DNA of 64,000 bases from Pseudotabrizicola algicola (GTDB lineage Bacteria > Pseudomonadota > Alphaproteobacteria > Rhodobacterales > Rhodobacteraceae). The translations under genes and the position numbers were made by a program. Below are positions 1 to 64,000 of this stretch, piece by piece. The notes beneath the pieces were generated by a model that saw only the letters and a list, made by a program, of their open reading frames with translations, did not search any database and was not told the DNA's origin. The DNA lies in NCBI RefSeq assembly GCF_010915705.1, contig NZ_JAAIKE010000001.1, forward strand, positions 1,054,001 through 1,118,000, written 5' to 3'. Every line of letters starts with the position of its first letter. Positions within the stretch are counted from its first letter, which is position 1.

Positions 1-966
1 CGGGCCACGGCGCCCTTGGCCGTTTCCGAGGTGCTGGCCGAGGCCGGAGTGGCGCTGGTCTGGGGCGACGACCCCTGCCGTCTGCCAAAGGCCCGCAAGA
101 ATGCCGCCGAGATCGAGGGCATGCGCGAGGCGCATCTGCGCGACGGGGCGGCGGTGGTGACGTTCCTCGCGTGGCTGGACCGGCAGAAGCCCGGCAGCCT
201 GACCGAGATCGACGTCGTCACCGCGCTGGAAGGATTCCGCCGCGCCACCAATGCCTTGCATGACATCAGCTTTGACACGATCTGCGGCGCGGGGCCGAAC
301 GGGGCCATCATGCATTACCGCGTCACGCGCGAGACGAACCGCGCGGTGCGTGACAATGAGCTGCTTCTCGTCGACTCGGGCGGGCAGTATCATGACGGCA
401 CCACCGACATCACCCGCACGATGGCCGTAGGCGATCCGGGTGACGAGCCGCGGATCTGCTACACACGCGTGCTGCAAGGCATGATCGCCATTTCCCGCGC
501 GCGCTTTCCCAAAGGGCTCGCGGGCCGCGATCTCGACCCGCTGGCGCGGTTCGCGCTCTGGGTGGCGGGGCAGGATTTCGACCACGGCACCGGACATGGG
601 GTCGGAGCCTTCCTCAGCGTTCACGAAGGCCCGCAGCGCATCAGCCGCCTGTCAGAGGTGCCGCTGGAGCCCGGCATGATCCTGTCGAACGAGCCGGGCT
701 ATTACCGCGAGGGGGCGTTCGGCATCCGGCTGGAGAACCTGATCGTGGTGCAGGAGGCCCCTGCCTTGGGCGACGGGCGCGCACAATACAGTTTCGAGAC
801 GCTGACCTTCGTGCCGCTGGACCGACGGCTTGTTGTCACATCCATGTTGTCGCCGGACGAGCGGGCATGGCTGGACAGCTATCACGCCGAGGTGTTGACC
901 AAGATCGGCCCGCGCGTTGCGCCAGAGGTGCGCGACTGGCTGACAGCCTCCTGCGCGCCGCTGTAG
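1..966 (+). CDS. pepP: Xaa-Pro aminopeptidase (M24 family), 3' part
   Basis: C-terminal ~321 residues of a metal-dependent aminopeptidase that removes N-terminal residues preceding proline. The reading frame is open from base 1, so the true start lies before the window; the family is usually about 590-600 residues, so roughly half is missing. Visible M24 pita-bread features, in order: a metal-binding aspartate in VDSGGQYHDGTTDITRT, the histidine motif GTGHGVGAFLSVHEGP, and the two glutamates in SNEPGYY and RLENL. The following gene (sufE) is convergent and only 9 bases away. The family call is firm; exact peptide specificity cannot be read from the sequence. Confidence 0.93.
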   Translation, partial: RATAPLAVSEVLAEAGVALVWGDDPCRLPKARKNAAEIEGMREAHLRDGAAVVTFLAWLDRQKPGSLTEIDVVTALEGFRRATNALHDISFDTICGAGPNGAIMHYRVTRETNRAVRDNELLLVDSGGQYHDGTTDITRTMAVGDPGDEPRICYTRVLQGMIAISRARFPKGLAGRDLDPLARFALWVAGQDFDHGTGHGVGAFLSVHEGPQRISRLSEVPLEPGMILSNEPGYYREGAFGIRLENLIVVQEAPALGDGRAQYSFETLTFVPLDRRLVVTSMLSPDERAWLDSYHAEVLTKIGPRVAPEVRDWLTASCAPL

Positions 967-975
967 CCCGCAGGG

Positions 976-1383
976 TCAGGCCGCGGCGGCGACCGCGCGA
1001 ATGCGCTCGACCATCGCGCGCACCCCGTTGGAGCGCTGCGCCGACAGATGGTCGTTCAGCCCCAGCCGACCCAGTTCGGCGGGCGCGTCCACGGCGGCGA
1101 CCTGATCGACCGGCACCCCGGAGTAAAGCGCGTGCAGAATGGCGATCAGCCCGCGCACGATCATGGCATCGCTGTCGCCCTGAAAGTCGAAACGGCCATC
1201 GGCAATCACCGGCCGCAGCCAGACCTGACTGGCGCAGCCGTCTACCTTGAGGGCGGGCACCTTGAACTCGTCGGCCAAGGGCGGCATCGCCTTGCCCAGT
1301 TCGATCACATGGCGATAGCGGTCTTCCCAATCATCGAGAAAGTCGAAGGTGTCTGCTATGTCTTCAAAAGCGGTGGTGGCCAT
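976..1383 (-). CDS. sufE: SufE family cysteine desulfurase activator
   Basis: 135-residue SufE-like protein. SufE accepts persulfide sulfur from the cysteine desulfurase SufS and passes it to the Fe-S scaffold in the cytoplasm. The expected active-site cysteine is in KVDGCASQVWL, and the family N-terminus (FEDIADTFDFLDDWEDRY) follows the chosen start. The frame is open a further 33 codons upstream, but the ATG at 1383 has a strong AAAGGAGC ribosome binding site and gives the normal family length. No other suf or isc genes are in the window, so it is separated from its partners here. Confidence 0.93.
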   Translation of the reverse strand: MATTAFEDIADTFDFLDDWEDRYRHVIELGKAMPPLADEFKVPALKVDGCASQVWLRPVIADGRFDFQGDSDAMIVRGLIAILHALYSGVPVDQVAAVDAPAELGRLGLNDHLSAQRSNGVRAMVERIRAVAAAA

Positions 1384-1518
1384 GAACGGGGCTCCTTTGC
1401 TGCTGAGGTAATGCCCGGTCCAGCCAAGGTCCAGCCCCTTTGCCGCCATTTCAACAGCCGCCCTTTTCAAAAGCCGATCCATCGGCTACCCAAGGGCAAA
1501 GCCAAGATGGATGGACCG

Positions 1519-1974
1519 ATGAAACGCCCCGTGACAGCCGCCCTCGTTGCCGTTCTGGTGCTGACCTCTTGCGGCGCTGCACGCGAGTCCCGGTTGAACC
1601 CGTTCAATTGGTTTTCCCGCTCGGAACCGGTGGAAACGCTGACCCCGCTGCGCGCCAAGGTCGATCCGCGGCTTCTGGTGTCCGACGTGACCTTGCTGAG
1701 CGTCGAACCCTACAGTGGCGGGGCCATCGTGCGGGCGACAGGGGTGATGGAAAGCCAGGGATGGTGGGACGCCGAACTGGTCGAAGTGCCGAATGACGAC
1801 CCGTCGCATCTGGTGCTCGAATTCCGGATGCTGCCGCCGGTCACCGATACGGCCATCAGCACGCCGCGCAGCCGCGAGGTGACGGCGGCCACCACATTGA
1901 CGCCGCGGCGGCTGGAAGATATCGCGCGGATCACCGTTCAGGGCGAGCGGTCGGCGCGCACCACGCGCCGCTGA
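1519..1974 (+). CDS. Putative envelope lipoprotein
   Basis: About 151 residues with a lipoprotein signal peptide: basic MKR start, hydrophobic stretch and lipobox LTSC, so the mature protein should begin with an acylated cysteine near residue 18. The rest (a DPRLLVSDVTLLSVEPYSGG segment, then a Thr/Arg-rich C-terminus) matches no family I can name; similar short lipoproteins are common in Rhodobacterales. An in-frame ATG four codons upstream (1507) is an alternative start; neither has a strong ribosome binding site. It ends 3 bases before the convergent ribonuclease D gene. Confidence 0.7.
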   Translation: MKRPVTAALVAVLVLTSCGAARESRLNPFNWFSRSEPVETLTPLRAKVDPRLLVSDVTLLSVEPYSGGAIVRATGVMESQGWWDAELVEVPNDDPSHLVLEFRMLPPVTDTAISTPRSREVTAATTLTPRRLEDIARITVQGERSARTTRR

Positions 1975-1977
1975 CGC

Positions 1978-3135
1978 TCAGAGACGGATAACCCGCACCT
2001 CGTTGCCCTTGGCCGAGAGCGCGATCTCGCCGCGGCAGAGCCGCAGGGCGTCATCGCCAAAGGCTTCCTTGCGCCAGCCGCCAAGCGCCTCCACCGCGCG
2101 CCCGCCCGCCGCAATCGCATCCAGATCGGCGGACGAGGCGATGAGCTTTGGCGCGACGCCAAGGCTTTCGGACTTTGCCTTGAGCAACACGCGCAAAAGA
2201 TCGGCCAAGGCCGGATTCACCTGAATCTGCTCGCGTTCGTCTGCCACTTTCGGCATGTCCTCGGGGCGCATCGCCAGTCCCGCCTTGACCGCCGCCAGAA
2301 TGCCATCGGCAATCTCGGGCTTGCGCCCTTCGCGCATCAGCAGGCGCGAGCGGCCCAGTTCTTCCACCGAAGTCGGGCGGGTCGAGGCCAGTTCCAGAAG
2401 CGCGTCATCCTTCATCACACGGCTGCGCGGCACGTTGTGCTTTTGCGCGTAATCCTCGCGAAAGCGCGCCAGTTCCTTGACCACGGCCAGAAACCGGCCC
2501 GAGGTGGTGCGCGTCTTGATCCGCAGCCACGCATCCTCTGGCGTCGTGGTATAGGTTTCGGGATTGGTCAGAACCGCCAGTTCCTCGCCCACCCAATGCG
2601 CGCGGCCATTCTTGGCAAGCTGCGCCGCCAGCCATTCATAGATCACCCGCAGATGGGTGACATCGGCCAGCGCATATTCCTTTTGCGCATCCGTCAGCGG
2701 GCGGCGTGACCAATCGGTAAAGCGGCTGGTCTTGTCCAGATTTTCCTTGGCGATCTTGCGCACCAAGGTTTCATAGCCCACCTGCTCGCCAAAACCGCAG
2801 ACCATCGCCGCGATCTGCGTGTCGAACAGCGGCTCGGGAAAGACATTGCCCTCGACAAAGAAAATCTCGAGATCCTGCCGCGCGGCGTGAAAGACCTTTA
2901 CCGTCGCCTTGTGGCGGAACAGGTCATAGAGCGGCTCCATGCTCATCCCCTCGCCCTCGATGGGATCGACCAGAACGGCATCGCCCGTCTTGCCGGGCAG
3001 CGCCATCTGGATCAGGCACAGCTTTGACCAATAGGTGCGCTCGCGCAGAAACTCGGTATCAATGGTGACATAGGGCTGAGCTTTGGCGGCTTCGCAAAAG
3101 GCGGCAAGCTCTTCGGTCGTGGTAATCGTGCGCAT
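1978..3135 (-). CDS. rnd: Ribonuclease D
   Basis: 385-residue DEDDy-type 3'-5' exoribonuclease, which in bacteria trims tRNA precursors and other stable RNAs. The exonuclease domain is at about residues 1-170: exo I TIDTEFLRERTYWSKLCLIQ (metal-binding Asp and Glu), exo II around FHAARQDLEIFF, and exo III with YALADVTHL including the tyrosine position. A central HRDC domain follows (about 205-290), then a helical C-terminal region, which is the standard RNase D order. Length is normal. It stands alone, convergent with the preceding lipoprotein gene. Confidence 0.95.
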   Translation of the reverse strand: MRTITTTEELAAFCEAAKAQPYVTIDTEFLRERTYWSKLCLIQMALPGKTGDAVLVDPIEGEGMSMEPLYDLFRHKATVKVFHAARQDLEIFFVEGNVFPEPLFDTQIAAMVCGFGEQVGYETLVRKIAKENLDKTSRFTDWSRRPLTDAQKEYALADVTHLRVIYEWLAAQLAKNGRAHWVGEELAVLTNPETYTTTPEDAWLRIKTRTTSGRFLAVVKELARFREDYAQKHNVPRSRVMKDDALLELASTRPTSVEELGRSRLLMREGRKPEIADGILAAVKAGLAMRPEDMPKVADEREQIQVNPALADLLRVLLKAKSESLGVAPKLIASSADLDAIAAGGRAVEALGGWRKEAFGDDALRLCRGEIALSAKGNEVRVIRL

Positions 3136-3308
3136 CGGTCGCGTCTTTCAAGGGGCCGCGGGGGCATCCCGCAACAGGTGTCTTTCCGCTATAGGCGGCA
3201 GATTTCCCCTTGAAAAGCCCCGGCAAGGGAAATCTGTGCCTTTGCACAAGACAGATCAGATAAATGATGGTAAACACACGGCTAAATCGAGCAAATAACG
3301 TGGCATAA

Positions 3309-4307
3309 ATGCCCGCAGTTGAACTCTTCCTTCGCGGTGATCAGATCGCGACCTATGCTTCGCTTTCCTCGAGCGGGAATGGCGACAACATGACTGTGAC
3401 CATGACAGGGGTCACGCCGCTTGGCGGGGCGCATGTGACCTACAGGGTTGTCGTGCGACAAGTCGGCAACGGACAAAGCGGCTTTCAGAATGGCCAATTC
3501 GTCGATATCTACGCCTGGCCGGATGATGACCCGCCAGACCCGCCGATCTTTCGCAGCCTGAACCCGCAGCATGACCAGTTTCAGGGCCGCGCCGCCTCTA
3601 ACCGGCACCAGATTTTCACCAGCCCCGCCCGCGTGCTCTTCCAGCTCGACCCGATCCAGCCCGGCACGCTGCGCCTCGGCCCCGGTGCGCATCCGCCGCG
3701 CAACACCAGACTGCCGTTCTCCGGTTTCCCCTCTACGCCCCCTGCCATCCCCTGCTTTGTGCAAGGCACCCTGATCCGCACCAATCTCGGTGAAATCCCT
3801 GTCGAGCGCATCCGCCCCGGCGTGATGGTGCAGACGATGGACAACGGCTTCAAGCCTGTGATCTGGGCTGGACAGCGCAAGGTCTGTGGTCTGGGCAGTC
3901 TGGCCCCTGTCCGGTTCGAGGCAGGCACGGCCGGAAACCACCGCAGGCTGCTTGTCTCGCCCCAGCACCGCATGCTGATGTCGGGATGGCGCAGCGAATT
4001 GGCCACGGGCGAGCGCGAAACCTTTGCAGCGGCGGTGCATCTGGTGAATGGCGGACGTGTGCGCCGTGTCCGCCGGCCGATGGTGACCTATGTCCACCTG
4101 CTGTGCGAGGCGCATCAAGTTATCTTTGCCGATGGCGCGCCGACCGAAAGCCTGTTTCCGGGCGGCTCGGCCCTGTCAGCCTTCGACCGCCCGGCAAGAG
4201 ATGAAATCCGGCGCCTGTTTCCGCAGCTTTGCCCGCGCGAGGGCGCGGGCGGCGGGCTCGCGCGTCCGGTGCTCAATCGGGTGGCCGCGCGCGTTGCCCT
4301 CGCCTAA
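3309..4307 (+). CDS. Hint-domain protein
   Basis: 332-residue protein. The N-terminal ~150 residues have no recognised motif beyond a short beta-rich, Pro-rich character. The second half is a Hint (hedgehog/intein) module starting at CFVQGTLIRTNLGEIPVERI and containing SPQHRMLMS with its histidine. Single Hint modules on secreted or surface proteins are frequent in Rhodobacterales; the family can cleave at its first cysteine, but activity here is unproven. There is no C-terminal extein and no signal peptide. The TAA stop overlaps the stop codon of convergent purN by three bases. The ribosome binding site before ATG 3309 is weak, so the start is less certain. Confidence 0.8.
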   Translation: MPAVELFLRGDQIATYASLSSSGNGDNMTVTMTGVTPLGGAHVTYRVVVRQVGNGQSGFQNGQFVDIYAWPDDDPPDPPIFRSLNPQHDQFQGRAASNRHQIFTSPARVLFQLDPIQPGTLRLGPGAHPPRNTRLPFSGFPSTPPAIPCFVQGTLIRTNLGEIPVERIRPGVMVQTMDNGFKPVIWAGQRKVCGLGSLAPVRFEAGTAGNHRRLLVSPQHRMLMSGWRSELATGERETFAAAVHLVNGGRVRRVRRPMVTYVHLLCEAHQVIFADGAPTESLFPGGSALSAFDRPARDEIRRLFPQLCPREGAGGGLARPVLNRVAARVALA

Positions 4308-4903
4308 CCGGCCTGCGCCAGCATCAGCGGCGCGCGTTCTCCTGCCACGAAACGGCGCAGGACTTGCGGGTAAAGCCGGTGTTCCTGCACCAAGACCCGC
4401 GCCGCCAGCGTCTCGGCGGTATCGCCCGGCAGGACCGGCACCACCGCCTGCCCCAGCATCGGCCCCGCGTCCAGTTCCGCCGTCACCTCGTGCACGGTGC
4501 AGCCTGCCTGCGTATCGCCCGCATCGAGCGCCCGTTGGTGCGTGTGCAGCCCCGGATACTTGGGCAACAACGACGGGTGGATGTTCAGCATCCGGCCTTC
4601 AAAGCGGCGGACAAAGGCGGGGGTCAACACCCGCATGAAACCGGCAAGGCAAAGCACATCCGGCTCCGCCTCCAGAAGCGGGCGCAACAGTTGCTCTTCA
4701 AAACCGGCGCGGTCGCGTCCAAAGGCGCGGTGGTCCACCGCCGCTATCGGCACGCCCAAGGCGGCCGCCCGCGCAAGGCCCGCCGCCGCCGGATCGTTCG
4801 ACCCTACCAGAACGGGCGTTGCAAAACCGCCGTCCTGCATCGCCTCGACCAGCCGCAGCATGTTGGAGCCACCCCCCGAAATCAGGATGGCAACGCGTTT
4901 CAC
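4304..4903 (-). CDS. purN: Phosphoribosylglycinamide formyltransferase
   Basis: 199-residue GART enzyme of de novo purine synthesis: it transfers a formyl group from 10-formyltetrahydrofolate to glycinamide ribonucleotide. Seen in order: [20 protein letters not shown] (phosphate/ribose site), [33 protein letters not shown] (catalytic Asn-His pair), and [20 protein letters not shown] with the conserved catalytic aspartate. The start overlaps the purM stop by four bases, so the two are translationally coupled and transcribed purM-purN. Confidence 0.97.
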
Positions 4904-5946
4904 AGCAGCGCACCCTTGTAGACAACGCCCTCACCCGCCACGACACGGCCCATGCGCACCACCGTCTCGCCCTCGGCCTGCAACAGCGCGGTCAGGGCCT
5001 CGGCCCGGTCCTCGGCCACCACCAGCATCATCCCGATGCCGCAGTTGAAGGTCTTGAGCAATTCGGGCTCGGACATCGCGGCCGTGCGTGCCAGCCAGTC
5101 GAACACGGGCGGCAGCGTCCATGCGTCCAGGTCGATCTCGCAAGCCAATCCCTCGGGGATCACGCGGGGCGGATTTTCGGTCAGCCCGCCGCCCGTGATA
5201 TGCGCCAAGGCGTGCACCCCGCCCGCCCGCACCGCTGCAAGCGCCTGCTTGACGTAAAGCCGCGTCGGCGCCAGCAGCGCCGCGCCCAGACTGCCTTCGC
5301 CAAAAGGCGAGGCCGCATCCCAGCCGAGGCCCGACAGTTCCACCACCTTGCGCACAAAGCTGTAGCCGTTGGAATGAACCCCGTTGGATGCAAGGCCAAG
5401 CAGCACATCGCCCTCGACCACGCCCGCAGGCAGGTCCTGCCCCCGCTCCATTGCACCCACCGCAAAGCCGGCCAGATCGAAATCGCCGCCGTGATACATG
5501 CCCGGCATCTCCGCCGTCTCGCCCCCGATCAGCGCGCAGCCACTGGCCTCGCAGCCCGCCGCAATGCCGTTGATGATGCGGGTCGCCTGATCCAGTTCCA
5601 GCTTGCCGGTGGCGAAATAGTCAAGGAAGAACAGTGGCTCGGCCCCTTGGCACACCAGATCATTGACGCACATCGCCACCAGATCGACGCCGATCGTATC
5701 GACATTGCCGGTGTCGATCGCAATGCGCAGCTTGGTGCCCACGCCATCGGTCGCCGCCACAAGGATCGGGTCGGTATAGCCGGCGCCCTTGAGATCGAAC
5801 AGCGCGCCAAACCCGCCCAGCCCGCCCATCGTGCCAGACCGCATGGTGCGCTTGGCCGCAGGTTTGATCCGCTCGATCAAGGCGTTGCCCGCGTCAATGT
5901 CGACGCCCGCATCGGCATAGGTAAGCCCGTTGTGGCCTTTGGTCAT
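4900..5946 (-). CDS. purM: Phosphoribosylformylglycinamidine cyclo-ligase
   Basis: 348-residue AIR synthetase, the fifth step of purine synthesis (ATP-dependent ring closure of FGAM). The N-terminus [13 protein letters not shown], the ATP-site region [12 protein letters not shown] and the conserved [11 protein letters not shown] and [14 protein letters not shown] segments are all present, and the length is normal. An AACGGAG ribosome binding site precedes ATG 5946. It is the first gene of the purMN operon; its promoter should lie in the 134-base gap shared with the divergent tRNA gene. Confidence 0.97.
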
Positions 5947-6080
5947 CGCCCGTCTCCGTTCAGGGAATCCGCTGTTGGGCTTCCCTTACGCTTTTCCCCT
6001 TTTGGGCGCAACAAACCAACGCCACTTGTCCCGCCCAACCTTGACCCCCGCGCATGATCTGCTAGGCAAGAAGGCGGTAT

Positions 6081-6156
6081 GGGGCTGTAGCTCAATGGTT
6101 AGAGCCGGGCGCTCATAACGCCTTGGTTGGGGGTTCGAGTCCCTCCGGCCCTACCA
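6081..6156 (+). tRNA. tRNA with CAU anticodon, probably tRNA-Ile2
   Basis: A 76-base cloverleaf with encoded CCA (6154-6156). The acceptor stem GGGGCTG closes with CGGCCCT using G-U pairs. D-stem GCTC/GAGC encloses the short loop AATGGTTA, the anticodon stem GGGCG/CGCCT encloses CTCATAA with anticodon CAT at 6114-6116, and the T-arm contains GGTTCGAGTCC. CAT anticodons occur in initiator Met, elongator Met and the lysidine-modified Ile2 tRNA. The short D-loop and the CTTGGTTG variable region resemble Ile2 as I remember it from E. coli; the identity is an inference, the tRNA itself is clear. Confidence 0.93.
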
Positions 6157-6261
6157 CCTTTCGCATATCCGCCGCCCTTCACGGTGCAGATCGGGCGCGG
6201 CGGGCGCCAATGGCAACCGTTCCGGCACGTGGGACGCAAGGACAAGGGGCGAGGACTGGCC

Positions 6262-7626
6262 TTGCAGACCCACGGCTTCCTCTCCCGCGCTCCCCGCAAG
6301 ATCGCCAGAACGGCGTTTCATCTCGCGATCCTGGTTGCGGTGGCGGTGCTGACAGGGTCGGCGGTGGCCCTGTTCCTGTGGTCGCTCGACCGGGCAACAC
6401 AGGCGCGCTTCGACCATCCCTGGCTGATCTGGCTGATGCCTGTGGCAGGCTTTGCGATGGTCTGGTGCTACCAGCGCTTCGGCGGCAGATCAGGTGGCGG
6501 CAACAATCTGATTGTCGAGGAAATCCACCAGCCGGCGGGCGGCGTGCCGCTGCGCATGGCCCCTTTCGTCCTGATCGCGACCGTGCTCACCCATCTGGTC
6601 GGTGGCTCGGCTGGGCGCGAGGGCACCGCCGTGCAAATCGGCGGGGCGCTCGCCGGAGGGCTTGGCAGGCGTGTGCAGCTCGATGCCGACTCGCAGCGCC
6701 TCCTGCTGATCTGCGGCATCGCCGCTGGCTTCGGCGCGGTCTTCGGCACACCGCTCGCCGGGGCCATCTTCGCGCTCGAGGTGTTGATGATCGGGCGCAT
6801 CCAATACGGGGCGCTTTTGCCCGCGCTCCTGGCCGCGCTGGTCGGGCACTGGACCGTCACCGCATGGGGCGTCGGCCATGTGCATTACGAAATCAGCTTT
6901 TCCGGCCGTGACATCACGGGATGGTTCGGCATCGACGTCACCCTTTTCGCCAAGGTCGCCCTTGCCGGCGTGGTCTTTGGCCTCTGCGCCCGCGCCTTTG
7001 CCGAAGCCTTGCAGCAGATGGCCGCGCTCTGGGCGCGGTTTGTGCCCTATGCGCCCCTGCGTCCCGTCTTTGCCTCGGCCCTCATCATCGCTCTGGTCTA
7101 CCTGCTGGACACACGCGCCTATCTGGGCCTCGGCGTGTGGAGCGCGATCCCCTCGGATCCGACGCTGACCGGTTTTCTCGAACCCGGGCAGAGCGATTAC
7201 ACAAGCTGGTTCTGGAAATTCGTCTTTACCGTCATTACCCTTTCCGCAGGGTTCAAGGGCGGCGAGGTCACACCGCTGTTCTTCATCGGCGCGGCGCTCG
7301 GCGTGGCGCTTGGCGGCCTTCTGGGGGTGCCAACCGATCTGCTGGCCGCCATCGGCTTTGTCGCGGTCTTTGCCGGAGCCACCAATACGCCGCTGGCCAG
7401 TCTTGTTATGGGGATTGAACTCTTCGGGGCCGCCCATGCCGTGCCATTGGCCATCGGCTGTTTCGTCGCCTTCGCCGCCTCGGGCCATAGCTCCATCTAC
7501 AAGGCCCAGCGGATCGCACAGCCAAAATCCGGCGGCGGATGGCATCCCGGCCCCGCCCTGACGCTGGAGCAATGGCGCAAGGCCCGCGCTGCGGCACGGC
7601 GCGGCGACGGCGTATCCGGCGGCTGA
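6262..7626 (+). CDS. CLC-type antiporter, probable fluoride/proton (CLC-F) clade
   Basis: About 454 residues with the many hydrophobic helices of the CLC fold. The anion-path motifs are not those of ordinary chloride CLCs. In place of GSGIP is a [12 protein letters not shown] segment, GREGP is replaced by GREGT (in [15 protein letters not shown]), and a later segment reads [18 protein letters not shown]. This combination is, to my knowledge, characteristic of the fluoride-exporting CLC-F branch, so fluoride efflux coupled to proton entry is the likely role. The frame is open back into the tRNA; a TTG at 6262 after a GAGG site or a GTG at 6229 are the best starts. I see no fluoride riboswitch upstream. 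Confidence 0.82.
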
Positions 7627-7639
7627 GCGCGCCCCTCCG

Positions 7640-10276
7640 TCAGAGGGCCGAGACCGTCACATCCATCCGCGCCCCGCCCAAAGAGGCAAAGGCGCGCTGC
7701 CGGCAGGTCAGCACGATGATCTGCTGATCCAGAGCCACGCGGTGCAGCGCGGTGAACATGGCTTCGATCCGGTCATCGTCGCTGTGCACCAGTGCATCAT
7801 CAAGGATCACCGGCACCGCCCGCCCCGCCCGCGCAAACAACCGCGCAAAGGCCAGCCGCGTCAGCACCGCGAGTTGCTCCCGTGTGCCGCCAGACAGGAT
7901 GTCCAGCCCCTCTGCCTGCCCCTCGCGCAAGAGCGCCACGGGCAGCAGGCTGCTATCATCGATCTGCAACTGCGCCCCCGGATGCAGGATCGACAACAGC
8001 GGGTTCAACTCGCGCAGCACGGGGCCAAAATAGGTGTCACGCGCCGCGCGCCGCGCGGCCTCCAGCGCCTCGCGCAAGAGGGCCAGCGACTTTACTTCGC
8101 GTTCATAGCGCGCCGCGCGGGCCTTCGCTGCCGCCTCCCGGCCCCGCAACTCGTCCAGTGCTTCCTCGATGCCTTCATCGGCCCATGCACCGATCACGCC
8201 ATTCACGCCCGCAAGGGTGGTTTCACAACTGGCGCGGTCCCTCTGCCGCCCCTCGCACACCGCGCGCAAACGCGCGACCGCCGCGCGCGCGGTGTCAAGG
8301 TCGGGGGCCTCGGCCCTCAGACGCTCCAGCAGAGCCGCAGCCGCCGCGCAGGCCTCGGCCTGCTGGCCCTGCGCCTCGGACAGGATTTGCAGCCGCGCGG
8401 CCAGATCGACCAGATCGCCCGCCTCTGCCGCGATCTCGCGCTGCGCGGTCTCGGCGGCCCGATGCGCCGCCAAGGCCCCGGCGCGGGCCTCGCGCAATTG
8501 CCCGTGCCGCGCCTCGGCCTCGCGCCGCACCGCAAGCGCGGCCTGCTCCTCGGCCCGTGCCTGCGCCAGCGCCGCCTCAAGTGCCGCCAGATCGCCCGCC
8601 GGCCCGTCCGCCGTATCGCCCGCCTCGGCGCGGGCGGCGGCAAGGCGGGCGCGCAGCGCGTCAAGCCCTCCCTCGGCCAGCTCGGCCAGCATAGCCCGTG
8701 TGGCCTCAATCGCCGCATCCAGCCGCTGCGCCTCTGACAAGGCGCGGCGCGCGGCGGCAAGATCGGGCGCCTCGCAAGCCCCGAGCGCCGCCTGTAGCGC
8801 ATCGCCCGCACGCGCCCGTGTCTCGGCCAGCCCGTCCCCCGCCCCGAGACCGGGGTCAATCGTCATTCCGCCGATGCCGGGCAGATCAAGCCGGGTCACG
8901 CGCTGGACCCGCAGACTGCCCGCCTCCAGCGGTTGCCCGTCAAGCCTCACCCGCGCCTCTCCGGCATAGTCCAGCCGGATCGCCACATGCCGCGATTCTT
9001 CCTGCGCGGTCAGACGGTCAAACACCGCCTGCGCCTCTTCGGCCCGCGCGAGTGCGGCAGGGGTGATGCGGAAAACGGCCCGCGCCGCAACCTGTTCTTC
9101 CAGCAGATTGCGCTGCGCCTCGGCACGGGCAAGCTGGCTGGCAAGCCCGATCGCGCGCGCCTGCGCCGCCGTTGCCAGATGCGCCCGCCGCGCATGGTCA
9201 AGCGCCTGCTGGGCCGCGCTGCTTGCGCCTGCCGCCGCATCGTGCCGCGCTGCTGCCGCCCGTTCCTGCCCCGCAGCCTCGGCGGTCAAAGCATCCACCT
9301 TGTCAAGCTCTGCCGCCGTGCGCGCCTCGGCCTCGGCCGCCCGCCGCAGACGGGTGCGCAGGTCTTGCAAGGCGCGGATTTCGGCAGCGGACTGCTCGGC
9401 GGTCAGCTGGGCCAGCCGCAGATCGCTCGCGGCGCGGCGCATCTGCTCGGCGTGACGCTCTGCGGCCTGCAACGCCTCCTGCGCCGCCGAAAGGCCCGCC
9501 GCCTCTCGTGCCTGCGCCTCGGGATCGGACAGCGCCTGCAGGTTGCGCATCAGCCCCGCCCGCTGGGCCAGCGCCTCGGTCAGCCGCCGCGCCTTGTCTT
9601 CCAGCCCGACCCGCGCAGCCTCCAGACCGGCAGCCTCGTCCACCGCGCGCGCCCATTCGCCGCCCGCCCTGGGCTTGAGCGTGCCCGTCGCCAGCCGCGC
9701 CAGCGCCTCTGCCACACGGGTCAGCACCAGATCCATCCGGCGCCCGCCCGTCATTGCATCGATTTCCCCGGCGACCGAGGCCACCAGATCGCGCCGCGTG
9801 GAAAAAGCCCTTTCCCGCTCGGCCTTGTCGGCGGCGCTGCTGCCTTCGGGCTCCAGCCCGAACAGTCCCTGCCGCACCCACAACAGGCCCGAAGGTCCGG
9901 CAAGCCCCTGCCCCGTCAACCGCTCGATCCACGCCTCCGCCTCGTCCTCCTGGGCGATCACGCGGCCCGCATCATCCAGCACCCGCGCGCTCTGCCGCGA
10001 CAGCCAGCGCTTTTCCAGCCGGAAGCGCCGACCCTCGATCTCCAGTTCGACCGCCGCCTCGGGCGCACCGCCCGCATGGGGTTGCAACGCGCGGGTCTGG
10101 GCGGTCTTGCTGCGGTGGTGCTGGAAGAACAGCGCGTGCAGACCGTCAAAAAACGTCGATTTGCCAAATTCGTTGGGCTGCGCCAGCACCGAAATCCCGT
10201 CACCGATGCCGTCGATGCGCGCCCGCTGACCGCCAAAGCGGCGCAGGTTGACCAATTCTATCGCGCGGATTTTCAT
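7640..10276 (-). CDS. SbcC/Rad50-like (YhaN-type) ATPase
   Basis: 878-residue SMC-like ATPase. N-terminal head: MKIRAIELVNLRRFGG, then a Walker A-type loop AQPNEFGKST. A long Ala/Glu/Arg-rich central region (about residues 200-740) looks coiled-coil. The C-terminal head has the signature LSGGTREQLAVLTRLAFARL and Walker B with VPVILDDALVHSDDDR. This is the architecture of the Rad50/SbcC partner of Mre11-type nucleases; the short length and head sequence fit the YhaN branch better than classical SbcC. It overlaps the upstream nuclease gene by four bases (ATGA), so the two are translated as a pair. Function in DNA end processing or repair is inferred from the family. Confidence 0.85.
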   Translation of the reverse strand: MKIRAIELVNLRRFGGQRARIDGIGDGISVLAQPNEFGKSTFFDGLHALFFQHHRSKTAQTRALQPHAGGAPEAAVELEIEGRRFRLEKRWLSRQSARVLDDAGRVIAQEDEAEAWIERLTGQGLAGPSGLLWVRQGLFGLEPEGSSAADKAERERAFSTRRDLVASVAGEIDAMTGGRRMDLVLTRVAEALARLATGTLKPRAGGEWARAVDEAAGLEAARVGLEDKARRLTEALAQRAGLMRNLQALSDPEAQAREAAGLSAAQEALQAAERHAEQMRRAASDLRLAQLTAEQSAAEIRALQDLRTRLRRAAEAEARTAAELDKVDALTAEAAGQERAAAARHDAAAGASSAAQQALDHARRAHLATAAQARAIGLASQLARAEAQRNLLEEQVAARAVFRITPAALARAEEAQAVFDRLTAQEESRHVAIRLDYAGEARVRLDGQPLEAGSLRVQRVTRLDLPGIGGMTIDPGLGAGDGLAETRARAGDALQAALGACEAPDLAAARRALSEAQRLDAAIEATRAMLAELAEGGLDALRARLAAARAEAGDTADGPAGDLAALEAALAQARAEEQAALAVRREAEARHGQLREARAGALAAHRAAETAQREIAAEAGDLVDLAARLQILSEAQGQQAEACAAAAALLERLRAEAPDLDTARAAVARLRAVCEGRQRDRASCETTLAGVNGVIGAWADEGIEEALDELRGREAAAKARAARYEREVKSLALLREALEAARRAARDTYFGPVLRELNPLLSILHPGAQLQIDDSSLLPVALLREGQAEGLDILSGGTREQLAVLTRLAFARLFARAGRAVPVILDDALVHSDDDRIEAMFTALHRVALDQQIIVLTCRQRAFASLGGARMDVTVSAL

Positions 10277-11397
10277 GCTGGCACCTCTTGCACCAGCGCA
10301 TAAAGCCGCGCCAGCGCCGCCTCGGCCAGCTCACGCTCGGCCCCCGGTCGTGCCGGATCGCGCGACTGCGCCAGCAGGCTTTCCGCCGCCTCCCGCAGGG
10401 CACCGCGGCGGTCGATCATATCCAGATCACCGTCCTGCACCTCGCTGGCAAGCCGCGACAGATCGGCCTCGAACCAGCCAAAATCGGGGGCGACAGCGGC
10501 AAGCGCCGCCTCCAGCGCCGCCCGCTCCGCCAAGGCAAGCCGGCCCGACACATCCAGCCGCATCAGCACATCGCGCCGCTCTGCCTCGGGCGGCAGGCAC
10601 TGCGCCAGCCGCTCGGCCACCGCGTCCCCGGGCAGCACATCCAGCGCAGGCCGCAGCCACTGGAACTGGCCCGTTGGCCGCACCTCGGCCTTGGCAGGCG
10701 TGCCCGCCGCGCCAAGCGTCACCGCCAAAGCCCCTGCGGCCAGATCATGCTTGAACCCGTCGGCTTCGGGCGTTCCGCTGTACCATGTGGCCGGACCAAC
10801 CTGCATCCGCCCGTGCCAATCGCCCAAAGCCAGATAATCCAGCCCCGAAAGCCGCGCCCGATCAGGCGGGATGATGCCAAGCCCGCCCTCCTCGCCGCTG
10901 AAATCCATGATCGCGCCATGCCCGAGCCCGATGCGCAGCGCCCCCGGCGGCGTCGGGGCCGACATCGCCTCCGACAGGTCACGACCGGGCCTGCGCTGCG
11001 TGCAGGGCGCGGGCAACAGCCAGACGGCGCTCTCCATCTCTATCGGCTCGGGTCGTGTCAGCACCACAAGGTTGGCGGGCGCGTCCTGCAAGAAGCGCCG
11101 CCAAAGCTCCGATGCGGCAAGGCTGTCATGATTGCCGGGCAAAACGAACCAGCGCAGATCGGAGGCGGCAGCCATCGCGCGCAGGGCGTGGCGCAGCGTT
11201 TCGGGCGACGGTGTCTCGGCATCGAACGTATCGCCCGCCAAGAGAACATCGCGCGCCCCCGCCTGCCGTGCGGCCGCGGCCAGCCGCTGCAACGCGCCAT
11301 GCCGCGCCTCGCGCAGCCGCCCGCGGATCGTCTCGGGAAAGTTGCCAAAGGCCTTGCCCAGATGCAGGTCGGCACTGTGCAGAAAGCTATAGGCCAT
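10273..11397 (-). CDS. SbcD/Mre11-like (YhaO-type) DNA repair exonuclease
   Basis: 374-residue calcineurin-like metallophosphoesterase. All metal-site motifs are visible in order: HSADLHLGKAF, LLAGDTFDAE, VLPGNHDSL, LGHGAIM and LGDWHGRMQV. This is the nuclease half of an Mre11-Rad50-like complex; with the ATPase encoded directly downstream it should process DNA ends or protein-blocked breaks in the cytoplasm. The C-terminal region (about 270-374) is probably the capping/interaction part. The start at 11397 is followed immediately by the conserved core, so it is likely correct. Confidence 0.9.
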   Translation of the reverse strand: MAYSFLHSADLHLGKAFGNFPETIRGRLREARHGALQRLAAAARQAGARDVLLAGDTFDAETPSPETLRHALRAMAAASDLRWFVLPGNHDSLAASELWRRFLQDAPANLVVLTRPEPIEMESAVWLLPAPCTQRRPGRDLSEAMSAPTPPGALRIGLGHGAIMDFSGEEGGLGIIPPDRARLSGLDYLALGDWHGRMQVGPATWYSGTPEADGFKHDLAAGALAVTLGAAGTPAKAEVRPTGQFQWLRPALDVLPGDAVAERLAQCLPPEAERRDVLMRLDVSGRLALAERAALEAALAAVAPDFGWFEADLSRLASEVQDGDLDMIDRRGALREAAESLLAQSRDPARPGAERELAEAALARLYALVQEVPA

Positions 11398-11508
11398 GCG
11401 TCACACGCTCCATGCTGCGACGCGCCCGCTGCGGATCACGCCCTCATGGTCCGAGCATTCCCGCAAATACCGCGCTGCGGCAAGCCCTTGCGGCGGCAGC
11501 GGCCCTGC

Positions 11509-13365
11509 CTAGACCGCCATCGCCTGCGCCGCGCGGCTTTGCACAAGGGGCAGATCGGCCACCATCTTCTCCAGCACGGCGCGCAGCTTGGCCGGATCGA
11601 CAGGCTTTTGCACCATCGGCACCGACTGGAAATCGACAGGCAGATGTTCCGGCCCGTAGCCCGAGACAAAACAGAACGGAATCCCGCGCTTGGTCAGGAT
11701 TTCCGCCACCCCGTCCACCTTTTCGCCGCCCAGATTTCCGTCCAGCAGCGCCAGATCGATGCTCTGGTTTTCTGCGGCAATCAGCGCATCCTTCAGCGTG
11801 CGCGCCACGGCCACCACCTCGGCCCCCACATCCTCGAGCTCGCAGCTCAGGTCCAGCGCGACCAGCGGCTCGTCCTCGATCAGCAGCACCCGCCGCCCGA
11901 TCAGGGCATCCTCTGACACCGCCGCCACAGCCGCCGGCTTTTGCACCGGACCCGCCCCTTCGGCGGCAGTCACCCCGTGGGCAAGCCGGATGGTCCACGC
12001 AACGCCCCGCGGCTGCCAATCCACCTCCACGCTGCCCTCGTCGCCGCCCGCGCTGGCATCGATCAGCGTATGGCCAAAGCCCTTGCGCGTCGGCGGCGAC
12101 ACCGCAGGGCCGCCCCGTTCCTGCCAATGCAGCACAAGCCCCGCGCCCTCATGACGCCAGGACAGCAACACCTCACCCCCCGGCACCGAAAACGCGCCAT
12201 ATTTCTGCGCATTGGTGCCAAGCTCGTGCAACGTCAGCGCAAGGCGCAGCATGTTCTCGGGCGAGATCTGCACCTGCGGGCCGCTGCGGTGCAGACGGTC
12301 TCCCACCAGTGTGCCGGCCTGCACCTGATCGTCGATCAACCCGTCAAGCGGGGCGCTCGACCATGTGGCATCGGACAAGATCGAATGGGCGCGCGCAAGC
12401 GCCTGCAACCGGCCCGAGAAACTGCGGTCAAAATCCTCCAGCCCTGCCGACTGGCGCAGGGTCTGGCGCGCAATCGCCTGCACATTGGCCAAGGTATTCT
12501 TGATCCGGTGGTTCAACTCGCCGATCAGCAAGGACCGCATTTCCTCGGCCTGCCGCCGCTCGGTGATGTCCAGCACCTGCAAGGTCAGCGACATGTGCTG
12601 GCTGTCGGCCTCGCGCAGCGACGAGCCGTGGAATTCGCAGGCAATCTCGCGCCCGTCCGCACTGAAGGCGACCGCCTCCATCGTATAGCGCGGCGCGGCA
12701 TCCGGCCCGCTGTCGGCAGCGATCCACGCGCGCAAGGCGTCAATCGTCTCGGCCCCGAGCCATCCGGTCTCGCCGACCGGCCTCCCCAGCATATCCCGCG
12801 CACGGTGGCCGAAGATACGCTCGGCCCCTTGCGACCATGCGCGCAGCACAAGTCCGCAATCCAGCTCGATCGTGGCCAGCGGCGAATTGTCCGCATGGGC
12901 CTTCAGCCGCGCCATCGCCTGATCGCGGTGCTGGGCAATCGCCCGCATCTCGTCGCGCTGGCGGGCCAGATCACGCGCCTGCTGGCCCAACTGGAAGAAC
13001 ACCTCGCATTTCGATTTCAGGATGACCGGATCGATCGGCTTGAAGATGAAGTCGACCGCACCGGCCTCATAGCCGCGAAACCGGCGGGTTTCGTCTATAT
13101 CGGCAGCGGTCACGAAAATGATGGGCAAGCGCCGCGTCCGCTCGGCCCCGCGCATCAGCTCGGCCAGCTCATAGCCATCGGTGTCGGGCATATGCACGTC
13201 AAGCAAGGCCAGCGCGTAATCGTTCACCAACATCATCTCGAGCGCTTCCGCTGCCGAATGCGCCTTGTGAATCTCCAGACCGTCGCGGCGCAGCAACGCC
13301 TCCAGCGCCACCAGATTCTCCTGGATGTCATCGACAAGCAGGAAACGGATCGCTCTGTCAGGCAT
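11509..13365 (-). CDS. Receiver-PAS-HWE histidine kinase-receiver protein
   Basis: 618-residue signalling protein. The N-terminal receiver (about 1-125) has RFLLVDDIQENLVAL, LLDVHMPDTDGYE with the phospho-accepting Asp, and FKPIDP. A short helix leads into a PAS domain (about 160-270). The kinase is HWE/HisKA_2-type: ELNHRIKNTLANVQAIARQT carries the phosphorylatable His, and LHELGTNAQKYGAFS is the characteristic N-box. A C-terminal receiver (about 490-605) has VLLIEDEPLVALDL and LLDGNLGG. HWE kinases in alphaproteobacteria often serve general stress or light signalling. It overlaps the upstream cheR-like gene by eight bases and is the last gene of a three-gene signalling operon. Confidence 0.9.
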   Translation of the reverse strand: MPDRAIRFLLVDDIQENLVALEALLRRDGLEIHKAHSAAEALEMMLVNDYALALLDVHMPDTDGYELAELMRGAERTRRLPIIFVTAADIDETRRFRGYEAGAVDFIFKPIDPVILKSKCEVFFQLGQQARDLARQRDEMRAIAQHRDQAMARLKAHADNSPLATIELDCGLVLRAWSQGAERIFGHRARDMLGRPVGETGWLGAETIDALRAWIAADSGPDAAPRYTMEAVAFSADGREIACEFHGSSLREADSQHMSLTLQVLDITERRQAEEMRSLLIGELNHRIKNTLANVQAIARQTLRQSAGLEDFDRSFSGRLQALARAHSILSDATWSSAPLDGLIDDQVQAGTLVGDRLHRSGPQVQISPENMLRLALTLHELGTNAQKYGAFSVPGGEVLLSWRHEGAGLVLHWQERGGPAVSPPTRKGFGHTLIDASAGGDEGSVEVDWQPRGVAWTIRLAHGVTAAEGAGPVQKPAAVAAVSEDALIGRRVLLIEDEPLVALDLSCELEDVGAEVVAVARTLKDALIAAENQSIDLALLDGNLGGEKVDGVAEILTKRGIPFCFVSGYGPEHLPVDFQSVPMVQKPVDPAKLRAVLEKMVADLPLVQSRAAQAMAV

Positions 13366-14218
13366 GATCTACCCCTTGAACTGCATTTCTGCGCCAAATG
13401 CGCTGTGACTCGTCAAAAGCGGAAAACAACGGCGCATGGGCCGAAAAGCGCAGGGTTTCATGGGAGCCAAGGCCAAGGAACCCGCCCCGCGCCAAAGAGC
13501 CCGCAAACAGGCCCAAGGCACGGTCTTGCAGCGCGTTGTCAAAGTAAATCAGAACATTGCGGCACGATACCAGATGCACTTCGGAAAACACCTGATCGGT
13601 CGCAAGATTGTGTTCGGTGAACACCGTCTTGCGGCGCAGGTTGCGGTCAAAGGCAGCGCGGCCATAGGCGGCGGTGTAGTAATCCGAAAGCGAGGCGCGC
13701 CCGCCCGCCTTCTGGTAGTTCTGCGAAAACTGCGCCATGCGGTCCATGTCGTAGATTCCGGCCTCGGCCTTGGCCAAGGCGCGCCGGTTGATCTCGGTCG
13801 CATAGAACAGGGTGCGGTCCAGCAGACCCTCCTCATGAAACAGGATCGCCAGCGAATAGAGTTCCTCGCCATCGGCGCAGCCCGCCACCCAGACCTTGAG
13901 CGAGGGAAAGGTGCTCAGATGCGGGATCACCTCGCGCCGGAGCGACAGATAGAACGACGGATCGCGGAACACCTCGCTCACCTGCACCGTCATGGCGTCG
14001 ATCACCGTGGGCAGCACATCGGGTTCATGCAGCAGCCTGCGCTGCAAATCCGACAGCGTGGCGCATTCCAGCCGGCTGCGCGCCAGATCGGCGCGCCGTT
14101 GCAGCGACACACGGGAGTAGGACCGGAAGTCGTAATGATAGCGCCGATACAGCGCCTCGAGAAACAGGTCGAGTTCGACATCGGCCGGAGCGGGAATTGG
14201 GACTGGCGCAGAAATCAT
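13358..14218 (-). CDS. CheR-type protein methyltransferase
   Basis: 286-residue CheR-like S-adenosylmethionine-dependent methyltransferase. An N-terminal helical domain (FLEALYRRYHYDFRSYSRVS) is followed by VSEVFRDPSFY, the SAM-binding VWVAGCADGEELYSLAI and CRNVLIYFDN, all typical of CheR. No chemoreceptor, CheA, CheW or CheB is nearby, so it probably acts in a kinase-based pathway with its operon partners rather than in flagellar taxis. ATG 14218 overlaps the hybrid kinase stop as ATGA; an ATG four codons upstream is possible but would break that usual arrangement. Confidence 0.9.
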   Translation of the reverse strand: MISAPVPIPAPADVELDLFLEALYRRYHYDFRSYSRVSLQRRADLARSRLECATLSDLQRRLLHEPDVLPTVIDAMTVQVSEVFRDPSFYLSLRREVIPHLSTFPSLKVWVAGCADGEELYSLAILFHEEGLLDRTLFYATEINRRALAKAEAGIYDMDRMAQFSQNYQKAGGRASLSDYYTAAYGRAAFDRNLRRKTVFTEHNLATDQVFSEVHLVSCRNVLIYFDNALQDRALGLFAGSLARGGFLGLGSHETLRFSAHAPLFSAFDESQRIWRRNAVQGVDHA

Positions 14219-17200
14219 CGCGGCATCCACACACGGGTCAGCGAAAGCAGTTTGTCCACATCCAGCGGCTTGGACAGATAGTCATTGGCCCCCGCCGCAA
14301 GGCACTGGTTCTGGTCATCCGCCATCGCCTTTGCCGTCAGCATGATGATGGGCAGGTTCTTCCAGCGGTCAATCTTGCGGATTTCGCGCGTGGCCGTCAG
14401 CCCGTCCATCTCGGGCATCATCACATCCATCAGCACCAGATCGATCTTGGGCTGCGCCCCGTCGGCGATCCGGCCCAGAACCTCCAGCGCCTCGCGGCCA
14501 TTGCGCGCGATCTGCACCGTCGCGCCATGCGGCTCGAAGATTCCGGTCAGCGCATAGACATTGCGGATGTCGTCCTCGACGACCAGAATTCGCCGCCCCT
14601 CCAGCATGGCATCGCGGTTGAGCGATGCCGCCAGCATCTCGCGCTGCTTTTCGGGCAGGTCCGACACCACCTGATGCAGGAACAGCGTCACCTCGTCGAT
14701 CAGCCGCTCGGGAGACTTCGCCCCCTTGATGATGATGGATTTCGAATGACGCCGCAGCCGCTGTTCCTCGGCCTCGTCGAGCGCGCGCGCCGTATAGACG
14801 ATCACCGGCGGGAAGCTGGGATCATCGCCGGAATCGAGCATCTCCAGCAGATCGAACCCCGTCGCATCCGGCAGCGTCATGTCCAGCACGATGCAATCCA
14901 CCGGCTGGCTGCGGAAGGCGGCCAGCGCCTCGGCGGCGGTGGCGGCCCCGATCGCCTCCACCTCGTTATTGCCCAACAGTGCCTTGAGCCCCTCAAGCTG
15001 CGCAGGATCATCCTCGACGATCAGCACGCGCCGCACCTGATGCTCCAGCCGCTGCTCCAGCCGCTGGATCGCCTGCGACAGTTCCTCGCGGCGAACAGGC
15101 TTCATCATGTAGCTGATGGCCCCCTGCGACAGCGCCTCATGCGTGTAATCCTCGGCAGAGCACATGTGCACCGGAATGTGCCGCGTTGCCAGATCGCGTT
15201 TCAACTGGTCCAGCACCGCAAGGCCGGAATGGTCCGGCAGGCCCACATCCAGCACGATCGCATGGGGCACATAGAACCGCGCCGCCGCAATCGCCTCGTC
15301 CGCGCGGCCCACGCAGAGGCATTTGAAGCCGAGTTCCCTCGCCAGATCGCTCAGCACCTGCGCAAAGGCGACATCATCCTCGACCACCAGCATAAGCCGG
15401 TCACCCTGTTGCACCGTCTCGCGGTCATCGCTCACCCCCGTCAGCGGGGTCAGCACAGGCGGCCCCATCGCCGCGGCAGGTGCCGCCGTGCCTCGGGCAA
15501 CGGGCCGCGCCGCCACCGCGCGCGGAGCCTCGGCCTGCGCGACCGCCGGACGCCGCGTCTCGGCGCTTTGCGGCAGGTCTCGCGGAATGGTCAGCGTAAA
15601 GGTGCTGCCCTTTCCCGGCTGGCTGGAAAGGCTGATGCTGCCGCCCAGCAGATCGGCCAACTCGCGCGAGATCGACAGCCCGAGCCCCGTGCCGCCATAG
15701 CGGCGTGAAATCGTGCCGTCTGCCTGACGGAAGGCATCGAACACCGCCTCATGTTCGCTTTCGGCAATGCCGATGCCTGTGTCTTGCACGGCAAAGGCAA
15801 TGCCCTCGGGCGCAGAGGTGATCTGCAACGACACCCGCCCCTGATCGGTAAACTTGATCGCATTCGACAGGAAGTTGCGCAGAACCTGCTCCAGCCGGTT
15901 CCCGTCGGTGTGGATCACGCCCACCCCCGGCGCGACCTCTGCCGTCAGTTGCAACCCTTTCGAGCGTGCCTGCACCTCGAAGCCGCGCAGCAGCTTGCGG
16001 GCCACCGTCTGCGGGTCCACCTCGGTGCGCAGCAGGTCCAGCTTGCCCGCCTCGATCTTCGACAGGTCCAGAATGTCGTTGATGAGGGTCAGCAAATCCT
16101 GACCCGAGCTTTCGATGGTCTGCGCCCAGCGCACCTGCTCGGCGGTCAGGGTGCGGCCGCGATTTTCGGCGAGCAGGCGCGACATGATCAGCAGCGCGTT
16201 CAGCGGCGTGCGCAATTCATGCGACATGTTCGCCACGAATTCGGACTTGTAGCGGCTCTCGCGCTCCAACGCCTTGGCCTGTTCCTCGAGCGATTTGCGC
16301 GACTGCACCAGCGCATTGCGCTGCTCTTCCAGAAGCTGCGTCTGGTTCTCGAGCTGCGAATTCTGCTCCTCCAGCTCCGATTGCTGATGCTCCAGCAACT
16401 GCTGGCTTTCCTTCAGCGCGCGGGTCTGCTCTTCCAGCTCCTCGTTGGTGGCGGCCAGTTCCTCGCTATAGCTGCGCAATTCCTCGGCCTGCCGCCGGCT
16501 TTCCTCCAGCAGCTGCTGCAACTGGGTGCGGTATTGCGCCGAGCGGATCGCCACGCCCACCTTGTCGCCCACCCGCTCCAACAAGCGGCGCGCGGTCTCG
16601 GTCAGCGGGCGGTCCATCCCGATTTCGATGGCGCCGTTGCAGGCAATCCCGTCATGGGTGGGGACGATCACGCTGTAGGCCGCCTTGCCGCGCATCAGGC
16701 CCGACCCCCAGCCCAGCGCGAAATCAGGCTCTGCCTTTAGGCAAACGAGGCTGTTGCCCTGCACAGCCCGCGCCAGATGGCCGTTTCCATCGGAAATTGT
16801 CTGCGCCAGCGCGTCAGGATCGCCGCCCCACTGGCCAAAGCGTTCAAACCCGTGACCCTGCCGCACATAGATGACCCCGGCGCGGGCCTTCATCTTGTCG
16901 GCTAAGGTGTCCAGCACCTGCGCTCCCAGCTTCTCGAGCGCCAGATCACCCTGCACCGCCCGCGCCATCTGCACCTGCCCCTGCTGCACCCAGTCAGCCT
17001 CGGCCAGCGCATTGCGGCTGACGATCAGATACCGCCCCGCCGCCCCAAGCAGCAGCGCCAGAGAGGCCGCCATTACCCGGTTTGCCGCCGCGATCCGCGG
17101 ATCAATCCCTTCCTGATCCACCATGAAACCCACCAGCAACAGCAGGGTGATGATGATCGCAACGCCCACCGGTATCAGCGGGCGACTGGACAGAAAGCTC

Positions 17201-17400
17201 AGGATCAGCGGCAGGAAATAACCAAGCCAGACCGCCGTGCCCAAGGGAAAGATCAGGTCAAGAACAAACACGGCCGCAAGCGCCATGGCCACCACGGACA
17301 CAACGCCGAAATCTCGTCCAAAACTTACCAATCCTGCCCCCTTGAACGGCCCTTTGCTGTCTGCGGCCACAGATTTTGGCGCAGCGCAGATGCTTGGCAA
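14215..17400 (-). CDS. Membrane hybrid histidine kinase with three receivers
   Basis: 1061 residues. Order by approximate residue: hydrophobic segments 30-125, GAF-like region 150-290, long Gln/Glu-rich coiled coil 290-385, HisKA 388-455 with phospho-His in VANMSHELRTPLNALL, ATPase domain 495-605 (NAIKF, DTGIGI, GGTGLGLSIS), an Ala/Pro linker, then receivers at about 668-780 (VVEDDV, VLDVGLPD), 790-905 (IVEDDP, VLDMTLPD) and 945-1060 (VVEDDI, LMDVMMPEMDG). Coiled-coil/hybrid kinases of this kind pair with CheR-like and response-regulator genes in stress-sensing operons. It is the first gene of the operon; the signal is unknown. Confidence 0.92.
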   Translation of the reverse strand: MPSICAAPKSVAADSKGPFKGAGLVSFGRDFGVVSVVAMALAAVFVLDLIFPLGTAVWLGYFLPLILSFLSSRPLIPVGVAIIITLLLLVGFMVDQEGIDPRIAAANRVMAASLALLLGAAGRYLIVSRNALAEADWVQQGQVQMARAVQGDLALEKLGAQVLDTLADKMKARAGVIYVRQGHGFERFGQWGGDPDALAQTISDGNGHLARAVQGNSLVCLKAEPDFALGWGSGLMRGKAAYSVIVPTHDGIACNGAIEIGMDRPLTETARRLLERVGDKVGVAIRSAQYRTQLQQLLEESRRQAEELRSYSEELAATNEELEEQTRALKESQQLLEHQQSELEEQNSQLENQTQLLEEQRNALVQSRKSLEEQAKALERESRYKSEFVANMSHELRTPLNALLIMSRLLAENRGRTLTAEQVRWAQTIESSGQDLLTLINDILDLSKIEAGKLDLLRTEVDPQTVARKLLRGFEVQARSKGLQLTAEVAPGVGVIHTDGNRLEQVLRNFLSNAIKFTDQGRVSLQITSAPEGIAFAVQDTGIGIAESEHEAVFDAFRQADGTISRRYGGTGLGLSISRELADLLGGSISLSSQPGKGSTFTLTIPRDLPQSAETRRPAVAQAEAPRAVAARPVARGTAAPAAAMGPPVLTPLTGVSDDRETVQQGDRLMLVVEDDVAFAQVLSDLARELGFKCLCVGRADEAIAAARFYVPHAIVLDVGLPDHSGLAVLDQLKRDLATRHIPVHMCSAEDYTHEALSQGAISYMMKPVRREELSQAIQRLEQRLEHQVRRVLIVEDDPAQLEGLKALLGNNEVEAIGAATAAEALAAFRSQPVDCIVLDMTLPDATGFDLLEMLDSGDDPSFPPVIVYTARALDEAEEQRLRRHSKSIIIKGAKSPERLIDEVTLFLHQVVSDLPEKQREMLAASLNRDAMLEGRRILVVEDDIRNVYALTGIFEPHGATVQIARNGREALEVLGRIADGAQPKIDLVLMDVMMPEMDGLTATREIRKIDRWKNLPIIMLTAKAMADDQNQCLAAGANDYLSKPLDVDKLLSLTRVWMPR

Positions 17401-17536
17401 CGCAGAACCCGCCCCCGCGGTTCCAAGACATTCAAGGTATTTTTTGGCCCAGATCCCCCCTTTTTACAGGCTGGTCTCCGGCATTATGTCCCCCGCAGAC
17501 GGCGGATCATGGCTGCACCGCCTGCGAGGCTCCGGC

Positions 17537-18544
17537 TCAGCCCCCGATCTCATCCGAGATGACCGCCACGCAGTCACCCGGCTTGACCAGACCCGGAAAG
17601 TGCCGCGCCGTGAACAGTCCGCCGCGGCTCGCGCGCAGCACCACCGGATCAACGCCGGTGCGCCCGACGGGATAGATCATCGCCACCACCTGTCCCTTGG
17701 CCACCCTGTCCCCCAGATCGGCGCAAAAGCGGATAAGCCCCGCATCCTCGGCAAAGGTGAAGCAACTGCCGTCCGGCATATCGAGCCATTGCGTCGCCCG
17801 TTCCTCGACCGCACCCTGCAAGATGCCAGCCGCCCGCAAAAGGTTGCGGCACCCGTCAAGCGCAATGCCGGCGGTTCGGGCGCTGGCGGTTCCGCCGCCG
17901 CCGAGTTCGGTGGTCACAAACACCTTGCCCATGTCTTCGGCGGCGGTGTCATACATGCCCACCGCGTCAATCTCCAGCATCTTGACCGAATAGGGCGCGC
18001 CAAAGGCCCGCACCAGCCGGAAGGCCTCGGCCTCCTGTGCCTTGTCGGGCAGGATATGGGCCGCGCAAAACGGCAGGAAATCCAGCGTCTTGCCCCCCGA
18101 ATGGAAATCCAGCACCACATCGGCCATCGGCAACAGGACGCGCTGGAAGTAATCGGCGATCTTCTCGGTCACCGTGCCGTCGGGACGACCCGGAAAGCTG
18201 CGGTTCAGGTTGCCCCTGTCGATGGGCGAGGTGCGGGTGCCTGCCGCAAAGGCGGGCTGGTTCATCGCCGGAACGATGATGACCCGCCCCGCGACATCGG
18301 CAGCGGCCAGACTGCGCGCCAGTTCGAACAGCGCAATCGGTCCTTCGTATTCATCGCCGTGATTGGCGCCGGTCAGCAGGGCCGTCGGCCCGTCACCGTT
18401 CTTGACCACGGTAACGGGGATCATCACCGACCCCCATGCCGCATCATCGCGGCTGTAGGGCAGGCGCAGAAAGCCGTGCTGCACGCCCTCGGCCTCGAAA
18501 TCCACCGTCACCGAAACGGGCGACGGGCGCAGATCGCTGCTCAT
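17537..18544 (-). CDS. doeB: N-alpha-acetyl-L-2,4-diaminobutyrate deacetylase
   Basis: 335-residue zinc-dependent deacylase of the succinylglutamate desuccinylase/aspartoacylase family. Zinc-site motifs are seen: ALLTGANHGDEYEGPIAL (His and Glu) and VVLDFHSGGKTLDF (His). Beside doeA and the eut/ehu genes it is DoeB, which removes the acetyl group from the ring-opening product of ectoine to give diaminobutyrate. It is the last gene of the minus-strand ectoine operon, four bases after doeA. Confidence 0.92.
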   Translation of the reverse strand: MSSDLRPSPVSVTVDFEAEGVQHGFLRLPYSRDDAAWGSVMIPVTVVKNGDGPTALLTGANHGDEYEGPIALFELARSLAAADVAGRVIIVPAMNQPAFAAGTRTSPIDRGNLNRSFPGRPDGTVTEKIADYFQRVLLPMADVVLDFHSGGKTLDFLPFCAAHILPDKAQEAEAFRLVRAFGAPYSVKMLEIDAVGMYDTAAEDMGKVFVTTELGGGGTASARTAGIALDGCRNLLRAAGILQGAVEERATQWLDMPDGSCFTFAEDAGLIRFCADLGDRVAKGQVVAMIYPVGRTGVDPVVLRASRGGLFTARHFPGLVKPGDCVAVISDEIGG

Positions 18545-18548
18545 CTTG

Positions 18549-19730
18549 TCAGTCCTTCACGAACAGCTTGCGCGGCACATTGGCCAGACATTCCACCCCG
18601 GTCTCGGTGATGAGGATGCTTTCGGTGATCTCCAGCCCCATGTCCTCCAGCCACAGCCCCGTCATGAAATGGAAGGTCATGCCCGGCTGCAACTCGGTCC
18701 TGTCGCCGGGGCGCAGGCTCATGGTGCGCTCGCCCCAGTCGGGCGGATAGCTCACGCCGATCGGATAGCCGGTGCGGTTGTCCTTGATGATGCCCGACTT
18801 GGCCAGCACGTCGAAGAAGCCGCGCGCGATGTCCTCGCAGGTGTTGCCCGGCTTGGCGGCGGCAAGCCCCGCCTCCATCCCTTCCAGCGTGGCCTTTTCC
18901 GCGTCAAGGAAAGCCTGCGTCGGCTTGCCCAGAAACACCGTGCGCGACAGCGGACAGTGATAGCGGTGATAGGTGCCCGCAATCTCGAAGAAGGTGCCCA
19001 TCCCCGATTGCATCGGCTTGTCATCCCATGTCAGGTGCGGGGCCGATGCATCGCGCCCCGAGGGCAGCAGCGGAACGATGGCCGGATAGTCGCCGCCGAA
19101 CTCGGCATCGCCGCGGATGCCCGCATCATAGATTTCAGCCACCAGATCGCATTTGCGCATCCCGACCTCGATCTTGTCGACGATCCGCTCGTGCATCTTT
19201 TCCACGATCCGTGCGGCCTTGCGCATGTAGTCGATTTCCTGCGGCGATTTCACCGCGCGCTGCCAGTTGACCAGTGCCGTCGTGTCGCAGAACCGCGCAT
19301 TGGGCAGGTGCCGCGTCAGGCTGGCAAAAGCGGCGGCCGAGAAATAGTAATTGTCCATCTCGACGCCGATCCGCAGCCCGCCCCAGCCCCGGTCAGTCAG
19401 GATGCCCGACAGATAATCCATCGGATGCCGCTCGGTGCTTTGCACATAATGATCGGGATAGCCGATGATGTTCTCGTGGCGCAGGTACGCCGTCAGCTTG
19501 GCGCCATTGGCATCCTGCCCGCGCCCGAACCAGATCGGCTCGCCATGCGGGGGGATGATGACACATTGATGCACATAGAACGACCAGCCGTCATAGCCCG
19601 TCAGCCAGTTCATGTTGCTCGGGTCGGTGACGATCAACAGGTCAACGCCTTTCGCCTCCATCGCGCGGCGGGTCTTGTCCAGCCGCGCGGCAAACTCCGC
19701 GCGGGTGAACCGCAGGTGCACGTCCGTCAT
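18549..19730 (-). CDS. doeA: Ectoine hydrolase
   Basis: 393-residue member of the M24 creatinase/aminopeptidase fold. In ectoine operons this is DoeA (EutD), which hydrolyses the ectoine ring to acetylated diaminobutyrate isomers. The N-terminal part contains DLLIVTDPSNMNWLTGYDGW and the C-terminal pita-bread domain contains PHLTWDDKPMQSG, GTYHRYHCPLSRTVFLG and MTFHFMTGLWLEDMGLEITE. As expected for a hydrolase of this branch, the full dinuclear metal set of true peptidases is not obvious. Length fits the family (about 395-400). It follows eutC by 33 bases. Confidence 0.93.
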   Translation of the reverse strand: MTDVHLRFTRAEFAARLDKTRRAMEAKGVDLLIVTDPSNMNWLTGYDGWSFYVHQCVIIPPHGEPIWFGRGQDANGAKLTAYLRHENIIGYPDHYVQSTERHPMDYLSGILTDRGWGGLRIGVEMDNYYFSAAAFASLTRHLPNARFCDTTALVNWQRAVKSPQEIDYMRKAARIVEKMHERIVDKIEVGMRKCDLVAEIYDAGIRGDAEFGGDYPAIVPLLPSGRDASAPHLTWDDKPMQSGMGTFFEIAGTYHRYHCPLSRTVFLGKPTQAFLDAEKATLEGMEAGLAAAKPGNTCEDIARGFFDVLAKSGIIKDNRTGYPIGVSYPPDWGERTMSLRPGDRTELQPGMTFHFMTGLWLEDMGLEITESILITETGVECLANVPRKLFVKD

Positions 19731-19763
19731 GGTAATGTCCTCCTTCGGGCGCTCTGGCCCCGT

Positions 19764-20747
19764 TTATACGGTAAAGCTCTGCCCCGCCCCCGCCGCGCGG
19801 GCGCGCGTCAGGGCAAGGGCGGCGATGGCGGTGTCCTGAATGCCGGTGCCGGTCAGGTCGGCAATCGTGATCGCGGCATCACCGGCGCGCCCCTTGGCGG
19901 TTCCGGCGATGATCTGGCCCAGTTCGGGGAAATCCTGCGCGGCGGGGATCACCCCCGCGGCAAGCGCGTGGTGGAGTTCGCCCAAAACCCGCGTCTGCGA
20001 CAGACGGTCGGCCACATAGTGAACCTGTGCAAGCAGCGCCGGAGCGATCTCGTTCTTGTGCTCGGCATCCGATCCCATCGCGGTGATGTGCTGGCCGGCT
20101 TCGGCATGGTGCAAGATCGGCGCGGTGGCGGGTGTCGTCGTCACCACAATATCGGCCCCTGCCGTCGCCTCGGCCACACTGGCGCAGGCCCGCGCCGACA
20201 GCCCCCGCGCCGCCAGCCGCCCGCACAGCGCCTCGGCCTTGGCCATGTCGCGCGCCCAGATGCGAAAGGCGCTGACGGGCCGCACCAGAGCCAATGCTTC
20301 GGCCTGCAACTCCGCCTGCATCCCCGCCCCCAGAATGGCCGCGCTGGCAGAGCCTGCCCGCGACAGATGCCGCGCCGCGACCGCCCCTGCAGCAGCGGTG
20401 CGCACATCGGTCAGATACCCGTTATCAAGCAGCAGCGCCTGCACCAGCCCGGTTTTCGCCGACAGAACCACCATCATCCCGTTGGTCGAGGGCAGACCCA
20501 GCGCCGGATTCCCGAAAAAGCCGGGGCTGATCTTGATGGCAAAATGGTCAAGCCCGGGGATATAGGCGGTTTTCACATCGACCTCGCCCCGATGTTCCGG
20601 AATGTCCAGCCGCAGGATCGGCGGCATCGCAACGGGCGCCGTTGCCAGCGCACGGAAGGCATCCTCGACACAGGCAATCGCGGCGCTGTCCAGCGGCACC
20701 AGACGGCGCAATTCGGCTTCGGTCAGAATGGTGATCGGCTCTCTCAT
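19764..20747 (-). CDS. eutC: Ectoine utilisation protein EutC (cyclodeaminase family)
   Basis: 327-residue ornithine cyclodeaminase/mu-crystallin family protein. It shows the family segments YIPGLDHFAIKISPGF, TNGMMVVLSAKTG and LDNGYLTDVRTAAAGAVAARHL, with a Rossmann NAD site around AAILGAGMQAELQAEAL. In ectoine clusters EutC is thought to act, with EutB and perhaps EutA, on hydroxyectoine-derived intermediates; the exact reaction is not settled. It overlaps eutB by four bases, so the two are translationally coupled. Confidence 0.9.
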   Translation of the reverse strand: MREPITILTEAELRRLVPLDSAAIACVEDAFRALATAPVAMPPILRLDIPEHRGEVDVKTAYIPGLDHFAIKISPGFFGNPALGLPSTNGMMVVLSAKTGLVQALLLDNGYLTDVRTAAAGAVAARHLSRAGSASAAILGAGMQAELQAEALALVRPVSAFRIWARDMAKAEALCGRLAARGLSARACASVAEATAGADIVVTTTPATAPILHHAEAGQHITAMGSDAEHKNEIAPALLAQVHYVADRLSQTRVLGELHHALAAGVIPAAQDFPELGQIIAGTAKGRAGDAAITIADLTGTGIQDTAIAALALTRARAAGAGQSFTV

Positions 20748-21703
20748 GCGGCACGTCCCTTCAGCGCCTGATCAAAGGTTTCGGGCGCAACATTGGCCCC
20801 CGTCAAAAGGCACAGGGTGGCCGCCCCGCAGGCGATCCGCCCCGAAAGCAGCGCCGCCACCCCCACCGCCGCCGCGCCCTCGACCCGATCCCCCGTCGCG
20901 AACAGGATGTGGCGCATCGCAGCGGCAATCTCGGCCTCGCCGACCAGCACCACATCGTCCAGCAGCGCGCGGCACATGGCAAAGGTCAGACGGTTGCCAA
21001 GGCCGATCCCGCCGCCCAGACTGTCGGCCAGCGTCGGCACCTCCTCCACCAGCACAGGCGCGCCCCGTGCCAGCGATGCCGCCATCGCCGCCCCGCGCTC
21101 CATCGACACGCCGACGATCCGCGTGGCGGGCGACAGCGCCCGCACCGCAGCCGCCACCCCCGCCGCCAGCCCTCCCCCCGACAGCGGGACCAGCACCGCA
21201 TCGGGCGCCGGGCAATCGGCCAGCACCTCGAGCCCCAGCGTGCCCTGCCCTGCCACCACATCGGGGTGGTCAAAGGGCGGCACCTCGGTCAGCCCTTCCT
21301 CGGCCACGGCGCGGGCCACTTCCACCATCGCCTCATCCTGGCTTTGGCCGATGATCCGCACCTCTGCGCCCAGATCGCGCACCGCCTGCACCTTGTTGGC
21401 AGGCACCAGATGCGACAGGCATACCACCGCCCGCCCCCCCGCCGCCCGCGCGGCATGGGCAAGCGCGCGCCCGTGGTTTCCGGTCGAGGCGGTGACCACC
21501 CCACGCGCCAGTTGCGCAGAAGACAGCGCCAGCACGGCATTGGTGGCCCCGCGCAGCTTGAACGCCCCCGTGGTCTGGCGATACTCCTGTTTCAGAAGAC
21601 AGCCCCGCAACAGCGGGTCGGCCAGCATCGGGGTGCGCTGCACATGCGGGCGTATCCGGCCCTCGGCGCGGCGAATGTCATCCAGACCGACAAAGCCCGT
21701 CAT
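20744..21703 (-). CDS. eutB: Hydroxyectoine utilisation dehydratase EutB
   Basis: 319-residue PLP enzyme of the threonine dehydratase fold (type II). The PLP lysine lies in TTGAFKLRGATNAVL; STGNHGRALAHAARAAG is the substrate/phosphate loop and PLSGGGLAAGVAAAV the glycine loop for the cofactor phosphate. In ectoine loci it is annotated as a dehydratase that converts hydroxylated intermediates so that hydroxyectoine can enter the ectoine path. The frame is open 54 codons further upstream, inside eutA, but ATG 21703 gives the ATGA overlap with the eutA stop and the normal length. Confidence 0.92.
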   Translation of the reverse strand: MTGFVGLDDIRRAEGRIRPHVQRTPMLADPLLRGCLLKQEYRQTTGAFKLRGATNAVLALSSAQLARGVVTASTGNHGRALAHAARAAGGRAVVCLSHLVPANKVQAVRDLGAEVRIIGQSQDEAMVEVARAVAEEGLTEVPPFDHPDVVAGQGTLGLEVLADCPAPDAVLVPLSGGGLAAGVAAAVRALSPATRIVGVSMERGAAMAASLARGAPVLVEEVPTLADSLGGGIGLGNRLTFAMCRALLDDVVLVGEAEIAAAMRHILFATGDRVEGAAAVGVAALLSGRIACGAATLCLLTGANVAPETFDQALKGRAA

Positions 21704-22464
21704 GGCAGCGCCGCCAGCGTCATCAGATGCCCCGCAGCCAGCGGCCCCGTCACCCCGCAAAGCCGCGCCACCTGCCACGCAGCAGCATAGTTCGACGACA
21801 GCGCAGGAAGGCCCGCCGCCGCCTCGATCCGGTCGATCACCCCCGCCGCGCGCACAGCGGTGCAAGACACAAACAGCGCGTCAGACCCCGCAAAGGCCGC
21901 GTCACTGGCCAGCGTCACCAGATCATCCGGCGCGATCCGCGCCATCTCGCGGTCATCTTCCATGTTCAGACAGGTAAAGCGGTCAATCGCAATCCCTTCG
22001 GCCTCGAACATCGCCGCCATCGGGCGCGAGGTTTCCACCGTATAGGGCGTCAGCACCGAAATCCGCCGCGCGCCCATCGCCCGCAACCCTGCCAGCGTGC
22101 CCGAAATCGGCGTCACCACGGGGCAACCCGGCTTGCCAAGGGCCACCTGCGCCCGCACCGCCGCATCGCCGATACAGACCGAGGCAGAGGTGCAGCCATA
22201 AATCACGGCGTCGAGGTCCTCCCCCGGCAGGATCAGCGCCGCGCCTTCCGCCAGATCGCCCTCCATCGCGCGCAGCGTCTCGGGCGTCACCGGATTGGCA
22301 AAGGGGATACGGTTGACATAAACCCCGATCCCCGCAGGGCAGAGCATACGGGCATAATCCACCTCGGATGTGTGGTCCGTCGACAGCGCCACCAACCCCA
22401 CCCGATGCGCGACAGGGCGCGGATCAAGCCGTGGCTGACGTTCGGAAATCCGTATCTCGGTCAT
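21700..22464 (-). CDS. eutA: Ectoine utilisation protein EutA (Asp/Glu racemase superfamily)
   Basis: 254-residue member of the aspartate/glutamate racemase-maleate isomerase superfamily. The two catalytic cysteine regions are visible: YGCTSASVCIGD near residue 90 and ALFVSCTAVRAAGVID near residue 190. Within ectoine loci EutA is proposed to isomerise hydroxyectoine intermediates; this assignment comes from gene context. It overlaps ehuD upstream and eutB downstream by four bases each, which ties uptake and catabolism into one translational chain. Confidence 0.9.
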   Translation of the reverse strand: MTEIRISERQPRLDPRPVAHRVGLVALSTDHTSEVDYARMLCPAGIGVYVNRIPFANPVTPETLRAMEGDLAEGAALILPGEDLDAVIYGCTSASVCIGDAAVRAQVALGKPGCPVVTPISGTLAGLRAMGARRISVLTPYTVETSRPMAAMFEAEGIAIDRFTCLNMEDDREMARIAPDDLVTLASDAAFAGSDALFVSCTAVRAAGVIDRIEAAAGLPALSSNYAAAWQVARLCGVTGPLAAGHLMTLAALP

Positions 22465-23120
22465 TTCGCAAGCCTCCCGAAACGATGCTCCAGCCAGCGC
22501 AATAGAACCACAGAGACCAGCGACATGGCGAGGAAGAACACCCCGACCAGCGTCATCGGCTCGATGTAGCGATAGCTGGAATTGGCCACCAGCTTGGCCT
22601 GGTTCATCATCTCCAGCACCGTGATCGCCGACAACAGCGGTGTCTCCTTGAACAGCGCAATCAGGTAATTGGCCAAGGCGGGGATCATCGGCGGCACCGC
22701 CTGCGGCAGAATGACATGCGCCCATGTCTGCCGCGTGGTCAGGTTCGTCGCCCGCGCCGCCTCCCACTGGCCGCGCGCCACATTCTCGATGCCCGCGCGG
22801 TAGACCTCGGCGGTATAGGTCGCATAATGCAGCCCCATGCCGATCACCCCCGCCACAAGCGGCGGCAACAGGATGCCCGCGCCGGGCAGCACATAGAAGA
22901 TGAAGTAAAGCTGTACCAGCAGCGGCGTGCCTCGGATGAACTCCACAAGGAAGGTCACCGGCCGCGCCACCCACGGGCTTTGCGCCCGCCGCGCCACCGC
23001 AAAGACCAGCCCCAGCACCGCCGCCACGATCGCCGACAGCAGCGTGATCAGCAGCGTCAGCTTCAGCCCTTCCAGCAACACCGGCGTGATTTCCGCCGCG
23101 AAAGTCCAATCCCATTCCAT
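22461..23120 (-). CDS. ehuD: Ectoine/hydroxyectoine ABC transporter permease EhuD
   Basis: 219-residue inner-membrane permease of the polar amino-acid (HisMQ) ABC family. Several hydrophobic helices (for example at about 20-45 and 60-80) and the ATPase-coupling EAA-type loop with EAARATNLTTRQTWAHVILPQAV are present. FIRGTPLLVQLYFIFYVLP is a family hallmark. It starts one base after the ehuC stop and overlaps eutA, so it pairs with EhuC as the membrane channel for ectoine uptake. Confidence 0.92.
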   Translation of the reverse strand: MEWDWTFAAEITPVLLEGLKLTLLITLLSAIVAAVLGLVFAVARRAQSPWVARPVTFLVEFIRGTPLLVQLYFIFYVLPGAGILLPPLVAGVIGMGLHYATYTAEVYRAGIENVARGQWEAARATNLTTRQTWAHVILPQAVPPMIPALANYLIALFKETPLLSAITVLEMMNQAKLVANSSYRYIEPMTLVGVFFLAMSLVSVVLLRWLEHRFGRLAK

Positions 23121-23121
23121 C

Positions 23122-23778
23122 CTAGCGCACCCCGTCCAGACCGCGTGTCATCCGCCGCTCCAGCAGGCGCACGGCATAGGAAATCAGGCTCGCCATCGCG
23201 AAATACAGGATCAGGATCGCCAGAAACGGCACCAGCGTATTGCCGGTCTGCGCCCGCACCACCTGCGCCTGAAAGGTCATGTCCGACAGCGAGATCAAGG
23301 ACACCACCGCCGTCGCCTTCAAAAGCTCGATCGCATTGTTGCCAAAGGTCGGCAGCATCAGCGGCACCGCCTGCGGCAGGATCACATGGCGCATCCTTTG
23401 CAGCCGCGTCAGGTTCAGCGCGATCGTCGCCTCATACTGGTCTTTCGGCACGGACAGGATCGCGCCGCGCACCACCTCGGCCCCGTAGGCGCCAACGTTC
23501 AACCCCAGCGCCAGGACCCCCGCCATCAGCGGAGACAGCGTGATACCGGCAAAGGGCAGCACGAAATACACCCAGAACAGCTGCACGAAAATCGAGGTGC
23601 CGCGAAAGAACTCGATGTAGACCGTCGCCAGCCAGCGCAGCGGCGCAAATGGCGCCAGCCGCCCCAGCCCCGCGACAAAGGCCGCCACCAGCGCCAGCGC
23701 GCATCCCATTACCGTAAGCTGCGCCGTCACCAGCGCGCCTTGCAGGATAAGGGTCAGATATCCGGACCAGTCGGTCAT
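23122..23778 (-). CDS. ehuC: Ectoine/hydroxyectoine ABC transporter permease EhuC
   Basis: 218-residue permease of the same HisMQ family as EhuD. It has the hallmark FFRGTSIFVQLFWVYFVLP and the coupling loop YEATIALNLTRLQRMRHVILPQAV, with about five hydrophobic segments. It is the first permease gene after the binding-protein gene ehuB, separated from it by 65 bases that contain a strong hairpin. Together with EhuD it should form the heterodimeric channel energised by EhuA. Confidence 0.92.
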   Translation of the reverse strand: MTDWSGYLTLILQGALVTAQLTVMGCALALVAAFVAGLGRLAPFAPLRWLATVYIEFFRGTSIFVQLFWVYFVLPFAGITLSPLMAGVLALGLNVGAYGAEVVRGAILSVPKDQYEATIALNLTRLQRMRHVILPQAVPLMLPTFGNNAIELLKATAVVSLISLSDMTFQAQVVRAQTGNTLVPFLAILILYFAMASLISYAVRLLERRMTRGLDGVR

Positions 23779-23802
23779 GACGGGGAAACCTTCGGGAAAG
23801 GG

Positions 23803-23830
23803 CGGATGGCGCGCAGCGGCGCGCCATCCG
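23803..23830 (-). terminator. Hairpin after ehuB (attenuator-like)
   Basis: A perfect 10-base inverted repeat CGGATGGCGC / GCGCCATCCG with an 8-base loop lies between ehuB and ehuC. Read on the operon strand it is followed by a short pyrimidine run (CCCTTTCCC) rather than a proper U tract, so it is more likely a partial terminator or an RNA stabiliser for the ehuB message than a full stop. Confidence 0.6.
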
Positions 23831-23843
23831 GTGCATCACAGGA

Positions 23844-24662
23844 TCACTCGCCGCACAGCTCGGCACGGCTGGTCGACATCGCCGCCGCCGCCGAAAAGCC
23901 GTAAGGCTCCACAATCGCGGCAAACTCGCCCGACTCTTTCATCTTGGCCAGTTCCACATCAAAGGCATCGCGCAGCGCCGCATCTTCCTTGCGGAACGCC
24001 GCCCCGTCACAATACACCGGCGCGCCCACGACAGGGGCCAGCATCTCGAGGTTCGGATCATTCGCCTTGGCCAGCAGGTCCGAGATCGACAGCACCGGCA
24101 GCGAATAGACATCAAGCCGCCCGTCCTGCAGCATCTTCAGCCCCGACTGCCCGTCCGGCACCACGATCACCCGCTCGCGCGGCACGCCCGCTTCCAGCGC
24201 CAGCTTCTCCTCGGTGCCGCCGCCGGGCGCGCCGATTGTGGCGGTCGGGTCCGCCGCGATATCGGCGAAAGAGGTGAATCCCTTGGGGTTGCCCTTGGGC
24301 AGCAGGAAGGCCTCGGCATCGCACAGCACCGGCTCGGAATAGGCCACAGCCGCGCAGCGCTCGGGCTTCATGAACAGCCCCGCCGTGATCGCATCATGCC
24401 GCCGCGCCTGCAGGCCGGGGATCATCGCGCCGTATTCGCTGATCGAGGCGACCACTTCCGGCACCCCCAGCCGTTTGAACACCTCGCGCGCCACATCCGG
24501 CGCGGCCCCCGAAACCGAGCCATCGGCAGCCACGGCGGTAAAGGGCGGCTCGTTCGCAATCGCGATACGGGCAAAGCCCTGCGCCTTCAGATCATCCAGC
24601 TTGTCTGCCATCACGGCGGCGGGGGCCGCCATCAGGGCAAGGGTCAGAAACGTCGTTTTCAT
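23844..24662 (-). CDS. ehuB: Ectoine/hydroxyectoine-binding protein EhuB
   Basis: 272-residue periplasmic solute-binding protein with a signal peptide (MKTTFLTLALMAAPAAVMA). The type II SBP fold is visible: RIAIANEPPFTAVAADGSVSG, GAAPDVAREVFKRLGV, MIPGLQARRHDAITAGLF and IGAPGGGTEEKLALEAGV. Aromatic residues such as the F of EPPF and Y97-like positions fit cage binding of the cyclic ectoine ring. EhuB sets the substrate range of the transporter. It lies between ehuA (26 bases upstream) and the post-ehuB hairpin. Confidence 0.93.
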   Translation of the reverse strand: MKTTFLTLALMAAPAAVMADKLDDLKAQGFARIAIANEPPFTAVAADGSVSGAAPDVAREVFKRLGVPEVVASISEYGAMIPGLQARRHDAITAGLFMKPERCAAVAYSEPVLCDAEAFLLPKGNPKGFTSFADIAADPTATIGAPGGGTEEKLALEAGVPRERVIVVPDGQSGLKMLQDGRLDVYSLPVLSISDLLAKANDPNLEMLAPVVGAPVYCDGAAFRKEDAALRDAFDVELAKMKESGEFAAIVEPYGFSAAAAMSTSRAELCGE

Positions 24663-24688
24663 CGTTTATCCTCTTCTGTTGGGGTGGC

Positions 24689-25474
24689 TCAGACGCGGTG
24701 CCCTGCGGCGATGATCTTGCGCAGGAAGGTTTGGGTGCGTTCATGCGTCGGATGGGTGAAAATCTGTTCGGGCGGGCCTTGCTCGATGATCCGGCCCTTG
24801 TCGAAAAACAGCACACGGTCCGCGAATTCATGGGCAAAGCCCATTTCATGCGTGACCAGAAGCATCGTCATGTCGGTCTCGGCAGCGAGGCGCTTCATCA
24901 CCAGCAGCACCTCTTCCACCAGTTCGGGGTCCAGCGCGCTCGTCACCTCGTCGAACAGCATGATGCGCGGCTTCAGCGCCAGCGCGCGCGCAATCGCCAC
25001 CCGCTGCTTTTGCCCGCCCGAAAGCTGCGACGGCATGGCGCGCGCCTTCTCGGCAAGGCCCACCATATCCAGCAATTCCATCGCGTGGGCCTCGGCCTTG
25101 GCGCGCGGCTCGCCCTTGGTCAGCATCGGCGCAAGGGTGATGTTGTCCAGCACCGACTTGTGCGGAAACAGGTTGAAGTGCTGGAACACCATCCCGATGT
25201 GCCGCCGCATATGGTGCAGATGCGCCTCGTCGGCGGGAACCTCGCGCCCGCCGCGCTGCATGTGATACAGCGGCTCGCCGCAGACCTCGATGCGCCCGCC
25301 GGAAATCGTCTCCAGCGTCATCAGCATGCGCAGGATGGTGGTCTTGCCCGACCCCGAAGGCCCGATCAGCGCCAGCTTCTCTCCCGGCTGGACATCAAAG
25401 GACAGCCCGTCCAGCACCCGAAGCGGTCCGAACGATTTTTCAAGCTGCTGGATTCTGATGATCGGATCGCTCAC
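24689..25474 (-). CDS. ehuA: Ectoine/hydroxyectoine ABC transporter ATPase EhuA
   Basis: 261-residue ABC ATPase of the polar amino-acid class: Walker [11 protein letters not shown], signature [15 protein letters not shown], Walker [13 protein letters not shown], and switch histidine in VTHEMGFA. I chose the GTG at 25474 because an AAGGGGG ribosome binding site sits just before it and [15 protein letters not shown] is the usual family start; an in-frame ATG at 25504 has no ribosome binding site. It is the first gene of the nine-gene minus-strand operon ehuABCD-eutABC-doeAB. Confidence 0.93.
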
Positions 25475-25579
25475 GCCTGCCCCCTTGGTGGATGCAGGCA
25501 CCATTCACACGATACAAAATCATGTCAATTTTTAAATAATATCATTACAATTTTAACTGCGAACCTTTTTTCGATCAGG
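25475..25579 (-). promoter_or_regulatory. AT-rich promoter region of the ehu-eut-doe operon
   Basis: This 105-base gap between enuR and ehuA is strikingly AT-rich (especially 25505-25560) in a very GC-rich window. It holds two similar elements, TCAATTTTTAA at about 25525 and ACAATTTTAA at about 25548, roughly two helical turns apart. This fits a regulated promoter for the ectoine operon with a site for the MocR-type regulator encoded immediately upstream. The exact -35/-10 and operator cannot be fixed by eye. Confidence 0.6.
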
Positions 25580-26965
25580 TCAAATCGTGGGCAAAAGCGC
25601 CTCCGGAACGTCCCGCAACAGCCCCGCGATCACCGAAAGGCCGCGCTGCAGGTCTTCGGCACGGGTCGAGCCCAGCGAAATCCGAATCGCCTGATTGCGC
25701 CCCTTGTCCGAGGCGCGAAACGCCGCCCCCGCCGCAACCGCCACACCAAGCAGGCGCGCCTGCTCGACAAAGCGCTCCTCTGTCCACGCCTCCGGCAGTC
25801 GCATCCACAGATGCAGGCTGTTCGCATGACATTCGGGCATCAGGCTGCCCAATGCGGCGGCGGCCACGCGGTGCCGCTCCAGCATCGCCTCGGCCTGCCA
25901 TGCCGCCAGCGCGGCCACGGTCCCGTCCTTGATCCATTGCGACAGCAGGTCAACCATCGGCGGCGTCGCCATCCAGTTGGCCACCAGATGCCGGTTCGCC
26001 ACCGCCGTCGCATGGCGCGCCGGCGCATGCAGATAGGCCAGCCGCAACCCCGGCACGGTAATCTTGGTGAAACCGCAGATGTACAGCGTGCGTTCGGGGG
26101 CCAGCGCGGCAAAGGTCGCCACGCGGTCGGGGATCATCACGTTCAGAATGTCATTCTCGATGATCGCCAGATCATGCCGCCGTGCCACCGCCACCAGTTC
26201 TGCCCGTCGCGATTCCGGCATCATCACGGCCAGAGGATTGATAATATTCGGCTGAACATAGACCGCGCGGACCGCCCCCTTGCGCGCCAGATCGTCCAGC
26301 GCGGCAGGCAACATGCCTGCCCCGTCGATCGCCACCCCCTCCAGATGCAGGCCCAGATAGCTGCACAGGGGCTTCATCGTATGATGCGTCAGCGCCGCCG
26401 CCGCCAGCCCTGCCCCCGGCGGCACCACCGCCATCACGGCAGCGGTAATGGCGGGCGTGGCCCCGTTGGTCACCGCTATCCCGGCCTGATCGGCGGGCAC
26501 GCCCTGCCGCATCAGCCAATCCGCTGCCACCGCACGGTGAAAGGGCATCACCATGTTGGGCCGGAACGACAAGGCCGACGGCGCGGCCATGTTCTCGGCA
26601 AGCCACGCGAAACCGCTGCGCAAACGGTTGAAATGGGTGGCATCGACCACAGGCTTCAGGATCGACAGGTCAATCACCTCGCCGGGGCGCTCGGGCAGAT
26701 AGGGCTGGCGCGCGTCCTGCGTCTGGTCCAGCACGAAAGACCCGCGCCCCACCTCTCCGGCCACAAGGCCCCGGCGGATCAACTCGTCATAGGCGCGGCT
26801 GACCGTCTGCACCGACAGGCCAAGACTGTCTGCCAGCTTTCGGTGCGGCAAAAGCCGCGTCCCCGCCGGCAGCGCCCCGCCTTCGATCGCACGGGCAAAT
26901 TGATCGGCCAGCGCCAGATAGGCGGGACGCGACAGGGTGGCGGGGTTGGGCATCCAGTTTGTCAT
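25580..26965 (-). CDS. enuR: MocR/GabR-type transcriptional regulator EnuR
   Basis: 461 residues: an N-terminal GntR-type winged helix (about 1-75; LADQFARAIEGGALPAGTRL, LADSLGLSVQTVSRAYDEL) fused to an aminotransferase-like domain of fold type I. The PLP lysine position is retained in ICGFTKITVPGLRLAYL. EnuR of marine Rhodobacterales represses ectoine catabolic genes and senses pathway intermediates through PLP. The frame is open far upstream, into the asnC-type gene, but ATG 26965 gives the family start. It lies directly upstream of ehuA in the same direction and back-to-back with doeX. Confidence 0.92.
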   Translation of the reverse strand: MTNWMPNPATLSRPAYLALADQFARAIEGGALPAGTRLLPHRKLADSLGLSVQTVSRAYDELIRRGLVAGEVGRGSFVLDQTQDARQPYLPERPGEVIDLSILKPVVDATHFNRLRSGFAWLAENMAAPSALSFRPNMVMPFHRAVAADWLMRQGVPADQAGIAVTNGATPAITAAVMAVVPPGAGLAAAALTHHTMKPLCSYLGLHLEGVAIDGAGMLPAALDDLARKGAVRAVYVQPNIINPLAVMMPESRRAELVAVARRHDLAIIENDILNVMIPDRVATFAALAPERTLYICGFTKITVPGLRLAYLHAPARHATAVANRHLVANWMATPPMVDLLSQWIKDGTVAALAAWQAEAMLERHRVAAAALGSLMPECHANSLHLWMRLPEAWTEERFVEQARLLGVAVAAGAAFRASDKGRNQAIRISLGSTRAEDLQRGLSVIAGLLRDVPEALLPTI

Positions 26966-27041
26966 GATTGCAAATCTGCACAAAACCATGACAATCTGCA
27001 ATTGAAGAATTCTGCTTGGAACGCGCGTGCGAGGGCTTGGG
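26966..27041. promoter_or_regulatory. enuR/doeX divergent control region
   Basis: A 76-base divergent intergenic region, AT-rich at 26966-27012. It contains the exact octamer AATCTGCA twice, at 26973-26980 and 26993-27000, a spacing of 20 bases from start to start (two helical turns). Phased direct repeats are the usual operator form for MocR-family regulators, so EnuR autoregulation is plausible; DoeX could also bind here. Confidence 0.6.
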
Positions 27042-27518
27042 ATGAAACTGGACGCAATCGACCTGAAGATACTCGACGCGGTGCAAAAGGATGGCCGCAT
27101 CACCAAGCTTCGCCTCGCCGAGGTGGCGGGCCTGTCGCCCACGCCCTGCTGGCTGCGTCTGCGCAAGCTGGAACAGGCCGGGCTGATCGCGGGCTATCAC
27201 GCGCGCCTTGCCCCGCGCCGCCTCGCCCCCTTTGCCACCGTTCTGGTCGAGGTGACGCTCGCCAACCACCGCCAATCCGATTTCGACCGTTTCGAACGCG
27301 CCATCGCAGGCATAGAGGCGATCACCGATTGCTGGGCGGTGGGCGGCAGTCTGGATTACATCCTCAAGGTGATGGTGCGCGACATCGACACCTATCAACG
27401 CCTGATCGACAGGATGCTGGCCGAAGACATCGGCATCGACCGCTATTTCACCTATATCGTGACCAAGACCGTCAAGGATGCCGCCCCCCTGCCATTGGCG
27501 CTTTTCGCAGCCGACTAG
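27042..27518 (+). CDS. doeX: Lrp/AsnC-type regulator DoeX
   Basis: 158 residues. N-terminal winged helix-turn-helix LDAIDLKILDAVQKDGRITKL then LAEVAGLSPTPCWLRLRKLE, followed by the RAM ligand/oligomerisation domain (about 70-150; VTLANHRQSDFDRFE, DCWAVGGSLDYILKVMVRD). In ectoine degraders such as Halomonas, a DoeX of this type accompanies doe genes. It is divergent from enuR and transcribed toward doeC and doeD. ATG 27042 follows a GAGGG ribosome binding site; a GTG five codons earlier is possible. Confidence 0.88.
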   Translation: MKLDAIDLKILDAVQKDGRITKLRLAEVAGLSPTPCWLRLRKLEQAGLIAGYHARLAPRRLAPFATVLVEVTLANHRQSDFDRFERAIAGIEAITDCWAVGGSLDYILKVMVRDIDTYQRLIDRMLAEDIGIDRYFTYIVTKTVKDAAPLPLALFAAD

Positions 27519-27637
27519 AGAAAGTCTCTAGCCAAGGCGCCCGCCGCAGCCCGTCTGACCACAAAACCCCCGCTCTTTGGTCCCCTTCTCTGGGCTGCGG
27601 CGCGCATCATGGGCCAAACCACGACAGGAGAGCCCGG

Positions 27638-29131
27638 ATGAACGCGCAGACCCCCACCCCCCCGCACCCTGCGCTCTCGCGCCTGTCCGACCGCGCCTTG
27701 CTGCGGACGCTTGGCCATATCGGCGGGCGCTGGACCGCCGCCGCGGACGCCGCAGATTTCGCCGTCACCGATCCGGCCAGCGGCGCGCTGGTCGCGCGCG
27801 TGGCGCGGCTTGGCACCGCTGCCACCGATGCCGCCATCACCGCCGCAACCGCCGCCTTTCCCGCTTGGGCTGCCCTGCTGCCCAAGGACCGCGCGCAGGT
27901 GCTGCGCCGCTGGGCCGTGCTGATGCGCGCCGCAACCGATGACCTTGCGCTCATCATGACGCTGGAACAGGGCAAACCCCTTGCGGAATCGCGCGGCGAA
28001 ATCGCCTATGCCGCCGAGTTTCTCGACTGGTATGCCGACGAAGCCCCCCGCGTGAATGCCGAAGGCATCACCCCCCATCTCGGCGATGTCGAAATGATCG
28101 TCCGGCGTCAGGCGCTCGGGCCGGTGGGCGTGGTCACGCCGTGGAACTTCCCCAGCGCGATGATCACCCGCAAGGTGGCGGCGGCACTGGCGGCGGGCTG
28201 CACCGTGGTGGTGCATCCCTCGGCGGAAACCCCGCTTTCCGCGCTCGCCCTTGCCGAACTGGCCGAACGCGCGGGCCTGCCGGCGGGGGTGATGAACCTT
28301 GTGCCCGGCGATGCCGCCACCATCGTGGGGGCCATGTGCGCCGACACCCGCCTGCGTGCAATGTCCTTCACAGGATCGACCGAGGTGGGCCGTCTGATCG
28401 CCAGCCAATGCGCGCCGACCATGAAACGCATGGTGATGGAACTGGGCGGCCATGCCCCGCTGATCGTCTTTGCCGACGCCGACATCGACCGTGCGGTAGA
28501 CATCACGATGGACGCGAAATTCGCGACCTCGGGCCAGGATTGCCTCGCCGCCAACCGCATCTATGTGGCGCGCGAGATCCTCGCGCCCTTTACCGAGAAA
28601 CTGGCCGCCCGCATCGCGGCCTTGCGCAGCGGCCCCGGCCTCGACCCCGCGACCCAGATCGGCCCCCTGATGCATGCCCGCGCCCTTGCCAAGGTTGCGG
28701 CGCAGGTGACCGATGCCGTGGCGCGCGGCGGGCGCGTCGTGGTGGGCGGCGCGGCGCATCCCGAACTGCCGCTGGCCTACCTGCCCACGCTCATCACGGG
28801 TGCTCCCGACAGCGCGCTGATCCACCGCGAGGAAACCTTTGGCCCCGTCGCCTCGGTCCAGCCTTTCGACACCGAAGCCGAGGTGATCGCCCGCGCCAAT
28901 GCCACCGAATACGGCCTTGTCGCCTATGTCGTCACCCGCGACGGCGCGCGCGCCTTGCGCCTGTCGCGCGCGCTCGACTTCGGCATGGTGGCGGTGAACC
29001 GCGTGAAGATCACCGGCGGCCCCGTCCCCTTTGGCGGCTGGAAACAATCCGGCATGGGCCGCGAAGGCTCGCGTCACGGGCTCGAAGCCTTCACCGAACT
29101 CAAATACATCTGCATCGACACTGCCGCCTGA
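27638..29131 (+). CDS. doeC: Aldehyde dehydrogenase DoeC (aspartate semialdehyde oxidation)
   Basis: 497-residue NAD(P)-dependent aldehyde dehydrogenase. Catalytic Glu is in MVMELGGHAPLIVF and catalytic Cys in ATSGQDCLAANRIY; VVTPWNFPSAMITRK and SFTGSTEVGRL form the cofactor site. The sequence resembles succinate-semialdehyde dehydrogenases, but beside doeD and the ectoine genes it should oxidise L-aspartate-4-semialdehyde to aspartate, the last step of ectoine degradation. AGGAG precedes ATG 27638. The same frame stays open for 2.9 kb upstream, an artefact of GC-rich codon bias. Confidence 0.9.
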   Translation: MNAQTPTPPHPALSRLSDRALLRTLGHIGGRWTAAADAADFAVTDPASGALVARVARLGTAATDAAITAATAAFPAWAALLPKDRAQVLRRWAVLMRAATDDLALIMTLEQGKPLAESRGEIAYAAEFLDWYADEAPRVNAEGITPHLGDVEMIVRRQALGPVGVVTPWNFPSAMITRKVAAALAAGCTVVVHPSAETPLSALALAELAERAGLPAGVMNLVPGDAATIVGAMCADTRLRAMSFTGSTEVGRLIASQCAPTMKRMVMELGGHAPLIVFADADIDRAVDITMDAKFATSGQDCLAANRIYVAREILAPFTEKLAARIAALRSGPGLDPATQIGPLMHARALAKVAAQVTDAVARGGRVVVGGAAHPELPLAYLPTLITGAPDSALIHREETFGPVASVQPFDTEAEVIARANATEYGLVAYVVTRDGARALRLSRALDFGMVAVNRVKITGGPVPFGGWKQSGMGREGSRHGLEAFTELKYICIDTAA

Positions 29132-29151
29132 GCGCGGGAAAGGACCACAGC

Positions 29152-30525
29152 ATGCTTGACCGCGAAAATGATCTGAACGCCTGGGATCGCGACCACTTCT
29201 TCCACCCCTCCACCCATATGGGGATGCATGCGCGCGGCGACACGCCCCGCCGCGTCATCACCGGCGGCGAGGGGTGCCACATCACCGACGCCAGCGGCAA
29301 AACCAGCCTTGATGCCTTTGCCGGGCTCTACTGCGTGAACGTCGGCTATGGCCGCACGGAAATTGCCGAGGCCATCGCCGAACAGGCGCGCGAGCTGGCC
29401 TATTACCACGCCTATGTCGGCCACGGCACCGAGGCCAGCATCACATTGGCCCGCATGATCATCGAACGCGCCCCCGCGCATATGAGCCGCGTCTACTTCG
29501 GCCTGTCGGGGTCGGACGCCAATGAAACCAACATCAAATTGATCTGGTATTACAACAACATCCTTGGCCGGCCCGAGAAGAAGAAGATCATCAGCCGGTG
29601 GCGTGGCTATCACGGCTCGGGCGTGATGACGGGCAGTCTCACCGGCCTGTCGCTGTTTCACGCCAACTTCGACCTGCCGCGCGCGCCCATCCTGCACACC
29701 GAAGCACCCTACTACTTCCGCCGCGAGAACCGCGACCAGACCGAGGAACAGTTCAGCGCCCATTGCGCCGAAAAGCTCGAGGAAATGATCCTCGCCGAAG
29801 GCCCCGACACCGTGGCCGCTTTCATCGGCGAGCCGATCCTCGGCACCGGCGGCATCGTGCCGCCGCCGAAAGGCTACTGGGAGGCCATTCAGGCGGTCCT
29901 CAGGAAGTACGATATCCTGCTGGTCGCAGACGAGGTGGTGACAGGCTTTGGCCGCCTCGGCACCATGTTCGGCTCCGACCATTACGGGATGCAGCCCGAT
30001 CTCATCACCATCGCCAAGGGCCTCACCTCGGCCTATGCGCCGCTGTCGGGCTCCATCGTGTCGGACCGCATGTGGCAGGTGCTGGTGCAAGGCTCCGATC
30101 AGCTTGGCCCGATCGGCCACGGCTGGACCTATTCGGCCCATCCGATCTGCGCGGCAGCGGGGGTGGCGAACCTCAAGCTGATCGACAGCCTGAACCTCGT
30201 GCAGAACGCGGGCGAGGTGGGCGCCTATTTCCGCGCGGGTCTGGCCGATGCACTCGGCGCCCATGCCCATGTCGGCGAGGTGCGGGGTGACGGATTGATG
30301 GCGGCGGTGGAATTCGTCGAAGACCGCGACGACCGCCGCTTCTTCGACCCTGCCCGCAAGATCGGCCCCGCCATCGCCGCCGCGCTGCTCGAAGAGGGAG
30401 TGATCGGCCGCGCCATGCCGCAGGGCGACATTCTGGGCTTTGCCCCGCCACTCTGCATGGGCAGACCAGAGGCCGATACCGTCATCGCCGCCGCCGCCAA
30501 GGCGGTCAAAAAGGTCCTCGGCTGA
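29152..30525 (+). CDS. doeD: Diaminobutyrate aminotransferase DoeD
   Basis: 457-residue class III PLP aminotransferase. Seen: FAGLYCVNVGYGR, YFGLSGSDANETNIKLI, RWRGYHGS, GEPILGTGGIVPPPKGYW, DEVVTGFGRLGTMFGSDHYG with the PLP-ring Asp, and IAKGLTSAYAPLSG with the Schiff-base lysine. Class III enzymes of this type act on diamines and omega-amino acids. By context it converts L-2,4-diaminobutyrate to aspartate semialdehyde for DoeC. It follows doeC by 20 bases. Confidence 0.92.
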   Translation: MLDRENDLNAWDRDHFFHPSTHMGMHARGDTPRRVITGGEGCHITDASGKTSLDAFAGLYCVNVGYGRTEIAEAIAEQARELAYYHAYVGHGTEASITLARMIIERAPAHMSRVYFGLSGSDANETNIKLIWYYNNILGRPEKKKIISRWRGYHGSGVMTGSLTGLSLFHANFDLPRAPILHTEAPYYFRRENRDQTEEQFSAHCAEKLEEMILAEGPDTVAAFIGEPILGTGGIVPPPKGYWEAIQAVLRKYDILLVADEVVTGFGRLGTMFGSDHYGMQPDLITIAKGLTSAYAPLSGSIVSDRMWQVLVQGSDQLGPIGHGWTYSAHPICAAAGVANLKLIDSLNLVQNAGEVGAYFRAGLADALGAHAHVGEVRGDGLMAAVEFVEDRDDRRFFDPARKIGPAIAAALLEEGVIGRAMPQGDILGFAPPLCMGRPEADTVIAAAAKAVKKVLG

Positions 30526-30539
30526 AGGCCCCGCCCCGG

Positions 30540-30869
30540 CTACTGGCCGGGGCCAAGCCTGCGATAGATCACATGGTGGTGCCGCCCGTCATAAAGCGGG
30601 CGCACCCGCTCCAGCGCCTGCATCGCCACCACGCGGCGCGGCGAGGCAAGGGCCTCATCGATCGCCTCACGGCTCGGATAGTCGATCTCCTGCACCAGAA
30701 ACACATCGCCCAGCGCCGCCTCTGCCGCAACGGGCCGATACACCCGCACCGCCTGCGCATGCAGCATCTGCGACCATGCAGGCACCAGAAATTGCTCGAC
30801 CGCCGCGTAGAACTCATCCTCCATGCCGGGCTTGATCCGGCCGCGGAAAATCGCGCTTCTGGTAAACAT
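30540..30869 (-). CDS. Conserved hypothetical protein, possible dimeric alpha/beta barrel
   Basis: 109 residues, start ATG 30869 with a perfect AAAGGAGC ribosome binding site. The sequence (RSAIFRGRIKPGMEDEFYAAVEQ, then VRVYRPVAAEAALGDVFLVQEIDYPS, then VRPLYDGRHHHVIYRRL) has the length, alternating strand/helix pattern and EIDYPSREAIDEALASP motif of EthD/Dabb-like stress-response barrel proteins. Function unknown. It is convergent with doeD and divergent from pccB, so it could share the control region of either locus. Confidence 0.7.
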   Translation of the reverse strand: MFTRSAIFRGRIKPGMEDEFYAAVEQFLVPAWSQMLHAQAVRVYRPVAAEAALGDVFLVQEIDYPSREAIDEALASPRRVVAMQALERVRPLYDGRHHHVIYRRLGPGQ

Positions 30870-30989
30870 GGGGCTCCTTTCCGTGCCTGGGCCGCTCCTC
30901 CGTGAAGGCAGTGCCCGTGTTATCGTTATCATGGCCGCGCGCAAAGGAAAAGCGCCGCGACAGGCCGCGCGCCCTCGGGTGGATAATCG

Positions 30990-31061
30990 CAGAATTTGCA
31001 CATTCGCAATTTGCTGCCAGAAGTTGCGATTATATATGCAAATTTTCCCGATTCTCCTTTG
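30990..31061 (+). promoter_or_regulatory. Candidate operator region of pccB
   Basis: The gap before pccB turns AT-rich and carries three inverted TTGC/GCAA arrangements: TTTGCACATTCGCAA (about 30995-31009), TTGCGATTATATATGCAAA (31024-31042) and TTTGCGCCTGCAAAA (31048-31062). TTTGCAAA-type sites are, as I recall, bound by the short-chain acyl-CoA regulator PccR/ScfR that activates propionyl-CoA genes in Rhodobacter. No pccR-like gene is present in this window. The motif cluster is seen; the regulator is inferred. Confidence 0.5.
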
Positions 31062-31115
31062 CGCCTGCAAAATCGCCTCTTATGGTGCCGCAAATCCGCA
31101 GGGGGAGTCGGTGCG

Positions 31116-32648
31116 ATGAAAGACATTCTGGCACAGCTTGAAAGCCGCCGTGAAACCGCGCGTCAGGGGGGCGGCAAGCGCCGGACCGATGCGCAACATG
31201 CCAAGGGCAAGCTCACCGCTCGCGAACGCATCGACCTTCTGCTCGACGAAGGCAGCTTCGAAGAATTCGACATGTTCGTCACCCACCGCTGCACCGATTT
31301 CGGCATGGAGGCAGACCGCCCCGCAGGCGATGGCGTGGTCACGGGCTGGGGCACCGTCAACGGCCGCATGGTCTATGTGTTCTCGCAAGACTTCACCGTG
31401 ATGGGCGGCTCGGTCTCCGAGACACATGCCGCAAAGATCTGCAAGATCATGGATATGGCAATCCAGAACGGTGCGCCCGTCATCGGCATCAACGATTCTG
31501 GCGGCGCGCGCATCCAGGAAGGCGTGGCCAGCCTTGCCGCCTATGGCGAGGTGTTCCAGCGCAACATCCTCGCCTCGGGCGTGGTGCCGCAAATCTCGCT
31601 CATCATGGGCCCCTGCGCGGGCGGCGCGGTCTACTCCCCCGCAATGACCGACTTCATCTTCATGGTGAAGGATTCCAGCTACATGTTCGTCACCGGCCCC
31701 GACGTGGTGAAAACCGTCACGAACGAGGTGGTGACCGCCGAAGAACTGGGCGGGGCCTCCACCCATACCCGCAAATCCTCGGTCGCCGATGCGGCATTCG
31801 AAAACGATGTCGAGGCGCTGGCCGAAACCCGCCGCCTGATCGACTTCCTGCCGCTCAACAACCGCGAAAAGGCCCCCGTCCGCCCGTTCTTCGATGATCC
31901 CGCACGGGTCGAGCCGAGCCTTGACACGCTGGTGCCGGAAAACCCGAACCAGCCCTATGACATGAAGGAACTCATCACCAAGCTGGCGGATGAGGGCGAT
32001 TTCTTCGAAATCCAGCGCGATTTTGCCGCCAACATCATCACCGGCTTCATCCGGCTCGAAGGCCAGTCGGTCGGCGTGGTCGCCAACCAGCCCACCGTGC
32101 TGGCAGGCTGCCTCGACATCGACGCCAGCCGCAAGGCCGCGCGTTTCGTGCGCTTCTGCGACGCCTTCGAAATCCCGATCCTCACCCTTGTGGACGTCCC
32201 CGGCTTCCTGCCCGGCACCGGCCAGGAATATGGCGGCGTCATCAAGCACGGCGCGAAACTGCTGTTTGCCTATGGCGAGGCGACGGTGCCCAAGGTCACC
32301 GTCCTGACCCGCAAGACCTATGGCGGGGCCTATGTGGTGATGTCCTCCAAGCACCTGCGCGGTGACTTCAACTACGCCTGGCCCACTGCCGAGGTGGCCG
32401 TGATGGGCGCAAAGGGCGCGGTCGAGATCCTCTACCGCAGCGAGCTGGGCGACAAGGAAAAGATCGCCGCCCGCGTCAAGGATTACGAAGACCGCTTCGC
32501 CAATCCTTTCGTGGCTGCCGAAAAGGGCTTCATCGACGAAGTCATCATGCCCCATTCCACCCGCCGCCGCGTGTGCCGTGCCTTTGCGTCACTGCGCACG
32601 AAGAAGTTGGCGAACCCGTGGAAAAAGCACGATAACATCCCTCTCTGA
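31116..32648 (+). CDS. pccB: Propionyl-CoA carboxylase, carboxyltransferase subunit
   Basis: 510-residue biotin-dependent carboxyltransferase beta subunit. The two crotonase-like halves are clear: [23 protein letters not shown] and [26 protein letters not shown] in the N half, and [28 protein letters not shown] plus [17 protein letters not shown] in the C half. It transfers CO2 from biotin on PccA to propionyl-CoA, forming methylmalonyl-CoA. The frame is open 40 codons earlier, but ATG 31116 with an upstream GGGGGAG fits the family N-terminus. It leads the propionate locus that continues with pccA and scpA. Confidence 0.97.
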
Positions 32649-32725
32649 CACCACAGGGCAAAGGGGGATGCACAGATGGCACCATGCAGCAGGGCAGGCT
32701 TGCACCGGCAAGGGCGGCAGCGATC

Positions 32726-33121
32726 ATGACCGATCCGAAGCCCGAGCAGCAGGAATCGCTCCAGCGCCTCGACGGGGACGAAACCCTGATCGCGGTGCCA
32801 TCGGGTCAGCCGGTGGCCTTGCAGGACGTCATCTGGAATGTCCCCGGCCCCGAGGGGCTGGCAGTGCGTTTCCGCTTCGTCGCACCGCAGATCGCGCGCG
32901 AGGGGGGAACCATCCCCTACGAGGTCGCGGCCGAGGACATCTTGCACCTGTGCCAGACCTATGCGCTGCCCCGTCTGGCCGAGTTCGGACCGCAGCCGAC
33001 GCAGATCATCATTTCGATGTCCGATCAGCCCGTCCCGTTCGGCGAATCTGCCCCGCAGGCGACGCAGTTTTTCGAGGCCTTCACGCCTCAGGACGATCTC
33101 TGCATATGGGAGATTTTCTGA
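32726..33121 (+). CDS. DUF6497-like small protein
   Basis: 131 residues. The segment ALQDVIWNVPGPEGLAVRFRFVAPQI and the C-terminal DDLCIWEIF resemble a Rhodobacterales family annotated as DUF6497; the domain number is from memory. It has no catalytic motif and, from this start, no signal peptide. ATG 32726 follows AAGGGCGG at suitable spacing; an in-frame ATG 14 codons upstream is an alternative. The gene sits between pccB and pccA, an insertion order common in this group, but no link to propionate metabolism is evident. Confidence 0.68.
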   Translation: MTDPKPEQQESLQRLDGDETLIAVPSGQPVALQDVIWNVPGPEGLAVRFRFVAPQIAREGGTIPYEVAAEDILHLCQTYALPRLAEFGPQPTQIIISMSDQPVPFGESAPQATQFFEAFTPQDDLCIWEIF

Positions 33122-33332
33122 TGCGACCCCAAGATGTTGTTGTTTCCGCCCCCGCCCTGCGCGCTGCTGATGTAGCAGAGTCACAGGCGGCAAACTTGGC
33201 AAACAATCCATGTCAAAGGCGGCGGCAATCCGCTACTGTGACAAAAGGCCGAACCCAAGCGGCCTTTGCCTCAGATGAAGGGTGTGTTATCGGGCGATCC
33301 GAAACAACCTTCCAAGAATACAGGAGACGAGG

Positions 33333-33470
33333 ATGTCGAAGAGCACGAAAATTATCCTGGCGCTTTCTATGGTCGCCTTTGTGGCTGCTTGCGCCAAGAA
33401 AGAAGCTGAAGTCGTTTACGTGGACGAACCGGTTTCGGTCGAACCCACCTACACCGGCAAGTACAAGTAA
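33333..33470 (+). CDS. Small lipoprotein (45 aa)
   Basis: A 45-residue lipoprotein: MSKSTKIILALSMVAFVAAC signal with lipobox VAAC, leaving a mature peptide of only about 26 residues that is Lys/Glu/Val-rich and ends in YTGKYK. AGGAGACGAGG precedes ATG 33333 and a strong hairpin terminator begins 7 bases after the stop, so this is a genuine, independently ended transcription unit. Function unknown; it is probably an abundant small envelope protein. Confidence 0.8.
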   Translation: MSKSTKIILALSMVAFVAACAKKEAEVVYVDEPVSVEPTYTGKYK

Positions 33471-33477
33471 GACGGTC

Positions 33478-33520
33478 GGGCGGGCTGCCGGACCTGTTCC
33501 GGCATTGCCCGCCCACTTTT
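33478..33520 (+). terminator. Intrinsic terminator after the 45-aa lipoprotein gene
   Basis: The stem GGGCGGGC-TGCCGG pairs with CCGGCA-(TT bulge)-GCCCGCCC across a 7-base loop, followed by ACTTTT. That is fourteen base pairs with one bulge, seven bases after the stop codon. Confidence 0.85.
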
Positions 33521-33671
33521 CCCGCCCGCGCTCTGGCGCGCGCACGGCGCTGTGCCATAAAGTCGCGCCATCCTTTTCAGCCCATCGCACAACTGCCCGC
33601 CGCTCATCGCCCCTTGGCCTTGCGCGCGCAGATGCCTATTGCTGCCCCCATCCATCCACAGGGGGCACCTC

Positions 33672-34070
33672 ATGCTGAAACATCGCGGCTTTCCGGGCCG
33701 CCTTCCCGGCACCGATTTCCAGTTCACCATCCGCCGCGCCAACAAAAAGGACGGTCCGGCCAAGATCATCCGGCGCGAACGCTATCGCGACCGCAAGCAC
33801 GCAGACCGCAAGGCCGATGAAGGCTTCATGGCCGCGCTCTGGCAATGCTTTGGCGAAGAACCCTTTGAACGCGGCAATCTCGACGCGGGCCGCCTCTCGT
33901 GGCTCTTTGGCCGCGAAGTGGTTCCCGCCGAAGACCCCTTCGATCCGCAAAGCTATGAAGCGCTGCTGCGCATCAATCTCAAGGTCGCCCAGGTGTCCTT
34001 CCCCGAGGTCTTTGCCGAAGATGCCGAAGACGTGATCTGGGATGAAGAAGACGACGGAGACGACGACTGA
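33672..34070 (+). CDS. Conserved hypothetical protein with acidic tail
   Basis: 132 residues, not recognised. The N-terminal half is strongly basic (IRRANKKDGPAKIIRRERYRDRKHADRK), the middle has FMAALWQCFGEEPFERGNL and LSWLFGREVVPAEDPFDP, and the protein ends in an acidic run (DEEDDGDDD). No signal peptide or membrane segment. ATG 33672 follows a GGGGG ribosome binding site. Codon bias and reading-frame integrity support a real cytoplasmic protein; the opposite charge of its ends suggests nucleic-acid or protein binding, but that is only a guess. Confidence 0.7.
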   Translation: MLKHRGFPGRLPGTDFQFTIRRANKKDGPAKIIRRERYRDRKHADRKADEGFMAALWQCFGEEPFERGNLDAGRLSWLFGREVVPAEDPFDPQSYEALLRINLKVAQVSFPEVFAEDAEDVIWDEEDDGDDD

Positions 34071-34389
34071 TGCGCGCCCTTCCGCCTGTCCCCGTGCCCG
34101 ACCGGCAGACCCCCGCGCATTGCGGACGGGGAAGCGGAATTTCGTTTGAATCCAAGGGCACTGCTGCCCATCCTTCACGGCATCCGGCGCGGGGTCCGCA
34201 GCCCCGTTCCGGGCTCCACATGACGACCCTATCCCTGACCTTGCGGTCCGGTCCCCTCGGGGCCGGACCGTCCTTTGCCACATGGCAAAGCCTTGCCGAT
34301 GCCGACCGGCGCGGAAATTTCCCCTTTTCCGCCGCCAAGGATGCGGTAGAGTCAGTGTCAATAAAAACCCTGACACGAGGCAGTCACAA
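34071..34389 (+). other. 319-base intergenic region with hairpin
   Basis: No gene seen. A stable hairpin at 34244-34270 (GGTCCGGTCCC / GGGCCGGACC, 4-base loop, then GTCCTTT) looks like a weak terminator for the upstream hypothetical gene. Just before the next gene, GTGTCA and GACAC form an inverted repeat around an A/T-rich core (about 34356-34379), which may be part of the promoter of the glycine-zipper lipoprotein. Confidence 0.5.
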
Positions 34390-34635
34390 ATGGTCACGAA
34401 ACACGTTCTTCTCGCAACGGTCTTTGCCGTCACGCTCTCTGGCTGCGTCGGCGGGGGCGGTTATGGCAGCAATTCTGCACCGCTCAACAGCGCTGCCGTC
34501 CGCACCGTCGGCGGTGCCGCAGCGGGCGCGCTCATTGCCGAAGCCACCGGCGGCTCCAAGACCCGCGGCGCGCTCATCGGCGCCGTGGCTGGTGGCGGCT
34601 CCTGCATGCTGCCCGGCACCAACAACTGCTACTGA
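34390..34635 (+). CDS. Glycine-zipper lipoprotein (81 aa)
   Basis: 81 residues with signal and lipobox LSGC (cysteine near residue 19), then a Gly/Ala-rich segment VGGAAAGALIAEATGG and TRGALIGAVAGGGS, typical of glycine-zipper outer-membrane-associated lipoproteins. The mature part is about 60 residues and ends LPGTNNCY. Such proteins contribute to envelope integrity in many proteobacteria; the exact role is not predictable. It is followed by a hairpin before pccA, so it forms its own transcription unit. Confidence 0.78.
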   Translation: MVTKHVLLATVFAVTLSGCVGGGGYGSNSAPLNSAAVRTVGGAAAGALIAEATGGSKTRGALIGAVAGGGSCMLPGTNNCY

Positions 34636-34686
34636 TCCGGCTGCCGCCCGCGCGCGGCTCGGCCTGACATCAGATCATCCGAAAAC

Positions 34687-34722
34687 AGGGTCTTTCAGCC
34701 ATAACGGCTGGAGGGCCCTTTT
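34687..34722 (+). terminator. Intrinsic terminator upstream of pccA
   Basis: AGGGTC-TTT-CAGCC, loop ATAAC, GGCTG-GAG-GGCCCT, then TTTT. The inner 5-bp and outer 6-bp stems are separated by a small symmetric internal loop. It probably ends the glycine-zipper transcript, so pccA would need its own promoter or readthrough. Confidence 0.72.
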
Positions 34723-34773
34723 CATTTGCGGCGCAGGCTCCGGCCCGAGCCTGCCCGAGGGGAGAGAGAGCCA

Positions 34774-36774
34774 ATGTTCAAGAAAATCCTGATTGCCAAC
34801 CGGGGCGAGATCGCCTGCCGCGTCATCAAATCCGCGCAGAAAATGGGGATCAAGACGGTCGCCGTCTATTCCGACGCCGACCGCAACGCGCTGCATGTGC
34901 GCATGGCGGACGAGGCGGTGCATATCGGCCCCTCTCCGGCCAACCAGTCCTATATCGTCATCGACAAGATCCTAGACGCGATCCGCCAGACGGGGGCCGA
35001 GGCGGTGCATCCCGGCTATGGCTTCCTGTCCGAGAACATGAACTTCGCCGCCGCGCTGGAACGCGAGGGCGTGGTGTTCATCGGCCCGCCCTCCCCCGCG
35101 ATCGAGGCGATGGGCGACAAGATCACCTCCAAGAAACTGGCGATGGAGGCGGGCGTTTCCACCGTCCCCGGCTACATGGGCCTGATCGCCGATGGTGACG
35201 AGGCGATCCGCATTTCCGGCGAGATCGGCTATCCGGTGATGATCAAGGCATCGGCAGGCGGCGGCGGCAAAGGCATGCGCATCGCGTGGAGCGAGTCGGA
35301 AGTGCGCGAAGGCTTCCAGTCGTCCAAGAACGAGGCTGCAAACAGCTTCGGCGACGACCGCATCTTCATCGAGAAATTCGTGACCCAGCCGCGCCACATC
35401 GAAATTCAGGTGCTGGCCGACAAGCACGGCAATTGCGTCTATCTGCACGAACGCGAATGCTCGATCCAGCGCCGCAACCAGAAGGTCATCGAAGAGGCCC
35501 CCTCGCCGTTTCTGGACGAGGCGACCCGCAAGGCGATGGGCGAACAGGCCTGCGCCCTTGCGCGCGCCGTGGGCTATACCAGCGCGGGCACGGTGGAATT
35601 CATCGTGGATGGCAACCGCAACTTCTATTTCCTCGAAATGAACACGCGGCTTCAGGTCGAACACCCTGTCACCGAACTCATCACCGGCGTCGATCTGGTG
35701 GAACAGATGATCCGCGTCGCCGCGGGCGAGCCGCTGCCCTTCCAGCAATCCGATCTCAAGATCAACGGCTGGGCGATGGAAAGCCGCCTCTACGCCGAAG
35801 ACCCCTACCGCAACTTCCTGCCCTCCATCGGGCGCCTCACCCGCTACCGCCCGCCGGTCGAAGGCCCGACCGCCACCGGCATCGTGCGCAATGACACCGG
35901 CGTGTTCGAAGGCGGCGAGATCAGCATGTTCTACGACCCGATGATCGCCAAGCTCTGCACATGGGGGCCGACCCGCGCCGATGCGATCGAGGAAATGCGC
36001 CTTGCCCTTGATACCTTCGAGGTCGAAGGCATCGGCCACAACCTGCCCTTCTGCTCGGCGGTGATGGACCACCCCCGCTTTACCAGCGGCAACATCACCA
36101 CCGCCTTCATCGCCGAGGAATTCCCCGAAGGCTTCCACGGCGTGACGCTGGATGACACCGCCCTGCGCCGCGTCGCCGCCGCCGCTGCCGCGATGAACCG
36201 CGTCGCCGAAATCCGCCGCACCAAGATTTCCGGCACGATGGACAACCACCAGCGCCGCGTCGGCGATGTCTGGGTGGTCAGCCTGCAAGGCGCGCAGCAC
36301 AAGGTCAGCATCAGCGCCGACAAGGCCGGCTCCACCGTCACCTTCGAGGACGGCACCGCCCTGCGGGTGGAATCCGACTGGACCCCGGGCGACAGCCTCG
36401 CCCGCCTGACGGTCGATGGCGCGCCCCTCGTGCTCAAGGTCGGCAAGGTGCCGATGGGCTTCCGCATCCGGTTGCGCGGCGCCGATCTCAAGGTGCTGGT
36501 GCAATCCCCGCGTCAGGCCGAACTCTCGGCCCTGATGCCGGAAAAACTGCCGCCCGACACCTCCAGATACCTCCTCTGCCCGATGCCCGGCCTTGTGGTC
36601 AGCATCAACGTGGCCGAAGGCGACGAGGTGCAGGAAGGTCAGGCGCTTGCCACGGTCGAGGCAATGAAGATGGAAAACATCCTCAAGGCCGAACGCAAGG
36701 GCGTGGTCAAGAAGATCGCCGCCAGCGCAGGCGCCAGCCTCAAGGTGGACGACATCATCATGGAGTTCGAATGA
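34774..36774 (+). CDS. pccA: Propionyl-CoA carboxylase, biotin carboxylase/carrier subunit
   Basis: 666 residues. Biotin carboxylase at about 1-445 (FKKILIANRGEIACRVIKSA, ASAGGGGKGMRIA in the ATP-grasp loop, EMNTRLQVEHPVTELITGVD); a linker domain that docks PccB; and a C-terminal biotinyl domain whose lysine is in VEAMKMENILKAE. It carboxylates its own biotin with ATP and bicarbonate for PccB to use. ATG 34774 follows GAGAGAG and matches the family start. It is 2.1 kb downstream of pccB, with small genes between them. Confidence 0.97.
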   Translation: MFKKILIANRGEIACRVIKSAQKMGIKTVAVYSDADRNALHVRMADEAVHIGPSPANQSYIVIDKILDAIRQTGAEAVHPGYGFLSENMNFAAALEREGVVFIGPPSPAIEAMGDKITSKKLAMEAGVSTVPGYMGLIADGDEAIRISGEIGYPVMIKASAGGGGKGMRIAWSESEVREGFQSSKNEAANSFGDDRIFIEKFVTQPRHIEIQVLADKHGNCVYLHERECSIQRRNQKVIEEAPSPFLDEATRKAMGEQACALARAVGYTSAGTVEFIVDGNRNFYFLEMNTRLQVEHPVTELITGVDLVEQMIRVAAGEPLPFQQSDLKINGWAMESRLYAEDPYRNFLPSIGRLTRYRPPVEGPTATGIVRNDTGVFEGGEISMFYDPMIAKLCTWGPTRADAIEEMRLALDTFEVEGIGHNLPFCSAVMDHPRFTSGNITTAFIAEEFPEGFHGVTLDDTALRRVAAAAAAMNRVAEIRRTKISGTMDNHQRRVGDVWVVSLQGAQHKVSISADKAGSTVTFEDGTALRVESDWTPGDSLARLTVDGAPLVLKVGKVPMGFRIRLRGADLKVLVQSPRQAELSALMPEKLPPDTSRYLLCPMPGLVVSINVAEGDEVQEGQALATVEAMKMENILKAERKGVVKKIAASAGASLKVDDIIMEFE

Positions 36775-36803
36775 TGAAGTCTCTGGCGCAACCCAAGCGC
36801 GGC

Positions 36804-37292
36804 CTAGCGCCCTGCCGGGTTGCGCTCCAGCATTTCCTGCCGCCGCAGCGGAAACTTGTCGATGGCCGCGACAATCTCCCGCACCTCCCACGGCAGCGGC
36901 TTGCGGATGACGGGGCGCAGATCCTTGTCCATCAGCACCAGCGAAAAGCCGCGCGGCCGCAGCCGCGTGCGCCATTCGCTGCGCGCCTCGGGGTCGGTGT
37001 CGGTGACAAGCACCACATCGCGCTGCTCCAGCGCGGCAAGGTCACGCCGCAAAAGCTCCATCTGGCGCAGAAAGTTCGGATCCTCCGGGCTGTCCCCGAA
37101 CACCACCACGGGGCGGAATTCATACAGAAGATCGGCAAAGACCACATCCGCCGCGTCGCGCGGCCCGTAAACCTCGACCGCTTCTTCGGTCACGGCCCCG
37201 GCCGGAACTGACGGATCGATCGCCCCCGCTTCCTGAGCGGAGACCATAAACGGCAGCAATGCTGCAAGACCAAGAGTATAAAGCGGTTTCAT
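36804..37292 (-). CDS. Exported DUF4174 protein
   Basis: 162 residues with a signal peptide ([19 protein letters not shown]). The body ([59 protein letters not shown]) matches the DUF4174 family of thioredoxin-like-fold envelope proteins without a CxxC pair. Function unknown. AAAGGGAG precedes ATG 37292. It is encoded against the flanking pccA and mutase genes, a position that recurs in related genomes as far as I recall. Confidence 0.82.
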
Positions 37293-37373
37293 GCGGCTCC
37301 CTTTGCCCAGAACATAGGGCGGCGCGGCGGGAAACCCAAGAGCAGATGCCACGCGCATATGACGGAGAAGACG

Positions 37374-39503
37374 ATGACCGACGCTTTGAAAACATGGGCC
37401 GCCCTCGCCACCAAGGAGCTCAAGGGCAAGGACCCCGAAAGCCTGATCTGGCACACCCTCGAAGGCATCCCCGTCAAGCCGCTCTACACCGCCGCCGATA
37501 CGGCCGACCTGCCGCATATGGGCGGGGTGCCGGGGGCAGCCCCCTTCACCCGCGGGGTCAAGGCCACGATGTATGCGGGCCGCCCCTGGACGATCCGGCA
37601 ATATGCGGGGTTCTCCACCGCAGAGGAATCCAACGCCTTTTACCGCAAGGCGCTGGCCGCAGGGCAACAGGGCGTCTCGGTCGCCTTCGACCTTGCCACC
37701 CACCGCGGCTACGATTCCGACCATCCCCGCGTGGTGGGCGATGTGGGCAAGGCGGGCGTTGCCATCGACTCGGTCGAAGACATGAAAATCCTGTTCGACG
37801 GCATCCCGCTGGAAAAAGTCAGCGTTTCCATGACCATGAACGGCGCGGTCATCCCGATCCTCGCCAATTTCATCGTCACCGGCGAAGAACAGGGCGTCGA
37901 CCGCAGCCTGCTGTCTGGCACCATTCAGAATGACATTCTGAAGGAATTCATGGTCCGCAACACCTATGTCTACCCGCCCGAACCGTCGATGCGGATCATT
38001 GCGGACATCATCGAATACACGTCCGAACATATGCCGAAGTTCAACTCGATCTCGATTTCCGGCTATCACATGCAGGAAGCCGGGGCCAATCTGGTGCAGG
38101 AACTGGCCTTCACCCTCGCCGACGGGCGCGAATATGTGCGCACCGCGATTGCGCGCGGCATGGATGTCGATGCCTTCGCGGGCCGCCTGTCGTTCTTCTT
38201 CGCCATCGGCATGAACTTCTTCATGGAGGCCGCCAAACTGCGCGCCGCGCGCCTCTTGTGGCACCGCATCATGTCGGAATTCGAGCCGAAGAAGGAAGGC
38301 TCGCTGATGCTGCGCACCCATTGCCAGACCTCGGGCGTGTCCTTGCAAGAGGCCGATCCCTACAACAATGTGATCCGCACCGCCTATGAGGCAATGTCTG
38401 CGGTGCTGGGTGGCACGCAAAGCCTGCACACCAACGCGCTGGACGAGGCCATCGCCCTGCCGACCGAGTTTTCCGCCCGCATCGCCCGCAACACCCAGTT
38501 GATCCTGCAGGAAGAAACCGGGATCACCCATGTCGTCGATCCGCTGGCGGGCAGCTATTACGTCGAGACCCTCACGCATCAGCTGGCCGAAGAGGCGTGG
38601 AAGCTGATCGAGGAAGTCGAGGCGATGGGCGGCATGACCAAGGCCGTCGCCAGCGGCATGCCCAAGCTGCGCATCGAGGAATCCGCCGCCCGCCGTCAGG
38701 CCGCGATTGACCGGGGCGAAGATGTGATCGTCGGGGTCAACAAATACCGCAAGGCCAAGGAAGACCCGATCGACATTCTCGATATCGACAACGTCGCCGT
38801 CCGCGACAGCCAGATCGCCCGCCTGCAGGCCACCCGCGCCAGCCGCGACGAGACCGCCTGCCTCGCCGCGCTTGCCGAACTGACCCGCCGCGCCGCCGAA
38901 GGAGGCAACCTGCTCGATGCCGCCGTGTCAGCCGCCCGCGCCCGTGCCACCGTAGGAGAGATTTCCGACGCCATGGAAAAAGTGTTTGGCCGCCACCGCG
39001 CCGAGGTGAAAACCCTCGCCGGAGTTTACGGTGCCGCCTATGAGGGCGACGCCGGATTTGCGGCCATTCAGGCCGATGTCGAGGCTTTTGCCGCCGAGGA
39101 AGGCCGCCGCCCGCGTATGCTGGTGGTCAAGATGGGGCAAGACGGGCATGACCGCGGCGCCAAGGTCATCGCCACCGCCTTCGCCGATATCGGCTTCGAT
39201 GTGGATGTGGGCCCCCTGTTCCAGACACCGGAAGAGGCGGCGCAGGATGCCATCGACAATGACGTGCATGTCATCGGCATCTCGTCCCAAGCGGCAGGCC
39301 ACAAGACGCTCGCCCCGAAACTGGTGCAGGCACTTCAGGCGGCTGGCGCGGGCGATATTCTGGTCATCTGTGGCGGCGTCATCCCGCAGCAGGATTACCA
39401 GTTCCTCTATGACAGCGGGGTAAAGGCCATCTTCGGCCCCGGCACCAATATCCCCGGCGCCGCCAAGGATATCCTGACGCTCATCCGTCAGGCGCGCGGC
39501 TGA
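37374..39503 (+). CDS. scpA: Methylmalonyl-CoA mutase
   Basis: 709-residue adenosylcobalamin-dependent mutase converting (R)-methylmalonyl-CoA to succinyl-CoA. The substrate barrel ([55 protein letters not shown]) is followed by a C-terminal B12-binding domain with [20 protein letters not shown], whose histidine ligates cobalt, and [13 protein letters not shown]. It is a single-chain (homodimer-type) enzyme. ATG 37374 has GGAG at good spacing; an ATG five codons earlier is possible. With pccAB it completes propionyl-CoA assimilation; the epimerase and MeaB chaperone genes are not in this window. Confidence 0.97.
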
Positions 39504-39555
39504 CGCCCTCGGATGCCCGCTCGGGCAATGCATCTCAACATGGGCGCGGGGCGTA

Positions 39556-41274
39556 TCAGCCCCCGCCCGCCATCGCCATCAGGATCAGCAGCGGCGCAAG
39601 ACCCATCAGGAACCCGCCGCCGCCCCCGCCGCCGTCTCCGTCCCCCTCATCGGCAGGGCTGTTGCTTTCGTCGGGCGTGTCCTCCTCGGGGATGGGTTCG
39701 GCGACCGGATCAAACAGATCACCCTCATCTTCGATCGCAGGATCGGGCGCTTCGGCAAAATCCTCGCCCGGCACCACGCCGCGGATCACCACCTGCATGA
39801 TCTCGCCGGGGGAGAGATCGGCGGTCAGCACCCCGTCGCGGTAAACCGTATCGGTCTCCCGCGTCTCGACCTGCGCCCGCGAGGATGTGCTGCCCCTCGG
39901 CTGGCCATCGGCCACGCCCAGAACCGTGACCTCCATGCATTCAAAGCCGCTGATGACGCCCGAGATATCCACCTGCGTCGTGCTGGCCTGCTCGGCGGTC
40001 GAGACGATGTAGAACACCGCATCCCCCCCGCCCGAGAACATGTGGACATCCGCCGTGTCCGTCACAAGCTCGGTTTCCGGACCGCCCTGCGGCGTCAGAT
40101 CGATCATCGATTTGCCGATCAGGTTCTTCGAGATCATCGAGAACATCTCGCCCGCAGGGGTCGGCTCGGAAAACACGGCCCCGCGTGACAGCGCATTGGC
40201 GCTGTTCTGGATCAGCGGCCAGACATGCGCCTGACTGACCCCCTGCGCCATGAATGTCTCGACCAGATCGAGCATCTCGCGCGCCTGGTTCAGGCCGAAG
40301 TCGATGTCCTTTTCCGGCCCCTTCGCCGCCTTGAGGTTCCATTCGGTCACATGCACCTCGAGATCGCGCATCCCTTCATGCGACATCCACACGCGCGAGA
40401 TGGTGTTCAGATCATACTGGCGGCTGCTTTCGTTGCCGCGGCTGTAGACATGGGCAATCACCCCGTCTATCGCCTCGCGGCTTTCCTCGCTGTCAAACCC
40501 CATGATGACCAGTTCATTGTTCACCTCGGTCCAGTTGACATCCCCGTTGGCGCGGATGTTGCTCAGGGCGATCCGCGCATCGGGATAGCGCTCGTTCAGA
40601 TCGGCGATCACATCGGGCGAACTCCAGCCCGCATACTGCGCGGAAAGGTTCGAGGTGCCATAGTTATGGCCCATCTGCACCAGCACCTTCATCGCATCGG
40701 TATCGACCGCATAATCCTCGGCAACCTGCTTGAGCTCGTCATCGATGATGACCGCCATCTCCGACGCCAGACGCCCGTATTCCACGGCATTCATCTCGCC
40801 CGAGCCCCAGTATTCGTTGCCGATTTCGAAGCCCGCGATCTTGGCATCGCCGTAAACGCCGGACGCCACATCATTGATGAAACCGCGCAGCGCCGTTTCA
40901 TCCACGGCAGGCAGGCGGTTGCCATAGCGGTCGGTGGCATCGCCCAGCATGAACCGCGTCGGGATCACGATGGTCACCGGATGGCCATGCACCTCGGCAA
41001 AGGACATGAAATGCGAAATCGGAATGAACGGCACAACCTCGCCGGTCGCGGCATGCTGCGCCTCCGAGGCATCCGGGTTCTCGATGTCGAAGTAATCCTC
41101 TGTCAGCGTCCCGCCCGGATAGCGCAGACCCGTCACCCCCAGCGAGTTGATCGCCTGCGCATAAGACCCGTCTCCGGTCATCGGCCCGCGATTGGCCAGA
41201 ACATTCCCGCCGAAAATCGCACTTGTCGCAAGATGGCCGAATGCCTCTGCATTGCTTGGTAAAACTGTCGGCAC
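39556..41274 (-). CDS. Clan GH-A-like glycoside hydrolase with C-terminal hydrophobic tail
   Basis: About 572 residues from the preferred GTG start. A TIM-barrel hydrolase is suggested by LRYPGGTLTEDYF near 50, FEIGNEYWGSG with candidate acid/base Glu 154, and EVHVTEWNL with candidate nucleophile Glu 311; this spacing resembles GH39/GH51-type enzymes. A beta-rich domain follows (about 395-500), then an Asp/Glu/Pro-rich linker (505-545), a run of glycines and a hydrophobic tail FLMGLAPLLILMAMAGGG. There is no N-terminal signal peptide. The open frame continues 80 Arg-rich codons upstream that do not look coding. The polysaccharide substrate is unknown; it may be exported by type I secretion and held at the surface. 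Confidence 0.7.
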   Translation of the reverse strand: MPTVLPSNAEAFGHLATSAIFGGNVLANRGPMTGDGSYAQAINSLGVTGLRYPGGTLTEDYFDIENPDASEAQHAATGEVVPFIPISHFMSFAEVHGHPVTIVIPTRFMLGDATDRYGNRLPAVDETALRGFINDVASGVYGDAKIAGFEIGNEYWGSGEMNAVEYGRLASEMAVIIDDELKQVAEDYAVDTDAMKVLVQMGHNYGTSNLSAQYAGWSSPDVIADLNERYPDARIALSNIRANGDVNWTEVNNELVIMGFDSEESREAIDGVIAHVYSRGNESSRQYDLNTISRVWMSHEGMRDLEVHVTEWNLKAAKGPEKDIDFGLNQAREMLDLVETFMAQGVSQAHVWPLIQNSANALSRGAVFSEPTPAGEMFSMISKNLIGKSMIDLTPQGGPETELVTDTADVHMFSGGGDAVFYIVSTAEQASTTQVDISGVISGFECMEVTVLGVADGQPRGSTSSRAQVETRETDTVYRDGVLTADLSPGEIMQVVIRGVVPGEDFAEAPDPAIEDEGDLFDPVAEPIPEEDTPDESNSPADEGDGDGGGGGGGFLMGLAPLLILMAMAGGG

Positions 41275-41723
41275 TGTATCAATCTCCCCACACCCAAGAG
41301 ATCCGACCGTCCGACACCGCCCCCAAATCCGCCCTGCTCGACCAAAATCCGCCTGACGCGCGCCATAGCGCCGGAAGGCTCTTTTCGGTCTGTTCCGTGG
41401 CCTTCGCCTGTGAGTGCGCGGGGGCCAGCGGACGGGTCTGAAAACCGGATCGAACGTTCTGTTCTCGGGGAAATCGATGCAATCGCCGTGCCGATGGGCC
41501 GCGCGAAAGGGCACGCGGCGGCCTTACTGGCGTGAGGATGGGGCCAATCCCGACATTGGTCGGGTTGCTTGGCAAATGGTGGCAAGAACGCGGGCCAAAT
41601 GGACCGTCACCCGCCGCACCTCGGGCGCGGCGGGGTCAAGTCAGGCAAGAACTGCTTGGAATGGCAGGCGCGCCGCAGCCCCTCGCCGCCACGGCAGCGG
41701 GGCGCATCGCCTTGTCCGGGGCC
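41275..41723. other. 449-base region without a convincing gene
   Basis: Between the glycoside hydrolase and phoU. Short open frames on both strands are Arg/Pro-rich and lack ribosome binding sites and family motifs. No tRNA or clear terminator is visible. It probably contains the hydrolase promoter and the end of the pst-phoU transcript. In many relatives phoB follows phoU; nothing like a response-regulator start is present here. Confidence 0.5.
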
Positions 41724-42434
41724 TCAGGCCCCGGTTTCAAACGCGGTGGTATCGCCCTTGGGCCGCTGATCTGCCGGCAAGGCTCCGGTGACCAGATAGA
41801 TCACCTGCTCGGCAATGCCGGTGGCATGGTCGCCCACCCGCTCGATGTTCTTGGCGATGAAATGCAGATGCATGCAGCCGGTAATGGTGCGCGGGTCCTC
41901 CAGCATATGCGTCAGAATCTCGCGGAACAGCGCGCTGTAGATCTGGTCGATCTCGCTGTCGCGCGCGCGCACGCTGGCGGCCAGATCGGCATCGCGCTTG
42001 ATATAGGCATCCAGCGCCGCATGCAGTTGCTGCTGCACCGCCCCCGCCATGCGCAACACCGACGCCGACAGCCCCCCGATCGGCGCGCTCTGGTTCAGCA
42101 CCGTGGTGCGCTTGCCAAGGTTCTTGGCATAATCGCCGCAGCGCTCCAGATTGCTTGCCACCTTCATCACGCTCAGCACCGTGCGCAGGTCGCCCGCATT
42201 GGGCTGGCGCAGGGCAATCAGCCGCGCGCAGTCGGCGTTGATCTGTTCTTCCAGAGCGTCGATCGCCGCGTCCTCGCGCCGGACGCTGTTGGCCAAGGCG
42301 TCATCACGGCCATGCAGCGCCTGCGCCGCCTTTCCGATTGCCTCTTCAACCAGCGCCCCCATCCTGACGACCAGCGCCTGCACGCTGTGAAGGTCGCGGT
42401 CAAAGGCGCGAAGGATATGCGGATCAGTTTGCAT
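41724..42434 (-). CDS. phoU: Phosphate signalling protein PhoU
   Basis: 236 residues forming two tandem PhoU helical repeats: LVVRMGALVEEAIGKAAQAL and NLERCGDYAKNLGKR in the first, HFIAKNIERVGDHATGIAEQV in the second, with the conserved E/R-GD metal-binding motifs. PhoU links Pst transport to the PhoR-PhoB system, keeping the regulon off when phosphate is plentiful. It is the last gene of pstSCAB-phoU, 14 bases after pstB. Confidence 0.95.
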   Translation of the reverse strand: MQTDPHILRAFDRDLHSVQALVVRMGALVEEAIGKAAQALHGRDDALANSVRREDAAIDALEEQINADCARLIALRQPNAGDLRTVLSVMKVASNLERCGDYAKNLGKRTTVLNQSAPIGGLSASVLRMAGAVQQQLHAALDAYIKRDADLAASVRARDSEIDQIYSALFREILTHMLEDPRTITGCMHLHFIAKNIERVGDHATGIAEQVIYLVTGALPADQRPKGDTTAFETGA

Positions 42435-42448
42435 CCCGCCGCCCCCCG

Positions 42449-43246
42449 TCAACCGATCCGGCCCGAAATATAGGATTCGGTCCGTGGATCGCTCGGATTG
42501 GTGAAGATGGTGCCGGTCTCGCCATATTCCACCAGATTGCCAAGGTGGAAGAACGCCGTGCGCTGCGAAACCCGCGCCGCCTGCTGCATCGAATGGGTCA
42601 CGATCACCACCGAGAAGGACGCGCGCAACTCGTCGATCAACTCCTCGACCTGCGCCGTGGCAATCGGGTCCAGCGCCGAACAGGGCTCGTCCATCAGCAG
42701 AACCTCGGGCGCGGTGGCAATCGCACGCGCGATGCACAAACGCTGCTGTTGGCCGCCCGACAGGCCGGTGCCGGGGCTGTTCAGCCGGTCCTTGGCCTCG
42801 TTCCACAGCGCGGCCTTGCGCAGCGCCTTTTCCACGATCTCGTCCAACTCGGCCTTGTTGCGCGTCATGCCGTGGATTTTCGGGCCATAGGCCACATTGT
42901 CATAGATCGACTTGGGAAACGGATTGGGCTTCTGAAACACCATGCCGACCTTGGCGCGCAGCTGCACAGGATCCACCCGCTTGTCATAGATGTTCTCGCC
43001 GTCGATCAGGATCTCGCCCGACACGCGGGCCGAGGCCACGGTGTCATTCATCCGGTTCAGACAGCGCAAAAAGGTGGATTTGCCGCACCCCGAAGGCCCG
43101 ATGAAGGCGGTCACGGTATTGGCAAGGATATCGACATTCACATCCTTCAGGGCATGGGTGGTGCCGTAATGCACCTGCACGCCGCGCGCCGTGATCTTGG
43201 CCTTCTGGGTGTTCACGTCTCTCTCCACAATTCGCATGTCGTTCAT
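42449..43246 (-). CDS. pstB: Phosphate ABC transporter ATPase PstB
   Basis: 265-residue ABC ATPase: Walker [19 protein letters not shown], signature [16 protein letters not shown], Walker [14 protein letters not shown], switch His in [11 protein letters not shown]. The segment [24 protein letters not shown] is diagnostic of PstB. It energises high-affinity phosphate import. I chose ATG 43246; the frame runs 23 codons further into the pstA end. Confidence 0.97.
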
Positions 43247-43274
43247 TTGGAAGGCACCTTTTATGTGCGTTCTG

Positions 43275-44636
43275 TCACCAGCGCCGTTCGAAGCGGCGGC
43301 GCAGGACGATGGCAAGGATGTTCATGACCAAGAGGAAGGCCAGAAGCACGATGATGGCCCCCGACGAGCGTTCGATGAAGGCCGGGTCCGAGCGCGAGGC
43401 CCAGGAATAGACCTGCACCGGCAAGGCCGTGGCGGGGTCGAAGAAACCGCCCTCCAGCGGGCTGGACGGATAGTTGGCGACAAAGGCCACCATCCCGATC
43501 AGCAGCAGCGGCGCGGTTTCGCCAAGGGCCGAGGCAAGGCCGAGGATGGTCCCCGTCATGATGCCGGGCGCGGCCAGCGGCAGCACATGGTGGAACACCG
43601 TCTGCATCTTCGACGCCCCCACCCCCAGCGCCGCATCGCGGATCGACGGCGGCACGGCCCGCAGCGACGCGCGGGTGGCAATGATGATCGTGGGCAACGT
43701 CATTAGCGTCAGCACCAGCGCGCCCACGATGGGGGCCGAGGCCGGCAGCTTGGCAAAGTTGATGAAGATCGCCAGACCGAGGATGCCATAGACGATGGAC
43801 GGCACCGCGGCGAGGTTCGAGATGTTCACCTCGATGATGTCGGTCCATTTGTTCTTGGGCGCGAATTCCTCGAGATAGATCGACGCGGCCACCCCGATGG
43901 GCAGCACCATGATCGCCACCAGAAACATCATGTAGAGCGATCCGATGATCGCAATGCCCAGCCCCGCCGATTCCGGCCGCTGGTCCGACGCGTCCGGGTT
44001 GGTCAGGAACCGCCAGTTGAAGGCACTCTTCAGCACCCCCGCCTCGATCAGCCGGTCGGCAAGCTGCAACTGCTCGGGCGTGATGTTGCTGTCCAGCGCC
44101 GCCGAGGCCATCGTGACGCGGCCCTTCATGTAGCCGTCGATCCGGCCCGAGGCAAAGGCGCCAAAGCGGATTGTCTGCCCGATCAACTCGGGGTCGGCCA
44201 GCACCATGTTGCGCAGCCGCGCCGGCGCATCGCGCGAAATGAACTCGCCCACCTGCTTGGGGCTTACGCCCTCCACCGAGATGTTGCGCTCGGCCATATA
44301 GTCGTTCAGCGCGGCAGTCAGCAGGTTGCCATAGCCGATGGTGGTCACCTTGCTCAGCGATTCAAGGCTGCGGTCGCCCTGCGGGTCCAGACGTTCGGCA
44401 TCCAGCGTCACAGTCAGTTCCAGACTCGCCTGCCGGAAGGCCGAAACCCCGTCCGAAAAGATCGTCCACAGCATGACGCACAGCGTGACAAGGCTCACCG
44501 AGATTGCCGCGATCCCGTAGAACTTGAACCGCGCCTCGGCAGCGTTGCGCCGCTTCATCAGCGCATCCTGCTGCAAAAGCGACGAGCTGCCCTGCGGCCG
44601 GGCGTCGGGCAGGCCAGAGGCGGTTGCGTCGGTCAT
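43275..44636 (-). CDS. pstA: Phosphate ABC transporter permease PstA
   Basis: 453 residues. A long N-terminal extension (about 1-200) with one membrane segment and a periplasmic part ([20 protein letters not shown]) corresponds to the PstA_N/DUF3333 region of alphaproteobacterial PstA. The permease core has [35 protein letters not shown] and the coupling loop [27 protein letters not shown]. It overlaps pstC by four bases. With PstC it forms the phosphate channel. Confidence 0.95.
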
Positions 44637-46093
44637 TCGTATTGCTCCCGGTATTTGCGCACGATGATCAGCGCCACGATGTTCAGCCCCAGCGTGATCA
44701 CGAAAAGGGTCATCCCGAGGGCAAAGGCCACAAGCGTCTCGGGCGAGTTGAATTCGGTATCCCCCGTCAACTGGCTCACGATCTTGACGGTGATCGTGGT
44801 CATCGCCTGAAACGGGTTCATGTCCAGCCGCGCGGCCGCCCCCGCCCCCATCACGACGATCATCGTCTCGCCGATGGCACGGCTTGCCGCCAGCAGGATC
44901 GCCCCCACCACACCCGGCAGGGCGGCAGGCAGCACCACCTGCCGGATGGTCTCCGATTTCGTCGCGCCAAGCCCATAGGACCCGTCACGCATCGACTGCG
45001 GCACCGCGTTGATGATGTCGTCAGCCAGCGACGAGATGAAGGGAATGTTCAAAATGCCGATCACGATGCCAGCCGTCATCACCGACGACCCCGAGGTGCC
45101 AAGCCCCAGCGGCTGGGCAAAGTAATCGCGCAGGAACGGCCCCACCGTCACCAGCGCGAACAGCCCGAACACCACCGTGGGAATGCCCGCGATGATCTCG
45201 ATCATCGGCTTGACGACCGACCGAACGCGCGGCCCCGCATACTCGGCCAGATAGATCGCGGTAAACAGCCCGATCGGCACCGCCACCAGCATCGACACGA
45301 AGCTGATATACAGCGTGCCCCACAAAAGCGGCGCCAGACCAAGCTGGCTGTTGCCCTGGAACGACGGCGACCATGTCAGGCTCAGGAAGAAATCCTGCCA
45401 GGGATACATCGAGAAAAAGCGCAGGCTTTCCGTCAGCATCGACATCACGATGCCCACCGTGGTCAGGATGGCAATGGTCGAGGCCAGCATCAGCAAGGCC
45501 AGCATCACCTGCTCCACCCGGTTGCGGGCGCGGAAATCCTTGGTGGTGACCTTCAGCGCATAGGCAAGACCGGCAAAGGCCAGAACGAAGGTCAGGACGC
45601 TGCGCAACAGCGCCCCCGTTGCCGTCAACTCGCGGCTGCGCTGTGCGGCCTGCAACACCTCCGGCGTCACTTCTGCCCCCAGCGCCACGCCGACGGTCGC
45701 CAGAACCTCGCGGATCGAGGCGGTCTCAGTGCGCAGGTCAATCGCTTGCTGCAGGCTCAGCGCCCCGCGCGCCACCGCCACATCAAGGCCCATCGCCACG
45801 CGGCGCACATCGGCCATGATCAGCGTGCGCGCCGCGTCGCTTTCAACCCTGTCCGCCGGAAAAAAGCTCACAAGCTGGCGCTCCACCACCATCGGCTGCA
45901 CCACGAGCCACAGCGCAAGAAACATCAGCGCGGGCACCGCCGCCATGATCGCCCCGTGCCAGCCGTAGTAGTTGGGCAGCGAATGCAGCACCCGGATGTT
46001 GCCTTGGGCCGAGGCGATGGCCCGCTGCCGGCCAAGGAAAAAGCCCGCAACGGCCAGAACGAGCAAAAGGGAAAGGGTCAGGGCGACGGTCAT
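44633..46093 (-). CDS. pstC: Phosphate ABC transporter permease PstC
   Basis: About 486 residues, again with an N-terminal extension before the permease core. The core shows IYLAEYAGPRVRSVVKPMIEIIAGIPTVVFGLFAL and RDGSYGLGATKSETIRQVVLPAALPGVVGA, typical of PstC. The first hydrophobic segment starts right after ATG 46093; an alternative ATG lies 11 codons upstream, inside the terminator hairpin, and is unlikely. It is separated from pstS by a strong terminator, so its level depends on readthrough. Confidence 0.95.
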   Translation of the reverse strand: MTVALTLSLLLVLAVAGFFLGRQRAIASAQGNIRVLHSLPNYYGWHGAIMAAVPALMFLALWLVVQPMVVERQLVSFFPADRVESDAARTLIMADVRRVAMGLDVAVARGALSLQQAIDLRTETASIREVLATVGVALGAEVTPEVLQAAQRSRELTATGALLRSVLTFVLAFAGLAYALKVTTKDFRARNRVEQVMLALLMLASTIAILTTVGIVMSMLTESLRFFSMYPWQDFFLSLTWSPSFQGNSQLGLAPLLWGTLYISFVSMLVAVPIGLFTAIYLAEYAGPRVRSVVKPMIEIIAGIPTVVFGLFALVTVGPFLRDYFAQPLGLGTSGSSVMTAGIVIGILNIPFISSLADDIINAVPQSMRDGSYGLGATKSETIRQVVLPAALPGVVGAILLAASRAIGETMIVVMGAGAAARLDMNPFQAMTTITVKIVSQLTGDTEFNSPETLVAFALGMTLFVITLGLNIVALIIVRKYREQYE

Positions 46094-46109
46094 GATGATC
46101 CTGCACGCG

Positions 46110-46140
46110 AAAAAAAGGGGCGCCACCCGTGCGGCGCCCC
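46110..46140 (-). terminator. Terminator between pstS and pstC
   Basis: On the operon strand GGGGCGCC-(8-base loop)-GGCGCCCC is followed by seven T residues, a complete intrinsic terminator 15 bases after the pstS stop. It should stop most transcripts after pstS and let a fraction read into pstCAB-phoU. Confidence 0.9.
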
Positions 46141-46154
46141 TCCGAAGTCTTGGT

Positions 46155-47210
46155 TCAGTTCAGCGGACCCATCGGCGTGCGCGCAGCCACAGCCGCCTGG
46201 GTCGCAGCCAGTTCCGGATCGGACACAAGGCCATACTGGGCCAGAGGGCCATCCGGGCCAGCCATATCGTCGGACACGAAGAACTCGACATATTCCTTCA
46301 GGCCGGGGATCACGTCCAGATGCGCGGTCTTGACGTAGAAATACAGCGGGCGCGATACGGGATAATCGCCGGCAGCGATCGTCTCGGTCGAGGGCACCAC
46401 GCCGTTCATCGTCGCCACGCGCAGCTTGTCGGTGTTGTTCTGGTAGAAGGACAGGCCGAAGACGCCGACGGCGTTCTTGTCATTGTCCAGACGCTGCAGC
46501 GTCTCGGTGTAGTCGCCGTCGATGTCCACGTTGCGGCCATCGGTGCGCAGCTTGGTGCATTCGCCGTTCGCCGCACGGTTCTTGGCCGAATCGTCGTCAC
46601 CGGCAACCACGGCAAGGAACAGGGCATGCGCGCCGGTTTCCTTGCAGCCCGCGATGATCACGCGCTCGTCGAACACTTCACGGGTGCCGTGCTTGGTGCC
46701 GGGCGACAGAACCAGAATGTCCTGTGCGGGCAGCGCGGGGTTGAACTCGGCCCACTGGGCATGGGTGTTGGCGGTCAGGGCGCCATCTTTCACCACCTGC
46801 GAGGCCAGCGCGTTATAGATGTCAGCCGGGGTGAAGTTGAATTCCGGGCCGTTCACGTCCGAAGCAAAGACGATGCCGTCATAGCCGAAACGCACTTCCA
46901 TGATCTCGGTCACGCCATTGGCGGCGCAAGTGTCGATGTCGCGCTGGGTGATGCGCGAGGACGAATTGGCGATATCAACGGTGTTCGGGCCCACGCCTTC
47001 GCACATCTTGGCCCGGCCAGCGCCCGAACCACCCCCTTCGACCACGGGGGTCGGGAAGTCGAAGTTCTCGCCAAAGGCTTCGGCCACGATGGTCGAATAG
47101 GGCAGCACGGTCGAGGAACCGGTCACCTGCACATTGTCACGGGCAGCGGCGGCGGTGGCAGACACGGCCGCGATGGCCAGTGCCGACACGGTGAATTTCA
47201 TGAGGTTCAT
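46155..47210 (-). CDS. pstS: Periplasmic phosphate-binding protein PstS
   Basis: 351 residues with a signal peptide (MNLMKFTVSALAIAAVSATAAAA). The phosphate pocket residues are in QVTGSSTVLPYSTIVAEAF, NSSSRITQRD and SPGTKHGTREVF. It delivers phosphate to PstCAB. It is preceded by three Pho-box half-sites 67-95 bases upstream and followed by a terminator, so it is the most highly expressed gene of the operon under phosphate starvation. Confidence 0.96.
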   Translation of the reverse strand: MNLMKFTVSALAIAAVSATAAAARDNVQVTGSSTVLPYSTIVAEAFGENFDFPTPVVEGGGSGAGRAKMCEGVGPNTVDIANSSSRITQRDIDTCAANGVTEIMEVRFGYDGIVFASDVNGPEFNFTPADIYNALASQVVKDGALTANTHAQWAEFNPALPAQDILVLSPGTKHGTREVFDERVIIAGCKETGAHALFLAVVAGDDDSAKNRAANGECTKLRTDGRNVDIDGDYTETLQRLDNDKNAVGVFGLSFYQNNTDKLRVATMNGVVPSTETIAAGDYPVSRPLYFYVKTAHLDVIPGLKEYVEFFVSDDMAGPDGPLAQYGLVSDPELAATQAAVAARTPMGPLN

Positions 47211-47276
47211 ATCACTCTCCAGTGGATGTCACGGACCGCTTCTTGCTTGGCCCTGCGGCTCTGCTACTCGGCTGCG

Positions 47277-47305
47277 ACAACAGATTTACAACAGCTTCAT
47301 GACAG
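47277..47305 (-). promoter_or_regulatory. Tandem Pho boxes upstream of pstS
   Basis: On the minus strand CTGTCAT-N4-CTGTTGT-N4-CTGTTGT occurs with exact 11-base spacing. The PhoB consensus is two CTGTCAT-like repeats 11 bases apart, so this is one and a half to two PhoB dimers upstream of the pstS promoter. Phosphate-starvation activation by PhoB is the expected control. Confidence 0.9.
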
Positions 47306-47461
47306 TTTTGCGAAGGTCCGCCTCGACCCCGCCGTCGCGCCCTCCGGCCCCCGGAAACGGGCGATGCGCCCCCGTTCCGGCAAGGGGCGCATCCTGTGAC
47401 AGTCACACTGAACCGGACCCGTGCAAGGCAACGGCCCGCGCCGTGCCTTCCTTGCAAAAGC

Positions 47462-47899
47462 CTAGCGGTTGAACCCCGCGCCCGCATGGCAGGCAGGCAC
47501 GACAAGCGATTGATCCGCCTCCAGATCTGCCAGAATCGGGCAATCGGGCCGGTCATCTCCCGCGCAGCCCTCTGCCAGATGTTCCAGCGTCGCCACCATG
47601 CTTTCCATCTCGGCGATCCTGCGCCGCAGCCCCTCAATCTGCGCCTGCGCCAGCTGCTTCACATCGGCGCTGTGGCGGCTGCGATCGCGCCACAGCGCCA
47701 GCAATTCGCCAATCGCCTCCACCTGAAAGCCCAGATCACGCGCACGGCGGATAAAGCGCAGCATCCGCACATCCGTCTCGGTATAGGTGCGATAGCCTGC
47801 CGCGCTTCTTCCTGCCGAGGGAATCAGCCCCGTCTGCTCGTAATAGCGGATCATCTTGGCCGACACGCCCGATCCCTTGGCCGCCTCTCCGATGTTCAT
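47462..47899 (-). CDS. cueR: MerR-family copper-responsive regulator CueR
   Basis: 145 residues. N-terminal MerR helix-turn-helix ([45 protein letters not shown]), dimerisation helix, and the metal loop CAGDDRPDC (C-x7-C) followed by PILADL, which is the Cu(I)-binding signature of CueR. The start overlaps the copA stop by four bases, so cueR is cotranscribed with the pump it controls and is probably autoregulated. Matching 19-base-spacer promoters lie 2.5 kb upstream. Confidence 0.95.
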
Positions 47900-50391
47900 G
47901 CCATGCCTCCTTCTGCCCCTGCGGGCGCGAAACGGCGCAGGCGCAGCGCATTGCCCAGCACAAAGACGCTGGACAGCGCCATCGCCCCCGCCGCGAAAAC
48001 GGGTGACAACAGGATGCCGAAAGCCGGATACAGCACCCCCGCCGCCACCGGAATCAGGGCCGCGTTATAGACAAAGGCCCAGAACAGGTTCTGCCGGATG
48101 TTGCGCATCGTCGCGCGGCTCAGCCCGATGGCATCCGGCACCCCCGTCAGGCGGCCCGACATCAGCACCACATGCGCCGCCTCGATGGCAATGTCGGTGC
48201 CGGTGCCGATGGCCAGCCCCACCTCGGCCTCGGCCAAGGCGGGCGCATCGTTGATGCCGTCGCCCACGAAGGCCACCGCCCCATGCGCCGCCCGCAACTC
48301 CTGAATCGCCGCGACCTTGCCGCCGGGCAAGACCTCGGCCACCACCGCATCGATCCCGAGCTGGCCCGCAATCGCCTGCGCCGTGCGCGTATTGTCACCC
48401 GTGACCATCGCCACCCGCAACCCCAGCCCGTGCAAGGCGCGGATCGCCGCCGGTGTCGTCGGCTTGATCGGATCGGCCACCGCCAGCACCCCCGCCAGCC
48501 GCCCGCCGATGGCGACATAGAGCGGCGACTTGCTCTCGGCCCCCATCCGCTCGGCCGCCTGCGCATAGCGGCCCACGTCCACCCCCAGCCGCACCATATA
48601 GCGGTCGGCCCCGATCTGCACCGGCACCCCGCCCGCCTCGGCGCGCACGCCAAAGCCGGTTTCCGACGCAAACCCCGTCACGGCGGGCAGGTCCAACCCC
48701 TCGGCCCGCGCCGCCTCCACGATGGCGCGGGCGATGGGATGCTCCGACCGCGCCTCGACCGCCGCCACCGTGGCCAGCACCCCGGCCCGCGTGAACCCCT
48801 CCGCCGGGATCAGGTCAGTCAGCGCGGGCCTGCCCTCGGTCAGCGTGCCGGTCTTGTCCAGAGCCACCACCCGCACCGATTGCAGCGCCTGCAACGCCTC
48901 GCCCTTGCGGAACAGGACCCCAAGCTCGGCCCCCCGACCGGTCCCCACCATGATCGAGGTCGGCGTCGCCAGCCCCATCGCACAGGGGCAGGCGATGATA
49001 AGAACCGCCACCGCATTCACCAGCCCGAAGGTTAGCGCAGGCTCCGGCCCAAAAGCCAGCCAGACCGCAAAGGTCAGCGCCGCCACCGCCATCACCACCG
49101 GCACGAACCACAGCGTGATGCGGTCCACCAGCCCCTGGATCGGCAGCTTGCCCGCCTGCGCCGCCTCGACCATGCGGATGATCTGCGCCAGCATCGTCGC
49201 CTCGCCCACCGCCGTCGCGCGGCAGGTCAGCGCCCCGGTCTGGTTCACCGTCCCGCCCGTCACGCGCGCGCCCGCCGCCTTGGCCACCGGCGCAGGCTCA
49301 CCGGTGATCATGCTCTCGTCCAGCCAGCTTTCCCCCTCGGTCACCACGCCGTCGACCGGCACCCGCGCGCCCGGCGCAAGGTCGAACAGATCGCCCGCCC
49401 GCACCTCGGCAATCGGCACCTCTACCACGCCTCCCCCGCGATGCACCCGCGCCATCCGCGGCTGGAGGCCCACCAGACGGCTGATCGCCTGCGAGGTGCG
49501 CCCCTTGGCCCGCGCCTCGAGGAACCGGCCCAAGAGGATCAGCGTCACGATCACCGCCGCCGCCTCGAAATAGACGTTCACCGTCCCCTGCGGCAACAGC
49601 CCCGGCGCAAAGGTCGCCACCACCGAATAGGCATAGGCCGCCGTCGTCCCCACCGCGACAAGGCTGTTCATGTCGGGCGCCAGCCGCCACAACGCCGGAT
49701 AGCCCTTGCGATAGAACCGCAGCCCCGGCCCCAGCAACACAAGCGTCGTCAGCACGAATTGCAGCACCCAGCTGGCCTGCATCCCGATCGTGTCCATGAT
49801 CAGGTGATGCACCGGCACGAACAGATGCGATCCCATCTCCAGCGCAAACACCGGCAGGGTCAGCGCCGCAGCAATCGTCAGGTCGCGGCGCAACAGCGCC
49901 TCCTCGGCCTCCTTGCGCGCCGCAGCCGCCGCATCGCCCCCCGCCCCTGCCTGCACGGGCCGCGCGTCATAGCCCAGCGCCTCGACCGCCTGTTGCAGCA
50001 CCAGAGGCTCCGCCGTGCCCGTGACATGCGCCCGCTCGGTCGCCAGATTGACGCTCACCGACGCGACCCCCGGCACCGCCGCCAGCGCCCGCTCCACCCG
50101 CCCCACGCAAGAGGCACAGGTCATCCCCTCGATGGCCAGATCGACGGCCTGCGCCGGCACGTCATAGCCCAGCGCCTCCACCGCCGCGACCAGATCGGCC
50201 CGCGCAATCGGCCGCTCTGAAACCACCTCGGCCCGCTCGGTCGCCAGATTGACCGTCGCCGATGCCACCCCCGGCACGGCGGCCAGCGCGCGCTCCACCC
50301 GCAAGACGCAGGAGGCGCAGGTCATCCCCTCGACCGCAAGGCTCTGGGTCACGGCAGATGTCACGGGGGGCGCGGTCACTCGGGCGTTCAT
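47896..50391 (-). CDS. copA: Copper-exporting P1B-type ATPase CopA
   Basis: 831 residues. Two N-terminal heavy-metal domains, each with GMTCASC (about 15-80 and 85-150), then the P1B core: [26 protein letters not shown] in the actuator domain, the CPC metal site in [22 protein letters not shown] with the phosphorylated Asp, HP locus SEHPIARAI and [13 protein letters not shown]. It exports Cu(I) from the cytoplasm. The two metal domains are nearly duplicated at DNA level (LAAVPGVAS segments). ATG 50391 is chosen over an open frame that runs through the promoter region. Confidence 0.96.
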
Positions 50392-50428
50392 GGCGATTGT
50401 CCTGCAGGTGAAATGGGGCTGCCCTCGA

Positions 50429-50459
50429 CAGATAGGGCTTCCCACCGTTGGAAGGTCAA
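50429..50459 (-). promoter_or_regulatory. CueR-type promoter for copA-cueR
   Basis: Minus strand: -35 TTGACC, a 19-base spacer containing the operator (CTTCC...GGAAG dyad), then -10 TATCTG. The overlong 19-base spacer with a dyad between the boxes is diagnostic of MerR-family activated promoters. It starts about 38 bases upstream of copA. Confidence 0.9.
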
Positions 50460-50485
50460 GGGCCAAAGTTTCCGGAAAACTCCTC

Positions 50486-50516
50486 TTGACCTTCCAACGC
50501 TTGGAAGCCCCATCTT
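50486..50516 (+). promoter_or_regulatory. CueR-type promoter for the copZ-like/DUF305 genes
   Basis: Plus strand: TTGACC, 19-base spacer with CTTCCAACGCTTGGAAG, then CATCTT. It is almost the mirror image of the copA promoter 26 bases away, so one regulator should activate both directions on copper. Confidence 0.88.
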
Positions 50517-50550
50517 CAGCCCACCGACATGCAACGACAAGAGGGATGCG

Positions 50551-50739
50551 ATGCAATTCCACATCGAAACAATGACCTGCGGCGGCTGCGCCCGCGGTGT
50601 GACCAAGGCCGTGCAAGGCGTCGACGCGCAGGCGACGGTGCAGGCCGATCCGGCCAGCCGCCGGGTTGACATCACCACGACCGCCCCGCGCGAACAGATC
50701 GTCGCTGCCCTTACCGAGGCCGGCTTTGCGCCTGCATGA
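50551..50739 (+). CDS. copZ: Small heavy-metal-associated protein, CopZ-like
   Basis: 62 residues comprising one HMA ferredoxin-like domain with [10 protein letters not shown] as the metal-binding CxxC. Such proteins shuttle Cu(I) to CopA. ATG 50551 lies about 35 bases downstream of the CueR-type promoter and follows AGAGGGATG-type purines. Metal identity (Cu rather than Hg or Cd) is inferred from the copA/cueR context. Confidence 0.9.
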
Positions 50740-50759
50740 CTGACCAGAAGGAGAAAAGA

Positions 50760-51224
50760 ATGAAAAAAACCGCACTTGCACTGACGGCCGCCGCCCTTGC
50801 CGTCGCGGGCGGCATCGCCTTTGCCCAGATGAAGGGCATGGATCATTCCGCAATGGGTCACGGAAACGGCGGTCACGGCGCGATGGACCACGGCACGATG
50901 GACCACGGCAGCATGGGCGACATGCCCATGATGAACCACGCCTCGCTCATCCCGCCGGAATTTGCCGACGATCCGGCCACCAAGGCCTATGCCGCCGCGA
51001 TGGACAAGATGATGGCCGACATGATGGTGCCTTTCACCGGCGATCCCGATGTCGATTTCATGGTCGGCATGATCCCGCACCATGAGGCCGCCGTGGCGAT
51101 GGCACAAATCGCGCTCCAATACGGCACCGACCCCGAGGTGCGCGCCTTGGCGCAAGAGGTGATCGCGGCGCAGGAACGCGAAATCGCCCAGATGAAGGCT
51201 TGGCTCGCCGCCCGTGGCCGCTAA
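50760..51224 (+). CDS. Exported Met/His-rich DUF305 protein
   Basis: 154 residues: signal peptide ([22 protein letters not shown]), then a Met/His-rich segment ([24 protein letters not shown]) and a DUF305 domain (about 65-154) with [19 protein letters not shown] and [22 protein letters not shown]305 proteins such as CopM are linked to periplasmic copper binding. AAGGAG precedes ATG 50760, 20 bases after the copZ-like gene, so both share the CueR-type promoter. The MDHG repeats reflect a local DNA duplication. Confidence 0.9.
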
Positions 51225-51263
51225 GGCCGCGACCCGCCAGCGGCAGACCCGATCCGCCACGAA

Positions 51264-51295
51264 ATCTGCCCGCCCCATGCGAAGGGCGGGCAGAT
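51264..51295 (+). terminator. Hairpin terminator after the DUF305 gene
   Basis: A perfect 12-base inverted repeat (ATCTGCCCGCCC / GGGCGGGCAGAT) with an 8-base loop, followed by CCTTG. The stem is very stable but the T tract is poor. It is 40 bases after the DUF305 stop and faces the convergent amidase gene, so it may act from both sides. Confidence 0.7.
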
Positions 51296-51407
51296 CCTTG
51301 CCATCGGGTCAGTTGTCAGGCGGCAGGACAAAGGCGCTTGCGTCACCCCGCTCTGGCCCTTGCGGATGCGGCGCATGGCCCCGCCCGCAAAGGCCCGCAG
51401 GCTTGGC

Positions 51408-52724
51408 TCAAAGGTTATATTGCTCGCGCGCGTAATCGCCGAGGCCCACCGCATCCAGACGCGACAGCGGCGCAAGGAAGGTCACCTGGATCACCCCCGG
51501 CGCGCGCCCGATCTCGATGGCCCCGTTCACCGTGGCGCGATTGCGCACCTCGGCCACCGTCATGCCCAGCAGTTTTGCCGCCCGCGCCAGCCCGTTCTCG
51601 ATGGCAAGGTTCAGGTTCGCCGCCGTGCCGATCACCGAAATCGGGGCCAGCGGTTCGATCTCGGCAACGCCCCATCGGGCTGCAAGCCGCTGCCCTTTCG
51701 CGGTCTCGGCGGCGGTGAAGGGCCGCGCCATCGGCGGCAGGTCCTCCTCCAGCGGGAACAGCACCGGACCATCCAGCGGGTAGTTCTTCACCACCTCGAC
51801 CTGAAGCGTCACGCTGCCCGCCACATCCATCGTATGTCCGGCAATCTCGCCATCTCCTTGGCCTGCGTGCATGTCGCCCATGTAGACGCCCGCGCCCCGC
51901 ACCTTGACAGGGCAGACAAGGATCGCCCCCGCGCGCACGGCGTCGATGTCCATATGCCCGTCGGTCTTGTGCTCGGCCAGTTGTTCGGCGGTGATCGCAT
52001 AGTCATGCGGCGCGCCCACAAGGAAAGACCCGAAATCGCCGGCATTGTGGCTGTCGGGCATCGCCATCGACGGGCAGGTGCCAAGCTGCCCCATGAAGGG
52101 CCGCATCCGCACCAGCGTGCCGGGCATGTCCGAAGGCGCAAAGGTCAGGATGGAATGCTGGCGGCTCTGGTCGGGCAAGGCCGCGTAATGGTTGGCCTCG
52201 CGCGCAATCGTCTCGGCCGCCGCCTGCGGCAGCGTCAGCCCGACCGCGCGGCTTTCGTCAAAGGTGACCGTATAGCCGTGGACGATGGCAAAGGGCGTTA
52301 CCGCATTGCCGCAACGGTCGCACTTCACCGCCTGCTGTCCGATCCCCTCGACATGGGTTTCGGGCCAGACCGTCTCGCAGACCGGGCAGCGCCCCGCGAC
52401 ATAGGGATCGCCCAGACAGAACCCCTCGGGCGAGGAATCATGGCCCGAGGCGGTCGCCAGCGATGTCACCGTGATGTCGCGGATGCGGATCGCCACCCCG
52501 TCGCCCACCTCGGCCCCTTCGATGTAGACAGGCCGCGTCACCTCGTGCCCGCCGCGCAGGGCGGGCGTGATCATCGGCCCCCAGCACCCCGGCGCGGTAT
52601 TGGCGATGATGGTGCCGCCATTCTCCACCGGCCCCAGCATCGGCGCCTCGGGATCAAGCACACTGTTGGTAAAATCCGAAACCACGATGCTGCGGCGCGT
52701 CGGCGCCCGGCTTCCGTCTGCCAT
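51408..52724 (-). CDS. Acetamidase/formamidase family protein
   Basis: 438 residues of the FmdA/AmdA family, which hydrolyses short amides to ammonia and a carboxylate. Family segments: PGCWGPMITPALRGGHEVTRP, RIRDITVTSLATASG, GAPHDYAITAEQLAEH, GMG-like YMGDMHAGQGDGEIAGHT. It also contains four cysteines in RCPVCETV and KCDRCGNAV, suggesting a zinc-ribbon-like insert. The first in-frame start is TTG 52730; ATG 52724 follows AGGGGG better. It stands alone between the copper and molybdate genes. Confidence 0.85.
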   Translation of the reverse strand: MADGSRAPTRRSIVVSDFTNSVLDPEAPMLGPVENGGTIIANTAPGCWGPMITPALRGGHEVTRPVYIEGAEVGDGVAIRIRDITVTSLATASGHDSSPEGFCLGDPYVAGRCPVCETVWPETHVEGIGQQAVKCDRCGNAVTPFAIVHGYTVTFDESRAVGLTLPQAAAETIAREANHYAALPDQSRQHSILTFAPSDMPGTLVRMRPFMGQLGTCPSMAMPDSHNAGDFGSFLVGAPHDYAITAEQLAEHKTDGHMDIDAVRAGAILVCPVKVRGAGVYMGDMHAGQGDGEIAGHTMDVAGSVTLQVEVVKNYPLDGPVLFPLEEDLPPMARPFTAAETAKGQRLAARWGVAEIEPLAPISVIGTAANLNLAIENGLARAAKLLGMTVAEVRNRATVNGAIEIGRAPGVIQVTFLAPLSRLDAVGLGDYAREQYNL

Positions 52725-52896
52725 GTTCAACCCCCTGTTGTGATATCCCGGTCCTGCAAGACCTTGCCGGAAAACCTAGCGCCCGCCGCGCGCGCTGCAA
52801 GCCAGCGCGACAACGGCAAAGGCATGCGCAAATGCGCTTGCCGCCGCCGCCCGCCCCATCCGATACTGCCGCCAATGCCCGAGCACAGGAGCCCCC

Positions 52897-53655
52897 TTGC
52901 GCCCCCTCATCCCGCTTGCCACCGCCCTCGCCACCACCCTCGCCGCACCTGTCCGCGCCGACGAGGTGGTGGTCTTCGCCGCCGCCTCGCTGAAAACCGC
53001 GCTCGACAGTTTCGCCGCCGCCTTCGAGGCCGAAACCGGCCACCGCGTCACCATCAGCTACGGCGGCTCGGGCGCGCTGGCCCGCCAGATCATCGCCGGC
53101 GCCCCCGCCGACATCTTCCTCTCCGCCGCGACCGACTGGATGGATGCCGTCGCCACCGAAGGCCTGATCGCCAAGGACAGCCGCGCCGACCTCTGGGGCA
53201 ACCGCCTCGTCCTGATCGCGCATGGCACAGATGCCCCGCCCCTCGATCTCGCCGCCAAAGACCAGCTCCCCGCCCGCCTCGGCACCGGCAAGCTCTCGAT
53301 GGCGATGGTCGATGCCGTTCCCGCCGGCCAATACGGCAAGGCCGCGCTTGAAACCCTCGGCCTCTGGGCCAGCGTCGCCCCCTCCGTCGCGCAATCCGAA
53401 AACGTGCGCGCCGCCCTCACCCTCGTCGCCAGCGGCGAGGCCCCCCTCGGCATCGTCTACGCCACCGATGCCACCGCAGATGACAGCGTGACCGTCGTCG
53501 CCAGCTTCCCCGCCGACAGCCATCCGCCCATCACCTACCCCGCCGCCCTGCTGACAAACGCGGCCGATCCTGCCGATGCCGCCTTCCTTGAAGCATTGTC
53601 CTCGGACGCGGCGGATGCCACATTCGCGGCGCAAGGCTTTGTGATCCTGAACTGA
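52897..53655 (+). CDS. modA: Molybdate-binding protein ModA
   Basis: 252 residues with a signal peptide (residues 1-20, ending PVRA). ModA family motifs: VVVFAAASLKTALDSFAAAF, SYGGSGALARQIIAGAPADIFLSAA and DWMDAV, with serines expected to bind the oxyanion. It supplies molybdate (or tungstate) to ModBC. The start codon is TTG at 52897, supported by AGGAG six bases before it; no ATG is available upstream in frame near the signal peptide. Confidence 0.95.
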   Translation: MRPLIPLATALATTLAAPVRADEVVVFAAASLKTALDSFAAAFEAETGHRVTISYGGSGALARQIIAGAPADIFLSAATDWMDAVATEGLIAKDSRADLWGNRLVLIAHGTDAPPLDLAAKDQLPARLGTGKLSMAMVDAVPAGQYGKAALETLGLWASVAPSVAQSENVRAALTLVASGEAPLGIVYATDATADDSVTVVASFPADSHPPITYPAALLTNAADPADAAFLEALSSDAADATFAAQGFVILN

Positions 53656-53681
53656 CAGGACCACCCGACAGGACAGAGGCG

Positions 53682-54380
53682 ATGACAGATTGGCTCTCCC
53701 CCGATGAATGGCGCGCGGTGGCCCTGTCGCTGCGCGTCTCGTTCTGGGCCACGCTGGCCAGCCTGCCCCTCGGCCTGCTCGTTGCCTATGCCCTCGCCCG
53801 CTGGCAGTTTCGCGGCAAGCACCTGCTGAACGGGCTTGTCCACCTGCCGCTGATCCTGCCCCCCGTCGTCACCGGATACCTCCTGCTGATGACCTTCGGC
53901 AGGCGGGGCGGCATCGGGCAATACCTTGACCAGTGGTTCGGCATCGTCCTTGCCTTCCGCTGGACCGGCGCAGCCCTTGCCGCCGCCGTCATGGCCTTCC
54001 CGCTCATGGTGCGCGCCATGCGCCTCGCGATAGAGGCGGTAGACCCGAAGCTCGAACAGGCCGCCGCCACCTTGGGCGCATCGCGGCCTTGGGTCTTTGC
54101 CACCGTCACCCTGCCGCTGATCCTGCCCGGCGTCATCGCGGGGGCCATCCTCGCCTTTGCCAAGGCGATGGGGGAATTCGGGGCCACCATCACCTTTGTG
54201 TCGAACATCCCCGGCCAGACGCAGACCCTGCCTTCCGCCATCTACGCCTTCCTTCAGGTGCCGGGGGGCGAGGCGAATGCCGCCCGCCTGGTCTGGATCG
54301 CCATCGTCATCGCAATGGCCGCGCTCTTGCTGTCGGAATGGGTGGCACGGGCGGTCGCGCGCAGGATATCGGGGCAATGA
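53682..54380 (+). CDS. modB: Molybdate ABC transporter permease ModB
   Basis: 232 residues, five to six hydrophobic helices. Family segments VSFWATLASLPLGLLVAYALAR, HLPLILPPVVTGYLLLMTFG and the coupling loop EQAAATLGASRPWVFATVTLPLILPG, then AKAMGEFGATITFVSNIPG, which is diagnostic of ModB. It starts 26 bases after modA and overlaps modC by four bases. Confidence 0.96.
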   Translation: MTDWLSPDEWRAVALSLRVSFWATLASLPLGLLVAYALARWQFRGKHLLNGLVHLPLILPPVVTGYLLLMTFGRRGGIGQYLDQWFGIVLAFRWTGAALAAAVMAFPLMVRAMRLAIEAVDPKLEQAAATLGASRPWVFATVTLPLILPGVIAGAILAFAKAMGEFGATITFVSNIPGQTQTLPSAIYAFLQVPGGEANAARLVWIAIVIAMAALLLSEWVARAVARRISGQ

Positions 54381-55465
54381 CACTCCAGATCAGCCTCCGC
54401 CACCGCTTTGCAGGCTTCGCGCTCGATGTGGCCTTTGACGCCCCGCCCGGTGTCACCGCGCTGTTCGGGCGCTCCGGCTCGGGCAAAAGCACCGTCATCA
54501 ACGCCGTTGCGGGCCTCTTGCGCCCCGACGCAGGGACGATCACCGCCGCAGGCAGCACCCTGTTTGACAGCGCGCACGGCATCGACCTGCCGCCGCACCG
54601 CCGCCGCATCGGCTATGTGTTCCAGGATGCCCGCCTGTTCCCGCATCTGACCGTGCGGCAAAACCTGCTCTATGGCCGCTGGTTCGTGCCGGCGACGCCC
54701 GACGCCCCCGATTTTACCCGTATCGTCGACCTCTTGGGCATCGCACCCCTGCTCGAACGCCGCCCCGCCACCCTCTCGGGCGGCGAGAAAAGCCGCGTCG
54801 CCATCGGCCGCGCCATCCTGTCAAACCCGCGCCTTCTGGCACTGGACGAGCCGCTCGCCGCACTGGATGAGGCGCGCAAGGCCGAAATCCTGCCCTATCT
54901 GGAACGGCTGCGCGATGATCTGCACCTGCCCATCCTCTATGTCAGCCACGCGATGGCCGAGGTGGCACGGCTCGCCAATACCGTCGTGCTGATGGATGCA
55001 GGCCGCGTCACCGCCAGCGGCCCCACCGCCGCCCTGCTGTCAGATCCCGCCACCGCCCCCGGCCTTGGCCTGCGCGAGGCGGGCGCGCTGCTCACCGTCC
55101 GCGTCGCCGCGCAGGAAGACGATGGCCTGACCCGGCTCGACAGCGCCAGCGGCCCGCTCTGGCTGCCCCGCGTTGCCGCCCCCACGGGGGCAAGCCTGCG
55201 CATCCGCATTCTGGCGCAGGATGTGATGCTGGCCACCAGCCGCCCCGTCGGCATCTCTGCCCTGAACATCCTGCCCGCCACCGTGCGCGATATCCGTCAG
55301 GGCGACGGCCCCGGCGCATTGGTGCGCCTTGACGCCAAGGGAGAGGTTATTCTCGCCCGCATCACCCGCCGCTCGGCGCAAGCCTTGGCCCTCACCCCCG
55401 GCCTGCCGGTCTATGCCATCATCAAGGCCCTGTCGGTCGCGCAGGAAAACGTCGGCAGCGGCTAA
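54377..55465 (+). CDS. modC: Molybdate ABC transporter ATPase ModC
   Basis: 362 residues: ABC domain with Walker A FGRSGSGKSTVINAVAG, signature TLSGGEKSRVAIGRAI, Walker B LALDEPLAALDEARK and switch His in VSHAMAEV. The C-terminal ~70 residues (GISALNILPATVRDIRQGDGPG) are the MOP/TOBE molybdate-binding domain. It is the last gene of modABC; no modE-type regulator is present. Its stop lies 7 bases from the convergent kinase gene. Confidence 0.96.
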   Translation: MTLQISLRHRFAGFALDVAFDAPPGVTALFGRSGSGKSTVINAVAGLLRPDAGTITAAGSTLFDSAHGIDLPPHRRRIGYVFQDARLFPHLTVRQNLLYGRWFVPATPDAPDFTRIVDLLGIAPLLERRPATLSGGEKSRVAIGRAILSNPRLLALDEPLAALDEARKAEILPYLERLRDDLHLPILYVSHAMAEVARLANTVVLMDAGRVTASGPTAALLSDPATAPGLGLREAGALLTVRVAAQEDDGLTRLDSASGPLWLPRVAAPTGASLRIRILAQDVMLATSRPVGISALNILPATVRDIRQGDGPGALVRLDAKGEVILARITRRSAQALALTPGLPVYAIIKALSVAQENVGSG

Positions 55466-55472
55466 GGCGCGC

Positions 55473-56156
55473 CTAGCCTTGCCGCAGCGTCACATCGGCA
55501 GGGCGCGACTGCGCCGCCACCAGCCGCGCATTGGGAATGTCATTGCCCAGCGCCCGCGCCTGCGCCACCTCGGGCGCATAGCCGTGGTGCAGCCAGCGCG
55601 CGATCAGCCGCCGTTCCAGTTCCGCCTCCGGCACCTCGACAAACACCGTCATGTCGAACATCGGCGCCAGATCGCGCCAAGGGGCCCGATCCAGCAACAG
55701 GTAATTGCCTTCGAGCAAGATCACCGGAACCTCCGGCCCGACCTCCCGCGCGCCCGCACGGGCAAGGTCCAGATCACGGTCGAACACTGGCAAGATCACG
55801 GGCCTGTCCCCCGCCCGCACCCGCGCCAGATCGCGCGCCAGCCCGTCCACGTCGAATGTGGGCGGCGATCCCTTGCGCGCGCGAAGGCCCCGCGCGTCGA
55901 GCAGCGCATTGTCAAGGTGGTAGCCATCCATCGGCATCACCGCCGCCACTCCGGCACGCAGGCCGTTCAACGTCTCGCACAGGGCTTCGGCCAAGGTCGA
56001 CTTGCCCGACCCCGGCGCGCCCGCGATGGCCACCACCATCCGCCGATCTGCCAAGCGTCCCAGAATGGCCTCGGCCAATTCCCGCGTGTGTTGCGTCCCC
56101 GTGTCTGCCGCCGCACCCGCTGCTGGCGATGCCTGCGCTGCCTCTTGCCTGTCCAT
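55473..56156 (-). CDS. P-loop nucleoside/sugar kinase-like protein
   Basis: 227 residues with Walker A VAIAGAPGSGKSTLAEAL, then VMPMDGYHLDNALLDARGL and VILLEGNYLLLDRAPW, typical of the uridine kinase/phosphoribulokinase/pantothenate kinase-like superfamily. The exact substrate is unclear; related alphaproteobacterial proteins are annotated as nucleoside or fructose-transport-associated kinases. GGAGG precedes ATG 56156. The open frame continues 77 codons upstream through a tandem repeat and is not considered coding. Confidence 0.8.
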   Translation of the reverse strand: MDRQEAAQASPAAGAAADTGTQHTRELAEAILGRLADRRMVVAIAGAPGSGKSTLAEALCETLNGLRAGVAAVMPMDGYHLDNALLDARGLRARKGSPPTFDVDGLARDLARVRAGDRPVILPVFDRDLDLARAGAREVGPEVPVILLEGNYLLLDRAPWRDLAPMFDMTVFVEVPEAELERRLIARWLHHGYAPEVAQARALGNDIPNARLVAAQSRPADVTLRQG

Positions 56157-56312
56157 CACACTTACCTCCGCCTCCGGCACGCCGCCATTCTGGCGCACGC
56201 GCCTTCTCTTGGCCAGCACCCGCCGGGGCGCAAGCCAAAACCGCAGAATCCCGCAAACGACAGCCAAGCCAGAGCCACGCAGAAAACCGCGCCACAAATG
56301 CCTGACGCTTCC

Positions 56313-56358
56313 AAAGCCCCAAGGCCCCAAGGCCCCAAGGCCCCAAGGCCCCAAGGCG
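56313..56358. repeat. Octamer tandem repeat (AAGGCCCC)
   Basis: AAGGCCCC occurs four times exactly in tandem at 56321-56352, preceded by one copy with a single change (AAAGCCCC, 56313-56320) and followed by a partial copy. It lies in the noncoding gap between the kinase and urtE. An 8-base unit would shift any frame on copy-number change, but no gene reads through it here. Confidence 0.95.
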
Positions 56359-56438
56359 TTAATTTTCCATGAATCCCCACAGGTCAAGCCATTGAAAAAT
56401 AACGGCTTATGATTTCGCCCACCGTGTTACATCACGCC

Positions 56439-57134
56439 CTAAACCGAAACCGTGGCGCGCAGCACGTCCTTGGAAAGGCTCGCCTTGTCCCCCTCCAGAG
56501 CCACCTCCCCCCGCCGCAGCACATAAAACCGGTCGGCCAATCCATAGGCAAACTCGAAGTACTGCTCGACCAGAATGATCGCCATGTCCCCCTTCCCCTT
56601 GAGGTACTCGATGACCCTCCCGATCTGCTGGATGATGTTGGGCTGGATGCCCTCGGTCGGCTCGTCCAGCAGCAAGACGCGGGGCTTCATGATCATCGCC
56701 CGCGCGATGGCCAGCTGCTGCTGCTGCCCCCCCGAAAGATCACCCCCCCTGCGGTGAAGGAACTCCTTGAGGATCGGGAACAGCTCGAAAATCTCGTCCG
56801 GAATGCGATGCTCCGCCCGCGGCAGCAGGGCATAGGCCGTCTCCATGTTCTCGCGGACCGTCAGCAGCGGAAAGATCATCCGGCCCTGCGGCACCACCGC
56901 CAGCCCCCGCCGCGCCATCCCCTGTGGCGGCACCACCGGCACCTCCTCGCCGCCCAGCCAGACCGACCCGCCCGAGCGCGGATGCGTCCCCGCCAGCGCC
57001 TTCAGGAGCGAGGTCTTGCCCACCCCGTTGGTCCCCATCACGCAGGTCACCTCCCCCGCGCGCGCCTCCATGCTGATGCCGTGCAAAATTTGGCTGCCCC
57101 CGTAGTGCAGCGTCAGGCCTTCGGTTCTGATCAT
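56439..57134 (-). CDS. urtE: Urea ABC transporter ATPase UrtE
   Basis: 231-residue branched-chain-amino-acid-type (LivF-like) ATPase: Walker [18 protein letters not shown], signature [16 protein letters not shown], Walker [14 protein letters not shown]. In the urt context it is UrtE, one of the two ATPases for urea import. It overlaps urtD by four bases and is the last gene of urtABCDE. Confidence 0.95.
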
Positions 57135-57880
57135 CTCTCGGACCGCCCCAGATAAACGTCGATCACCTGCGGATTGCGGGTGACATGGTCCAGACTGCCC
57201 TCGGCCAGCACGGACCCTTCATGCAGCACCGTCACCTTGCAGTTCAGACGGCGCACGAATTCCATGTCATGTTCCACCACGACGACCGCGCGGGTTTTGG
57301 CGAGTTCCACCAGAAGCCGCGTGGTATGCTCCCGCTCGGCCAGCGTCATTCCCGCTGCCGGTTCATCGACCAGCAGAAGCTGCGGCTCCTGCGCCAAGAG
57401 CATGCCAATCTCCAGCCATTGCTTCTGCCCGTGCGAAAGCTCGCCCGACTTGCGGGCCAGTGCGTCGCCCAGACCGACCTCGGCGGCAAGTTCGGCGACG
57501 CGGGAATGGTCGGCGGGTTTGGGCGACCAGAACAGCACCGCCAAAGGCCCGCGCGCGGCCTTGAGTGCCATCATCAGATTGTCGGCGACCGTCTGATCCT
57601 CAAACACCGTAGGCCGCTGAAACTTCCGCCCCACCCCCGCCCGCGCGATCTGTGCCTCAGACATCGACAAGAGCGATTGCGACCGCTCTCCCCACAGCAC
57701 CCGCCCCTCGTCGGGCCGCGTCTTGCCGGTGACGATGTCCATGAATGTCGTCTTGCCCGCCCCGTTCGGCCCGATGATCGCCCGCAATTCGGCCGGCCCG
57801 ATCGAGAAGGAGAGGTTGTTGATCGCGCGGAACCCGTCGAAGGTGACGGAGACGCCCGAAACTTCCAGAAGCTGGCTCAT
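57131..57880 (-). CDS. urtD: Urea ABC transporter ATPase UrtD
   Basis: 249-residue LivG-like ATPase: Walker [18 protein letters not shown], signature [16 protein letters not shown] (the SHGQ variant is usual for UrtD), Walker [14 protein letters not shown] and switch His in VEHDMEFVR. It pairs with UrtE under the UrtBC channel. Four-base overlaps join it to urtC and urtE. Confidence 0.95.
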
Positions 57881-59109
57881 TCCTTGGCCTCCTTCTCCAA
57901 GAGCGCCCCGTCATCGGGGCCAAGCGGCGCACCCTTGCGGTCCGGGCTGCGCAAGCCCTGCAAAAGGTCGAACAATCCGCCGATCCCCTTGGGCGCAAAC
58001 AGGGTCACCGCGACGAAGGACAGGCCCAGCAGGATCAGCCACCAATCCACCCAGTTGATCGTGTAGAAGCCAAGGTTGATCGACGGCGCCCGCCCGCCCG
58101 TGAACCAGGATGACAGGAGCGACACCAGCGCCGCACCGATCACCGCCCCGTAAAGCCGCCCGCGCCCGCCGATCGCGACCCAGACCGCCAGATAGATGCT
58201 GGCGATGGGGGCGAGTTCGGCCGGGTTGATGATGCCCGCCTGCGGATAGTACAGCGCCCCCGCGATGGCGGCGATGATGGCGGTGAGGGTGAAGACAAAC
58301 AGCTTGTAGCCCTCGACCGAGTAGCCGAGGAAACGCACCCGCGCCTCGTCATCCCGGATGGCGCGGATCACCGAGCCGAACTTGCCCGAAACCACCCAGG
58401 CGACCAGCAGATAGCCCATCCCGAGGGCAAAAGCCGATGCCCAGAGGAACCAGACAGAGATGCGGTCCTGCGAGACCCCGTCGAGGCCGGGAATGTTCTG
58501 CAAACCCGAGAGGCCGTTGTTGCCACGCAGGCCGGAGTCGTTCTGGAAGAGATAGAGCGCGAGCGCGAGGGTCATCGCCTGCGTCAGGATCGACAGGTAA
58601 ACCCCCGTCACCCGGCTGCGGAAGGCGAGCCAGCCAAAGGCAAGCGCCAACAGCCCCGGCACCAGCACCACCAGCGCCAGTTGCAGCGGCAGCGAATGGG
58701 CGAAAAGCCAAACTCCGGGCAGTTCCGACGCCCCGACAACCCCGAAGATCTGCGCGGCGATGCCGTTCTGGATTTCCTGTGCGGTGGCGGGCAGTGCCTC
58801 GTTCGAGAGTGCCGTGATCACGATGCCTTCGGTGCGGGCATACATCAGCCACATCCCGATCATGTAGCCACCAAGCGCGAAGAACGCCATGTGGCCGAGG
58901 CTGAGGATGCCAGCATAACCCCAGATCAGGTCCATCGCGAGCGCGGCAAGGCAGAGGCAGAGCGTCTTGCCCAGCGTCTTGATGAAGGACGTGGACAGAA
59001 AGGCGATGCCATAAGCCTCGGACAGGACGGTGACGCCGAGGGTGAACAGCGACAGGATCAGCAGGAAGATCAGGACCGAGGGATTGCGGGCGAGAAATGT
59101 TCGGGTCAT
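57877..59109 (-). CDS. urtC: Urea ABC transporter permease UrtC
   Basis: 410-residue LivM-type permease with about ten hydrophobic segments. Recognisable parts: MDLIWGYAGILSLGHMAFFALGGYMIGMWL, RSRVTGVYLSILTQAMTLAL, FGSVIRAIRDDEARVRFLGY and AVWVAIGGRGRLYGAVIGA. It forms the urea channel with UrtB. It starts 88 bases after urtB and overlaps urtD. Confidence 0.95.
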   Translation of the reverse strand: MTRTFLARNPSVLIFLLILSLFTLGVTVLSEAYGIAFLSTSFIKTLGKTLCLCLAALAMDLIWGYAGILSLGHMAFFALGGYMIGMWLMYARTEGIVITALSNEALPATAQEIQNGIAAQIFGVVGASELPGVWLFAHSLPLQLALVVLVPGLLALAFGWLAFRSRVTGVYLSILTQAMTLALALYLFQNDSGLRGNNGLSGLQNIPGLDGVSQDRISVWFLWASAFALGMGYLLVAWVVSGKFGSVIRAIRDDEARVRFLGYSVEGYKLFVFTLTAIIAAIAGALYYPQAGIINPAELAPIASIYLAVWVAIGGRGRLYGAVIGAALVSLLSSWFTGGRAPSINLGFYTINWVDWWLILLGLSFVAVTLFAPKGIGGLFDLLQGLRSPDRKGAPLGPDDGALLEKEAKE

Positions 59110-59197
59110 GCGCGGCCTCTGGCGTTGGCAGCGGGGGTTTCACACCCCCGCACCCCCGTGGGATATTTATGAACAGATGACAGGGGAAGCATGGGTC

Positions 59198-61159
59198 TCA
59201 GTCCCCCGCGGCGCGGCCCTTGAGGGCGATGATGCCCCTTGGCCGGAACTGGATGAACAGAATGATGAAGAGGATCATATAGGTCTGTGCGGCAAGGGTG
59301 TTGGAGGGGTTGAACCACTCGATCCCCTTTTGCAGAGTGCCGATCATCAGCGCGCCTGCCAGCGTGCCCCAGATATTGCCGACGCCCCCGACGACCACCG
59401 TCATGAAGCTTTGCACGATGTAGTCGTTGCCGAGTTCCGAGGTGACCTTGGCAAAGAGGCCGATGGCAATGCCGGCAATGCCCGCGATGCCGGAGCCGAG
59501 GCCGAAGGTGAGCATGTTGATCCGGTCGGGATTGATGCCCATCGAGGCGGCCATCGACGGGTTTTGCGTCACCGCCCGCACCTCGAGGCCGAGCCGCGTG
59601 CGCTTCATCAGCCAGAGGAAGAACATGAGGAACAAGAGCGCCAGCACGAAAATGGCCACGCGGATATAGCTGATCGACACGATGTCGTTGAAGGTGAGCG
59701 CCCCGTCGAGCCAGGCGGGCGAGGTCAGGGGGCGGGCCTGCGTTCCGAAGATATTCTTGGCCAGTTGTTGCAGGGCGATGGAAATGCCGAAGGTGGCCAG
59801 AAGCGTTTCCAGCGGACGCTTGTAAAGGTGGCGGATCACCAGACGCTCCATCGCGACACCGGCGGCGAAGGTCACGAGAAAGGCCAGCGGCAGCGCCACC
59901 ACCAGCGAGAGGGTGTAGTTGGGGATGAAAAGCTGCACCACATAGCCGGTATAGGCCCCCATCATGATGAATTCCCCGTGGGCCATGTTGATCACCCGCA
60001 TCACCCCGAAGGTGATGGCGAGTCCGATGGCCGCGAGGAAGTAGATGGAGGCGAGCGACAGGGCATCGAGCGTCAGATCGGCCATCTGCATGGTGCCGAG
60101 TTTGATCTCGATCCCCGACAGCACCGAACTCGCGGCGGCGGTCACGCTGGCATCGGCTTCGGCATAGGTCTCGAAGAAACGATGCGCCGCGACGCTTTGC
60201 GTGACTTCCTCGTCGGTGGCGGCAATCGGAACAAGGCCGGCCACCTCGAGCGCGGTATAGGCACGGTTGCGGGCGGCCTGGGTGTTCAACTCGGCCAGCG
60301 GGATGCCCGCAACGGCGCCATCCACGATGTTGGCGACAAGGGCCGCCTTGAGTTCGGCCGGGGTGAGGCGGGCCGGGGCGAGATTGGCGGCGACCAGCAG
60401 ATCATAGGCCTCGGTCTCGGTCAGATCGCTGCCGGGATCAAGCTCGCGCGCGATGTTTCCCTCCAGTGCGGTGCCTTGCGGTGCCGCCCGTCTGGTGGTG
60501 GCGAGAAGCGGGTTGAGCGCAGCGCGCAGATCGAGCCCGAGATCGCCCGAAAAGCTGTCAATGGCGGCGATGCGGGCGGCCGGATCGGGATCGAAGCGCA
60601 GCGTCAACAGGCGGTTGAGCCGGTCTTTCTGGGCGCGCAAAGCCGGATCGGTCTCGGCCTCGAGCGAGGCGCGCAGCGGCTCGAGCAATTCAGGCGCGGG
60701 ATCGCGCGCGATGGTGGTCAGGGCACTGGCGCGGCGGGCGCGGTCGGGATCAGTCAGCTGAAATTGCACAAGGGCATTGGCGATGACGCCGCGCACGCCG
60801 GAATTGGGCCGCAGTTCCGTGATGTCGGCGCGTGCGGCTGTGCCGGCATCGGTGCCGTCGAGCAGGCGCAGGGCATAGCCATCGGCTGTTTCGGTCATGA
60901 GCACGAAGGCCCCGTCGCTTTTGCGCAGGCCAAGGCCGCGGTTTGCCCAAGCGGTCAAGATGTCGACGGCCTGCGGATCACCGCTGGCGGCGAGGGCCGA
61001 GATCACCGGCCCGATGGTCTGGCGCGAGGGCTTTTCGATCTGGGCGCGGTTGTTCTCGACAATCTGCGCCGCAGAGACCTGAGGATCGCCTTGGGCGAGC
61101 GCGGCAAGCGGCAACAGGGAAACGAGCACGAGAACAAGGGCGGCAACGGCGGCGCGCAT
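59198..61159 (-). CDS. urtB: Urea ABC transporter permease UrtB
   Basis: 653 residues. A signal peptide-like start (MRAAVAALVLVLVSLLPLAALA) is followed by a ~330-residue helical periplasmic domain with repeats (for example ITELRPNSGVRGVIANALVQF), then a LivH-type permease (about 360-653) with AIGLAITFGVMRVINMAHGEFIMMGAY and VTQNPSMAASMGINPDRINMLTFGLGSG. The long N-terminal domain is usual for UrtB. ATG 61159 follows AAGG and gives the signal sequence directly; an ATG five codons upstream has only pyrimidines before it. Confidence 0.93.
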   Translation of the reverse strand: MRAAVAALVLVLVSLLPLAALAQGDPQVSAAQIVENNRAQIEKPSRQTIGPVISALAASGDPQAVDILTAWANRGLGLRKSDGAFVLMTETADGYALRLLDGTDAGTAARADITELRPNSGVRGVIANALVQFQLTDPDRARRASALTTIARDPAPELLEPLRASLEAETDPALRAQKDRLNRLLTLRFDPDPAARIAAIDSFSGDLGLDLRAALNPLLATTRRAAPQGTALEGNIARELDPGSDLTETEAYDLLVAANLAPARLTPAELKAALVANIVDGAVAGIPLAELNTQAARNRAYTALEVAGLVPIAATDEEVTQSVAAHRFFETYAEADASVTAAASSVLSGIEIKLGTMQMADLTLDALSLASIYFLAAIGLAITFGVMRVINMAHGEFIMMGAYTGYVVQLFIPNYTLSLVVALPLAFLVTFAAGVAMERLVIRHLYKRPLETLLATFGISIALQQLAKNIFGTQARPLTSPAWLDGALTFNDIVSISYIRVAIFVLALLFLMFFLWLMKRTRLGLEVRAVTQNPSMAASMGINPDRINMLTFGLGSGIAGIAGIAIGLFAKVTSELGNDYIVQSFMTVVVGGVGNIWGTLAGALMIGTLQKGIEWFNPSNTLAAQTYMILFIILFIQFRPRGIIALKGRAAGD

Positions 61160-61192
61160 GGGTGGGCCTTGCATTTGGGGAAAAAGAGAAGG

Positions 61193-61216
61193 GCGGGAGG
61201 CGCAGCCGCCTCCCGC
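61193..61216 (-). terminator. Hairpin between urtA and urtB
   Basis: GCGGGAGGCG / CGCCTCCCGC-type stem of about ten pairs with a 4-base loop starts ten bases after the urtA stop; on the operon strand it is followed by CCTTCTCTTTTTCC. The pyrimidine-rich T tract makes it a likely partial terminator limiting readthrough into urtBCDE. Confidence 0.75.
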
Positions 61217-61225
61217 CTGATGCGA

Positions 61226-62503
61226 TCAGTAGTTGGACTTGATCTGCACGCAGGTCTTGGTTTCGGTGTTGTACATGCCGCAGCCGAGTTCGGCCCAATC
61301 GGCTTCGAGCACCGCCGATTCCGGCAGGAAGTCGGTCCATGCGTCGCCCGGGACCGGCTCGGTCGAGGAGACGATGTCGAACTGGCCGTCGGCGCGGATT
61401 TCGCCGATGAGCACCGGTTTGGTCAGGTGGTGGTTCGGCAGCATCTTGGCGATGCCCCCGGTCAGGTTCGGGGTTTCGAGGCCATACATGGCACTGCGGA
61501 CCGCATCGACATCGGTGGTGCCAGCCTTTTCAACTGCCTGAACCCAGAGGTTGAAGCCGATGACATGGGCTTCCATCGGGTCGTTGAACACACGGTTTTC
61601 GCCCGCGAAAGCTTTCCACTTGGCGATCCATTCGCTATTCAGATCAGACTCCGCGGACTGGAAGTAGTTCCATGCCGCCAGATGGCCGACGAGGTTGGAG
61701 GTATCCAGACCCGACAGTTCCTCTTCGCCGACCGAGAAGGCGACGACCGGAATATCATCGGCTGAAACGCCCGCTGCGGCCAGTTCCTTGTAGAAGCCGA
61801 TGTTGGCATCGCCGTTGATGGTGGAAATCACGCCCACCTTTTTGCCATCGGCACCAAGGGCCACAACATCGGCGACGATCTTGGACCAGTCGGAATGGCC
61901 AAAGGGCGTGTAGTTCACAAAGATATCGCTTTCAGCGATGCCTTTGGACTTCAGATAGCTTTCCAGAATGTTATTCGTGGTGCGCGGATAAACATAGTCG
62001 GTCCCGAGCAGCGCGAATTTTTCGACGCCGAGTTCCTCGAGGAAGTAATCGGTGGCCGGAATGGCCTGCTGGTTCGGCGCGGCTCCGGTGTAGAACACGT
62101 TCTTCGAGGATTCTTCACCTTCGTATTGCACCGGATAGAACAGCAACCCGTTCAACTCTTCGATCACCGGCAGCACGGATTTGCGCGAAACAGAGGTCCA
62201 GCAGCCGAACATCACATCGACATTCGACACGGTCATCAGCTCGCGCGCCTTTTCCGCAAACAGCGGCCAGTCAGAGGCCGGGTCCACGACCACAGCTTCA
62301 AGCTTTTTGCCCAGAACACCGCCCTTGGCGTTTTGCTCTTCGATGAGCATCAGCATCACGTCCTTGAGCGTTGTCTCCGAAATTGCCATCGAACCCGACA
62401 GCGAATGCAGGACACCGACCTTGATGGTGTCTTCCTGTGCGATGACCTGTCCTGCCGTCATGGCAATGGCAGAAGCCAGCAGCGCTCCCTTGAAAATCGA
62501 CAT
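61226..62503 (-). CDS. urtA: Urea-binding protein UrtA
   Basis: 425 residues, signal peptide (MSIFKGALLASAIAMTAGQVIA) then a type I periplasmic binding fold: IKVGVLHSLSGSMAISETTLKD, GCWTSVSRKSVLPVIEELNGLLFYPVQYEGEESS and TGAAPNQQAIPATDYF, characteristic of UrtA rather than LivJ. It captures urea in the periplasm for UrtBCDE. It is the first gene of the operon, behind a 414-base noncoding stretch, next to urease accessory genes. Confidence 0.96.
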   Translation of the reverse strand: MSIFKGALLASAIAMTAGQVIAQEDTIKVGVLHSLSGSMAISETTLKDVMLMLIEEQNAKGGVLGKKLEAVVVDPASDWPLFAEKARELMTVSNVDVMFGCWTSVSRKSVLPVIEELNGLLFYPVQYEGEESSKNVFYTGAAPNQQAIPATDYFLEELGVEKFALLGTDYVYPRTTNNILESYLKSKGIAESDIFVNYTPFGHSDWSKIVADVVALGADGKKVGVISTINGDANIGFYKELAAAGVSADDIPVVAFSVGEEELSGLDTSNLVGHLAAWNYFQSAESDLNSEWIAKWKAFAGENRVFNDPMEAHVIGFNLWVQAVEKAGTTDVDAVRSAMYGLETPNLTGGIAKMLPNHHLTKPVLIGEIRADGQFDIVSSTEPVPGDAWTDFLPESAVLEADWAELGCGMYNTETKTCVQIKSNY

Positions 62504-62917
62504 GGTTTACCCTCTTTGGGCCGCGCGGACAGACGGGCTTTCCTTGCGGTGAAGGAAAGACTATCTGTGTGCGGCAACTCTGTTGCACCCCGTGCGGTGG
62601 TGGCGGAGGTCCAATTCGCGGCCGCCACCGCACATCCTTTGTTCTTGCGCAGTCCGGAACCGGCTTGCCTTGTCACGAAAGCGTCATTGCCGCAGCGCGG
62701 CAAGGCGAGGGTGAGGCAGGCCCGCGCGTGCCGTGCGCCATCAGAAAATTTGCTACAAAAATGAGCGGGATAACGCAGCCACGCCCAAGAATTGCGCGGA
62801 CTGCGGCAGGACCGGACGATTCGACCCAGGGAACTGATCGCAAATTGATCAAAACGCACAAACCCCGGACAGGCCGGGGTTTGTGGGGGCGAAGTGAAGA
62901 AAAAGGGTGCCGTTACG
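62504..62917. other. 414-base gap: urtA leader and ureG terminator
   Basis: No gene seen. Close to urtA a perfect 8-bp hairpin CTTTCCTT-GCGGTG-AAGGAAAG (62538-62559) would lie in the urtA leader RNA. A dyad GCACC-N6-GGTGG at 62585-62600 loosely resembles an NtrC site. At the other end is the ureG terminator. The urtA promoter must be here, but I cannot fix its boxes. Confidence 0.5.
62851..62885 (-). terminator. Terminator after ureG
   Basis: Perfect 12-base inverted repeat CACAAACCCCGG / CCGGGGTTTGTG with a 5-base loop (62857-62885); on the ureG strand CGTTTTG follows. It ends the urease operon about 33 bases after the ureG stop and separates it from urtA. Confidence 0.85.
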
Positions 62918-63549
<632 letters not shown>

Positions 63550-63553
<4 letters not shown>

Positions 63554-64000
63554 GTTCTGAAAATCCTTACATCCATCGTTTCATGTGCGAGCGCCGAGAG
63601 GTCGGCCCCGAGGGCCGCGCTGCCCAGATCATCGAGGGTCAATGTCACCGCTTCCTGGGCCAAAGCCTCGATCTTGGGATGCAACGCGGCCAGAACGCCC
63701 TGCCCTTCGGCCTGCCCCAAGGGCATGAAGCGCATGGCGACAGAGGTCAGGTTCGCCGCAAAGGCGTGCAGGTAAAGCGCCACGATCTGCGGACGGGGCA
63801 AATCCAGCGGTGCCGCCGCCTCTCCGACCGCAACCGGCAGACAGCGGGCGGGCAGGTTCCGCTCGCTCAACCCCGAAACGGTGCGGGCAAAGGCGCTGCC
63901 TTGATCGAGAGTTTCCTGCAACCGTTCTGCCGAAGGCTGCAGCGCACGGGTCAGCGTATCGAGCGCATCGTGATCGGCTCCGTCCTGCAGGGCATGGACA
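63550..64000 (-). CDS. ureF: Urease accessory protein UreF, 3' part
   Basis: C-terminal ~149 residues of UreF; the frame is open to the window edge ([15 protein letters not shown] at the edge), so the start and about 60 residues lie beyond. Seen: [40 protein letters not shown] and the C-terminal [11 protein letters not shown], which in UreF inserts into UreG/UreD partners. It activates UreG-dependent nickel insertion. The structural urease genes are presumably further upstream of it, outside the window. Confidence 0.93.

Follow-up and report, generated by a model that had tools for sequence, protein, structure and literature searches.

A conserved hydrophobic tail exchanged with RTX C-termini in a GH51-like enzyme family of Rhodobacteraceae-type bacteria may mark an undescribed route to the cell surface

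The window analysed here is a stretch of 64,000 nucleotides from Pseudotabrizicola algicola (contig NZ_JAAIKE010000001.1, positions 1,054,001 to 1,118,000); all coordinates are positions within it. On its minus strand lies a gene for a protein of 572 residues, the parts of which are listed in Table 1. The frame stays open upstream as far as 41514; the start region conserved in relatives agrees with the GTG codon chosen. The neighbours, both named by eye, are a methylmalonyl-CoA-mutase-like gene (37359-39503, plus strand) and a phoU-pst-like cluster beginning at 41724 on the minus strand. We found no paralogue of the enzyme in its own genome. A first-pass annotation, made from the sequence, had reported the frame and its coordinates, the motifs GNEYWG and VTEWN, the acidic linker, the glycine run and the uncharged hydrophobic end; all of these proved to be as it described. 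It had also noted the lack of an N-terminal signal, and we agree, as reading by eye of the enzyme's N-terminus and of those of its relatives revealed no K/R-plus-hydrophobic signal.

Table 1. Features of the gene and its product, in window coordinates
Feature	Position	Strand	Basis or remark
Coding sequence	39556..41274	-	GTG at 41274, stop 39556-39558, 572 aa; start region kept in relatives
GGGGAG, ribosome-binding-site-like	41284..41289	-	9 nt upstream of GTG, by eye
Catalytic core, residues 1-502, (beta/alpha)8-type barrel plus beta-sandwich, GH51-like	39769..41274	-	AlphaFold2 model, fold searches, profile
Glu154 of GNEYWG, candidate acid/base	40813..40815	-	Invariant in 21-row alignment; aligns with 1pz3 E175
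Glu311 of VTEWN, candidate nucleophile	40342..40344	-	Invariant in 21-row alignment; weakly aligns with 1pz3 E294
Acidic linker, residues 503-547, K/R-free	39634..39768	-	Sequence; pLDDT mostly <50
Seven-Gly run, residues 548-554	39613..39633	-	Sequence
Uncharged hydrophobic end FLMGLAPLLILMAMAGGG, residues 555-572	39559..39612	-	Sequence

No Pfam or NCBIfam family matched the full protein at an E-value of 1, and scans of the 21 members of the family alignment returned no glycoside hydrolase model. The AlphaFold2 model built from this alignment has a mean pLDDT of 86.3; the core is confidently predicted, while residues from ∼511 onwards mostly fall below 50, the disordered part comprising the linker and the greater part of the tail. 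With this model as a query, the best solved matches in Foldseek were GH51 arabinofuranosidases (E-value 4.9e-18). VIA-align also placed GH51 first (Z 22.5, rmsd 3.7 over 395 residues), with GH79 chains next (Z 21.4); as the two Z-scores are so near, fold alone leaves the family unsettled, and the clan is firmer than the family. When PDB sequences were searched with a profile, 13 matches were obtained at E-value 1 or lower; the top ten were GH51-type arabinofuranosidases (best E-value 1.3e-7), which speaks for GH51.

The two candidate catalytic glutamates, expected on strands 4 and 7 of the barrel, were compared with E175 and E294 of the GH51 enzyme 1pz3, which we take to be its catalytic residues. 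E154 was aligned with E175 in a significant profile segment; E311 was aligned with E294, but in a segment scoring only 0.3 bits. The protein resembles the GH51 alpha-L-arabinofuranosidases, such as 1pz3, in fold, in the profile match and in sharing RYPGG and GNE motifs; it differs from them in its low identity (∼15%), in the missing Pfam match and in the added acidic linker and tail. Membership of the core in clan GH-A, proposed in the first-pass annotation, is thus supported by the fold searches and by the PDB profile match; that annotation held that no family could be named by eye, and profile and fold now name GH51 as the nearest one. The enzyme family, for which Pfam has no model, may in our view form a new branch close to GH51.

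Scanning 84,980 genomes by pattern, we obtained 119 relatives; the best 80 of the 119 were taken on, and by our reading these all belong to Rhodobacteraceae-type organisms. Matches to the enzyme were present in 28 of 198 genomes sampled from the bacterial family. The tail was found across many genera, in 56 (53 of them different) of 110 enzyme-family frames. Its layout is an acidic linker, a DDGG-like patch and a GLxxLLGLLPLLALxG-like stretch, the protein ending no more than ∼13 residues past the Pro-Leu core. Among the 53 tails the uncharged end has a median length of 19 residues and only one tail (L034) has K/R within its last 20 residues; the proline, invariant in 30 aligned tails, lies within the last 14 residues in 51 of the 53. 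L034 ends in Arg, as does L134, which is outside the set of 53; as a tail L034 is doubtful (tail-profile E-value 0.057). A composition test, defined after tails had been seen, was passed by 49 of the 56 tail rows, by none of the 54 other homologues and by none of 1584 non-homologous closed ORFs (≥150 aa) from the 110 loci.

One could suppose that such a tail is a functionless, low-complexity remnant left by decayed RTX ends. Its composition is indeed biased, its linker varies in length and a close relative, L005, has a degenerate end that is Gly-rich, charged and not hydrophobic and may be a tail that is decaying or has been reshaped. Still, enzymes less than 50% identical share the LLPLL core, its spacing from the C-terminus and the lack of K/R, and we consider a remnant very improbable.

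Relatives without the tail mostly end in RTX calcium-binding repeats; in five of eight proteins scanned (L003, L059, L062, L063 and L065) Pfam PF00353 was detected. Four members of the family end in a CFI-box-type domain: L067 (NF041770, E-value 3.3e-16) and, by eye, L052, L065 and L072. CFI-box-CTERM (NF041770) is a further exchangeable C-terminus of this enzyme family, with a sequence that is unrelated to the tail, basic and not hydrophobic-ended. L065, L067 and L072 carry RTX repeats besides the CFI-box end.

We built a tree from the 110 rows, from which three identical copies were dropped and the truncated L058 was omitted. The 106 rows left comprised 53 with the tail, 37 with RTX, six with an N-terminal cap (described below), four with a CFI-box, three with both N-cap and RTX, and three unlabelled (L005, L076 and L095). 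On this tree, a quick search without bootstrap that describes presence and absence in one gene family, the tail label requires six changes, five of them forced by starred branches; shuffled labels average 34.9. The clade of 62 rows that holds our gene contains 53 tails, seven RTX ends, one CFI-box assigned by eye and one unlabelled row. Absence of the tail from close relatives, which the first-pass annotation had named among the findings that would count against its proposal, is thus not what we observe. Exchange of the two ends is seen between sisters joined at a support of 100, L019 (tail) and L023 (RTX), and likewise between L034, with its doubtful tail, and L051 (RTX). No tail-like stretch was found between core and repeats in the RTX relatives of this clade, except in L010, where a hydrophobic stretch (mean hydropathy 2.16) is situated between the core and the RTX repeats; tail and RTX may therefore not be strict alternatives. 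Judged from the sequences and their tree, the tail is a conserved module standing in for a C-terminal RTX domain.

Does the tail occur on other proteins? Looking for it elsewhere in the genome had been proposed in the first-pass annotation; a profile built from 30 tails, this gene's own among them, recovered this gene alone (E-value 7.5e-7). In 394 genomes of the bacterial family the same profile gave 24 matches in 22 genomes: 14 members of the enzyme family (L134 included), one distant member (L122, assigned by a profile E-value of 2e-25), one esterase (L119) and eight non-tails. In L122 (G104), a very distant tail-bearing member, GSEFYG replaces GNEYWG, and the part corresponding to VTEWN was left unaligned, in a gap. 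A class-wide search of 289 genomes returned this gene as the only tail; two further frames were rejected as not being tails.

In the esterase L119 a SASA carbohydrate-esterase domain (Pfam, 3.7e-10) takes up the very start of the protein, there is no signal peptide, and the end is formed by the tail. Its 20 other matches in the 394 genomes include 18 with RTX ends, the remaining two being a contig fragment (L153) and a protein with the domain at its C-terminal end (L154). Exchange of tail and RTX is thus indicated in two unrelated enzymes, the second case resting on one protein, the single instance of the tail on an unrelated domain in 394 genomes.

The eight matches rejected as tails (L124-L131) were internal, N-terminal or in the wrong frame. 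In two of them, L124 (a frame of 312 aa) and L127 (299 aa), an internal DDGGG-plus-LLLGLLG stretch, at about residues 211 and 198, respectively, precedes a Cys-rich end by ∼100 residues. L125 (G028 contig 85), a frame of 362 residues, has a hydrophobic and then acidic N-terminal stretch, with an RTX-type end like that of L208 (see below).

A unit of similar make-up was observed at the other end of proteins. Six family members with neither tail nor RTX (L070, L071, L077, L078, L081 and L103) have at the N-terminus a short K/R-free hydrophobic run, for example MGIAILLLLPLLLLMF, to which GSDD and an acidic linker are joined, and three others (L074, L075 and L080) combine a similar N-terminal cap with RTX. 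In the genome of P. algicola three of the 12 RTX frames examined (13 were found) begin with such a cap, e.g. MEFLLLLPLLLVGGLVVGGSGGGDD and MELFLLLPALLLAGLFTGGGSDSADD; the hydrophobic run is K/R-free or nearly so and an acidic stretch comes next. These capped RTX proteins lie outside the window, at L204 (C12:365000-374000) and L208 (C23:322000-328000), and two of the three are adjacent.

With a cap profile made from twelve such starts, its seeds being RTX and enzyme-family proteins, we searched 295 genomes and obtained 46 matches, spread over 38 of them. Examination of 30 loci yielded 12 caps, on 11 RTX proteins and one family member; one of them, L217, qualifies only when translation is taken to begin at an internal start. 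The other 18 loci were rejected as lipoprotein or Sec signals or as noise. Two further matches were proteins of our own genome already among the RTX frames examined. Frames of ∼80-100 aa with a terminal hydrophobic run, followed in most by an acidic stretch, were seen at L214, L216 (G050 contig 37, 78278-79162), L219 and L223; at L216 there are three such small frames in a row. We infer that the C-terminal tail and the N-terminal cap share one job. What the two have in common is a short sequence of biased composition, and this likeness may be convergent rather than a mark of common origin.

In having a Gly patch ahead of a hydrophobic stretch at its C-terminus, the protein recalls the GlyGly-CTERM/rhombosortase system. 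By definition, GlyGly-CTERM combines a signal peptide with a hydrophobic stretch that has at least one basic residue after it, and sorting tags of this sort are usually many-to-one (PMC3237569). The tail enzyme has no signal peptide (by eye) and no basic end, and rhombosortase (TIGR03902) was above cut-off in none of 15 tail-bearing genomes, weaker and generic matches being present in 14 of these 15 and in 14 of 14 controls. On these three grounds GlyGly-CTERM was rejected, as the first-pass annotation had anticipated in finding the tail unlike that tag. PEP-CTERM was rejected too: exosortase (TIGR02602) has no match in our own genome and exceeds the cut-off in only three of the 15.

The same observations bear on the more general idea of a sorting tag cut by some unnamed membrane protease or transpeptidase after an equally unnamed export step, in the manner of GlyGly-CTERM or PEP-CTERM. 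The motif-plus-hydrophobic layout, with the Gly patch preceding the hydrophobic run, is what one would expect of such a tag; the absence of a basic end in 52 of 53 tails, the lack of a signal peptide, the scarcity of the two processing enzymes and the usual single tail per genome, contrary to the many-to-one habit, all speak against it. We consider this idea quite improbable.

RTX repeats serve proteins that type I systems export without a Sec signal. As the tail replaces RTX on enzymes that have no Sec signal, it most likely marks exported proteins. The composition of the cores is in line with this: those of tail members have a median pI of 4.05, the program's floor, and 0.25 Cys per 500 aa, and those of RTX members have 4.18 and 0.54, respectively. 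For 43 genes chosen from the window, this gene among them with too long a start (pI 4.54), the medians are 6.10 and 4.17, with one of the 43 at pI 4.4 or lower; the enzyme's own core has a pI of 4.38 and one Cys. These acidic, Cys-poor, RTX-like cores weakly back export. The enzyme is thus similar to RTX type I proteins in having no Sec signal (by eye) and an acidic, Cys-poor core, in having RTX proteins as its closest relatives and in being encoded by a genome that has a type I exporter. The exporter is a PrtD-type ABC transporter, scoring above cut-off (625.5 bits), whose gene adjoins a partner-like frame and a 1412-residue RTX frame.

It differs from RTX type I proteins in lacking RTX repeats (no Pfam match) and the C-terminal [FLI][VAI], which is reported as the signature of RTX type I substrates (PMC8861453). 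This ending was found in none of the 53 tails and in eight of 32 RTX-containing relatives; of the 32, three end in a CFI-box. It bears on a reading in which the tail acts solely as a signal for type I secretion, of a kind other than RTX, and is used by a dedicated or general exporter, with the enzyme released and not anchored. Replacement of RTX C-termini in two unrelated enzymes would suit such a signal, and so would the NCBI name 'type I secretion protein' given, on a basis that we have not seen, to two plasmid-borne relatives, one of which (H1) was read and has the tail; another relative, H2, which NCBI names 'hypothetical protein', also proved to have it. Apart from the missing end signature, this reading has to face the similar N-terminal unit that coexists with intact RTX C-termini, where an extra export signal would be superfluous, and it appears improbable to us.

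We looked for dedicated machinery beside the tail genes. In 45 loci, with flanks of more than 6 kb in total, no linked exporter, sortase or protease recurred, and clusters of recurrent neighbours were confined to related genera, together with antisense artefacts. An apparent ABC-transporter cluster at nine tail loci was rejected, being a true repeat only in L004, L012 and L016 and otherwise made of weak or unlisted cross-matches. Nor did an exporter, sortase or protease recur beside the N-capped RTX genes, whose shared neighbours reflect synteny. The linked rhombosortase or type I exporter that the first-pass annotation had suggested searching for was accordingly not found. Its broader suggestion was that the enzyme might be anchored at the surface, or secreted by a type I system, in a manner not yet described. 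The repeated swap with RTX C-termini speaks for it, and the missing RTX end signature and the lack of a linked exporter or sortase speak against it.

The main rival is a plain tail anchor, in which the end of the protein inserts post-translationally into the inner membrane with the N-terminus inside, so that the enzyme works at the cytoplasmic face, for instance on a lipid-linked or imported sugar. A protein without signal peptide, with a C-terminal hydrophobic stretch of the length given above and with no linked export machinery would fit this description, and several GH51 enzymes in our fold and profile lists are named intracellular. Such an anchor does not readily account for the repeated swap of the tail with domains that serve exported proteins, for cores as acidic and Cys-poor as those of RTX members, or for a hydrophobic-plus-acidic unit on RTX proteins themselves; on balance we find it unlikely, more worthy of attention though it is than the other alternatives.

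Export routes recognise one end of a protein. Since the unit occurs at either terminus, a physical tether fits better than an end-specific signal. LapA-type RTX adhesins, which are exported and held at the surface by one end through an N-terminal retention module, offer a likeness in idea only, the unit here being a short hydrophobic cap or tail. We therefore prefer, as plausible while stopping short of calling it probable, the reading in which the unit, placed at one end of a protein or the other, tethers it to the envelope independently of Sec, probably after type I export. A more specific form, which we put forward tentatively, is that a K/R-free Leu/Pro/Gly core with an acidic Gly-rich spacer makes up an undescribed Rhodobacteraceae module that tethers type I secreted proteins to the cell surface, and that this module takes two forms, a tail that supplants RTX at the C-terminus of enzymes and a cap at the N-terminus of RTX proteins. 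Such a tail was not described in the literature that we searched, which included few subscription journals.

In the tether reading, the protein would be a GH51-type retaining enzyme of clan GH-A that acts on some polysaccharide or glycoconjugate. Made without a Sec signal, it would leave the cytoplasm, the likeliest exit being a type I secretion system. The tail would then hold it at the cell envelope, a flexible acidic Gly-rich spacer being followed by a short uncharged Leu/Pro/Gly anchor. It would do so in place of a C-terminal RTX domain, with a closely similar cap set at the N-terminus of RTX proteins.

The conserved, RTX-exchanged tail may thus represent an undescribed route of sending enzymes to the cell surface or tethering them there. 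If this is true, a bacterial family of marine and soil habitats would retain exported enzymes on the cell with no need of a signal peptide or a sortase-type tag, and surface enzymes would become predictable where present tools say cytoplasm. The tail would also provide a short tag for enzyme display, and it would raise the question of how one hydrophobic unit can serve either end of a type I substrate.
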